In this document: piece by piece, positions 1 to 42,714 of the stretch
Layout of the letters: the number at the start of each line of letters is the position of its first letter
Position numbering within the stretch: the stretch's first letter is position 1
Origin: Saprospiraceae bacterium
GTDB lineage: Bacteria > Bacteroidota > Bacteroidia > Chitinophagales > Saprospiraceae
Direction of reading: 5' to 3'
Length of the DNA stretch: 42,714 nucleotides
NCBI GenBank assembly: GCA_022448945.1
Contig: JAKVCV010000013.1
Location: 1 to 42,714, forward strand
Program-made: the position numbers and the translations under genes
Notes under the pieces: model-generated
Databases searched by the model: none
What the model was told of the DNA's origin: nothing
The model's input: the letters and a program-made list of their open reading frames with translations, nothing else

Positions 1-285
1 ACGAGAGGTAGGCCCAGTAACATCACCGAAAATCATGGCGCCGATTCCATGAAGGTCTTTTACAATTCCCTGATATGTTAAACCAAAAGTTTGTGGTGAA
101 CCTGGGAACATAACCCACTGCCAGCGATGAAAAAGGTTGATTGTATGATTCCCTTCTGACCCCGAAATTGCAGGGTTAATAAGAAATGCATTTGTATTGT
201 ATTGAGCAAACAATGGATCTTGTTGCGCTTTTGAATGATTAAATAAGACAAAAAGGCTAACAAATATAATAATACCGTTTCTCAT
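1..285 (-). CDS. PorP/SprF family type IX secretion membrane protein, C-terminus cut off by window edge
   Basis: The reading frame is open from an ATG at 285 to base 1, giving 95 residues with no stop, so only the N-terminal part is present. Residues 1-20 form a signal peptide (hydrophobic IIIFVSLFVLF, then SKA before QQDP). The mature start, DPLFAQYNTNAFLINPAISG, is the usual opening of PorP/SprF proteins (compare DVHYTMFDMAPLEMNPSQTG in the second copy at 9488). These are outer-membrane beta-barrel proteins that help the type IX system deliver or anchor partners with a type B C-terminal domain. The gene follows such a partner on the same strand with a 90-base gap, the usual pairing. Family assignment is firm; the specific partnership is inferred from position. 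Confidence 0.88.
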   Translation of the reverse strand, partial: MRNGIIIFVSLFVLFNHSKAQQDPLFAQYNTNAFLINPAISGSEGNHTINLFHRWQWVMFPGSPQTFGLTYQGIVKDLHGIGAMIFGDVTGPTSR

Positions 286-338
286 AATTTTATATATTTA
301 TCAATAAGATGCTGTTTAAATAAAAACAATGTTAATTG

Positions 339-367
339 GATACTAGTAAAAATAGATACTAGTAAAA
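339..367. repeat. 13-bp tandem direct repeat, 16-bp period
   Basis: GATACTAGTAAAA occurs at 339-351 and again at 355-367, separated by three bases. It lies between the stop of the giant secreted protein and the start of its PorP-like neighbour. It may be a simple duplication; no function is evident. Confidence 0.6.
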
Positions 368-375
368 CATAAAAA

Positions 376-3300
376 TTATCGCATAATAGTAACTGTTCCT
401 TTGTAAATAACCGGATTAACAAATAGTGGATTATATACAGTAATTACATAGTAATATGTGGCATCAGGAACATCTTGTCCAAGGTTTGTTCCATCCCAGG
501 TTCCATCATAATTTTCTGCTTCAAATACTTGCTGACCCCATCTGTTGAATACCAGTACCTGATTGTCGAATAAATTCAGACAGGGTATCTCCCACAAATC
601 GTTCACACCATCTTCATTGGGAGTAAATCCAGCATGGAAAGGAATACATCGACCAACCTCTACCAAAACAGAATCAACATCCTCACATCCCAGAGTGTCA
701 GAAATCGATAAACTATAGTAGGTTGTGGTCATTGGTTGTACTGTTGTTATTGGTACACTTGGATCCGTTACATTTATTGTTGGACTCCAAGAATAAGTAT
801 CGATATTTCCAGTACTATTTGAACCGTCAAGTGTTGCAAATTGGCCAATCAACATGTCTGGTGGTGCAACAGCATTTGCTACAGCAATTACAGCTGTAAA
901 TGTAGCATTAAGAGAGGCTGTATCACATTGCAAAGCATCAGATACAGCAACAGACCATACATCTCCATTTGAAAGATTAATATCAAGTGTAGCTGAATTG
1001 CCATTTGAATTAACCAGATAATTTGCAGTTGATCCGTTAATTGTAATTTGGGCAATATAGTCATCATTACCATTTGTTAATTGTGGCAAACCTCCTGTAA
1101 GTTGTAAACTTAATAGACCATTACCATAAGAATCACAAATGTAGTTATAAGTACCTGTGCCACCATTTATAGCAGTTGGTATATAGGCAGTATCGTTACA
1201 TATATTACTGCAGTTAATGGGGTTCCACAAAAAAGTTCCACTAACACTATCTATTCCACAGTTGCTATTATCTGTAATTATCACGACCCAATTATCACCA
1301 TCCTGAACATTGAAGATGTAATCAGTTGTATCATTGATAGTGCCTGCTACAGGAATTTGATAACCTGAAGCACCAGGTGTTGTAGAGCCTATAATAGTGA
1401 CCAGATAATTTGATCCGTCAGTTGATGGAACTCCTCCACTAATGCGTAAGGTTACGTCTGCAGATTTATCTACGTAACAGATATATGGTTCAGCAAATAC
1501 GTCCAGATTAAGTGGGTTATACAGGAAGGTACCTGATATCGTATCAGTACAACTATTCGTATCAATAGCAACGACTTGCCAGTTGTCACCATCAGCAACA
1601 GTAAATGAGTAAAGACCAACATTTTGTTGTGACGTGCCATTTTGCCCTGCCACACTCGATCCTGTAGTAGTTACAGTATATTGACCAGCATTTACAGAAG
1701 GAGCACCACCTGTAAGGAATAATGTTACTGTAGCTGTCCCATTGGGAGAACATGTATATACGGTACTATCAACAGGGTCGGGGAAAAATTGTATTGGAAG
1801 CATAGTACATAGAGGACAATTCGTGGTGTCAAAAACAAATATATCCTGTAATGTATCAGTACACATATTAAGATCATAAACATCAAAAATCCAACTATCG
1901 CCATCATTTACAATAAAGGAGAAATCTGCTGTACCACCTATAACACCAGGTAATTGTGCATTTTGGAAATTTTGACCAAAGACAGTAGAACCTCCTATAT
2001 TTACAGAATAATTAGAACCATCAATTGCGGGTTGTCCACCACCTACAGTTATCTCTACCAGTGCGGTACCATCTATGTTACAATTGTAGTTGAAAGAACT
2101 AACGATTGGATTAAGTAAACAATAATCAGGGCAATTCATAAGATTATAATCGAAAGTCCCTGAAGCAGTATCCGGACATCCATTTATATCCAGAACAGTT
2201 ACTATCCATGTATCGCCATCCATTACCGTAAAAGTAAGTGGAGTAGGAGTAAGAGCACCAGTTCCTAAAGTATTGTATACACCATTACCACTGGGAGTTG
2301 TAGAGCCACTTACAGTTGATGTATATGCCTGTCCAGCGGTTAAAGACGGTTCACCTCCATTTAAAAATATAGTAACCAAAGCTGAATCTCCACCCGGGTA
2401 ACAGGTGTAAACTGTACTATCAATTGGGTCAGGTGTAATGAATACAGGATGATTAATACAAGGGTCAGTACATGGTGTTGCATCAACAATAGAAGTTACA
2501 TTACATCCTACATCATCCCAAACAACAATAGTTAATGTATCTGCTTGAGTAAGTTGATATTGATTGGTAAAACCATTTGCACTTTGTCCTTGAGAGACTG
2601 TATCACCAGCCTGGTTTGTAATGATAAAGTTAAATAAGCTACCATTATAGGCAGGCAGTCCACCTGTAGCAGTCCAATCCAAAAGACAGGATGTTGAGTT
2701 GTAAGTAGTATTTAAAATAATTTCTTGTAAAAAGACAAAAGGTGCACCATTCTCGGCACTTGCACTGGGACAGGTTAGTTGTCCCCATGTCGCTTGTTCA
2801 TCAGCCATTGGAGTCACATAATGTACACTGTTATTCGAAAATACATTACTGCCATCATTTACCCAATAATGAGGCTGAAGGTAAACAGAATCAATAAAAG
2901 TAAAATTACCATTTATAATTGAATCTGGAATATTAAGACTATCGTGGACAACAAAGCCAATATCCATACAGTTCGCTATACTGGTTGTAGAATTTCCTAA
3001 GGGATCCACCATTACACTTGGGAATAGTGTGTCTCTAAAACATATATATCCAGTGTCAACTGCAAGGTAATTGAAAGTGTCTAAGTTATTTGTGTAGAAT
3101 TCAGCATCACCGGCATATACTTCTATTTCGTTGATATATTCAATAATATATTGTCCTATATCTCCAGGGTGACCTCCATCTAGTTGTATTGCGTATACAG
3201 TACCAGGAGTGAGACAACATAACCCTACAATATCACCCGTAAAATTAGTTGTACCCATAGCAATAGCATTAATCTGATTAGTGGCTTGAGTTCCATCCGT

Positions 3301-5346
3301 TGTGAATGTAGCTGGTTGTAAGCCACCATAACACAAACTATCTTGGAAAAGAGGGTAAATTGCGTAATTTAAACTGTCAAGGCCAATATATGCACGTATT
3401 TTCATTTCTACGACCCCAGAAGGAGGTACTGTAAAGTAGTGCCATACTGTTTGATCAGCACGAAGTGCTGGGTTACTATTTGAGAATGGTTCTCCTGCTA
3501 GTGTTTCTATACAGGCATTTGTATTGCTACCAGCTACAGCAGAAAAAGGAATTGTTTGGGTAGCAGGTTTGACAGGTATTTCAAATAGTGTATCTGATAA
3601 AGTTAAACAAAGTATATCATTAGGTGGAGGATTATTGGCAAGGTCTGAACCACTAGGATCATATACCCAAACTTCAGCTTCATCTGCTGTAGTAGCCGCT
3701 TGCGGGTCAACCATACCGAAATAAGTGTAACCAGGTTCAAGGCATTGTTGCATGATAATAGCAGTCTGGTTACCACCAAAAATGCCTCCTATGCCACCTT
3801 CAGCATCAGCGATCTGTACTATATTAGAACAATAAAGGTCCGAAGGAGTACCCATCGCAAACTGAGGGTCATATGCATATAGTGCTGAGTTTTCACTTTC
3901 ATTAAGCAAAGCATTGTCAATATCAGCTTCAAAATATATACGCCCACTATTAGGAGCAACAAACTGGATCCACATACTACCATCCAAACCATTTGATAGG
4001 GTAGGAACATATTCATATGCTTTGAATTGAGTTGCATCCGTTCCACTATAAGGAGCACCTATTTCTTCGTCACTAACAACAGCACCTCCCAATAAAGTAC
4101 CTCTGTAAAGTTGAGTTGAAAATGGTTGTCCTCCTGCTTCAGTTCTTACAGTTGTAGATTGAGCATCAGCTGTTACATCTGTTCCTTGGCACGGTATGTC
4201 ATGAGGTTCGAAAGGCGAACCACCTATGTCTTCTACTCTAAGACTTACATAACCACGTCTAGCATTTTCATCAGTAGTAAGTTGTATATAATAGGTTTCC
4301 CCAGCTATAAGAGCATGGCCATCACGGATTGCAGGAAAAACATTTGTTATATCTCCAAAATGTGCTGTTGCTTTTGCATTTGGATTGAAGATTGGGATAT
4401 CATCATCAGAATTTCCTTGATAGGATAGATATCGGAATTTACTTTTTAAAGGGTTAACACCTGTAAATCCAGCCCAGTTATTATTGCCATGAACACAACC
4501 AGCGCCATCAGCTGCGTGGTATAAAACCAATTCTGTACCAAAATCCGTTGTCCCTAAATCAGTTTCAATCGTTACCTGACCAGAAGCAGGACATGTAAAA
4601 TAGAACCATGCTGATCCATGAGAATTAATACTTCCTGTACGAGGTTCGTTGGGTTCTAAGGTAAGGTTGCCACACCAACCAAATTGTTGTGTTGAATTAT
4701 TGGTAGGTAGTTGCACAGCATTACAAATATCATCGGGCGCAGGAGTTACAGCAAGTGCACTACGCGTAACCTCAAGCGTTATACGGTAATTTTGTGTACC
4801 ACAACCACTAGAGCCATTAGCTGACAACATCTGTGTATTGGTGCCTGGGGTAGCAGGTACAGCGATGGTTCCACTTTGTGCACCAGTTCGCACTTCAGAG
4901 AATAAGGTTGTTAAATTATAATTAAAAATAGGATCATCATTTTCATACCCTTGCCAATTAATATTAATGCTGGTTGGCACGTCTGTTCCACAAACATAAT
5001 CGTGATCGAAGAAAATACCATTAGATGGATTGATGTTCCCATTTGGAGCGTTTAAAGTCCATGGTCCATTATCACCATTTTTATATGCATAGTTGAAATC
5101 TCCTAAAAATCCAAAAAAAGTAGGATTGTTATTTGAATTACCCAAGGTGTTATCTGTAGCAATGTATTCAATGACAAAATCACTGTTACCGGAAAAAAAA
5201 CCGTCACAATCAACATTATTTGTTACTTGTACTGAAACAACTTTAACTTCAATTCTTGCCTGTCCCCAACTAGAGGTGTTATAAAGAAAAATTACGCAAA
5301 TAATGAACAGGGATAGTTTAAGCTTATGCAAAGTGGTTACTATCAT
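376..5346 (-). CDS. Giant secreted repeat protein with type B (gliding motility-associated) C-terminal domain
   Basis: This 1656-residue protein has a signal peptide at residues 1-29 (KLSLFIICVIFLYNTSSWGQ). The N-terminal half has modules of about 185 residues that begin with D-I-C or D-I-x-C (near 205, 388 and 578). Five Cys-containing repeats of about 100 residues follow (about 968-1490, with a divergent copy near 885), sharing LxGGxPSxxxGxY and DGDxWxVxxxDxxxCxDT. A PKD-like stretch covers about 1490-1565. The last 85 residues (HAGFTPNEDGVNDLWEIP, VFNRWGQQVFE, YDGTWDG, GTVTIMR) are the type B sorting domain (TIGR04131/CHU_C), which directs export by the type IX system. The repeats recall SprB-type adhesins. 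It is probably a cell-surface or released adhesin for gliding or attachment; the ligand is unknown. A PorP/SprF gene follows. Confidence 0.9.
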   Translation of the reverse strand: MIVTTLHKLKLSLFIICVIFLYNTSSWGQARIEVKVVSVQVTNNVDCDGFFSGNSDFVIEYIATDNTLGNSNNNPTFFGFLGDFNYAYKNGDNGPWTLNAPNGNINPSNGIFFDHDYVCGTDVPTSININWQGYENDDPIFNYNLTTLFSEVRTGAQSGTIAVPATPGTNTQMLSANGSSGCGTQNYRITLEVTRSALAVTPAPDDICNAVQLPTNNSTQQFGWCGNLTLEPNEPRTGSINSHGSAWFYFTCPASGQVTIETDLGTTDFGTELVLYHAADGAGCVHGNNNWAGFTGVNPLKSKFRYLSYQGNSDDDIPIFNPNAKATAHFGDITNVFPAIRDGHALIAGETYYIQLTTDENARRGYVSLRVEDIGGSPFEPHDIPCQGTDVTADAQSTTVRTEAGGQPFSTQLYRGTLLGGAVVSDEEIGAPYSGTDATQFKAYEYVPTLSNGLDGSMWIQFVAPNSGRIYFEADIDNALLNESENSALYAYDPQFAMGTPSDLYCSNIVQIADAEGGIGGIFGGNQTAIIMQQCLEPGYTYFGMVDPQAATTADEAEVWVYDPSGSDLANNPPPNDILCLTLSDTLFEIPVKPATQTIPFSAVAGSNTNACIETLAGEPFSNSNPALRADQTVWHYFTVPPSGVVEMKIRAYIGLDSLNYAIYPLFQDSLCYGGLQPATFTTDGTQATNQINAIAMGTTNFTGDIVGLCCLTPGTVYAIQLDGGHPGDIGQYIIEYINEIEVYAGDAEFYTNNLDTFNYLAVDTGYICFRDTLFPSVMVDPLGNSTTSIANCMDIGFVVHDSLNIPDSIINGNFTFIDSVYLQPHYWVNDGSNVFSNNSVHYVTPMADEQATWGQLTCPSASAENGAPFVFLQEIILNTTYNSTSCLLDWTATGGLPAYNGSLFNFIITNQAGDTVSQGQSANGFTNQYQLTQADTLTIVVWDDVGCNVTSIVDATPCTDPCINHPVFITPDPIDSTVYTCYPGGDSALVTIFLNGGEPSLTAGQAYTSTVSGSTTPSGNGVYNTLGTGALTPTPLTFTVMDGDTWIVTVLDINGCPDTASGTFDYNLMNCPDYCLLNPIVSSFNYNCNIDGTALVEITVGGGQPAIDGSNYSVNIGGSTVFGQNFQNAQLPGVIGGTADFSFIVNDGDSWIFDVYDLNMCTDTLQDIFVFDTTNCPLCTMLPIQFFPDPVDSTVYTCSPNGTATVTLFLTGGAPSVNAGQYTVTTTGSSVAGQNGTSQQNVGLYSFTVADGDNWQVVAIDTNSCTDTISGTFLYNPLNLDVFAEPYICYVDKSADVTLRISGGVPSTDGSNYLVTIIGSTTPGASGYQIPVAGTINDTTDYIFNVQDGDNWVVIITDNSNCGIDSVSGTFLWNPINCSNICNDTAYIPTAINGGTGTYNYICDSYGNGLLSLQLTGGLPQLTNGNDDYIAQITINGSTANYLVNSNGNSATLDINLSNGDVWSVAVSDALQCDTASLNATFTAVIAVANAVAPPDMLIGQFATLDGSNSTGNIDTYSWSPTINVTDPSVPITTVQPMTTTYYSLSISDTLGCEDVDSVLVEVGRCIPFHAGFTPNEDGVNDLWEIPCLNLFDNQVLVFNRWGQQVFEAENYDGTWDGTNLGQDVPDATYYYVITVYNPLFVNPVIYKGTVTIMR

Positions 5347-5425
5347 ACTGATTTATTAGTTTATTATGTTTTTAGTTTGTTTTCGTTTATGCCGAGTTTA
5401 TTGGACGAGTTTAGGAGTCTAAGAT

Positions 5426-5453
5426 CAAAATTAGGAAAATTTTAACTATTCAA
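5426..5453 (-). promoter_or_regulatory. Putative Bacteroidota promoter of the giant secreted protein
   Basis: On the minus strand a perfect -7 box TAATTTTG (5426-5433) lies 17 bp from TTG (5451-5453), which fits the Bacteroidota sigma-A pattern TTG-N17-23-TAnnTTTG. The leader to the ATG at 5346 would be about 75 bases. Confidence 0.45.
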
Positions 5454-5603
5454 TACTTTTTTATGTGTTAATCTTTAGACATATTCAAAACATATTGATT
5501 AATTAGATTACTCAATTATTATCTCTTTAGTATTTTTCTACTTTTTAAGATATATGTAAAAGAACCAAATTATTAGATTTTTTATGTTATGTTAAATTGT
5601 AAA

Positions 5604-7097
5604 TCAAAATTGATTTTTCAATTTATTTTTAGTCACTTTCCCTAATACATTTCGTGGTAATTCTTTAAGGAAGATATATTTTCTTGGTAACTTATAAGGT
5701 GCAATTTGTTTTTTCAACCAGGAATTTATTTCTTCTATATCCACTTTCTTATTTTTAGCAATAACTAAACATGCAGATACGATTTCTCCCCATTCATCAT
5801 TAGGTATTCCAACAACTGCACAGTCATTTATTGAAGGGTGTTTTCGAATTACATCTTCAATTTCTAAAGCAGAAATTTTGTAACCACCTGATTTTATAAT
5901 ATCTACAGAGTCTCGTCCAAGAATTTTATAGTAACCATTAGATAATAACGCAATATCACCACTTTTAAACCAACCATCATTTGTAAATGATTGTTTAGTA
6001 GCTTCAGGTTTTTCCCAGTATTCCAGAAAAACATTAGGGCCTTTGATTTGAATCTCTCCAGCAATATTTTCATCTTCTACAATCCCGTCTTCATTCCACA
6101 ATCGGATATTTACTCCTGGTAATGCCTGTCCAATATGTCCTGGTCGACGTTCACCTTCAAAAGGATTTGATATCGCCATTCCAATTTCTGTCATACCATA
6201 GCGTTCAAGCAGGGTATGACCACTAATTTGGCGCCATTTTTCTAAGACAGGAACAGGTAAAGCAGCAGAACCTGAAACCATAAGACGGAATGAACTTATA
6301 GCGTCGCTTAGTTGTGATTGTTTTTCTGCCGAAGCATTTACCCAGTAATCAATTAATTTAAAATATATTGTAGGAACAGCCATAAATAAGTTGATTTTAC
6401 CCATAGTGAATAAGTTCCAGAGTTTTCCAGCATCAAATTTGGTTACAAATTGACAACAGGCGCCAACGTTTAAAGCACAGCTCATAATATTTATAATCCC
6501 ATGCACATGGTGTAAGGGTAGGACATTAACAATATGATCATTTGGTTGCCATCTCCAGGCTGTGACGAGTGTTTCAATTTGGAAATTTATATTTGCGTGT
6601 GTAGTTACTACTCCTTTTGGCTGACTAGTTGTTCCACTTGTATATAAAATTAATGCACGACGATTTTCTTCAATTATTGGTAAAGAAGCAAGAGTTTTCT
6701 TGACAAACAATTCAGAGGTCTTGTATACAATTACTTTTTTTTGTTTGATTATTGGATCTATCGATTCAATATAATTTTCATCAACAATTAGTATTTCAGA
6801 TCGACTATTATTAATTACATATTCTAATGAAGGCAACGGGTGTTGAACACACAATGGAACAGCAATCCCACCTGCACGCCATATACCCCATTGCAATGCA
6901 GTATATTCAAACCCGGGTGTTACTAAAAAGCATACTCTTGTTTCAGCCAGATCATGTTTTTCTCTTAAAAGATGGGTAGCAACGATTTCTGAACTATTCA
7001 GTAGATTTTGGTATGTATAAGATTTGTTATTTGAAATAATAGCTTTACGATCTGGCCATTTGTTTGCATTTTTTATTAATCGAATTCCTGTTCTCAT
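5604..7097 (-). CDS. Acyl-CoA synthetase of the ACSF3/MatB type, probable malonyl-CoA synthetase
   Basis: This 497-residue ANL-superfamily adenylate-forming ligase has the P-loop LYTSGTTSQPKGVV near residue 152, YGMTEIGM near 300, the hinge GDIALLSNGYYKILGRD near 380 and the A10 lysine in LPRNVLGK near 485. Several stretches are very close to human ACSF3 as I recall it: LPLHHVHGI, FMAVPTIYFKLI, MVSGSAALPVPVLEKW and GHTLLERYGMTEIGMA. ACSF3 and MatB make malonyl-CoA (or methylmalonyl-CoA) from the free acid, ATP and CoA in the cytoplasm. The gene is the last of three in a minus-strand group, 62 bases after the DUF4846 gene. Exact substrate is inferred; another short acyl or dicarboxylate substrate is possible. 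Confidence 0.8.
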   Translation of the reverse strand: MRTGIRLIKNANKWPDRKAIISNNKSYTYQNLLNSSEIVATHLLREKHDLAETRVCFLVTPGFEYTALQWGIWRAGGIAVPLCVQHPLPSLEYVINNSRSEILIVDENYIESIDPIIKQKKVIVYKTSELFVKKTLASLPIIEENRRALILYTSGTTSQPKGVVTTHANINFQIETLVTAWRWQPNDHIVNVLPLHHVHGIINIMSCALNVGACCQFVTKFDAGKLWNLFTMGKINLFMAVPTIYFKLIDYWVNASAEKQSQLSDAISSFRLMVSGSAALPVPVLEKWRQISGHTLLERYGMTEIGMAISNPFEGERRPGHIGQALPGVNIRLWNEDGIVEDENIAGEIQIKGPNVFLEYWEKPEATKQSFTNDGWFKSGDIALLSNGYYKILGRDSVDIIKSGGYKISALEIEDVIRKHPSINDCAVVGIPNDEWGEIVSACLVIAKNKKVDIEEINSWLKKQIAPYKLPRKYIFLKELPRNVLGKVTKNKLKNQF

Positions 7098-7159
7098 CCT
7101 AAAGGTGTTTTTTATTTTTATTTAATGCTTTTTTTAGATAAAGCGTACGAACCCTATTA

Positions 7160-8161
7160 TTAAAACGATTTTAATGAATTCCTGTCAAATGTCCATTCAG
7201 GTGTTTCAAGTTTTTCACCAAAATCTTCATGATACCACGGGGATATTTGTTTATTGTTTAAATTGTTAATAATATGAATATTTTGCGCAGGCATGTAGCT
7301 TTGAGCCAAAAGGAATATTTTTTTTCCAGTTTGTTCATGTACCGCAACATCAACTACAAGGATCGCATGTCCAGGAAATCCACCCCAAATAAAAATATCA
7401 CCTCCTTGTATATCTCGAATATTTTTTTTTGTTAATTCTTTTGACAATGAGTTAGTTCCTGCGTAGCAAAAAATATTTATAAGATATTTTCTAAAGTTTT
7501 TGTAAGTGGTATTAATAGTTCCTGTAGCATTGCTAAAATAAACTTTACCATTTTTTAGTTTAGGTTTTATGCCCTTCGACCAATCAGAAAATTTAATATT
7601 ATCACCACTTGTATAATTAAACCGAATATTATCATATGTTTTGTTGCTGTAGTGATATTCTGCTTTTAAACGTATTATAGCATCGGCACATTGTTGAAGA
7701 TCTCTACTTCCAATATCTATGTTAATGACTCTGCATGCACCAGCTTGGTAATTTTTTTGTTCACCATTATACAACATAACCTTTTTATTTTTAGGATGAA
7801 GTGGTAAATATCTAAGCCAATGTGGAAATGATTCTTTTTTAAAAGGAAGGCGTTTATAGCCATTTGGTAAAGTTATTTGATTTACTAAAGCCATTGAATC
7901 AGAATATAAATCTAACCATGGGTAATTCAGAGGTATATCAGATTGTTGTTGTTTATTGATTTGAGTTTTGTTTATTATATCTGAATTTGATTTCACTCTA
8001 TCAATTAAGTGCAAAGAAGTATCTAATTTGTACTGAGCTATAGTATCTATTGATTTGTAATCCATAGCTGTGTTTATATTTTTTGCGTGATATTCATTTG
8101 TTTGGCAATTAAGTAATATCAGGCATATGCATGTAAATGAAATTAGAAGTTTTACATTCAT
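7160..8161 (-). CDS. DUF4846 family lipoprotein
   Basis: I start the protein at the ATG at 8161, giving 333 residues that open MNVKLLISFTCICLILLNC. This is a lipoprotein signal with the lipidated Cys at residue 19. A frame extension to a TTG at 8188 would place nine polar residues before the signal and overlap the upstream gene. After a low-complexity linker the body matches the DUF4846 family: YPWLDLY, GYKRLPF, FPHWLRYLPLHP, DLQQCADAIIRLKAEY and GGDIFIWGGFPGHAILVVD. The His and Cys residues and the GFPGHA motif hint at a hydrolase-like pocket, but the function is unknown. It follows the upstream lipoprotein gene by 7 bases and is probably co-transcribed with it. Confidence 0.82.
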   Translation of the reverse strand: MNVKLLISFTCICLILLNCQTNEYHAKNINTAMDYKSIDTIAQYKLDTSLHLIDRVKSNSDIINKTQINKQQQSDIPLNYPWLDLYSDSMALVNQITLPNGYKRLPFKKESFPHWLRYLPLHPKNKKVMLYNGEQKNYQAGACRVINIDIGSRDLQQCADAIIRLKAEYHYSNKTYDNIRFNYTSGDNIKFSDWSKGIKPKLKNGKVYFSNATGTINTTYKNFRKYLINIFCYAGTNSLSKELTKKNIRDIQGGDIFIWGGFPGHAILVVDVAVHEQTGKKIFLLAQSYMPAQNIHIINNLNNKQISPWYHEDFGEKLETPEWTFDRNSLKSF

Positions 8162-8168
8162 TAAATTA

Positions 8169-8957
8169 TTATTTAGAATCTGATTCAATAACTACCGTAA
8201 AATCATGAGAAACTGGGGCTGCAATAAGTTTCTGAGCGGCATTAAGGAGTTCCAATTTGACAGTATGTTTTCCTGGTTGTGTGTTTTGAATATAATAGGC
8301 TTGCCACTTATTCACTATAAATTCTTTAGATTCATCGATAGTAATTCGAACGCAATTCCCCTCCTGATGTAAATCTGTATTTATAAGAACGAAATCCAGA
8401 ACAATATTTTTTGTGTTAGAATTTTTGTAAGTGCCTCTCGGACTATTGTATACAATGTCTGCTAATTCCAAATTTTTACTTTTAATCAGTTCGCCATTGA
8501 AAACTTCGATTTCCTTCGCAATAATAGCATTGTCATTTTTTATGGATTCATTATATGAACGGCAGATAAACGCAAATAATTTATGTTTGCCATTTTTAAT
8601 CTCATAATTAAAAACATTTTCATTACTAATATAATGTTCTTTATTATCCATATTTAAATGTAGATGATTTCCTTTTTTTGTTAATTTAGATATTCTCTTA
8701 TCAGCATCTGGAGTTTTCCCACCTAAACGAATACCTAAAGGACTAAATATAGCTTTTGATCGGGTATAGGTATAACTTTCCATTTTAACTAGATTGTACA
8801 ATGAATTACTATCGGATGGAGTGCTAGGAACAATTTTTAAAGCAGGGCCATAGAAACCCCTTGGTTTATCAGGGTTAACATCATTACATGATAGCGTTAG
8901 ACATGTTGTCCATAAAACAACTGAATAATAATTTTTCAATCTTTTCAACATGAACAT
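8169..8957 (-). CDS. Hypothetical lipoprotein, gene partner of DUF4846
   Basis: This 262-residue protein starts at ATG 8957; a second ATG at 8951 is an equally good start. The N-terminal SVVLWTTCLTLSC is a lipoprotein signal, with lipidation expected at the Cys near residue 24. I recognise no family. The C-terminal 70 residues (CVRITIDESKEF, NTQPGKHTVKLELLNA) look like a small beta-sandwich of the kind found at the end of Bacteroidota lipoproteins. The gene leads a minus-strand group with the DUF4846 lipoprotein and the acyl-CoA ligase, so an envelope role is likely. Function not assignable. Confidence 0.7.
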   Translation of the reverse strand: MFMLKRLKNYYSVVLWTTCLTLSCNDVNPDKPRGFYGPALKIVPSTPSDSNSLYNLVKMESYTYTRSKAIFSPLGIRLGGKTPDADKRISKLTKKGNHLHLNMDNKEHYISNENVFNYEIKNGKHKLFAFICRSYNESIKNDNAIIAKEIEVFNGELIKSKNLELADIVYNSPRGTYKNSNTKNIVLDFVLINTDLHQEGNCVRITIDESKEFIVNKWQAYYIQNTQPGKHTVKLELLNAAQKLIAAPVSHDFTVVIESDSK

Positions 8958-9487
8958 ATGGTAGATTTAGAGTGGGTTTTTCAACAGTTAAGTAGTGTAA
9001 CTTATTTTAATGTTAAGTAAATAGTAAATGTACATATTTGGTCTAAATTGGCAACATTGTTTTCATAAGTTGACATCCAATTATTTCATCTTTTTTCTTA
9101 GACCCCTTATTTATGAATACAAAATAATGAAGTTTTATACACTATTTATGTTAAATAAATCTTCTTAAGTCATAAAATAATAAGTAAAAAGCCTACATTA
9201 GCGTTGTATTACTTATTAATTGTGTTTTTTATCATAATTAAATGTAAGTGATTACATTAGACTAATAAAAACATTTTAAAAGAATTGTAGATTTATTTAT
9301 TTAATTTCTATTTTGTTTCTTTTAGATTGGTTTCTTTATCATTTTTTTGTTAAAAGTTACAAACTAATAGACAATTTTAGATGCTTTCTGTAAATAAAAA
9401 CTGTATATTTACAACGATTATTTATAGCGGTATAAATTTATTATTGAATTAATTTACGGTATTCGTATTTCAAACTCCACTTAAACG
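8958..9487. other. Intergenic region between divergent genes
   Basis: This is about 530 bases of very AT-rich DNA between a minus-strand lipoprotein gene and the plus-strand porP gene, so promoters for both directions are expected. A weak -7-like TATATTT sits at 9404-9410 ahead of porP. I see no ORF, tRNA or convincing hairpin. Confidence 0.5.
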
Positions 9488-10588
9488 ATGAAAATTTTAC
9501 AGAGTTTATTCTTATTTTTTTTGATAAGTTATTGTACATCCAGTCAGGCACAAGACGTACATTATACGATGTTTGACATGGCTCCATTAGAAATGAATCC
9601 TTCACAAACTGGTTTTTTTGCAGGAACTTTCCGTGTTGGAGGTATTTACAGGACACAATGGGCGGGAATGTCTATTGTCCAATCTCAACCACCACTATCT
9701 ACAGGGTCTACTAATTTTTCAGGTTTCCAGACTCCTTCAGCTTTTATTGATGTTCCTTTTGGTATTCCCCCAAAGGACAAGAACAAAACAATGAAAAGTT
9801 GGGCAGGTGTAGGTGTATCATTTTATTTGGATAAAGTTGCAAATGTATCAAACGTAGCAGCAAGTTTGTCATTAGCCTATCATTTAGGATTAGGTTCTGA
9901 AGGAAGAACTGTTGTTTCCTTTGGTCTGCAAGGTGGAATTTTGCAACATAGTATAAAAGGAGATTTCACCTTCGAACAGGATCTGACGGGTTTGGGAGCA
10001 GGAGATCCTTTATACACATCTGGAGAAGCTTCGAAAACAATGCCCGATTTTTCTGGTGGTGTGTCGGTAAGTCACCGGGCTAAAAAATTTGGATTTGAAG
10101 GTGGTATATCACTTAATCATTTTACAAACCCTAATTACAGTTTGAACAATGAAGATTCAAGATTGCCAATGACAATTATTGCGAATCTAATTGGTACTGT
10201 TACCTTAACAAAAAAATTGTTTCTTAAGCCATTATTTTTCTTCCAAAACATGTTAAATACAACGGGTCAAGGAGAAGGGCTAAGCGCTTACGATTTTAAT
10301 GCACAGGTTTTATTAGGTGTTCATTTTAACGATGAAGAAGATCTTACGTTATTTGTTGGTGGAGGATACCGCGCAAGTGGTGATGCTATTATCCGAGTTG
10401 GTTTAGATATCAAAGGACTTAAGTTTGGCTTTGCTTATGATATTAACACACAAGCTCAAGGACTTAGTTATAAAGTACCAACATTCAATAATAATACAGG
10501 TATGGCTTTCGAAGTTGCGCTTTCTTATGTAGCTAAGATATATAAAGTTCCTATTATTAAGGATGTTTTATTCTGCCCACGATTCTAA
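9488..10588 (+). CDS. porP: PorP/SprF family type IX secretion system membrane protein
   Basis: This complete PorP/SprF-like protein has 366 residues. Residues 1-21 are a signal peptide (SLFLFFLISYCTSSQA before QDVHYTMFD). The mature part has the family start (DMAPLEMNPSQTGFFAGTFRVGGIYRTQW) and alternating amphipathic strands consistent with an outer-membrane beta-barrel. Motifs include GLQGGILQHSI, ANLIGTVTLTKK and a late YDINTQAQGLSYK. PorP belongs to the outer-membrane part of the type IX system; paralogs each help particular type B CTD clients. The next gene is an OmpA/PorE-like protein in the same direction, 101 bases on, matching the common porP-porE pairing. Family certain; whether this is the core PorP or a client-specific paralog is open. 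Confidence 0.88.
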   Translation: MKILQSLFLFFLISYCTSSQAQDVHYTMFDMAPLEMNPSQTGFFAGTFRVGGIYRTQWAGMSIVQSQPPLSTGSTNFSGFQTPSAFIDVPFGIPPKDKNKTMKSWAGVGVSFYLDKVANVSNVAASLSLAYHLGLGSEGRTVVSFGLQGGILQHSIKGDFTFEQDLTGLGAGDPLYTSGEASKTMPDFSGGVSVSHRAKKFGFEGGISLNHFTNPNYSLNNEDSRLPMTIIANLIGTVTLTKKLFLKPLFFFQNMLNTTGQGEGLSAYDFNAQVLLGVHFNDEEDLTLFVGGGYRASGDAIIRVGLDIKGLKFGFAYDINTQAQGLSYKVPTFNNNTGMAFEVALSYVAKIYKVPIIKDVLFCPRF

Positions 10589-10600
10589 ATACCCTCTTAC

Positions 10601-10638
10601 TAAGAATAGAAAATTTTATTTTAAATTTTCTATTCTTA
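10601..10638 (+). terminator. Strong AT-rich hairpin between porP and the porE-like gene
   Basis: A perfect 16-bp stem is formed by 10601-10616 (TAAGAATAGAAAATTT) and 10623-10638, with the six-base loop TATTTT. No clean T-run follows, so it may be a partial terminator, attenuator or mRNA-stabilising hairpin that sets different levels of the two proteins. Confidence 0.5.
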
Positions 10639-10689
10639 ATTTAACATACTTAAGTAATCCAAAAATTTAAATTTAAACTTTTTCTCATA

Positions 10690-12984
10690 ATGAAACTCAA
10701 TAATTTATTAATATTAGTTGTAGCATTTATTTTTGTTACTGAACAAGTATTTGCCCAACCTGTAGGTAATAGACCTACCGCTGAGATGAAACATACAATT
10801 GGAGATCAACAAGCTGATAAAAAAGATGCTTATACTGCCCTTGAATGGTTTATGTCCGCCTATGAACATGATAATAAAGATGCTGATGCTGTTAGTAAAA
10901 TAGCAAATACATATGAGGCTTTGAGAGATTATAAAAGTGCAGCGGACTGGTGGCAGAAATTAGTCGATCTAGACAAAGACCATCATTATCCGCTTAGTCG
11001 TTATCAACATGCCCATGCCATGAAAATGACAGGTGATTATGATAATTGTATTACTGAATTTAATGCATTTCTCGCTGAATATCCTGATGATGCTCCAAGA
11101 GCTGATTATTATAGAAAAATGTCTCAAATACAGATTGATGGTGCCAATTATGCTAAACTTAATCCTGATCCAAGAGAAGAATTATTAATAGAGAATGTTG
11201 GACCCAATGTTAATTCGCCATCTACAGAAGGTGGTGCTTTCCCTATAGGCCGTGAAGAAATTTTATATACATCCCTTAGAACCGATACAATTATCATTAC
11301 AGATGAGGATGCAGATCACGAACACGCAAAAATTTATACTGCTAAGCATTCAGATGGTGAATGGCAGCCAGCAGAAGAATTTCATGCAGAAATTATTCAA
11401 GTAGAAGGATCACACATTGTAGAACCGACTTTTAATGAAGATCATTCTAAATTTTATTTCGTAAGAGCTCAACTCGTTGGAAACCATCTTGAAAATAGTC
11501 ATATTTTTGTGTCTACATATATAGATGGCACTTTAGGTGAACCAACAATGTTAGATTTCAATTCTGATGATTACTCTTGTCAGGATCCTGCTTTGGCAGT
11601 TTGGGATGGTAAACATTACCTTTTGTTTTCATCTAACATGGAAGGTGGAAAAGGTGGTATGGATATATGGTATGCTGAATTGAATGAAGATGGTTCTACC
11701 AAACAACCTTTGAACTTAGAAGAAATAAATACTATAGGTGATGACCTAACCCCTTTTTATGATGAAAGAGATGGGCATCTTTATTTCAGTTCTGATGGGC
11801 ATCCTGGTTTTGGAGGATGGGATATATTCAGATCTACTCGTTCTCCTGACGGAACAATGGGTGAAGTGGTTAATCTTGGAGCAGGGTTTAATACCTATGT
11901 AGATGATTTTCATTTTATCATGAATAAGGTTGGCAATGATGATTGCTATGGCTATATTTTATCGAATCGTCCAGGTACTATTTCAATGAAAACTGAAACA
12001 TGCTGTGATGATATTTTTTCTATTTTGATGCCTGAACGTTGCGATATTATACTTAATGTTGACGTTAATGATGTTGAAACCGGTCAACCTATGATAGGTG
12101 CTACTGTTCAATTAATAGATAAAGCTACCGGAGAAGTTGTTGATGAACAAACAAATACTGAAGGTAATGATTATACTTTTATTCTTGAAATGGGTAAAAC
12201 ATATGATGTTTTAGCTAAAAAAGAAGGTCACGAAGATGGAACTACTCCTATTGATGCGACTAAAGAAGCCTTAACAGCTGCTGGATTGGATTTAACTAAA
12301 CCTATGGAATTTGGGGATAAAGTAAGTATAAAAGAACTTGGTTTAGTAGTTCAGGCATATAATAAAAGAACTAATGAAAAATTAGATGGTGTTACAGTAA
12401 CCATATATGATGCTTCTTCTGGCGATGAGATTAAGAAATTAACTATGGCAAAAGGTAACGAATTTACTTTTGCAATTCCTCGTTCAAAGGATTATAAAGT
12501 ATTTGCTAATCGTGAAGGTTATTTGGCTGATACTAGGGTAGTGGCAAAAAAAGACCTGGGAATGATACAGAAAATGTATTTAATTCCACCACCAGTCTTT
12601 TTTAATGTCTATTTTGACTTTAATAAATCAAATATTCGTCAGGGTGCTGCTGATACTCTTGATATGGTATTGCAAACATTGAAAGATAATCCTGAGATGG
12701 TCGTAGAAGTTCTTGGACATACAGATGCAAAAGGTAGTGATGAATATAATATGACTCTATCTAGCGAACGATCTGTTTCAGCTATTGCATATTTAAAAGA
12801 AAACGGTATTGATGGAAATCGATTAATTTCAAAAGGTGTTGGTGAGGCTGAACCTGTTGCTGAAAATGAAAAAACTGATGGTTCTGATAATCCTGAAGGA
12901 CGTCAACTTAATCGTCGTGTGGAGTTTAAAATAGTAAAAGGTAATTTGGGTATTAATGACTCAGAAACTGAAAAAAAAAGTTAA
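10690..12984 (+). CDS. PorE-like OmpA family protein (TPR, PD40 propeller, two CRD-type domains, OmpA)
   Basis: This 764-residue exported protein has a signal peptide at residues 1-22 (LLILVVAFIFVTEQVFA). TPR-like helices cover about 30-160 and a PD40/WD40-like propeller about 170-450 (YLLFSSNMEGGKGGMDIWY, LYFSSDGHPGFGGWDIF). Two carboxypeptidase-regulatory-like beta domains follow at about 455-635. An OmpA peptidoglycan-binding domain covers about 636-752, with FDFNKSNI, GHTDAKGSDEYN and the LNRRVEF arginine. This domain order is that of PorE, a peptidoglycan-bound periplasmic/outer-membrane part of the type IX complex. The frame ends at TAA directly after a run of nine A. In the -1 frame the sequence stays open into the DUF1573 ORF, so the natural protein may be longer. 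Confidence 0.88.
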   Translation: MKLNNLLILVVAFIFVTEQVFAQPVGNRPTAEMKHTIGDQQADKKDAYTALEWFMSAYEHDNKDADAVSKIANTYEALRDYKSAADWWQKLVDLDKDHHYPLSRYQHAHAMKMTGDYDNCITEFNAFLAEYPDDAPRADYYRKMSQIQIDGANYAKLNPDPREELLIENVGPNVNSPSTEGGAFPIGREEILYTSLRTDTIIITDEDADHEHAKIYTAKHSDGEWQPAEEFHAEIIQVEGSHIVEPTFNEDHSKFYFVRAQLVGNHLENSHIFVSTYIDGTLGEPTMLDFNSDDYSCQDPALAVWDGKHYLLFSSNMEGGKGGMDIWYAELNEDGSTKQPLNLEEINTIGDDLTPFYDERDGHLYFSSDGHPGFGGWDIFRSTRSPDGTMGEVVNLGAGFNTYVDDFHFIMNKVGNDDCYGYILSNRPGTISMKTETCCDDIFSILMPERCDIILNVDVNDVETGQPMIGATVQLIDKATGEVVDEQTNTEGNDYTFILEMGKTYDVLAKKEGHEDGTTPIDATKEALTAAGLDLTKPMEFGDKVSIKELGLVVQAYNKRTNEKLDGVTVTIYDASSGDEIKKLTMAKGNEFTFAIPRSKDYKVFANREGYLADTRVVAKKDLGMIQKMYLIPPPVFFNVYFDFNKSNIRQGAADTLDMVLQTLKDNPEMVVEVLGHTDAKGSDEYNMTLSSERSVSAIAYLKENGIDGNRLISKGVGEAEPVAENEKTDGSDNPEGRQLNRRVEFKIVKGNLGINDSETEKKS
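12971..12980 (+). promoter_or_regulatory. A9-G homopolymer, possible frameshift or slippage site
   Basis: Nine A followed by G sit two codons before the TAA at 12982-12984 of the OmpA gene. A -1 shift here reads through 26 open codons without a start codon and enters the DUF1573 ORF at 13059. The run is long enough for RNA-polymerase slippage or -1 ribosomal slippage (A-AAA-AAA), and is also a typical place for a sequencing error. Confidence 0.5.
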
Positions 12985-13058
12985 ATGATAATGTAACCAC
13001 GGTTGATAATTCTTCCAATGAATCAGTTGCTGAAAAGCCAAGAACAACACTTGGCTTT

Positions 13059-13361
13059 ATGGAGCCGCTCATGAAAATTGGCCCTGTAAAGTTTGGTGAA
13101 GTAAAGAATTATACTGTAGAATTTACTAATACAGGTAAAAACGATTTCAAGATTTTTCATTTGGAGGGTGGCTGTATTTGTACAGAACCCATTGATTGGA
13201 CAAGAGGAAGTATTAAACCAGGACAGAAAGGATATATTACATTTAAATTTGATTCTTCCAAGGCTAAAGTAGATCCTGCTTATGCTTCAAGTTTAAATAT
13301 ATATGGAAACGTTCCTGACGACATGATAATATATGATATTGAGGCAAATGTCACACAATAA
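13059..13361 (+). CDS. DUF1573 domain protein, probably the detached C-terminus of the OmpA protein
   Basis: From the only in-frame ATG this ORF gives 100 residues that are almost entirely a DUF1573 domain: IGPVKFGEVKNYTVEFTNTG, then GGCICTEPI, then IKPGQKGYITFKFDSS. DUF1573 is an Ig-like/ASPM-SPD2-type beta domain of exported Bacteroidota proteins. This ORF has no signal peptide, which is odd for the family. The 26 codons upstream of the ATG are open in the same frame and read as a typical secreted linker (NVTTVDNSSNESVAEKP), continuous with the OmpA gene if the A9 run is read in the -1 frame. The domain may thus be part of the preceding protein; a separate leaderless protein is the alternative. 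Confidence 0.75.
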   Translation: MEPLMKIGPVKFGEVKNYTVEFTNTGKNDFKIFHLEGGCICTEPIDWTRGSIKPGQKGYITFKFDSSKAKVDPAYASSLNIYGNVPDDMIIYDIEANVTQ

Positions 13362-13382
13362 ATAGTATAATAACTTATATTG

Positions 13383-13420
13383 AAAAACCATCCTAATAAT
13401 ATGCAGGATGGTTTTTTTTT
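13383..13420 (+). terminator. Rho-independent terminator after the porP/porE-like operon
   Basis: A perfect 12-bp stem is formed by AAAAACCATCCT (13383-13394) and AGGATGGTTTTT (13405-13416), with a 10-base loop. A run of nine T ends at 13420. It lies 22 bases after the DUF1573 stop. Confidence 0.9.
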
Positions 13421-13618
13421 GGTTATATTGTAATTATTAGAATTTTTCGTTTTTTATGGAGTGCTTTGTAAACCTTAAATGTATTTAAGTCAATCTGTGA
13501 CAAAGTTAAATAGGTTAAAAGACATTTATGGAGGATTATATATATAAAATCTAGCTGCATTCAGATTTCTTATTGATCTGACTTAGTTTCAATTTTTTTT
13601 TATTCTGAGGATTATAAT

Positions 13619-14278
13619 ATGAACGATTTGGAGCAATATCTAAGACCAGGTTTTTTTACAGATAGTAATCACCCTGAAGTGATAGCTTATACACAGAAAA
13701 AAATCTCAGGAATTGTAGGAGTAAAGGAAAAGGTAATAGCTTTATATAATAGTGTAAGGGATGATTTTATATATAATCCATATCATATTAATTTAAAGCC
13801 ATATGCAATGAAAGCAAGTTTTCTATTAACAAAAAAATATGGCTATTGTGTTGAAAAATCTAATCTTTTTGCTGCTTGTGTACGTTCTATGGGAATACCA
13901 AGTAGGACAGGATACAGTAATGTTCGCAACCATCTAGGTACTCAAAATATTGAAAAGTTTCTTAAAACAGATCTTTTGGTTTTTCATGGTTATGCCGAAA
14001 TATTTCTAAATAATAAATGGATAAAATCTACACCTGTATTTAATATGGAATTGTGTCATAAATATGGAGTAGAACCTCTTTTGTTTGATGGTGAAAATGA
14101 TGCTATTTTTCAAGAGTCTGATAAGAAGGGAAATCCTTTTATGGAATACATTTATGAACATGGAACATATGCAGATGTCCCTGTCAAAAAATTTGAAGTG
14201 GAAATGAGAAGACATTATCCACATCTTTTCACAAAACAAAATAATACAACAAAATTTTTTCTCGAATTTGAGGATTAA
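13619..14278 (+). CDS. Transglutaminase-like cysteine protease-fold protein, cytoplasmic
   Basis: This 219-residue protein has no signal peptide or membrane segment. The core is a transglutaminase-like (PF01841) domain. The nucleophile Cys is in KYGYCVEKSNLFAACVRSMGIPSR (about residues 74-97), and the His is in LVFHGYAEIFLNNKWIKSTP (about 120-139). The usual third residue, an Asp after the Trp strand, is not obvious: the sequence reads STPVFN. Such bacterial proteins are often peptidases or amidases of unknown substrate. It starts at an ATG preceded by GAGGATTATA and is followed 35 bases later by xseA in the same direction. Confidence 0.78.
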   Translation: MNDLEQYLRPGFFTDSNHPEVIAYTQKKISGIVGVKEKVIALYNSVRDDFIYNPYHINLKPYAMKASFLLTKKYGYCVEKSNLFAACVRSMGIPSRTGYSNVRNHLGTQNIEKFLKTDLLVFHGYAEIFLNNKWIKSTPVFNMELCHKYGVEPLLFDGENDAIFQESDKKGNPFMEYIYEHGTYADVPVKKFEVEMRRHYPHLFTKQNNTTKFFLEFED

Positions 14279-14313
14279 ATGTTTTTAACCTACCATTCAT
14301 GTTAAATTAAAGT

Positions 14314-15486
14314 ATGGAAACAACCATAAAAAATAGTTTTACCTTATTTGAACTTAATGAACATCTAAAACGAGTGATTGCATTTAATATGCGTGATTCT
14401 TTCTGGATAAATTGTGAAATTTCTGATGTAACAAACTCCAAGGGTAATATTTATATTGCTTTAGTAGAAAGAAATGATTATAAGGTACACGCAAGGGCTC
14501 AAGCAGTAATATGGAAAGGTGCTTTGGAACAAATTAAACAGAAAATTGGTGATTCTCTTTGGTCGATTCTACAAGTCGGCAGACAGGTGTTAATAAAAGT
14601 ACATGTAGAGTATCATGAATTATATGGAATGAAATTAAACATTAAGGATATAGACCCAAGTGTTACTATAGGTCAATTGGAATTAAAACGTCTACAAGTT
14701 CTTAAACAATTAGAATCAGAACAATTTACGCTCTTAAACGCTCAGGTACCAGTATCTTTAGTATGGCAACGAGTTGCTGTAATTTCGTCTCCTAAGGCTG
14801 CTGGTTTACAGGATTTTTTGCAACAATTAAACTCTAATCCCCATCAATATAAATTTTATTGTGAAATTTTTGAAGCAGTTGTTCAAGGAGTAAATACTCC
14901 TCAAGAAGTTATTTCTCAGATAGAAAAGATTGAGAAAAGAAAAGAAGATTTTGATTGTATTGTAATCGTAAGAGGAGGAGGGGCAAGACTTGACCTTATA
15001 GGATTTGACGATTATGATTTATGTGTTGCAATTGCGACTTGTGAATTACCAGTATTGACAGGCATAGGTCATGACATTGATGAAACATTAGCGGACCTTG
15101 TATCTTATCAGAAACTAAAAACACCAACAGCTGTTGCAGAATTTTTGCTACAAAGATCATTGACATTTGAGACTAACCTTTTACAGTATGCTTTAGATAT
15201 AAAGCAAAATGTTGTGCAGAAACTACAACTTGAAGAGTCAAAGATTACTTTGTTACAACAACAAATGAAAACCGGAATTAAAAATCGTTTTAAATTAGCC
15301 CACCAAGTTTTAGAAAGTCTAGAGGATAAATTGCGAATTTTAGATCCTAATACACTTTTATCAAGAGGTTTTACAGTTGTTGTTGATGATGATGGAAAAA
15401 TGTTAAATAGCATTGATCAATTAGATAAAGGTTGTGAATATACATTGCATTTAATGGATGGAAAAGTTAAGGTTAAGGTTGTATAA
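14314..15486 (+). CDS. xseA: Exodeoxyribonuclease VII large subunit
   Basis: This 390-residue protein has an N-terminal OB-fold (FTLFELNEHLKRVI, FWINCEISD, LIKVHVEYHELYGMKLNIKDIDP) and the nuclease region (VAVISSPKAAGLQDF near 155, CIVIVRGGGARLDL near 220, PVLTGIGHDIDETLADLVS near 250, KTPTAVAEFLLQR near 270). A coiled segment and a C-terminal RGFTVVVDDDGK motif follow. ExoVII degrades single-stranded DNA from both ends and acts in repair. It is shorter than the E. coli protein (about 456 residues), losing mainly coiled coil, as is usual in Bacteroidota. The small subunit gene xseB, often directly downstream, is absent; a DUF5682 gene begins immediately at the stop (TAAATG). Confidence 0.93.
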   Translation: METTIKNSFTLFELNEHLKRVIAFNMRDSFWINCEISDVTNSKGNIYIALVERNDYKVHARAQAVIWKGALEQIKQKIGDSLWSILQVGRQVLIKVHVEYHELYGMKLNIKDIDPSVTIGQLELKRLQVLKQLESEQFTLLNAQVPVSLVWQRVAVISSPKAAGLQDFLQQLNSNPHQYKFYCEIFEAVVQGVNTPQEVISQIEKIEKRKEDFDCIVIVRGGGARLDLIGFDDYDLCVAIATCELPVLTGIGHDIDETLADLVSYQKLKTPTAVAEFLLQRSLTFETNLLQYALDIKQNVVQKLQLEESKITLLQQQMKTGIKNRFKLAHQVLESLEDKLRILDPNTLLSRGFTVVVDDDGKMLNSIDQLDKGCEYTLHLMDGKVKVKVV

Positions 15487-17748
15487 ATGGAAATTAAATA
15501 TTTTGGCATAAGGCATCATGGTCCTGGTTCTTCCAAAAGTTTGTTAAAGGCATTGCAGTTAATGCAACCTGATGTGATTTTACTTGAAGGTGCAAATGAA
15601 ATTGATGGATTGTTGCCTTATATCAATGATATTGGATTAATGCCACCTGTTGCTGCTTTGATTTATAATCCAAAGAACTTACAACAAGCAGTATACTATC
15701 CTTTTACTCTTTTCTCACCCGAATGGCAGACTTTTTTATTTGCGTTTAGACATTCTACTCCTGTAGTTCATATGGATTTGCCTCAGTCTCTTTGCTTTGG
15801 ATTGGATCTTATACCTGAAAAGTTAGCAGATATAGAAAAAAATGAAGATGTAATATCTGAAGATGCACAGGTTATTGCAAAGGATCCTTTGGGTTATATG
15901 GCTCAATTAGCAGGTTATGAAGATAGTGAACGGTGGTGGGAAGTTATGTTTGAATTAGGCAATCCCAATGAAGATGTTTTTGAAGCAATTAATAAAATGA
16001 TAAAGACTTTAAGGGATGAAATTGGAACGAAGGGACAAGCATTGAATTTATTACGAGAAGCTTATATGCGTAAGGTTTTACGAAAAACAATAAAAAATGG
16101 TTATAAAAAAATAGCCGTAGTATGTGGAGCATGGCACTGTCCTGTTCTTAAATGTTTCACTGATTATAATATTAAAGAAGATAATGATTTAATCAAAGGT
16201 ATTCCACGTGTAAATACAAAAGCGACATGGATTCCCTGGTCCTATAATAAAATTGCTACTTCTAGTGGCTATGGAGCTGGAGTTCTATCTCCTGCATGGT
16301 ATGAATTGTTATTTATAAATAGATCAGAGGCTACATCAGTATGGATGTCTATGGTTTCGCAACTTTTCATTAAAGAAGATATAGATACAAGTTCTGCTCA
16401 TACAATTGAAGCAGTACGATTAGCAAATACTCTAGCCTCAATTCGTGGACTTCAATTACCTGGAATTGATGAGTTATCTGAGGCGGTCATCACTATCTTT
16501 TCTGGAGGTTATAATAGTCAGTTGGAGTTAGTTCGTGAAAAATTGATTATTGGTGACAAAATGGGAAATGTTCCTTCTGGTATTCCTACAATACCTTTAC
16601 AAAATGATTTAGAATTTAATATAAAAACACTAAAACTATCAAAATATAAAAAGGTCGAAGTACAATGGTTGAAGGCATCTTCTAATAAGCCAAGGGGTAG
16701 TCTTGATTTGAGACAAGAACATGATTTAAAGCAAAGCCAGTTTCTCCATCGGCTTTGTCTATTAGATATTAATTGGGGAATACTTGATATAGCTACAGGT
16801 AGAGAGTTGAGTACAAAAAATGAATATTGGAAAATGCAGTGGAAACCAGAATTTGCGATTCAAATAATTGAAGCTGGCATGTGGGGCAATACTGTATTTC
16901 AGGCTACTGAAAATTGGGTAATAAAAAAGTCTTCTGAGTCAGATACATTGATGGAACTTACAAAATTACTTGAGAAAGTAATCTATGCTGATTTGCCCTC
17001 TGCATTAAGTGCACTTGTAGAGAAACTTAAAAACCTGGCATCTATAACACAGGATATTAATCATATGATGAATGCATTACCATCATTGGTACATATTCAT
17101 CGTTATGGTGATGTAAGAAATACTAAGATTCGTATGGTAAATGTAGTCATGAATGGAATAATACCCAGAATTTGTATCTCTTTGTCTGCTTCTTGTACCT
17201 CATTAGATGAAAATGCTGATAGAAAAATGTTTGAACAGATTTTATCTGTAAATCAGGCTTTAATATTGTTAGATGATCAAAAACATTTGGTTTTCTGGAA
17301 AGAAACACTAAAACATCTTGTTAATAATGAAAGGGTAGGAGGACTTATCAGAGGTGCTGTTACAAGAATTGTCTTTGATTTTAGCGCCTTTTCAATTCAG
17401 CAGGTTTCTAAAATCATGAAATTTTCACTTTCCAGAAGTGTAGATAGATCTGTTGCTAGTGGTTGGATTGAAGGTTTTTTACATGGGAGTGGTCTTTTAC
17501 TAATACATAACCCTGGATTTTGGGAAATTGTTGATTCTTGGGTTACGGATCTTGATGACGATGAGTTTCAGGAGCTGTTGCCAAATCTTAGAAGAACATT
17601 TTCGAAATATTCTACACCAGAAAGACAAAAAATGTTACAAATTGTAAAGGAGGGAAAATCCAAAACAGACTTAACATTTAATGCTGAATTAGATTCCAAG
17701 AGAGTAAAGGCAATAATACCTTTCTTGAAATTATTATTGGAAGATTAA
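15487..17748 (+). CDS. DUF5682 family protein
   Basis: This 753-residue protein starts with IKYFGIRHHGPGSSKSLLKAL and PDVILLEGANEID, then has VVCGAWHCPVL near residue 220. These are hallmarks of DUF5682 and resemble the EreA/ChaN/TraB-like fold, in which the His and Glu residues form the active site. The rest is helical and has no signal or membrane segment. From what I know of the family, DUF5682 genes usually sit with a MoxR-type AAA ATPase, a VWA protein and a SWIM zinc-finger protein. None is seen here: the left neighbour is xseA, abutting with no gap, and the right is lspA on the other strand. Biochemical activity is unknown. Confidence 0.82.
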   Translation: MEIKYFGIRHHGPGSSKSLLKALQLMQPDVILLEGANEIDGLLPYINDIGLMPPVAALIYNPKNLQQAVYYPFTLFSPEWQTFLFAFRHSTPVVHMDLPQSLCFGLDLIPEKLADIEKNEDVISEDAQVIAKDPLGYMAQLAGYEDSERWWEVMFELGNPNEDVFEAINKMIKTLRDEIGTKGQALNLLREAYMRKVLRKTIKNGYKKIAVVCGAWHCPVLKCFTDYNIKEDNDLIKGIPRVNTKATWIPWSYNKIATSSGYGAGVLSPAWYELLFINRSEATSVWMSMVSQLFIKEDIDTSSAHTIEAVRLANTLASIRGLQLPGIDELSEAVITIFSGGYNSQLELVREKLIIGDKMGNVPSGIPTIPLQNDLEFNIKTLKLSKYKKVEVQWLKASSNKPRGSLDLRQEHDLKQSQFLHRLCLLDINWGILDIATGRELSTKNEYWKMQWKPEFAIQIIEAGMWGNTVFQATENWVIKKSSESDTLMELTKLLEKVIYADLPSALSALVEKLKNLASITQDINHMMNALPSLVHIHRYGDVRNTKIRMVNVVMNGIIPRICISLSASCTSLDENADRKMFEQILSVNQALILLDDQKHLVFWKETLKHLVNNERVGGLIRGAVTRIVFDFSAFSIQQVSKIMKFSLSRSVDRSVASGWIEGFLHGSGLLLIHNPGFWEIVDSWVTDLDDDEFQELLPNLRRTFSKYSTPERQKMLQIVKEGKSKTDLTFNAELDSKRVKAIIPFLKLLLED

Positions 17749-17791
17749 TTATAGTAAAAAAAGGATCTAAAGTTTGAATAGCGTTGATATA

Positions 17792-18442
17792 TCAATTTTC
17801 TTCTTTAATTTCCGGTACTGGTTCCAATTCTTTTTGAAAACGTCTATAAAATATAATAGCCATTGTAACTCCAAAACTAATGGAGCTGTCAGCAATATTA
17901 AAAATAGGTTGAAAGAACATGAAGAATTTTCCGCCTACAAAAGGCATCCAGTTAGGCCAAAATCCTTCAAATAAAGGGAAATATAACATGTCAACTACTT
18001 TACCATGTAATATTGGGGCATATCCACCTTCTTGAGGCATAAAGGTAGCCAGTTTTGGAGAGTGAAAAGTGCCGCTATCTGAAAAAATCACACCATAGAA
18101 AATTGAGTCAAGGATATTGCCTATTGCACCAGCAAAAATTAGGGATATACATGCTAATAATAGAAAAGTAGCTTCTTTTTGTATTAGTTTTTTTAAGAAG
18201 TACGCGATAAAAATAACAACTATAATTCTAAAAATTGTTAAGGCTAGTTTTCCATAACTACCTCCAAATTCTATTCCGAAAGCCATTCCTGGGTTCTCAG
18301 TAAAATGGATTTGAAACCAACTTAAACCTAGAATATTAAAAGAATTTCCTAAGGGCATGTTTAATTTTACCCAAATCTTCAATACTTGGTCTAATAATAG
18401 AATAAAAAATATTAATGCAAGTACAAAATGTGATCGTTTCAA
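17792..18442 (-). CDS. lspA: Lipoprotein signal peptidase, second tandem copy
   Basis: This 216-residue inner-membrane aspartyl protease of the SPase II family cleaves lipoprotein signal peptides after lipidation. Four hydrophobic segments are visible. The family motifs are present: LDQVLKIWVK near the N-terminus, TENPGMAFGIE near 50, AGAIGNILDS with the first catalytic Asp near 110, and PIFNIADSSIS with the second near 180. It is longer than the E. coli enzyme (164 residues) because of an insertion between the two Asp motifs, typical of Bacteroidota. It lies 15 bases downstream of a close paralog in the same orientation, and both keep all catalytic residues. Confidence 0.93.
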   Translation of the reverse strand: MKRSHFVLALIFFILLLDQVLKIWVKLNMPLGNSFNILGLSWFQIHFTENPGMAFGIEFGGSYGKLALTIFRIIVVIFIAYFLKKLIQKEATFLLLACISLIFAGAIGNILDSIFYGVIFSDSGTFHSPKLATFMPQEGGYAPILHGKVVDMLYFPLFEGFWPNWMPFVGGKFFMFFQPIFNIADSSISFGVTMAIIFYRRFQKELEPVPEIKEEN

Positions 18443-18457
18443 GTTTTATGATTGTTA

Positions 18458-19129
18458 TTAGTTTGTGAATTCACTAAGATCTTCGTCAGTAGATTTTTGT
18501 ATTTCTTTTTTAATGTCGTCAGGGTTTTTAAAAAATTGTTTATAAAAAACAAATACCATAGCTGTACCAGTAAAAACCGCAGTATCAGCAATATTGAAAA
18601 TAAATTCAAAAAACTGAAAGGAATGCCCACCTATTAAAGGTATCCAATCAGGCCAGTTACTATCAATTATCGGGAAATAAAACATATCTACTACCTTTCC
18701 GAGTAAAAAACCTGTATACCCACCATTTTCTGGCCAAAGTGCAGCTATTTCAGTAGTTGTACTTTCTGAAAAAATTAATCCATAAAAAACTGAGTCAAGG
18801 ATATTTCCGATGGCACCTGAGAAAATCAGAGATATGCTCATTAAAACAATTATTGAAGCATTTTGCTTTACCATTTTAACCAGAATATAACCAATAATAA
18901 AAATAGCAAAAATTCTAAATATACTAAGAGCAAGTTTCCCAAGATGACCTCCCCATTCTATACCAAATGCCATTCCAGGGTTTTCTATAAAGTGAATATG
19001 GAACCAAGATAGACCCAAAACTTCAAAGCTTTCACCCAATGCCATATTCGTCTTAACCCATAACTTAAGTGATTGATCTAGTATTAAAACTAACAGGATA
19101 ATTAATATGACTAAATATTTTTTTTTCAA
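18458..19129 (-). CDS. lspA: Lipoprotein signal peptidase, first tandem copy
   Basis: This 223-residue SPase II has the same four-segment layout as its neighbour. Motifs are LDQSLKLWVK, IENPGMAFGIEW, SGAIGNILDSVFYG and FIFNIADTAVF, with both catalytic Asp residues. By eye the two copies are about half identical, strongest around the catalytic motifs and weakest in the loop between them and at the C-terminus, where this copy has an acidic tail. It is the promoter-proximal gene of the pair. One copy may be housekeeping and the other specialised (a substrate class, or tolerance to an LspA inhibitor such as globomycin or myxovirescin); the sequence does not say which. Confidence 0.93.
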   Translation of the reverse strand: MKKKYLVILIILLVLILDQSLKLWVKTNMALGESFEVLGLSWFHIHFIENPGMAFGIEWGGHLGKLALSIFRIFAIFIIGYILVKMVKQNASIIVLMSISLIFSGAIGNILDSVFYGLIFSESTTTEIAALWPENGGYTGFLLGKVVDMFYFPIIDSNWPDWIPLIGGHSFQFFEFIFNIADTAVFTGTAMVFVFYKQFFKNPDDIKKEIQKSTDEDLSEFTN

Positions 19130-19542
19130 ATTGATATTTTAGGATCCAGACGATTAGTATTTATAGGTATATTACAATAGCAGAATCTTGTTAAATTATC
19201 ATGCCCATAATAGGGCTAAATTAACGCAAAAGTAACAAAGAATTATGATAAAATTTGAAAATAGATTGTAATTTTGATTTAATACAGATTCTATTTGAAT
19301 GAAACCTTTAAACTATACTACAATTTAATTTTATTATTCATTTTTTTGATACCAAAATGATTTGTATTTAATTAAAGAATACCCTTCTTAATAGTTTAAA
19401 TTCATTTTTTTTTGCTTATTTTCAATCTTACTGGTTTTATAATTCGAGTAACATTGGTTAATCCCAATTTGTATTTTACAATAACTCTTTATAAATCTAA
19501 TAACTTTTTATTAAGCTATTTTAATGTGGATTATTAAATTAT
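19130..19542. other. Intergenic region between divergent lspA pair and transporter gene
   Basis: This is 413 AT-rich bases. On the minus strand a -7 box TACTTTTG (19227-19234) could drive the lspA pair, with a short GCCC/GGGC inverted repeat at 19203-19216 near the start of that transcript. No ORF or RNA gene is evident. Confidence 0.45.
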
Positions 19543-20373
19543 ATGAATTCAGAGAAAAAAAATGATGCTATATCTTTATCAGCAACAGTTAATACGGATG
19601 AACAAAAAAGAGTAACGGAATTTAAGAGTAATCGTTTGTTTTTTTTACTAGGAGGTTTTTTCCTTGCCAATGCTTTTATAGCCGAATTTATTGGTGTAAA
19701 AATTTTTTCATTTGAAGACACTTTTGGTCTTGCACCTTTTGGTTTGGATCCAATGGGAGGTGAAGGAACACTTAATTTTACTGCAGGGGTGCTTTTGTGG
19801 CCTGTAGTATTTATTATGACAGATGTTATCAATGAATATTATGGAGTGAGTGGAGTTCGATTTCTTTCTTTTTTAGCTGCTGGTTTAATAGCTTATGCTT
19901 TTATAATGGTTTTTGCATCTATCGGATTAGCACCTACTGATTGGTGGGTAGTAGCCTACACTGATAAGGGGGTTCCTGACATGCAAGCTGCTTTTGCATC
20001 GGTTTTTGGACAGGGAATGTGGATTATTATTGGTTCATTAGTTGCTTTTCTTGTTGGTCAGCTTGTTGATGCTGTTGTATTCAGAAAGGTGAAAAAATAT
20101 ACTGGAAATAATAAAATTTGGCTTAGAGCTACAGTTTCTACAATAGTATCCCAATTTATTGATAGCTATTTGGTTCTTTATATAGCTTTTGTATTGGGGT
20201 CAAATTGGACAATGGAAATGTTGTTTTCTATAGGAACAGTGAATTATATATATAAAGTTTTAATTGCAATTTTGTTTATTCCTATTTTATATGTGATTCA
20301 CAAATTAATAGACAATTATCTGGGAGAAGAAGTCAGTACTGAACTTAAAAAATTAGCAGTGAATAAGAATTAA
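19543..20373 (+). CDS. Queuosine precursor transporter (YhhQ/QPTR family)
   Basis: This 276-residue membrane protein has about six to seven hydrophobic segments after a polar 30-residue N-terminus. Family motifs include FMLANAFIAEFIG-like FFLANAFIAEFIGVKIF, VVFIMTDVINEYYG (near 90), LVGQLVDAVVF and WLRATVSTIVSQFIDS. The YhhQ/QPTR (DUF165, TIGR00697) family imports queuine-type precursors such as preQ0/preQ1 for making the tRNA base queuosine. The protein is longer than E. coli YhhQ, with an insertion after the first segment, as is common in Bacteroidota. rdgB follows 36 bases later on the same strand. The exact precursor transported is not determined by sequence. Confidence 0.88.
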   Translation: MNSEKKNDAISLSATVNTDEQKRVTEFKSNRLFFLLGGFFLANAFIAEFIGVKIFSFEDTFGLAPFGLDPMGGEGTLNFTAGVLLWPVVFIMTDVINEYYGVSGVRFLSFLAAGLIAYAFIMVFASIGLAPTDWWVVAYTDKGVPDMQAAFASVFGQGMWIIIGSLVAFLVGQLVDAVVFRKVKKYTGNNKIWLRATVSTIVSQFIDSYLVLYIAFVLGSNWTMEMLFSIGTVNYIYKVLIAILFIPILYVIHKLIDNYLGEEVSTELKKLAVNKN

Positions 20374-20409
20374 TTTTAAGATTTTTCTATATTAATTTAT
20401 AAATAGATT

Positions 20410-20988
20410 ATGAACCAATTAGTTTTTGCAACAGCAAATAAAAACAAGGTCTTAGAGATTCAAAAAATCATGGACGGACATTATAAATTTTTGAGTCTTA
20501 TGGATATAGGTTGTTTAGAAGAGATTCCAGAAACTCAACAAACAATTAAAGGAAATGCTTTACAAAAAGCAAGATATGTCTATGAAAATTATGGGAAAAA
20601 TTGCTTTTCAGAAGATACTGGTCTTATAATCGATGCTTTGAATGGTGCACCAGGTGTTTATTCTGCACGATATGGTGGTCCTGAAAAAGATGCGAATGCG
20701 AATATTGATAAAGTATTGAGAGAATTAGGTGCTACAGAAAATAGAAATGCCCATTTTAAAACTGTTATTGCATTAATTCTTGATGGGAAAGAATATACAT
20801 TTGAAGGGATAGTCAATGGGACAATCCTAAAAAACAGACGTGGATCATTTGGTTTTGGTTATGATCCGGTTTTTTTACCTCTAGGAAAATTTAAATCTTT
20901 TGCTGAAATGTCGTCAGAGGATAAAAATAAAATTAGTCATAGAGGAATAGCAACAGATAAGTTAAAATCGTTTCTACTGAATTTATAG
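20410..20988 (+). CDS. rdgB: RdgB/HAM1 family non-canonical purine NTP pyrophosphatase
   Basis: This 192-residue cytoplasmic enzyme hydrolyses dITP, XTP and ITP to monophosphates, keeping deaminated purines out of DNA and RNA. Diagnostic motifs are LVFATANKNKVLEIQ at the N-terminus, SEDTGLIIDALNGAPGVYSARY (about 69-90, with the metal-binding acidic residues), GSFGFGYDPVFLP (about 145-158), FAEMSSEDKNKISHRG (near 175). The length is normal. It lies close behind the queuosine precursor transporter gene and probably shares its transcript. Confident assignment. Confidence 0.96.
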   Translation: MNQLVFATANKNKVLEIQKIMDGHYKFLSLMDIGCLEEIPETQQTIKGNALQKARYVYENYGKNCFSEDTGLIIDALNGAPGVYSARYGGPEKDANANIDKVLRELGATENRNAHFKTVIALILDGKEYTFEGIVNGTILKNRRGSFGFGYDPVFLPLGKFKSFAEMSSEDKNKISHRGIATDKLKSFLLNL

Positions 20989-21120
20989 TATTCAAAATGA
21001 ATAATTGTTACCTCTTCCATTCAGCTCACCTAAATGTTAGCTAATAAATATCATGTATAGCTAGCTATCCAAAGGAAATCGATATAAATTTTTAAGTATT
21101 TTTATATTTCTTACCCAATA
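20989..21120. other. Intergenic stretch after rdgB
   Basis: This AT-rich spacer precedes the first FNR-like promoter unit. It holds a perfect 12-bp palindrome, ATAGCTAGCTAT, at 21057-21068. I see no ORF and no T-tailed terminator for rdgB. The full gap from rdgB to the next credible gene (20989-21475) also contains the promoter and hairpin features listed next. Confidence 0.4.
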
Positions 21121-21164
21121 TTGATATATGTCAATGAAAAGTATTTTTAATTGATGCATCTTTG
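21121..21164 (+). promoter_or_regulatory. FNR-like box plus -7 element, unit 1
   Basis: TTGATATATGTCAA (21121-21134) fits the FNR/DNR-type palindrome TTGAT-N4-RTCAA. A -7 box CATCTTTG (consensus TAnnTTTG) is at 21157-21164, exactly 36 bases after the start of the palindrome. The predicted transcription start near 21171 puts the palindrome centre near -42, the class II activator position. The same geometry recurs at 21387 and 21922. Confidence 0.65.
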
Positions 21165-21170
21165 GTTTAT

Positions 21171-21371
21171 AATTGGTCAAATTAAGAAAATACTACTTTT
21201 AACTACCTAATTTATAAGACCAGAAACACTAAACAAACCTATGAAACTGTTGATTAGAGCGATTATATAACCATTTTAAAGCCTTATGATTTCTCGATGA
21301 AGATTAACTGTTATTTTTTAGTGGAAAATGTAATTACTAAAGCGATGTATTGGGCAATACATCGCTTTTTT
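21171..21371 (+). ncRNA. Candidate FNR-controlled small RNA
   Basis: This approximately 200-nt segment begins at the predicted start of the first FNR-type promoter and ends at a strong rho-independent terminator. The only ORFs inside are tiny: 9 codons from the ATG at 21241, and 36 codons from 21298 that run through the terminator stem. It therefore looks non-coding. Its 3' end resembles the 3' untranslated end of the next unit. It could instead be the remnant of a decayed third copy of the small exported protein gene. Expression is unproven. Confidence 0.4.
21339..21371 (+). terminator. Rho-independent terminator of unit 1
   Basis: A perfect 13-bp stem is formed by AAAGCGATGTATT (21339-21351) and AATACATCGCTTT (21356-21368), with loop GGGC and six T ending at 21371. 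The stem core AAAGCGATG/CATCGCTTT is shared with the hairpin at 21871. Confidence 0.9.
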
Positions 21372-21386
21372 ACAATTAGTATCTTT

Positions 21387-21430
21387 TTGATATTTGTCAA
21401 TGTATAGTATTTATAATTTTTACAATTTTG
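21387..21430 (+). promoter_or_regulatory. FNR-like box plus -7 element, unit 2
   Basis: The palindrome TTGATATTTGTCAA (21387-21400) is followed at exactly +36 by the -7 box CAATTTTG (21423-21430). The ATG of the small exported protein gene at 21476 lies about 40 bases beyond the expected transcription start. No separate -33 element is apparent, as expected when an activator takes that position. Confidence 0.65.
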
Positions 21431-21475
21431 TGTTAACAATACAACCTAAATAATAACATATAAATTTTAATATTT

Positions 21476-21772
21476 ATGAAACCCTTATTTATCCATCTGA
21501 TTTTTTTGTTTATGATTGTACAGTTACATGGACAATCAAACTTAAACAATAAAGATATACTTGAATGTTCTATTCATTCGAAAAGTATTGTACCTATAGA
21601 AAAGTCTAAAGGGTCAGAGGTTTATTCATTGAAATTATCGATACCTATGATTGGAGTTGTAGTGGTGAAAAACCCTACATTTGAAGTTCAAAAGTTAACA
21701 AAACGCATATATACTGAAAAGAAAACAAAAGAGATAGAAGCAATTTCTTACTCTAAGCTTGAGAATAAATAA
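21476..21772 (+). CDS. Small exported protein, paralog of the gene at 22021
   Basis: This 98-residue protein has a signal peptide at residues 1-19 (MKPLFIHLIFLFMIVQLHG, then QSNLNN). The mature part is about 79 residues, basic at the end, and contains SLKLSIPMIGVVVVKNPTFEVQKLTKRI. That segment aligns with PLKLMVPSIGNISITNPSRQLKEITKKL of the gene at 22021, so the two are paralogs. I do not recognise the family. The FNR-like promoter suggests induction by low oxygen, or by nitric oxide if the regulator is of the DNR type. A periplasmic or outer-surface location is expected. Confidence 0.65.
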   Translation: MKPLFIHLIFLFMIVQLHGQSNLNNKDILECSIHSKSIVPIEKSKGSEVYSLKLSIPMIGVVVVKNPTFEVQKLTKRIYTEKKTKEIEAISYSKLENK

Positions 21773-21870
21773 AATTTTATATCCCGTTTTTGATTAAATT
21801 AAAATCATTATAAATTACTTTAATAACCTAAATTAACTAACTGTAAATAATGAAAAACTGGTTTTATGGT

Positions 21871-21902
21871 AAAAAGCGATGCACTTGTGCATCGCTTTTT
21901 TT
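21871..21902 (+). terminator. Rho-independent terminator of unit 2
   Basis: A perfect 14-bp inverted repeat, AAAAAGCGATGCAC (21871-21884) and GTGCATCGCTTTTT (21887-21900), has a TT centre and seven T ending at 21902. The gene at 21476 stops about 100 bases earlier, leaving a long 3' untranslated region. Confidence 0.9.
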
Positions 21903-21921
21903 ATGTTAGAATTTCTTTTAA

Positions 21922-21965
21922 TTGATTTTTATCAATGTATGAACTTTTTGATTGTTGCATCTTTG
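21922..21965 (+). promoter_or_regulatory. FNR-like box plus -7 element, unit 3
   Basis: TTGATTTTTATCAA (21922-21935) matches the FNR consensus TTGAT-N4-ATCAA exactly. The -7 box CATCTTTG is at 21958-21965, again 36 bases from the palindrome start and identical to that of unit 1. The next gene begins at 22021. Confidence 0.7.
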
Positions 21966-22020
21966 TTTATATAATATTTTATAATAGAAATAAAACGAAC
22001 TAAAATTTAAAATTATGATC

Positions 22021-22335
22021 ATGAAAACAATATTTTTTTATTTCCTTTTGATTGTTCAGATTAGTGCTCAAACAGAATATAAAGATCTAATCCTAGCTAA
22101 TGTAGAACATTTGGAGAAGATTAATGTGAAAGTTACTGATAAAGCAGAAGTCAAAAAAGATTTGATTCCACTAAAATTGATGGTGCCATCAATAGGGAAT
22201 ATAAGTATAACTAATCCTAGCAGACAATTAAAGGAGATAACTAAAAAATTAGCTTTACAGGAATGTTCAAGGAGAATAAATTCTGTCGAGTCTATTTCTT
22301 ATGCTGCAAACAAACAACCTGGTATAAGTAAGTGA
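22021..22335 (+). CDS. Small exported protein, paralog of the gene at 21476
   Basis: I start it at the ATG at 22021, giving 104 residues, because MKTIFFYFLLIVQISAQ then aligns with the paralog start MKPLF; an ATG two codons upstream (22015) is also possible. The signal peptide ends at ISA before QTEYKD. The mature protein shares LKL-x-x-P-x-IG, NP and ITKK with its paralog and ends in a polar tail with one Cys. No known family is recognised. Promoter geometry indicates the same FNR-like control as the first copy. The two genes are separate transcription units, each with its own promoter and terminator. Confidence 0.65.
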   Translation: MKTIFFYFLLIVQISAQTEYKDLILANVEHLEKINVKVTDKAEVKKDLIPLKLMVPSIGNISITNPSRQLKEITKKLALQECSRRINSVESISYAANKQPGISK

Positions 22336-22347
22336 TAAAAATTTTAA

Positions 22348-22377
22348 AAGATTGAATTATTTTCTGTATTCAATCTT
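22348..22377 (+). terminator. Hairpin after unit 3
   Basis: AAGATTGAAT (22348-22357) pairs with ATTCAATCTT (22368-22377) across a 10-base loop, 12 bases after the stop codon. It has no T-run beyond the stem, so it is a weaker terminator candidate than the hairpins of units 1 and 2. It could also serve the convergent gene ending at 22418. Confidence 0.5.
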
Positions 22378-22417
22378 ATATCCAGATAATTTTAATGATT
22401 CTCCGTAAAAAGAGAAA

Positions 22418-23197
22418 TTAGCCAAAGGTATCTTTCTCCAGGACACCCAGGCCAAATAAAGCATAATCAAATACAACAGGGTCTTCAGGGTTTATTTTTC
22501 GTAGATTATTAGTTAGTTCAAGGACTGTTTGCCAATCAGTTGCTTTTCGTCTAATTAAACCATACTTTCTTCCAATTCTGTCAACATGTACATCAAGCGG
22601 CATTAGTAATTGATGAGGGCTGATTTTTTGCCATAGTCCGAAATCTACGCCTTTGTCATCTTTTCTTACCATCCATCTCAAAAACATACATAAACGTTTA
22701 CATGTAGATTTTTTAGATGGAGTTGCTATATGTTTTCTTGTCCGATTTGGGGCATTTTGAAGTGAAAAAAAAATTTCATGAAACCCTATCAATGCATTTT
22801 CAATAGTCTTATCATTGTTTTTCATGTGTTGACTAAAGGCATTCTCAAGTGATGAGTGTATGCTATAATACTGTTGTAAAAATTCTAAGAAATATAATGT
22901 GTCAAGAGGCTGAAAAGTGCGATGTTTAAATGTTAGGAAATTTTTTCTGTCTTTTTCCTGATGATTAACAATAAAATCATATGGAGCTCCATCCATTAAT
23001 TCAACGAGTTTATTGCCACTATTGATAATCATTTTACGTTTCCCCCAAGCTAGCATTGCCACCCAAAAGCCAATAATCTCTATATCCTGAAGTTTGGAAA
23101 ATTTGTGAGGAATACTTATAGGATCATTTTTTATAAAAGCAATATTGTTAAATTCATCGGCTTTTTCTTTTAGGAATTCGTGTATAAGTGCCGACAT
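22418..23197 (-). CDS. TIGR02757 family protein (DUF2400)
   Basis: This 259-residue soluble protein matches the TIGR02757/DUF2400 family. Motifs are EIIGFWVAMLAWGKRKMII near residue 40, RTRKHIATPSKKSTCKRLCMFLRWMVRKDD (about 150-180), PLDVHVDRIGRKYGLIRRKATDW (about 198-220) and FDYALFGLGVLE at the end. The arrangement looks like a helix-hairpin-helix DNA glycosylase-type fold, in which PLDVHV-x-R is the conserved Asp region. The biochemical role is not established as far as I know. It is convergent with the small exported protein gene and 88 bases downstream of yebC on the same strand. Confidence 0.85.
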   Translation of the reverse strand: MSALIHEFLKEKADEFNNIAFIKNDPISIPHKFSKLQDIEIIGFWVAMLAWGKRKMIINSGNKLVELMDGAPYDFIVNHQEKDRKNFLTFKHRTFQPLDTLYFLEFLQQYYSIHSSLENAFSQHMKNNDKTIENALIGFHEIFFSLQNAPNRTRKHIATPSKKSTCKRLCMFLRWMVRKDDKGVDFGLWQKISPHQLLMPLDVHVDRIGRKYGLIRRKATDWQTVLELTNNLRKINPEDPVVFDYALFGLGVLEKDTFG

Positions 23198-23285
23198 AAT
23201 TAGTTTTTAATAAGAATTAACTTAAAAGAAAAAAAATGATTAAGATTTAATAAATGAGATTTGATAAAAAGATAACTATAGAATC

Positions 23286-23993
23286 TTAAGCCATTCCGTG
23301 AAAAACTTTCTGGACGTCTTCATCATCCTCAAATCGTTCAATAAGTTGTTCTATATCTTGACGTTCTGTTTCAGATAATTCTTTTGTAACCTGTGGAAAT
23401 CGTTGTAATGAGGCTTCCTGAACTTCAATATTCAATGATTCGAGGGCAGCTTGCATTGTTCCAAAGTCTTCATATGTTGTATAAACATAAATCTTATTAT
23501 CTAAAGTTTCAATTTCATCTGCACCAGCATCTATTAACTCTAACTCAAGTTCTTCAATATCCAGATCACCTTTTTCAAATATAAATTCACCTTTTCTATC
23601 AAACATAAAACTAACAGAACCACTTGTTCCTAGTGAACCTTTTTCTTTTGAAAAATAAAACCGCACATTGGCAACTGTTCGTGTCGTGTTGTTGGTTAGG
23701 CATTCTACAATAAATGGGATACCATGTGGGCCGTATCCTTCATAAACGATTTCTTCAAGATTTTCAGCATCCTTTGATGAAGCTCTTTGAATAGCAGCGT
23801 CAACATTCTTTTTGGGCATATTGGCAACCTTAGAGTTTTGTATAGCTATACGTAACTTAGGGTTACTTTCAGGGTCAGGGCCGCCCTCTTTAACTGCTAA
23901 AGCAATTTCTCTACCGATTTTTGTAAATACTTTTGCCATTTGCCCCCAACGTTTCATTTTGCGAGCTTTACGATACTCAAATGCTCTTCCCAT
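23286..23993 (-). CDS. YebC/PmpR family (TACO1-like) protein
   Basis: This 235-residue protein belongs to the YebC/TACO1 family: MGRAFEYRKARKMKRW, KVFTKIGREIALAVKEGGPDPESNPKLR, NMPKKNVDAAIQRAS, EGYGPHGIPFIVE and NNTTRTVANVRFYFSK are diagnostic. Members were long described as transcription regulators. Mitochondrial TACO1 is a translational activator, and bacterial YebC has been linked to relief of ribosome stalling at proline-rich stretches. The sequence alone does not separate the YebC I and II subtypes with certainty. It diverges from the peroxiredoxin gene across 155 bases. Confidence 0.93.
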   Translation of the reverse strand: MGRAFEYRKARKMKRWGQMAKVFTKIGREIALAVKEGGPDPESNPKLRIAIQNSKVANMPKKNVDAAIQRASSKDAENLEEIVYEGYGPHGIPFIVECLTNNTTRTVANVRFYFSKEKGSLGTSGSVSFMFDRKGEFIFEKGDLDIEELELELIDAGADEIETLDNKIYVYTTYEDFGTMQAALESLNIEVQEASLQRFPQVTKELSETERQDIEQLIERFEDDEDVQKVFHGMA

Positions 23994-24096
23994 GTCTTTT
24001 TAATTAGAGTAATGTTAAATAAAATTCTTAGTATTCTATAGATTATATAAAGAATATAAACTATTACAATTTACTGCAAATTATAATAAATGCAGT

Positions 24097-24104
24097 TAAC
24101 TTTG
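24097..24104 (+). promoter_or_regulatory. Putative -7 box of the peroxiredoxin gene
   Basis: TAACTTTG matches the Bacteroidota -7 consensus TAnnTTTG. It gives a leader of about 40 bases to the ATG at 24149. No clear -33 TTG is visible at the expected spacing. Confidence 0.4.
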
Positions 24105-24148
24105 TTCAAATATGTAAAATATTTTTTATTGATATCGTTAATAATAAT

Positions 24149-24607
24149 ATGGCTAAAGTTAAAAAAGGCGATTCATTACCTGATTTTTCTTTAAAAGATC
24201 AGAATAATCATGAAGTAAGAAGTATTCACTGGATTGGTAAGCCAGTTGTTGTATTTTTTTATCCAGATGATAATACTCCGATTTGTACAGCACAAGTCTG
24301 TTTATTTAGGAATAATTATCATGAATTTCAGAAACTAGGAATTAGGGTAGTCGGGATAAGTCACAATAGTTCAAAATCCCATTCCAATTTTGCTTCTCAA
24401 CATCAATTGCCCTTTTTATTGTTGAGTGATAAAAATGATGAAGTCCGTAATTTGTTTGGTGTGCCAAAAAGATTTTTTGGATTGACACCAGGTAGAGTTA
24501 CTTATGTATTTGATAGAGATGGTAAATTAATTTATATCAATAATTCTTTTATGAATGCAGCAAAACATGTTAAGGGCGCGTTGGACGTTTTAAAGAACAA
24601 CTTATAA
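24149..24607 (+). CDS. Peroxiredoxin of the BCP/PrxQ type
   Basis: This 152-residue thioredoxin-fold protein reduces hydrogen peroxide and alkyl hydroperoxides in the cytoplasm. After PDFSLKDQNN come VVVFFYPDDNTPICTAQVC, with the peroxidatic Cys in the T-P-x-C-T motif (near residue 47) and the resolving Cys five residues later, the PrxQ/BCP arrangement. The ending VTYVFDRDGKLIYINNS is also typical. No signal peptide. It is monocistronic and convergent with ychF, whose stop lies 10 bases from this stop. Confidence 0.92.
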   Translation: MAKVKKGDSLPDFSLKDQNNHEVRSIHWIGKPVVVFFYPDDNTPICTAQVCLFRNNYHEFQKLGIRVVGISHNSSKSHSNFASQHQLPFLLLSDKNDEVRNLFGVPKRFFGLTPGRVTYVFDRDGKLIYINNSFMNAAKHVKGALDVLKNNL

Positions 24608-24617
24608 TTATTGTTTT

Positions 24618-25718
24618 TTATACATTGAACATAAACTCCATTAAATCACCATCAGCAACAATATATTCTTTGCCTTCTTGCCGTAGAGTACCGGTTTCCT
24701 GAGCTCCTTTCCACCCATTATTAGCGACAAAATCATTGTAAGCTACAGTTTTAGCTTTAATAAATCCACGTTCAAAATCTGAGTGTATAACACCAGCAGC
24801 ACCAGGTGCTTTTGTGCCTTTTTTTATTGTCCACGCACGTACCTCTTTTTCTCCAGCAGTAAAGTATGTAATTAGATTCAATATGTTATAGCAGGCATTA
24901 ATAACTTTATTAACTCCTGGTTCTTTAAGACCCAAATCAGTAAGGAATTCCATTCTTTCCTCATAGTTGTCTAATTCTGCAATATCTGCTTCTATAGCGG
25001 CACTAACAAATATAGTTTCAGCCTTTTCTTCCTTTATCGCATCAAGAAATGAATCCGTGTACTTGTTTCCATCAATTACTGATTCCTCATCTACATTGCA
25101 CACATAGATAATAGATTTGGTTGTTAATAATTGCATTTGAGTTACAAAGGCTTTATCTTCTTCAGATTCATATTCAAAACTTCTTCCTGGTTTACCTTCT
25201 TCAAGGTGCTTTAGTACATTTTCGAGTAAATGAACCAACTTAAGGATAGCTTTATCCCCAGTTTTTGACATTTTCTTTTGCTTTTGTAAATGTTTTTCAA
25301 CAGTTTCTATGTCTTTAAAAATCAATTCTAAATCAATAGTTTCTTTGTCTCGGACAGGATTGATATCACCATCTACATGTACGATATTTCCATCTTCAAA
25401 ACAACGGACAACATGTACAATTGCATTTACTTCTCTGATATTTGCCAAAAACTGGTTGCCTAAACCTTCGCCTTTACTTGCTCCTTTTATTAAGCCAGCA
25501 ATATCTACGATATCAATTGTTGTGGGGATAACTTTTTGGGGAACAATAATAGATTCAAGTTGAGTAAGTCTTTCATCAGGTACTGTAATAGTTCCAATAT
25601 TCGGTTCTTTGGTAGCAAATGGATAGTTTGCTGCTAATGCTTTAGCGGATGATAGTGCATTGAAAAGCGTTGATTTACCGACATTGGGTAGTCCCACAAT
25701 TCCACATTTTAATCCCAT
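24618..25718 (-). CDS. ychF: Redox-regulated ATPase YchF (Obg-family P-loop NTPase)
   Basis: At 366 residues it has the family's normal length. The Walker A motif GLPNVGKST is at residues 8-16, the switch region DIVDIAGLIKGASKGEGLGNQFL near 70-92, and NVDE (YVCNVDEES) replaces the NKxD guanine motif, the mark of YchF/Ola1, which prefers ATP. The C-terminal TGS-like part includes ITYFTAGEKEVRAWTI and DFERGFIKAKTVAYNDF. YchF associates with ribosomes and is involved in oxidative-stress response. The gene lies next to a peroxiredoxin gene, though on the opposite strand. Confidence 0.96.
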   Translation of the reverse strand: MGLKCGIVGLPNVGKSTLFNALSSAKALAANYPFATKEPNIGTITVPDERLTQLESIIVPQKVIPTTIDIVDIAGLIKGASKGEGLGNQFLANIREVNAIVHVVRCFEDGNIVHVDGDINPVRDKETIDLELIFKDIETVEKHLQKQKKMSKTGDKAILKLVHLLENVLKHLEEGKPGRSFEYESEEDKAFVTQMQLLTTKSIIYVCNVDEESVIDGNKYTDSFLDAIKEEKAETIFVSAAIEADIAELDNYEERMEFLTDLGLKEPGVNKVINACYNILNLITYFTAGEKEVRAWTIKKGTKAPGAAGVIHSDFERGFIKAKTVAYNDFVANNGWKGAQETGTLRQEGKEYIVADGDLMEFMFNV

Positions 25719-25843
25719 GATTTATATATTTGGTGGTTTTGTTTTATTTAAAGTTGGATTATGAATTCCTAAAATTTAAATTTTTATTTTTAGAAATATC
25801 CTGCAAAACTACAATTTATTTGCTAAAGAATAGAGAACTTTGA

Positions 25844-26506
25844 CTAATCTTTATGTGCACGGGTTATTTCACGTTTTCCAATAGGACCTGGTATAGCCTC
25901 TACTCTAAATCCTATTGATTTTAGACATCTTTTGAAACTGCCCTTCGCACAAAAGGTAGTCAAGAGGCCATTTGGTTTAAGCGCCTGATACATTTTACTT
26001 AAAACATTTCTTTCCCATAGTTTTGGTTGTGATGAAGGGGCAAATGCATCATAATAAATAATATCAAATTCTTTATCGTATGCAAGGTCTTCGAAAAAAG
26101 CAATTCTTTTATAAAAAGAAAAATTTAAAGACATTCTAAAAAGTTCTTCTTTAAAACGATGCATTTCAAGAAAACTCATTCGTTCCGAACTTGCATTAAG
26201 TAATTCGGGGTAATTTAGTTGTTGTGCTAAATGCATTTCAATAGGGTAGGCTTCTATTGCTGTGTATTTAATATCCAGTTCTTGTTTGTTAGCTTCAAGA
26301 TATGTCATAAATGCATTTAATCCTGTTCCAAAACCAATTCCAAGTATTGAAATCTGTTTTTTATATGCTGATTTGAAATTTAAAGCAGCATCAATAAATA
26401 CTGTTTGGGTCTCTTGGATTGCTCCGTGTAAGGAATGATAGTTGACATTAAATTGACTACTATGTATACTGTGAGAACCATCTTCTGTTTGTATGAGTTT
26501 GTTCAT
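25844..26506 (-). CDS. mnmD: tRNA (mnm5s2U34) methyltransferase, MnmD-type
   Basis: This 220-residue SAM-dependent methyltransferase of the DUF752/MnmC1 type opens with TEDGSHSIHSSQFNVNYHSLHGAIQET, the family signature. The SAM loop ILGIGFGTGLNAF is near residue 55, then AIEAYPIEM near 90 and DIIYYDAFAPSSQPKLW near 140. It methylates the nm5s2U34 wobble base of tRNA in the final step of mnm5s2U synthesis. In E. coli this domain is fused to an FAD-dependent oxidase (MnmC). The stand-alone form seen here is known from several phyla. The start ATG at 26506 gives the expected N-terminus. Confidence 0.9.
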   Translation of the reverse strand: MNKLIQTEDGSHSIHSSQFNVNYHSLHGAIQETQTVFIDAALNFKSAYKKQISILGIGFGTGLNAFMTYLEANKQELDIKYTAIEAYPIEMHLAQQLNYPELLNASSERMSFLEMHRFKEELFRMSLNFSFYKRIAFFEDLAYDKEFDIIYYDAFAPSSQPKLWERNVLSKMYQALKPNGLLTTFCAKGSFKRCLKSIGFRVEAIPGPIGKREITRAHKD

Positions 26507-26558
26507 TGTATATTGGGGATTTTTATATTACTCATAGAAGATAATAGCTCTATTGATT

Positions 26559-27500
26559 TTATTGTTTGACTAAAACAATAGTTTTTGAGGTTACCCAAAA
26601 AGATTTTTTGTCCAGAATAGTTACAAGACCACCTTCTATCTTATATGATTCTGAGATCCTTTGTGGTAAAAGTTGTTGAATATTGCCATCGCTACAGTTG
26701 ATCTGATCACTATCATAGAAGTTGATGGCAGTTCCTAATTCTTTAACTCTACTTTGATATTCTGGGGTTAGAGTTTTATTGCTAAGTAATCTAAGGATCT
26801 TATTTTTGCGCAAAACTTTTTTAGTTCCACAAACAATATAACCCATTGCATCTTTATCAATAAAATTATTTTTTTCTTTTAAATCTGTTAAAATAATTTG
26901 AAGTTCTGCATTTGACTTTTCTAGTTTGATTGTTTTAATTTTAAGCTTGGCATAAGCATCAGTCAGATTAGATTCAGTGTCGGAAATTTCTTCTTTTAAC
27001 TTGTCTAGAGCAATTTTCATATTTGCAATAGTTGTATGAACATTCTCAACTTCTTTTGAGATGTCTGTGAATTTTATTTCAAGACGTTCAATCATCTTTT
27101 TAAGCTCTACATTCTCAACTTTATATTTTCTAGCTTGAGACCTAAGTCTTTTTGCTTTGTTTTTAGATTCAATATTTGCATCTTTTAACGATTGAAGTTT
27201 TGTCATTATCAATTGAATCTGCGTTGCGTCTTTCGTCATGTTCTTATTAAGAATCAATCGGTCCATCTCCTTATTTCTAAAAGCTATTTCACTAAGTGTT
27301 TTGTCAATTTCGTTAAGTGTTCCAATTGCATTCTCATATGCGCCACTTATCAATTTTTCTTCTTCAATTAAATTCGCCATTTTGTTTTTTACAAGGCGTT
27401 GATTGATTTTTTCTTCTTCTAACTTTGCTTTGTAATTTTCACAACCTGCATTTAGTGTAAATAATGCTATTAGTCCTAATAAGTAAACATTAAATTGCAT
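26559..27500 (-). CDS. Coiled-coil lipoprotein, tandem paralog B
   Basis: This 313-residue protein has the lipoprotein signal MQFNVYLLGLIALFTLNAGC, with lipidation at Cys20. A long charged coiled coil spans about residues 25-215. A C-terminal globular domain of about 95 residues follows (GYIVCGTKKVLRKNKILRLL, INFYDSDQINCSDG, LLPQRISESYKIEGG, FWVTSKTIVLVKQ). It is a paralog of the gene 36 bases upstream, sharing domain order and nearly all C-terminal motifs. A similar layout (signal, coiled coil, then a Y-x-x-G-x-x-K-x-L-x-x-x-G-I segment) is seen in Bacteroidota proteins labelled Cbp1-like adhesins; I make that link only tentatively. An envelope role is likely. Confidence 0.72.
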   Translation of the reverse strand: MQFNVYLLGLIALFTLNAGCENYKAKLEEEKINQRLVKNKMANLIEEEKLISGAYENAIGTLNEIDKTLSEIAFRNKEMDRLILNKNMTKDATQIQLIMTKLQSLKDANIESKNKAKRLRSQARKYKVENVELKKMIERLEIKFTDISKEVENVHTTIANMKIALDKLKEEISDTESNLTDAYAKLKIKTIKLEKSNAELQIILTDLKEKNNFIDKDAMGYIVCGTKKVLRKNKILRLLSNKTLTPEYQSRVKELGTAINFYDSDQINCSDGNIQQLLPQRISESYKIEGGLVTILDKKSFWVTSKTIVLVKQ

Positions 27501-27536
27501 GTTTTGTATAGTTTAAGGTAAAATCAAAAAAAGAGA

Positions 27537-28481
27537 TTATTTTTTGACAAGTACAACAGTCTTGTCAGTAGCCCAAAATAATTTTGAATTTTTAATGATT
27601 AAAACACCACCCTCTACAGTATAAGAATCTTTGTTTCTATTTGGAAGTACATAAACGATATCACCATCACCACCACAGTCAATCTGATCATTGTTAAAAT
27701 AATCAATTTGATCACCATTTTCACGAACAGATTTTTGATAATCTTTAGTTAGTTTTTTCATACTTGTTTTACTCAGGATTCCTGCTTTTCTCAAAATTCG
27801 CTTATCACCGCAAGCAACATATGCCCTTGCTTGTTCATCGATAAAGGTATTTTTATTATTCAGATCTTCTATAGTTGAAGCTAGACGATCGTTGGTAGTA
27901 TTTAGTTCTTCATTGCGTTCTTTAAGGTCTTTATATGCATCGTCAAGCTGGCCACTCTTTTCAGTTAACTGACCTTCCATTTTTGCTAAGGCAAATTCCA
28001 TGTCATCAATAATTTCTCGTGCATCTTTAAGATCTTCTTCTTTTTCTATAATTCTTGACTCGGCTTGAGCGATCATTTTTTTGAGTTGTTGATTTTCTAT
28101 TTGGTATGATCTCATTCTCCGTTGCATACTTTTAGCTGCTTTCTGCGCTTTTTCATTTGCATCTCTTAAAGCACGAAGTTTTGTAATAATAATTTTTCGT
28201 TGAGATAAATTTCCTGAAAATTCTTTTTGTTTTGTTAGTCTTTGAATTTCGTTTTCGTTCATCTTAATTGAACGAAGGGTATCTTCAATTGCATTGATCG
28301 TCTCAATTGCAAGGGTATATTCACCGCGTACTAAACGGTCTTCTTCTTCCAATTTATGTAGCCTTTTCTGATCTGCTGCATTTTGTTCTAAGAGTGCGTT
28401 ATATTCATCTTGATAATTGTTACATGCACTAAAAAGTAAGCCTATTAATGCTGATAAGAATACTAAATATGATATTTTCAT
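27537..28481 (-). CDS. Coiled-coil lipoprotein, tandem paralog A
   Basis: This 314-residue protein has a lipoprotein signal ending in LIGLLFSAC (Cys20). A coiled coil covers about residues 25-215 (LEEEDRLVRGEYTLAIETINAIEDTL and later heptads). The C-terminal domain carries AYVACGDKRILRKAGILS, IDYFNNDQIDCGGDGDIVYVLP and SYTVEGGVLIIKN, ending in FWATDKTVVLVKK. The Cys residues of this domain (CGDKR and IDCGG) are conserved in paralog B, which could mean a disulfide. It is the upstream gene of the pair. Function unknown; an anchored spacer or adhesin-like lipoprotein fits the architecture. Confidence 0.72.
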   Translation of the reverse strand: MKISYLVFLSALIGLLFSACNNYQDEYNALLEQNAADQKRLHKLEEEDRLVRGEYTLAIETINAIEDTLRSIKMNENEIQRLTKQKEFSGNLSQRKIIITKLRALRDANEKAQKAAKSMQRRMRSYQIENQQLKKMIAQAESRIIEKEEDLKDAREIIDDMEFALAKMEGQLTEKSGQLDDAYKDLKERNEELNTTNDRLASTIEDLNNKNTFIDEQARAYVACGDKRILRKAGILSKTSMKKLTKDYQKSVRENGDQIDYFNNDQIDCGGDGDIVYVLPNRNKDSYTVEGGVLIIKNSKLFWATDKTVVLVKK

Positions 28482-28545
28482 AAGTTGTAATTTGTAAAAA
28501 ATGTGATTCTAAAAAAATGAATAAAAAATTAAATTTTTTTAAAAA

Positions 28546-29181
28546 TTATTCATTGTACTTTACCAGATGCCAATATTGGTTAATATTGGTGGATTCCAAA
28601 ATTATTTTATTTTCTTTCATATATGCCCTTCCATCAGTAATATTAAGCATGGATTTATCTTTTGGATCTTCCATGAACATAATTAAAAAATTGTCAGGGT
28701 CAATTCGGCCTTCTATATCTTTACGAATTTCAGAGGTATTAATTTTAGCTAAAAAACGAATTCCAGAACTGTCTTTTAAAATATTAGCAAATTTAAAGGT
28801 AAGAATTTGTGTTTCATAACTTCCATAATTTATTTTTCCAATGAAAGTGCTCTTAGTTAATTCATCCAAATTAATATTATTCGATAATATAGAATTTAGC
28901 TGTTGAGGTACCAAATCCTTGAATTTGCCACTAGGATAATCTGCAAGATATTTTTTGTAGCTATAAACTGTATTAGTTTCAAGTACTGATGCCCATGCTA
29001 GTTTTTCTTTAAAATCTGAAGCTTCAGAGGTATATTTGCTGTTAGGGTACTTAATCATAAATGAATCTATGGCAAGATCAGAATTTTTAAACAAAGCTTG
29101 GTTCCACGCTCTATCTTCATCATTGGTACAGGAAATAGTAAGGGATGCAACTAAAAAAAATAACAATAGTTGGTTAATCAT
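28546..29181 (-). CDS. Hypothetical lipoprotein
   Basis: This 211-residue protein has the lipoprotein signal MINQLLLFFLVASLTISC (Cys18). Two short TPR-like helical motifs follow, each with a YP-S-x-K/F pattern (IDSFMIKYPNSKYTSEA and YKKYLADYPSGKFKDLV). The last 110 residues look like beta-rich sequence (IGKINYGSYETQILTFKF, GIRFLAKINT, YWHLVKYNE). No family recognised. The ATG shares one base with the stop of the upstream acyltransferase gene (TAATG), so translation of the two is probably coupled, suggesting a shared role at the membrane. Confidence 0.65.
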   Translation of the reverse strand: MINQLLLFFLVASLTISCTNDEDRAWNQALFKNSDLAIDSFMIKYPNSKYTSEASDFKEKLAWASVLETNTVYSYKKYLADYPSGKFKDLVPQQLNSILSNNINLDELTKSTFIGKINYGSYETQILTFKFANILKDSSGIRFLAKINTSEIRKDIEGRIDPDNFLIMFMEDPKDKSMLNITDGRAYMKENKIILESTNINQYWHLVKYNE

Positions 29182-30896
29182 TACTTTGTGTTTTTTAATT
29201 CAATATTAGTTGATAAATTATAACCTTCTAAACGATTATGATAGTAAAGTAATAGGTTCATATCTTCACTGCTAATATTACCTTCTTTGTTGAAGAACAA
29301 AGCTTTTTGAACATGAAAAATTCCAATGTTATCAATTCCATGTTTAGTCAATTCCTCAATACTGCCATTTTTAACAATATTTGATAGTCTAATTTCACCC
29401 TCTTTATTGAGTTTTATTAGATGGTTTCTGTACAATTCTATGTTTTTATAAAATACTTCCTTTAAAATAATTCGATCATCTTTTGGCAATCTCAAGATAC
29501 CAAATAAATCTAAAGCTGGATATTGTTTGATGAATATATTGAAAGCAGTATGCGCGACTAGATGACTACTTAGGACTACATTTTCTTTATGATAACGTTT
29601 GATTATTTGTTTAGCAAGCATTTTTGTATACTGCGCATTTCGTTGTTCATCATGCATTATTTTACCATCTGAAACAAAGTAGCCTTTTAGATCAATTGGA
29701 GATCCATTTTTATCAATACTTCTACCATCTTTGTCAACAAAATTTCCTATTACATCCATTGGTTGACCAAAGTTAACTACTATTTCAGAATTCGAAGAGA
29801 AAAATTTCCAAAAAAACTTTAGGAAATTAAATGTTCCACCAAAGGCTTTTTTTTCTATTAAATACAATTCTTTCCCGGTTTGTTCCAAGTGAGAATTTAT
29901 TAATTTTTTTGCTTCGAGCACACAGTGATAATTTAAGATCACAGGGACAATAAATATTTTATTTTCTTTATTGTTCTTGAACAAATTTCCCTGAGCATTT
30001 ATGGCTGTACCCAATAAGCCCATTTTAAGCTTGTTTTCTAAAGCTCCAGAGCGAGAACGAGTTCCACCAGGGAAGAAAATACTATGTACATTTCTTTCTA
30101 TATTGAGTTGTGAATATACTTTAAGGGTTTCTAGATAGAAGTTGTTTTTTTTGCGTCTATCTAAGCCATAGGCACCTAGACGTGGGAAAACATACCCCAA
30201 TATTTTGTTGTAGAGATTTATACCTGCACCGTAAGTAAAGGCAGAAAGTCCAATTTGGTCAGCAGCCCAGCCTACAAGTATAGAATCTAGGTTGCTAAAG
30301 TGTGTCGGTACTAATACGATAGTTCCTTTCGGTATCAATGAACGAATAGTGTTTACATTTCCTATTATTTGTAGTTTTCGTTGGAGTTTTTTATGAGAAC
30401 GGAAACGACTAGAAGCATTAAGAATAGCACCAAATAACATAGGTAGAAACCTTTGAGCCATTTTGTAGGTAGTAATCTTGAAATTACTCATTATTTCTCT
30501 AATATATCTCTCTGTTATTCGCGTCAGTAATTTTCGATTGTGATCTTCAACAGCTTCTTCTGTTTGGTCCAAAGATTTTTTTAAAAGGTTCTTTCTAATG
30601 TCATTCCAAAAATCGAGTTCATCAGGAGGGTCAACTTTCCAGGGGTTATTTATAATACGCATACGCTCTAAATACAAAACCTTAGCAATTGCTTCACTTA
30701 GTGTTTCTTTTCGCTTCTTGTCTATGATTAATTGGCTAGCATATTCAGAGGCATATTTCATAAATTCTTCTTTTTCCAAGCTTAGTTTATGAATAGGCCA
30801 TAATTCCATTTCTTCGACCATCGGCATAGGATAATCAACAGGAAGTATATCATTTTGTTCTTTTGAGAATAGGGTTTTATCGGGTTTCTTAGACAT
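29181..30896 (-). CDS. PlsB-like glycerol-phosphate/lysophosphatidate acyltransferase
   Basis: This 571-residue protein has an acyltransferase (PlsC/PlsB superfamily) core: VPTHFSNLDS with the H-x4-D catalytic motif near residue 199, YGAGINLYNKILGYVFPRLGAYGLDRR near 220-245, IFFPGGTRSRSGALENKLKMG near 272-292 (glycerophosphate-binding block), and VPVILNYH near 315. The N-terminal 170 residues and the C-terminal 180 residues are mainly helical. Such enzymes acylate glycerol-3-phosphate or its lyso form in phospholipid synthesis. The large flanks fit the PlsB rather than the PlsC branch, but the acceptor is not proven. It is translationally coupled to a lipoprotein gene. Confidence 0.8.
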   Translation of the reverse strand: MSKKPDKTLFSKEQNDILPVDYPMPMVEEMELWPIHKLSLEKEEFMKYASEYASQLIIDKKRKETLSEAIAKVLYLERMRIINNPWKVDPPDELDFWNDIRKNLLKKSLDQTEEAVEDHNRKLLTRITERYIREIMSNFKITTYKMAQRFLPMLFGAILNASSRFRSHKKLQRKLQIIGNVNTIRSLIPKGTIVLVPTHFSNLDSILVGWAADQIGLSAFTYGAGINLYNKILGYVFPRLGAYGLDRRKKNNFYLETLKVYSQLNIERNVHSIFFPGGTRSRSGALENKLKMGLLGTAINAQGNLFKNNKENKIFIVPVILNYHCVLEAKKLINSHLEQTGKELYLIEKKAFGGTFNFLKFFWKFFSSNSEIVVNFGQPMDVIGNFVDKDGRSIDKNGSPIDLKGYFVSDGKIMHDEQRNAQYTKMLAKQIIKRYHKENVVLSSHLVAHTAFNIFIKQYPALDLFGILRLPKDDRIILKEVFYKNIELYRNHLIKLNKEGEIRLSNIVKNGSIEELTKHGIDNIGIFHVQKALFFNKEGNISSEDMNLLLYYHNRLEGYNLSTNIELKNTK

Positions 30897-31310
30897 ATAT
30901 ACCTTTCTTGTTCAATTTAATGATAGAACTTTAAACATTCAATATAATGTTATCTACCATTAGTGAGGATTTTTTACTGCTTTTTTTTATTTTTTAACTA
31001 ATAGAAATTTTTCTTTTATCTACAAAATTAGACATTAGTTGCAGATTGTTAAATCTTCTTGGATTTATCTTTAACTTTTTATATGTGTGTTAAATGAACA
31101 ATTAGAATTGACAATTTATACATTAGAAGTTTTTTCATTTAAGCTTATAAATTTTAATCTTAATTTGGTATTAATTCTTCTTACATTAGGTATGTATAAA
31201 AATTATACTAAGATTTTTATATATAACAACAATTGTATAACTTACATCTTTTGGAGGATATATTCGTAACATTCCTCTTTTCTTGCTGAAAAGAATTATA
31301 TAATAAAATT
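30897..31310. other. Intergenic region between divergent genes
   Basis: This is 414 bases of very AT-rich DNA between the acyltransferase gene and the TPR gene, so it should hold both promoters. On the minus strand TAATTTTG (31023-31030) fits a -7 box for the acyltransferase gene, without a clear -33 element. A 60-codon ORF at 31087-31269 has no coding character. No RNA gene or strong hairpin is seen. Confidence 0.4.
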
Positions 31311-33053
31311 ATGATAAACAAGGATTTGACGGAGAAGGAAGCGTTGTTGGAAGATATATTAGATGCGCTTGAAGATGGTGATTATCAAGAGGCTGAGGAT
31401 TTGGCTGATGAAGCAATAGAATTATTTCCTAATGAAGGTTTTGGTTATTACTATCTGGGAGAAACATTATTTTTTCAGCAAGATATGGCAAGTGCTGTAG
31501 ATTATTATCAAAAAGCCATAAATGTTGCCCCTGAAAACTTTGATTATAAGGCTCGTTTGGGCTTGATGTATGCAAAATTATATCAGGAAGAAAAAGCAAA
31601 GCAAATTTATACATCAATTCTAAATTCAAACCCAACTCATATCAATTCACTTATTGCTTTGGGTGTTTATGCACTAAATGATGATGATTTAGAAATTGCT
31701 TTGGAGTATTTAAATAAAGCGATAGAATGTTCACCGAAAAATGGTGATGCATATAAGATCCGTTCCATTATTTATACTAATCTTAATAATTTCCCTGAAG
31801 CAATTACTGATATTGATACTGCGATTAAACAAAATTCTGATGATACAGATTTGTGGCTTCAAAAAATATCTCTTCATAAAAAAAATAACGATTCTACTGC
31901 GGCTTCAAAAGCTTATTCAGAATGGGTTGATTTAGCACCCGAAGATCCTAGTCGTCACTTTGCTTATGGAAATTACCTATTCAGCATCCAAGATTATAAG
32001 TCTGCAGAAAAACAATTTACTTTATCGATAGATCATGAGATATATGGTGATTTTGCTGCTATTGATTCTTTTTTAAACAGAGGCTGGGTTAGGTTAAATC
32101 AGGCCAAAAATTCTGAAGCTATAGAGGATTTTTCTAAAGTTTTAGCATTGGATGCTAAAATTACTGATGCCTATATAGGTGTTTCTCAGGCTAGATATAA
32201 AGATGGTGATATTGAAGCTGCTGTAACTTTCCTCGATGTTGGATTGGGTATTGTAATTGACAAAGGTTGGATATTACTCAATAAAAAAGGAGCTATCCTT
32301 ACAGAAGCTGGTAAATTGGACCAAGCAGAAATGGCCTTTAGGAAAATGCTTGACATAGATGACGAAGAAGTTCAGGCTGAAGGTTTTTTTAGTATGGGAA
32401 AATTGTATCAAAAAAAGGGTGATCTTGAAAAGGCATACGAATACTGGAAGAAAGCAAGTGATATTTTTCACCTAGAAGCTGATGAATGTATTGAAGACTA
32501 TTGTGAAGAATTTGTTGCCAAAGCTCTCAAGGAAAAAGAAAATGAATTAATTCTTGATATGCAAGGTGATTTTGAAGCAAATAGAAAATCAAAAATCCTG
32601 AATCAATTTTTTGGTAATTATTGGGCTGCCGATATTAAAACTACTGCTGCTAAAAATAAAATGTTTGCTCAGATCCCATCCCAAATGGAGAAAAAAATTC
32701 TTGGGTTACTTAAAAACATTTGTGTGGCTATTGTAAATCATGGAATAATGGTATTGAACCCTGGTTTTGATGGTGTAAGAATGTTATACAGTATCCAAAA
32801 GGAGGATTCAAAATCTGTGACCATTAATGGGATCCCATTAAATGGTACAGGAGAAAGAACCTTTACCCTTAGTCTTGTCGGAAATCATATGCTTTTACAA
32901 GGTATAGGTGATAAAGAAGCAGATATTCATTTATATCTTGAAAAGGTAAGCTCCTCAGATAAATTATCAAAAATTACTAAAAACGATTTGATAATGCATG
33001 CTCAAGCAGGAGATCTAGAATTTATGGGAGAAGAATTTCTTAGTACTATTTAA
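31311..33053 (+). CDS. TPR protein with an uncharacterised C-terminal domain
   Basis: This 580-residue protein has no signal peptide. An acidic N-terminus (LLEDILDALEDGDYQEAEDLADEAIELFP) leads into about ten TPR motifs over residues 15-395, for example GFGYYYLGETLFFQQDMASAVDYYQKAI, INSLIALGVYALNDDDLEIALEYLNKAI and EGFFSMGKLYQKKGDLEKAYEYWKKA. After a Cys/acidic link (ECIEDYCEEF) comes a 160-residue domain (FFGNYWAADIKTT, GIMVLNPGFDGVRMLYS, DKEADIHLYLEKV) that I do not recognise. TPR arrays mediate protein-protein contacts; the partner is unknown. It lies upstream of ung (69-base gap). Confidence 0.78.
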   Translation: MINKDLTEKEALLEDILDALEDGDYQEAEDLADEAIELFPNEGFGYYYLGETLFFQQDMASAVDYYQKAINVAPENFDYKARLGLMYAKLYQEEKAKQIYTSILNSNPTHINSLIALGVYALNDDDLEIALEYLNKAIECSPKNGDAYKIRSIIYTNLNNFPEAITDIDTAIKQNSDDTDLWLQKISLHKKNNDSTAASKAYSEWVDLAPEDPSRHFAYGNYLFSIQDYKSAEKQFTLSIDHEIYGDFAAIDSFLNRGWVRLNQAKNSEAIEDFSKVLALDAKITDAYIGVSQARYKDGDIEAAVTFLDVGLGIVIDKGWILLNKKGAILTEAGKLDQAEMAFRKMLDIDDEEVQAEGFFSMGKLYQKKGDLEKAYEYWKKASDIFHLEADECIEDYCEEFVAKALKEKENELILDMQGDFEANRKSKILNQFFGNYWAADIKTTAAKNKMFAQIPSQMEKKILGLLKNICVAIVNHGIMVLNPGFDGVRMLYSIQKEDSKSVTINGIPLNGTGERTFTLSLVGNHMLLQGIGDKEADIHLYLEKVSSSDKLSKITKNDLIMHAQAGDLEFMGEEFLSTI

Positions 33054-33122
33054 CCATGTAATTTTTAATTTCCCATATTCAATTTGTGATTTCTTCTTAC
33101 CCTATATTTTTTTCTTATACCC

Positions 33123-33836
33123 ATGAGTTTTTTATCTGATTATACAATAGAATCAAATTGGAAAAAAAATCTTTCTGAAGAATTTAATTCAGAATATTTT
33201 TCTGGTATAAATGCTTATTTAGAGGCAGGGTGGAAAGAAGGAAAAACAATATACCCACCAAAAACTATGATTTTTGGTGCTTTTAATATGGTTCCCTTAG
33301 AAGATATTAAAGTTGTAATTCTTGGACAAGATCCGTATCATAATCCACGCCAGGCACATGGATTGTCATTTTCTGTGCCTATTAATGCTAAAATACCTGC
33401 TTCTCTTAGAAATGTTTATAAGGAATTGTGTGAAGATATAGATGGTTTTGTGAAACCTGACCATGGCAACCTTGAAAGTTGGGCTCGTCAAGGCGTTTTT
33501 TTATTAAATGCATTTTTAACTGTTGAACACAAAAAGCCTGCTTCTCATAGAAAAATAGGATGGGAAGAATTTACAGATTCTGTTATTTCAAAGATTTCAA
33601 ATAAAAGAAAAGGAATTGTCTTTATGCTATGGGGAAATTTTGCAAAAAAGAAAGCTCAACTTATAGATTCGACGAAACATCTTATTCTTGAATCTGCGCA
33701 TCCTTCTCCACTAGCAGGAAATTCTTTTTTGGGGAACAAACATTTTTCCAAAGCCAATAATTATTTAAAAAGCATGAAAAATAAGCCAGTTGATTGGCGT
33801 ATTCAATCAAGAGCAGCTAAATTATTTGTTATATAA
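33123..33836 (+). CDS. ung: Uracil-DNA glycosylase, family 1
   Basis: This 237-residue enzyme removes uracil from DNA to start base-excision repair. The water-activating motif GQDPYH is at residues 68-73, with catalytic Asp70. HGLSFSVP follows at 79-86, then GVFLLNAFLTVE, MLWGNFAKKK, and the leucine-loop motif HPSPLAGNSFLGNKHFSKAN near 192. Length and motif spacing are normal. It lies between a TPR gene and the ribosomal protein operon, which has its own putative promoter. Confidence 0.97.
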   Translation: MSFLSDYTIESNWKKNLSEEFNSEYFSGINAYLEAGWKEGKTIYPPKTMIFGAFNMVPLEDIKVVILGQDPYHNPRQAHGLSFSVPINAKIPASLRNVYKELCEDIDGFVKPDHGNLESWARQGVFLLNAFLTVEHKKPASHRKIGWEEFTDSVISKISNKRKGIVFMLWGNFAKKKAQLIDSTKHLILESAHPSPLAGNSFLGNKHFSKANNYLKSMKNKPVDWRIQSRAAKLFVI

Positions 33837-33910
33837 TGAAATATTTTTAACTGCTTTTATTTTTTTTGATTATCAGTTCAATAATATTTCAGTTTTTAAA
33901 AATATAATCA

Positions 33911-33918
33911 TATCTTTG
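33911..33918 (+). promoter_or_regulatory. Putative -7 box of the rpsF operon
   Basis: TATCTTTG is a perfect match to TAnnTTTG and would give a leader of about 48 bases to rpsF at 33972. The -33 element is not distinct. Confidence 0.5.
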
Positions 33919-33971
33919 CAGCCGTTTAAACATTGATTATAACCATATAAAATTTAAAATTTTTTATCGTA

Positions 33972-34421
33972 ATGAGACAATACGAAACTACATTCATCAT
34001 CGATCCCACTCTGTCAGGTGATGAAATTGGACAGACAGCACAAATGTATCTTGATTTCCTCAAAGGTGGAGGATGTGAGATTATACATTTGGAAGAAATG
34101 GGCGTACTTGAATTAGCTTATCCGATTGATAAGCGTACATCTGGCGCCTATTATTGGGTTGAATACAAAGCTCCTGAGGGTAGTGATGTAATCCCAAGAA
34201 TAGAATTAGCTTTTCGCCGTGATGAAAATATATTGCGCTACTTAACTATTAAGGTGGATAAACACAGAGCTCAATATAATATTGATAAACGTGCTGGTAA
34301 GTTTAATAAAAAAGAAACACCAAAGGATGAAAGTGATTCTTCTAACTCTAACACTGAAAGTGTAGAAAAGGTAAAAGAAGAAATTACAACGGAAGAAACA
34401 AAAGCAAAAGTTGAAGGGTAG
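33972..34421 (+). CDS. rpsF: 30S ribosomal protein S6
   Basis: S6 has 149 residues here. MRQYETTFIIDPTLSGDEI is the standard N-terminus, followed by GVLELAYPIDKRTSGAYYWVEY and NILRYLTIKVDKH. The core ends near residue 110; a charged, low-complexity tail (KKETPKDESDSSNSN, EEITTEETKAK) makes it longer than E. coli S6, a common Bacteroidota variant. S6 binds S18 in the platform of the small subunit, and rpsR follows 42 bases later. First gene of the rpsF-rpsR-rplI operon. Confidence 0.97.
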   Translation: MRQYETTFIIDPTLSGDEIGQTAQMYLDFLKGGGCEIIHLEEMGVLELAYPIDKRTSGAYYWVEYKAPEGSDVIPRIELAFRRDENILRYLTIKVDKHRAQYNIDKRAGKFNKKETPKDESDSSNSNTESVEKVKEEITTEETKAKVEG

Positions 34422-34463
34422 ATTCCTGACAACACATTTTTAAAATTATGAAAGCTATTAATT

Positions 34464-34730
34464 ATGGCAACTAGAGAAGATATAAAATTTTTAAGCAATC
34501 CTAAAATCGGTCTAAAACGTAATAAATATTGTCGTTTTCGCCGTTATGGTATCAAAGCTATAGATTACACTGATGTTGACTTTTTGATGAATTTTATCAA
34601 TGAACAAGGAAAAATTCTTCCACGTCGCATCACTGGAAACTCATTGAAATACCAAAGAAAAGTATCTACTGCAATTAAACGTGCTCGACACTTAGCCTTG
34701 TTACCTTATGTAGCAGATAATATGAAGTAG
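34464..34730 (+). CDS. rpsR: 30S ribosomal protein S18
   Basis: S18 has 88 residues here. Conserved features are [26 protein letters not shown] and [35 protein letters not shown]. It sits in the small-subunit platform with S6. It is the middle gene of the rpsF-rpsR-rplI operon, with normal length and spacing. Confidence 0.97.
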
Positions 34731-34783
34731 ATAAGAACTGTTTTTATTTATTGTTTTTGAATCTTGATAACCGATTATATATC

Positions 34784-35242
34784 ATGGAAATTATTTTATT
34801 AAAAGATGTTGAGCATGTAGGAATGGCTAAATCATTAGTTAATGTAAAAGCTGGTCATGCTAGAAATTATCTTATACCACAAGGTCTTGCAATTGTAGCT
34901 AATGAAGCAAATAAAAATAGCTTGATGCAAGAAATTATTCAACAGAAAGAAAGGGCTGCTAAAATTCTGGAAGAAGCTAAAGCTCTTGCAGAACAATTAA
35001 ACCAGACTACATTAAAAGTTCCTGCAAAAGCTGGTACATCCGGAAAGATTTTTGGTTCTGTTTCTACTATCCAAATGTCAAAAATATTGCATGAGACTTT
35101 TGGTGTTGAAATAAATCGTAAGGATATCAAACTTCCTGAAGATGTAAAAATGTTAGGAACATATACTGCCACTGTTATACTTCATAAAGAGTTACATGCT
35201 ACAGTTAAGTTTGAAGTATTTGATGACAAAGAAGAGAAATAG
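34784..35242 (+). CDS. rplI: 50S ribosomal protein L9
   Basis: I start L9 at the ATG at 34784, where MEIILLKDVEHVGMAKSLVNVKAGHARNYLIPQG gives the universal L9 N-terminus; the frame is open 11 codons further up to a TTG, but that extension is not L9-like. The protein has 152 residues: an N-terminal rRNA-binding domain, a linking helix (about 40-75) and a C-terminal domain with AGTSGKIFGSVST and IKLPEDVKMLGTYTATVILHKEL. Last gene of the operon; a strong terminator follows. Confidence 0.97.
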   Translation: MEIILLKDVEHVGMAKSLVNVKAGHARNYLIPQGLAIVANEANKNSLMQEIIQQKERAAKILEEAKALAEQLNQTTLKVPAKAGTSGKIFGSVSTIQMSKILHETFGVEINRKDIKLPEDVKMLGTYTATVILHKELHATVKFEVFDDKEEK

Positions 35243-35271
35243 AGCAGAATCTTGTTTCAAAAAATAATTTT

Positions 35272-35324
35272 GCCCAAGCTGCACATCTGAATTTATTCGT
35301 TTTTGTGCAGCTTGGGCTTTTTTT
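35272..35324 (+). terminator. Rho-independent terminator of the rpsF-rpsR-rplI operon
   Basis: GCCCAAGCTGCAC (35272-35284) pairs perfectly with GTGCAGCTTGGGC (35305-35317) over a 20-base loop and is followed by seven T. Confidence 0.92.
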
Positions 35325-35364
35325 ATAAAAATTATATTTCTTTTTCCCTATAGAAACTTTCGAT

Positions 35365-36720
35365 ATGCGTTTTTTGCATAAGTATCTTTTAAGATTTTTT
35401 TTCTGGATTAGTGGAATGTGGTCTCATTATTCATCAAAGGTAATATATTCTCCTTTTGCACCACAACAAGTAGATCCATTGAAAGTTAGGGATATGCTGA
35501 TACATGCTCAAACAAATGTTAGTTATTATCAGAATAAAATACCTACTGTTCCTGCAGACTCTAAACATTTGTTTCCATTCTTAAAAAATCTTGATTTTAC
35601 GGTTTCTAAAGTAGATCTTTTAAGTGATGATAAATTATTTATTGATCAAAGGAATCATAAATATTCCAATCGAATAGGGATCAAAGCCGGATTTATACAC
35701 AATCTATTAAGTGGTTTAAGTAAAAATTGTTTAGTGCCTATTAATTCAAGTGGTTCTTCTGGTAGAGCTTTGAAATTTTATAAGACCAGAAAAGATCTTC
35801 AAATTGCATCTATTGAAATTCTACAGGCTGCTAGGTATTTGGGATGGGAGGAAGGTGAATCAATTGTTATTAGTTTTCAAGAAGGTATGTATGCACAAAC
35901 TCGGTTTTTTCACAGGCTATTTGGTTGGTTTGGAATGCCATTGTTTTTGTATAAGCATATTAATAAAAATTCTGCGCAGAAGTTTGTTAATCATATCAAT
36001 AAAAGTAATGCTACAGTTGTTATTGCTTTTGCTTCTCAGTTGACGGAGTTTGCATTGAATTGTAAAAAATTTAATATAAAAGTAAAAACTCCATTAAAAT
36101 TTATTCTTAGTGTAGGGGAGATGCTGTTCAAAGAACATAGACTACTTATAGAAGAGGTTTTTGATGTAAAAGTTTACGATTTTTATGGATCTAGTGAAAT
36201 GGGAATGATCGCGATAGAATGTAAACACCAAAAAGGAATGCATATTTTTGAAAATGAAGTATTCCTTGAGACAGATCAAAATAATAATATCCTTGCTACA
36301 TCTTTTAATTCTCAGTATATGCCTTTTATCAAGTATAAAATAGGTGATACAGGTGTTATTCGTGAACAAGAGTGTACATGTGGTATAAAAGGTAAAATGC
36401 TAGTAGAATTAAAAGGACGTGTTGATGAATATTTATTGACTGAAGATAGGGAACGTGTTTATGCCTCTTATTTTAGACAACTATTGTTACATTGTAATGA
36501 TTTTTTTAATGGTGTTATTATTAGAGGTCAGTTTATTCAAAAGAAGGATCTATCGATATCTGTAGCCTTGCAGATAACCCATGATAAAATTCCAAAAGAT
36601 AAAATAACCCAAATTATAAAGGAACGTATTTTTAAAGATTTTAACCTGGATGTAGAGGTTAACTATCGTTTACAATTATTACCTGATAAAGGAAAGTTCA
36701 AAATGTTGATCAGGGAATAA
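35365..36720 (+). CDS. PaaK/CapK-like adenylate-forming ligase
   Basis: This 451-residue protein is related to phenylacetate-CoA ligase. The phosphate-binding loop SSGSSGRALKFYKT is near residue 128, the A5-like YGSSEMGMIAIEC near 273, then MPFIKYKIGDTGVI near 320 with CTCGIKGK and LKGRVDEYLLTEDRERVYASYF near 350. The PaaK-type C-terminal subdomain (NVEVNYR-like LDVEVNYRLQLLPDKGKFKMLI) closes it. Members activate aryl or acyl acids, or act in polysaccharide and natural-product pathways (CapK). The gene converges on the SDR and assembly-line genes, ending 40 bases from the SDR stop. A supply role for that pathway is possible but is only an inference. Confidence 0.78.
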   Translation: MRFLHKYLLRFFFWISGMWSHYSSKVIYSPFAPQQVDPLKVRDMLIHAQTNVSYYQNKIPTVPADSKHLFPFLKNLDFTVSKVDLLSDDKLFIDQRNHKYSNRIGIKAGFIHNLLSGLSKNCLVPINSSGSSGRALKFYKTRKDLQIASIEILQAARYLGWEEGESIVISFQEGMYAQTRFFHRLFGWFGMPLFLYKHINKNSAQKFVNHINKSNATVVIAFASQLTEFALNCKKFNIKVKTPLKFILSVGEMLFKEHRLLIEEVFDVKVYDFYGSSEMGMIAIECKHQKGMHIFENEVFLETDQNNNILATSFNSQYMPFIKYKIGDTGVIREQECTCGIKGKMLVELKGRVDEYLLTEDRERVYASYFRQLLLHCNDFFNGVIIRGQFIQKKDLSISVALQITHDKIPKDKITQIIKERIFKDFNLDVEVNYRLQLLPDKGKFKMLIRE

Positions 36721-36760
36721 ATTTATAGAATATTTTCTTTATGTCTATTATTGAAATACT

Positions 36761-37471
36761 TCAATAAGGATGTTTTTGCCCGTTTGTATGTAATAGTTGA
36801 CCACTATTTTTCATTGAAATTTCTTCGATCAGTTCATATAAATGATCAGCAGACTCTTCAGTGCTTAAGGGTGCATCTTCACCCCCCATAGCGGTGCGTA
36901 CATGCCCAGGATTTACGGAACAAACACAGATACCATCTGATCTTAAATCTTCTGCTAATAATAGTGACCACATGTTTAATAAAGCTTTAGATCCTTTGTA
37001 ACCATAATTCCCTCCTTTATTTACTAGTGACAGAGCTCCTTTTCTAGAAGATAACATTAATACTTTTGGATTGTGAGCGTTCTTTAAAACAGATGTCAGG
37101 CTCTGAGTTAATAAAACAGGAACAATAGAATTAATTCTTATCATTTTTTCTAAGCCAGAAAATTCTAATTTTCCAAATTCCAGGTTCTTTTGTTTCTGAG
37201 TTAAATCTATATGTGTTGCACTTAATGCAGCATTATGAATCAAAAGATCAAGATGAGTAATTTGATTAATTATTTTATTTATAAAACCAGGAATTTCTTC
37301 AACTTGGTTTAGATCTAGATATAATGGTTGGGCCCCACAATTTTTAATTTCTTCTCCTTCATCTCTACATGTAGCCCAAACCTCATATTTTTCATTTACA
37401 AGTTTCTTCGTTAATGCAAGACCAATACCTCTTGAGCCACCAGTTATAAGTGCAATTTTTTTCTTTTCCAT
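36761..37471 (-). CDS. Short-chain dehydrogenase/reductase (SDR), last gene of the assembly-line operon
   Basis: This 236-residue Rossmann enzyme has the cofactor motif ALITGGSRGIGLALTKKLV (residues 7-25), LLIHNAALSA near 80, the catalytic Y-x3-K in YGYKGSKALLNMWS near 158, and SVNPGHVRTAMGG near 190. It is a classical single-domain NAD(P)-dependent SDR. It starts 5 bases after the stop of the NRPS-like gene, so the two are almost certainly one transcript. It may reduce the aldehyde or a ketone of the assembly-line product. Substrate unknown. Confidence 0.85.
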   Translation of the reverse strand: MEKKKIALITGGSRGIGLALTKKLVNEKYEVWATCRDEGEEIKNCGAQPLYLDLNQVEEIPGFINKIINQITHLDLLIHNAALSATHIDLTQKQKNLEFGKLEFSGLEKMIRINSIVPVLLTQSLTSVLKNAHNPKVLMLSSRKGALSLVNKGGNYGYKGSKALLNMWSLLLAEDLRSDGICVCSVNPGHVRTAMGGEDAPLSTEESADHLYELIEEISMKNSGQLLHTNGQKHPY

Positions 37472-37476
37472 TAATA

Positions 37477-40400
37477 TTACTTTATTAAACTAGGTTTTTT
37501 TCTATTCTTGTATATTTTCTTTATTGAATCTATTATTATATTGGGAACAATCCATGGGCCAAGATGTGGAGGTGGTGCTTTCCAATTACTATCGAGAATA
37601 CTATCTAAGATTTGATTTGCTCGTGTCGGAAGCACAGGCCCTTTTGTTGCACCCAACTCTGGATTTATAGAAAGCAGTAAAGATTCTGCCTGACAACCAG
37701 GTATAAATTTGTCTCCATATTCATTGCGTAATTGAGATGCTTGAGGAAAAGGTGACCATCTTTTTAAAGGCCCAAGATCAACTGTTCCTGCACCTAGGCA
37801 CAGTATATCTTTTTTATTCTTCATACGCTTTAATGCTTTCTGTTCATCAAATACCTGAGGGAAACTATCATCCATAATAATAACACCTGGTCTAAGTAAC
37901 TCAACATCTATAGATATTCCTCCACTACTCGCACCAATGATGAGGTCACAATCATCTAAAGACTTAGAATCTTTACCCAATTTGGGGTCATTAATTTCAA
38001 TAGATTTTGGAGAACCAAGTCTTCCTTTTAAAAGTTCAATGCTTGCTTGTCCAATTGAACCATAACCAAGTACACCTACTTTTAAGTCAGACCAATTTAA
38101 ATCAAGGCTGTCTATAATTGATTTAGTGTTTAGATAAATTAATGCTACTGTAACAGAATGCCCTGTACTTAATAATTTTTCTGGTAATATATTGGATGTA
38201 CATAAGCCTGTCAGTGCAGGTAGCATCCCTGCCAATGTAACTACAGGCGCAGAGCTTAACACTGCAGCTTTTTGAATATGATTTACTAGCTGTGCTTTAT
38301 TGCCCAAATTATCTGCATTTACAGGAATGCCAACGATGTCCATTTCACCATATTCACAGTAAATTTTTTCCAAAAGTGTCGGTCCTGTTCCCTTAGGAAG
38401 AGGGAAGCCACTTGGAGCATATACAATGACACAAGATTTTGGCATACAATAACTTAAAAGTTCTTTTTTGAAAATTGGCCCTAATTCATCAATTATTGAA
38501 GTACCATGAAGATTGATTCTTAGGCCATCGTGTATCATAGCCCCAATTAGTAATTCTGTATCTGTTGAAGAAGTATCATAGGCAAAACAGCCATTTTCCC
38601 ATTTGATATTTAGATTGCTTTTTGGATTTGAAATTATAGATGGGTCCATCCATGATATAAAATATCTAGATAGGTTCGTGTAAGAGTCAGAACCAGCTGC
38701 TCTTGCAATTGAAGCCAAAGAAGCATAAGCATGGTTTGAAGCATTTGTGAAACTTTCAATGATATTTTTTAGAGTTGCTTTTTCTTGAATACGAATGGGT
38801 AAAGCCCTTGCAAATGGTCCAACAATTCCAGATAGGTTTTGGAGGTCATGTTCACGACCTGATAAAGCTGTAGAAATTATTGTATCTGTTTTACCAGTAG
38901 TTTTTTGTAATGCTATGAATAAAGCACTTAATGCAAGTAAGAAAGGAGAGCATTTTTCTTTCTTTGCTCTTTTTTGGAAGCTACTCCATTGATCTGGTGT
39001 TAGATCAAAATGAGATTCTCTAACTGTATGTTTTTCTACAGGGTCTAATGCAGGAAGTTTCGACAGATATTTACTCCACCATGTATCATCTTCCTGATGT
39101 TCAGGTATTGAAGAAAAAGGCTTTGGTAATAATAACTGGGGTTGTTTGTTTAAAATGAATGAATCATGTGCTTCGAGTAATTCAGACATTAGTATCCAAG
39201 AACTCCAGGCATCAGCAATAATATGGTGGGCAGAAAAAAACAAGGTGCTATCATTATTAGAAAGTTGTATTATACGTAAGCGAAATAAAGGTAACTGCTC
39301 CATTCTGTAAGCGATGCTTTTTTCAGTTTCCCAAGCTAGAGAAATGATTTGTTCCTGTTTCGATAGAGGAACTAACCTTAGATCTTCATACTGCACTTCT
39401 GGTATATAGTTTGTATGGATTTTGCGTATTGGTCCATTTTTGCAATTTTCAAAAGTACTATTTAATGATTCGTGACGTTTTACAACATATACGAATGCTT
39501 TTCTAAATGCTTCAATATTCACTTCCCCTTTTAATGGGATTCTTGCTGCCCATATTGGAGGACTTTCTGGGTTGCGATTATGTGATGTCCAAAAACCTCG
39601 CTGTACCATGCTGAGCTTTTCTGTTGATTGTGTATAATGCGTTTTGTCGGAGGATTCAAGAACCATTGCTAGGTTCTTTAATTTTTGATGATTATAAATA
39701 GCCATCGGAGCGAGTTTAAACCCTTTTTCCTGTAGAAAAGAAAGGACCTGTAAAGCTCTGATAGAATCACCACCTAATTCAAAGAAATTATTCTCGGGGC
39801 TAGGTAGCGATGGTAGTTTTAGTACTTGTTTCCATATTCCTGCCAGAATTTCTATATTATTTTTTGAATCTAAGTTGAGAACCTCTTCTGATTTTGTTGC
39901 AATAAATTGTTTGTGCAGGGCTTTTCTATCAGCTTTTCCTGCTGTATTTCTTGGTATTTTATCTACAATTTTCCATTGATGTGGAATCATATAATCAGGT
40001 AGCTTTTGTTTCATAAAAAAGCGTACTGCTAATAAATCCAGTTTAGTTTTTGCCTTGACAAATGCAATAAGTTGTTCTTCTTCATACAAGATCATTGCTT
40101 CTTCTATCAATGGATGATTTAAGAGTTGATGTTCAATCTCATTTAGTTCAACTCGATTTCCATATATTTGGATTTGTGTATCTTTTCGTCCTAAATAGAT
40201 AAATGATCCATCTGCTTGCTGTTTGCCAATATCACCCATTAAGTAGATCTTTCCTAGTTCAGGATGCTGAACGTATGCTTTATTAGTCACTTCAGGCATT
40301 TTCCAGTATCCATTTGATATGGAGCCAGATACAGCAAGGTCTCCGATGCCGTCTTTTATATTAACAAGATGCATATTTACTCCCGCACGAGACCAACCTA

Positions 40401-42714
40401 TTGGTACATGTATTTCAGATTCTTCAGGAAGCCTTACTAATTCATAAAAGCTTGAGTTTACAATTGTTTCAGTCGAACCATAAACATTTGCAAACCTAGT
40501 TGTTGAGGGTGCATTAGCTAACCATTTTCTGGCTAATTCTGCACTTACTGCTTCTCCACCAATGAGCACCCAGTTAAGGTATTTCAAAGGGTTGGTTCCA
40601 TTTTTTTGTCTAACGTTATCTAGTATTATATTCAAAAGGCTAGGTACAGTATTTAGGTTAGTAATTTTTTTGTGCTCTAATAGTTTTATCAATGCTTCAG
40701 GATTCCGTAGTGTTTCAGGATTAATAGGGTAGGTTCGACCTCCATTTTGTAAAGGGGAAAATAGTTGCCTAAGGCTTCCACCAAAACTTAAAGAAGAGGT
40801 CCATGCAAATCGTTCATTTTCATCAACTTGAAAGGCTCTTTTTACCCAGCCTAGCCAATTTGAAAGTGCAAGGTGATCTACCATTACACCTTTAGGCATT
40901 CCTGTAGAACCAGAGGTATACATTATATAAGCAAGTTTACCTTTTTTGATCGGACCAATTTCTGCTTCATCTTCACCTATAGTCAGTATTTTGAGTCTGC
41001 TGATATTATTAGCACGTCCAGATAGTTCTGAAGTAGTTATTAGCATGTCTGGTCCTGCTGATTTTAATATCTGTTTAATGCGATCATCCGGCCATCTTGG
41101 ATCTAATGGTAACCAAGCTGCTCCTGTACGTATGATACTTAATATACCAATCGCAGAAGATTCAGATGGGTTGCCAAGAATCGCAATTAATTTTCCATTT
41201 AATTTTTTTGCAAGAGCAGCAGAGCGTCTGGAAAGAGTACCATAATTAATTTCCCCAACAGCTATTCTTTTGGGATGCTTTTGACACCTTAATAAAATTT
41301 GTTCATGAATCTGTAATGGTACAGATTTAGTAGTTTTAAGGGAATTAATAAGATTATTTTTAACATTCTTTAGAAACCTTTTAACCTGAATTGGGTCAAG
41401 ATGTGATACTGCATAATTGAAAGTTAGATGTAATTCACCTTTAAAGATCCATGCGAGAAGTGTTAGTCGTGTAAAACCTCCACCAGCAGCACCTTTAAGA
41501 TCCTCGATTTCAATATTGCCAAATTTATCCAATCCAGGTAACATTGGGAAAGAAAATGAAAATGGCGTTATTCCTGCAGGGCCACAAGCACGAAAATCTC
41601 CTGTTTTTGCTAGAGCAAGAGAAGAAATAGATCCATTGGCACGGGCTTCATTCATCGAATCAGAACAGATTTTTGAAATATCTATTAGATTCATATTCTG
41701 GTCTAAATTGCTTTGAATAGGTAAAGAATCGGCAAATGAACCTACTATTTTTGTTATGTCAGTTATCCGAAGTTCTCGACGTCCCTGAGCGACACGTACA
41801 GTCACTTGTTGTTGACCACTTTCGTCAAATAGAAATTTTTTATAAGAAGCTAAGACTAAAGCTACGAGTGTAGTATTGTGTTTCTGGCTAATTTTTTGGA
41901 GTAGTTTTGTTTGTTTTTTACTAATGATTAGCCTTTCTTGACCACAGCCACCAGATGATGGAGTATCAACCGAAGCTTTCCATTTGAGATGTATTGGATG
42001 AACACCATTTTTAAATTTTTTCTTCCAGTACGTTAAATCCGTATCCTTAAGTTGAATACTATAATCAACGGCGTCTGACCAACCGCTTTTAAGAACTGGT
42101 AAATCTGCAAGATTTTCTCCACAAGATATAGCGTAGATATGTAGTAGCTCTTCAGCTAATATTTTTATGCTCCACGCATCTATGATTGCATGATGACCCA
42201 CTAGCAAAATTCTGGTATCACTAAAATAGAGTTTGAATAATGGACCTTTTTCTAAATCTAATATATTATTGTAACAAGCACTTTCTTGATCAACATGATA
42301 ACGCTCAAAACCTACTTCACTTTTACCTAAAATCAAACGCCATTGATTTTCATAACGATTGATAGTTGAAGTAATAATTGGATGTCTTAAAACTAACTCA
42401 GCAAGCGCATTTTTAAGTTTTAATGTATTGATTTTCTTATTGCTATTCTGAATTCTACAACTTAAAGAAACATTGCACGGCATATCAGGAGAGAAATAAT
42501 GTTGGACTACAAAAGTTTCTTGGGCAGGTAATAAAGGAAGTCCAGGTAGAATTTGTTCCGTTGATATGTTTTCTCTTGATCTTTCAATTCCTCCTTTCAA
42601 AGCAAATATTAAAGAATTTATTGTATCATATTCATATAAAAGAGATGTTGGTAAACCCTTGTTTAGAAATGTTTCCAGCTCTTTTAGTAAATCGAGTGCT
42701 ATTAGTGAATCAAG
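37477..42714 (-). CDS. Biosynthetic assembly-line protein (carrier-C-A-PCP-C-AAR-like reductase), N-terminus cut off by window edge
   Basis: The frame is open from base 42714 to the stop at 37477: 1745 residues, partial at the N-terminus. Numbering from the edge, residues 1-38 are the second half of a PKS-style carrier domain (LDSLIALDLLKELE, pantetheinyl Ser3; LPTSLLYEYDTI). C1 covers about 55-465 (HHAIIDAW near 173). The A domain, about 470-935, has YTSGSTGMPKG near 600, YGSTET near 745 and NTAGKADRK near 930. The carrier motif LGGDSIRAL has Ser near 984. C2 covers about 1020-1420 (HHIIADAW near 1163). The last 320 residues match cyanobacterial acyl-ACP reductase: STGHSVTVALIY, GVLGYGSIGQ near 1550, and PGCQAESLLL with the presumed catalytic Cys near 1674. 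No carrier follows C2. The A domain has Gly in place of the Asp that binds an alpha-amino group. Product unknown. Confidence 0.88.
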   Translation of the reverse strand, partial: LDSLIALDLLKELETFLNKGLPTSLLYEYDTINSLIFALKGGIERSRENISTEQILPGLPLLPAQETFVVQHYFSPDMPCNVSLSCRIQNSNKKINTLKLKNALAELVLRHPIITSTINRYENQWRLILGKSEVGFERYHVDQESACYNNILDLEKGPLFKLYFSDTRILLVGHHAIIDAWSIKILAEELLHIYAISCGENLADLPVLKSGWSDAVDYSIQLKDTDLTYWKKKFKNGVHPIHLKWKASVDTPSSGGCGQERLIISKKQTKLLQKISQKHNTTLVALVLASYKKFLFDESGQQQVTVRVAQGRRELRITDITKIVGSFADSLPIQSNLDQNMNLIDISKICSDSMNEARANGSISSLALAKTGDFRACGPAGITPFSFSFPMLPGLDKFGNIEIEDLKGAAGGGFTRLTLLAWIFKGELHLTFNYAVSHLDPIQVKRFLKNVKNNLINSLKTTKSVPLQIHEQILLRCQKHPKRIAVGEINYGTLSRRSAALAKKLNGKLIAILGNPSESSAIGILSIIRTGAAWLPLDPRWPDDRIKQILKSAGPDMLITTSELSGRANNISRLKILTIGEDEAEIGPIKKGKLAYIMYTSGSTGMPKGVMVDHLALSNWLGWVKRAFQVDENERFAWTSSLSFGGSLRQLFSPLQNGGRTYPINPETLRNPEALIKLLEHKKITNLNTVPSLLNIILDNVRQKNGTNPLKYLNWVLIGGEAVSAELARKWLANAPSTTRFANVYGSTETIVNSSFYELVRLPEESEIHVPIGWSRAGVNMHLVNIKDGIGDLAVSGSISNGYWKMPEVTNKAYVQHPELGKIYLMGDIGKQQADGSFIYLGRKDTQIQIYGNRVELNEIEHQLLNHPLIEEAMILYEEEQLIAFVKAKTKLDLLAVRFFMKQKLPDYMIPHQWKIVDKIPRNTAGKADRKALHKQFIATKSEEVLNLDSKNNIEILAGIWKQVLKLPSLPSPENNFFELGGDSIRALQVLSFLQEKGFKLAPMAIYNHQKLKNLAMVLESSDKTHYTQSTEKLSMVQRGFWTSHNRNPESPPIWAARIPLKGEVNIEAFRKAFVYVVKRHESLNSTFENCKNGPIRKIHTNYIPEVQYEDLRLVPLSKQEQIISLAWETEKSIAYRMEQLPLFRLRIIQLSNNDSTLFFSAHHIIADAWSSWILMSELLEAHDSFILNKQPQLLLPKPFSSIPEHQEDDTWWSKYLSKLPALDPVEKHTVRESHFDLTPDQWSSFQKRAKKEKCSPFLLALSALFIALQKTTGKTDTIISTALSGREHDLQNLSGIVGPFARALPIRIQEKATLKNIIESFTNASNHAYASLASIARAAGSDSYTNLSRYFISWMDPSIISNPKSNLNIKWENGCFAYDTSSTDTELLIGAMIHDGLRINLHGTSIIDELGPIFKKELLSYCMPKSCVIVYAPSGFPLPKGTGPTLLEKIYCEYGEMDIVGIPVNADNLGNKAQLVNHIQKAAVLSSAPVVTLAGMLPALTGLCTSNILPEKLLSTGHSVTVALIYLNTKSIIDSLDLNWSDLKVGVLGYGSIGQASIELLKGRLGSPKSIEINDPKLGKDSKSLDDCDLIIGASSGGISIDVELLRPGVIIMDDSFPQVFDEQKALKRMKNKKDILCLGAGTVDLGPLKRWSPFPQASQLRNEYGDKFIPGCQAESLLLSINPELGATKGPVLPTRANQILDSILDSNWKAPPPHLGPWIVPNIIIDSIKKIYKNRKKPSLIK

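Follow-up and report, generated by a model that had tools for sequence, protein, structure and literature searches.

The window analysed here, a stretch of 42,714 nucleotides from a Saprospiraceae bacterium, carries a PKS-NRPS hybrid synthetase whose C-terminal domain (TR), judged from its sequence and from structural models, is very probably a cysteine-acyl release domain of the superfamily that includes the cyanobacterial acyl-ACP reductase (AAR), PigE and the TAD of the carmabin pathway. TR has the predicted fold, the cysteine and the dinucleotide-binding loop of this superfamily, and it occupies the C-terminal place after an A-PCP-C unit. The C-TR pairing recurs in bacteria distant from the window's host. 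Structures of this domain type have already been deposited; the fusion of C to TR at the end of the synthetase, how widely it is spread and the near constancy of its adenylation pockets were not found among the literature matches listed, in a coverage without most subscription journals and without bioRxiv beyond PMC copies, so a paper on TAD or on the C-TR ending may exist. Release domains decide the product of an assembly line, and the TR family connects the biosynthesis of cyanobacterial alkanes (AAR) and of prodiginines (PigE) with the carmabin TAD.

Domain organisation of the synthetase

The synthetase gene is cut by the window end, and its full reading frame in the contig (C5, contig positions 37477-48063) encodes 3528 aa. 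Pfam families give the order FAAL-ACP-KS-AT-KR-ACP-C-A-PCP-C, the FAAL being recognised as an AMP-binding domain with a DIP2-like subdomain, followed by about 325 residues without a Pfam family. By eye, the active-site motifs of the KS, the AT, both C domains and the PCP seem intact, and the product is probably a small fatty molecule. The features discussed below are these:

36761..37471, reverse strand: SDR oxidoreductase gene, same strand, 5 bp beyond the synthetase stop
37480..38450, reverse strand: TR, putative release domain of the TAD/AAR superfamily; start placed where the C-domain fold match stops, about +/-15 bp
37693..37695, reverse strand: codon of the invariant Cys of TR (residue 279, alignments A2/A3), 83/83 sequences
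38050..38067, reverse strand: dinucleotide-binding loop GYGSIG, three Gly and the Ser invariant in 83/83
38158..38160, reverse strand: codon of the invariant His of (S/T)(S/T)GH, 83/83; Asn at this place in AAR and PigE
38433..39642, reverse strand: terminal condensation domain C2, complete fold, HHxxxD motif (AHHIIADA)
39646..39861, reverse strand: PCP carrier, GGDS site, presumed to donate the chain to C2 and TR
39934..41286, reverse strand: adenylation domain, pocket GGRNLGVVN
41329..42537, reverse strand: first condensation-type domain C1, motif GHHAIIDA, approximate boundaries
42592..42714, reverse strand: second ACP, truncated at the window end, approximate boundary; KR, AT, KS, ACP and FAAL lie upstream in the contig

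The second ACP contains a single unreadable codon (X), immediately ahead of its LDSL site (in contig C5 just past window position 42714; about position 12715 of L002). The PDB matches of C1 include the epimerization-domain chains 2xhg and 9bfg, unlike those of C2, as well as a part of PvdL taken to be its E domain.

Kinship of the terminal domain

By sequence, by profile and by structure, the best match of TR is the TAD of the carmabin pathway (PDB 9e4s, 9e4u, 9e4x, 9e50 and 9e56), at 23-24% identity, and therefore a terminal domain of this type from an NRPS protein had already been deposited in 2025. A preliminary description of this DNA had rightly singled out the terminal domain as unusual; its statement that no described NRPS is known to carry such a domain is overtaken by this deposit and by the discussion in print of the domain behind the last PCP of HcaD and VatR as an amide-forming release domain (PMC10949194, in part). 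TR is related to the carmabin TAD in both sequence and fold and has its Cys, TGH and DDS-P motifs. Nevertheless, the two differ in several respects: the TAD constructs, of 399 and 425 aa, contain an N-terminal segment mostly absent from the window, and TAD has His after DDSxP where the window has Gln. Moreover, TR does not directly follow a carrier, since a complete C domain separates it from the PCP, whereas the domain directly follows a carrier in the TAD-like protein of genome G058 (L006) and in HcaD and VatR (excerpts of PMC10949194). The expectation that a TAD-type domain follows a carrier is drawn from L006 and from that paper, and this placement is a possible rather than an established mark of the type.

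The tail had been described earlier as AAR-like, which holds for the superfamily and not for the family. TR shares the AAR fold, and its GxGSxG loop aligns with the AAR loop. On the other hand, in the search of the window's own genome the AAR model TIGR04058 did not report TR at E <= 0.01, and strict membership of the AAR family was rejected; the sole match of this model lay on another contig, in a frame of 346 aa that scored 20.8 bits (E 2.8e-4) against a cut-off of 449.7. Cyanobacterial AARs (6jzq, 6jzu, 6jzy, 6jzz) are free-standing and carry TGN, whereas TR is fused, carries TGH and is 17% identical to them. The N-terminal thioester reductase of PigE resembles TR by an aligned Cys and a profile match of 1.2e-16 and, like the C-terminal one of TamH, is fused to other biosynthetic domains; TamH is likened to TR by the description in its paper's text only. 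Unlike TR, both are fused to aminotransferases, and PigE has SGN. Membership of the PigE family (NF053554) was likewise rejected, with 29.6 bits against a cut-off of 850 and no aminotransferase family in the whole synthetase.

It is highly improbable that TR belongs to the SDR-type terminal reductases or is some unrelated dehydrogenase picked up by chance. In favour stand the GxGxxG loop, which by itself is generic, and a weak 2-hydroxyacid dehydrogenase match (E 0.16), yet the profile and structural kinship to TAD, PigE and AAR already disfavours it. The tail searched alone gave no Pfam or NCBIfam SDR thioester-reductase match, in agreement with the earlier view that it is not of the SDR type.

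Conserved residues of TR

Conservation was counted over 83 sequences, the window and 82 relatives, excluding L045 (broken frame), L001, L002, L007 and L008 (re-fetched copies of the window or of G058) and L009 (no TR match by BLAST). The catalytic-type Cys and the GxGSxG loop, both of which the preliminary description had read from the window alone and whose absence would have spoken against it, are present throughout. The Cys aligns with PigE Cys296, which has been equated with AAR Cys294 (PMC8341465 and PMC7089970, in part), and hence corresponds to the latter; this equivalence goes via PigE, as the direct alignment with AAR ends before the Cys. Counting chain indices against residue numbering, it also falls in the column of TAD Cys2238. 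According to the PDB entry titles, crystals of TAD contained NAD or NADH, or had Cys2238 bound to dephospho-CoA through a disulfide, which supports a Cys sited where the phosphopantetheine arm arrives.

The GH of (S/T)(S/T)GH, the DDS and a C-terminal His are each invariant (83/83), although conservation of DDS-P is partly a selection effect because this motif was the search pattern of the scan for relatives. TGH is common to the window family and TAD, whereas AAR has TGN and PigE has SGN. Just after DDSxP, 81 of the 83 sequences have His, and the window and L010 have Gln. The window TR also lacks most of an N-terminal segment present in the other rows of alignment A1.

The terminal condensation domain

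C2 has the fold of NRPS condensation domains and their HHxxxD motif, the second His and the Asp being invariant in the 28 rows of alignment A4. An AF2 model of PCP-C2-TR made with this alignment (pLDDT 85.1, pTM 0.71) predicts that residues 74-477, approximately, make up a complete C fold, with TR behind it. With phmmer, C2 matches condensation domains of McyB, BacC, TycC and others. An epimerization domain in the order A-PCP-E-release would fit the position, and Foldseek of the three-domain model ranks PCP-E didomains (9bfg, 5isw, 5isx) 15 to 27, with E-values so close to those of the C domains above them that the two kinds are not separated. Nevertheless, 2xhg and 9bfg are absent from the 31 phmmer sequences of C2 (E <= 0.001), yet C1 finds both; in PvdL chains, which carry E and C domains, the match of C2 lies at 594-866, taken as the C domain; and no PCP-E entry stands among the 50 rows listed in a second structural search. 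These phmmer and structural results disfavour an epimerization domain, which we regard as improbable.

Distribution and common descent

When the window protein alone served as query, none of 131 pattern matches in genome contigs was a relative, so profile A1 was used, and the best 80 of 116 relatives were kept. The 85 TR reading frames comprise 81 from these 80 loci (L045 twice) together with L002, L004, L005 and L006. Within this set (best 80 of 116, plus four), a C domain directly precedes TR in 74 of the 85 frames. The C domain fused to TR in the window, and the occurrence of the complete assembly line across phyla, had been overlooked in the preliminary description. An HHxxxD string occurs within 500 residues upstream of TR in 71 of these 74, the exceptions being L011, L022 and L033, the latter two on short contigs. 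The 11 frames without C are four free-standing proteins (L005, L071, L082, L084), L006 (A-PCP-TR), the two pieces of the broken L045, three frames cut at contig edges (L047, L060, L062) and the unexplained L075. A carrier motif between C and TR was found in 1/74 (L042), in a Gly-rich stretch, and looks like a chance occurrence.

BLAST with the domains of the window gave KS-AT-KR-ACP-C-A-PCP-C-TR in most actinomycete loci, plus FAAL where the locus reaches that far. Single domains were left unmatched in some loci, for example KR in L004, L023 and L026 and AT in L010, L023 and L051, and the L011 and L012 loci begin at KS. Of 395 genomes from the window's phylum, two gave A1 matches at E <= 1e-5: the window's own genome, and G440, where the match is weak (95 residues, E 6.2e-6) and BLAST shows no TR match. 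Among 100 nearer genomes, own included, two matched the window TR at E <= 0.001, the own genome and G058. The window's own genome gave no SSU rRNA match. The TR frame is split in Streptomyces sp. NBRC 110035 (L045:9692-11464), by a frameshift or a sequencing error. Streptomyces scabiei SCAB_43961, listed as the gene of an unknown cluster (PMC8914351, in part), appears from its position to be the synthetase gene of L086.

Of the 83 sequences, 33 were selected for a TR tree. There the five domains that stand alone or sit next to a carrier cluster together (100/100), and the window forms a pair with L010, from a proteobacterial MAG (100/100), with L012 nearby; branches are long and the deeper joins unsure. 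A second tree, built from the C domains of 17 selected loci (17 C2, 16 C1), places all C2s (17/17) on one side with support 100/100, and the C1 and C2 halves share much of their branching order; therefore, on these sequences, C2 and TR probably travelled together. The adenylation pockets, with positions assigned from core motifs, were compared in 73 rows, 5 of them incomplete. DARS(H/Q)GL(I/V)N is found in 65 rows and GGRNLG(L/V)VN in three (window, L010, L012), with Arg at pocket position 239 in all 68 complete rows; this constant Arg would fit an acidic or polar substrate. The C-TR pair and these nearly constant pockets point to a single conserved metabolite, apparently uncharacterised, that is shared by many Streptomyces and by members of Micromonospora, Actinoplanes, Herbidospora and other genera.

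Release chemistry

In the proposed route, an acyl chain primed by the FAAL would be extended once, keto-reduced and coupled to the unit that the single A domain loads; it would then pass from the phosphopantetheine of the PCP to the Cys of TR, from which hydride from NAD(P)H would free it as an aldehyde, and the adjoining SDR may reduce this further. As C2 keeps its active-site motif and seems to have travelled with TR, the two probably form one release unit, in which C2 would work on the same chain or on the aldehyde once it is released.

From the sequence evidence, the chances that the product of TR is an aldehyde appear about even. TR is kin to TAD, PigE and AAR in fold and sequence; AAR forms a Cys294 thioester before hydride transfer and makes aldehydes (PMC7089970, in part), PigE turns a thioester reductively into an aldehyde, which it goes on to transaminate (excerpts of PMC8341465), and TamH is defined as a transaminase-thioester reductase fusion by its AAR-like domain and credited with the same chemistry (PMC9594044, in part). 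The intact dinucleotide loop, the SDR gene 5 bp downstream and the overlap of an SDR gene with the synthetase end in the Polaribacter MAG (L012) also favour an aldehyde. Against it, the best family matches of the two SDR neighbours differ and such a neighbour is not general in actinomycete loci; the closest relative comes from a pathway with an amide-ended product; the window family has TGH rather than TGN or SGN; the Gln and the shortened N-terminus set the window apart; and a C domain with a catalytic motif between PCP and TR is unexplained by simple reduction.

Less probable, though a serious contender, is that TR is a TAD offloading a primary amide, either by transfer to the Cys and attack by ammonia or by a redox-neutral NADH/NAD+ shuttle via an aldehyde or hemiaminal. 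Besides the match to the carmabin TAD, TGH is shared with TAD and absent from AAR and PigE. Moreover, hectoramide HcaD has a 434-residue domain after its last PCP, 83.5% identical to that of vatiamide VatR, which is believed to offload by terminal amidation and to be possibly related to carmabin A, itself listed among amide-ended products (excerpts of PMC10949194). However, the identity of TR to TAD is low, the function of TAD is itself drawn from its pathway's product, the amidation mechanism is called unstudied in the parts of that paper cited, the HcaD/VatR domain and the crystallised TAD are homologous by inference rather than by comparison, and the fully conserved nicotinamide loop would be needless for plain ammonolysis. 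Aldehyde versus amide is a clean question, made testable by the split between TGH and TGN/SGN.

A refinement that overlaps with aldehyde formation, and which seems rather unlikely, is that C2 condenses the aldehyde with a nucleophile in a Pictet-Spengler, aldol or Knoevenagel type of reaction, releasing a ring, for which Pictet-Spengler C domains of the SfmC type are a precedent. It would account for the direct fusion of C2 to TR, with its retained HHxxxD, and for the single C2 clade. A further parallel is BurF (malleicyprol), like the window a PKS-NRPS hybrid with a C domain and a reductase as an unusual release unit: in its C-T-Red ending, C makes an ester and reductive release leads to a ring closure, proposed to be of the Knoevenagel type (PMC12304814, in part). 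This is an analogy, however, as the Red of BurF is SDR-type (GxxGxxG, YxxxK) with a T domain between C and Red, unlike the window (same excerpts), and C2 resembles ordinary amide-forming C domains. More speculatively, and again doubtful, C2-TR could be a single-origin two-domain release device spread over several phyla, by which one module would do without a second carrier and still yield a condensed or cyclised product. The Cys of TR would act as a second acyl-holding site or aldehyde source, and C2 would couple the held acyl group, or the aldehyde, to another nucleophile, for example the next chain on the PCP. If true, this would be an undescribed way of terminating an NRPS, by which many actinomycetes would encode one conserved lipo-amino metabolite.

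Neighbouring genes

The SDR gene of the window is probably co-transcribed with the synthetase. The synthetase of the Polaribacter MAG lies between a phosphopantetheinyl transferase gene, in front of it, and the SDR gene, behind it, in a compact cluster of three genes (L012:478-1176 and 10040-10828). The commonest neighbour family occurs in 10 loci, of closely related Streptomyces (gene calls by a simple script, proteins below 1000 aa only). A luciferase-like FMN monooxygenase gene lies directly before the free-standing TR gene in 4/4 proteobacterial loci:

L005:6461-7627, L071:8326-9555, L082:8354-9523 and L084:8473-9624: stretches of free-standing TR loci with the luciferase-like gene context

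In 10 loci of closely related Streptomyces, a related gene converges on the end of the synthetase (L063:11019-12398 and relatives), and L078 has a partial match; the assignment was made by Pfam PF00296 on two genes and by BLAST on the rest. Luciferases act on aldehydes, so these neighbours may hint at the product of TR.

In the window, a PaaK/CapK-like AMP-dependent ligase gene (35365-36720, forward strand) converges on the SDR gene; against NF045666 it scores 97.9 bits, below the 300-bit cut-off. Additionally, a TonB-dependent receptor, apparently one gene divided between two separately fetched stretches (L002:18398-19999 and L003:3-884; contig 48398 to about 50884), lies 334 bp upstream of the synthetase on the same strand, and is possibly linked to uptake of the product or of a metal complex.
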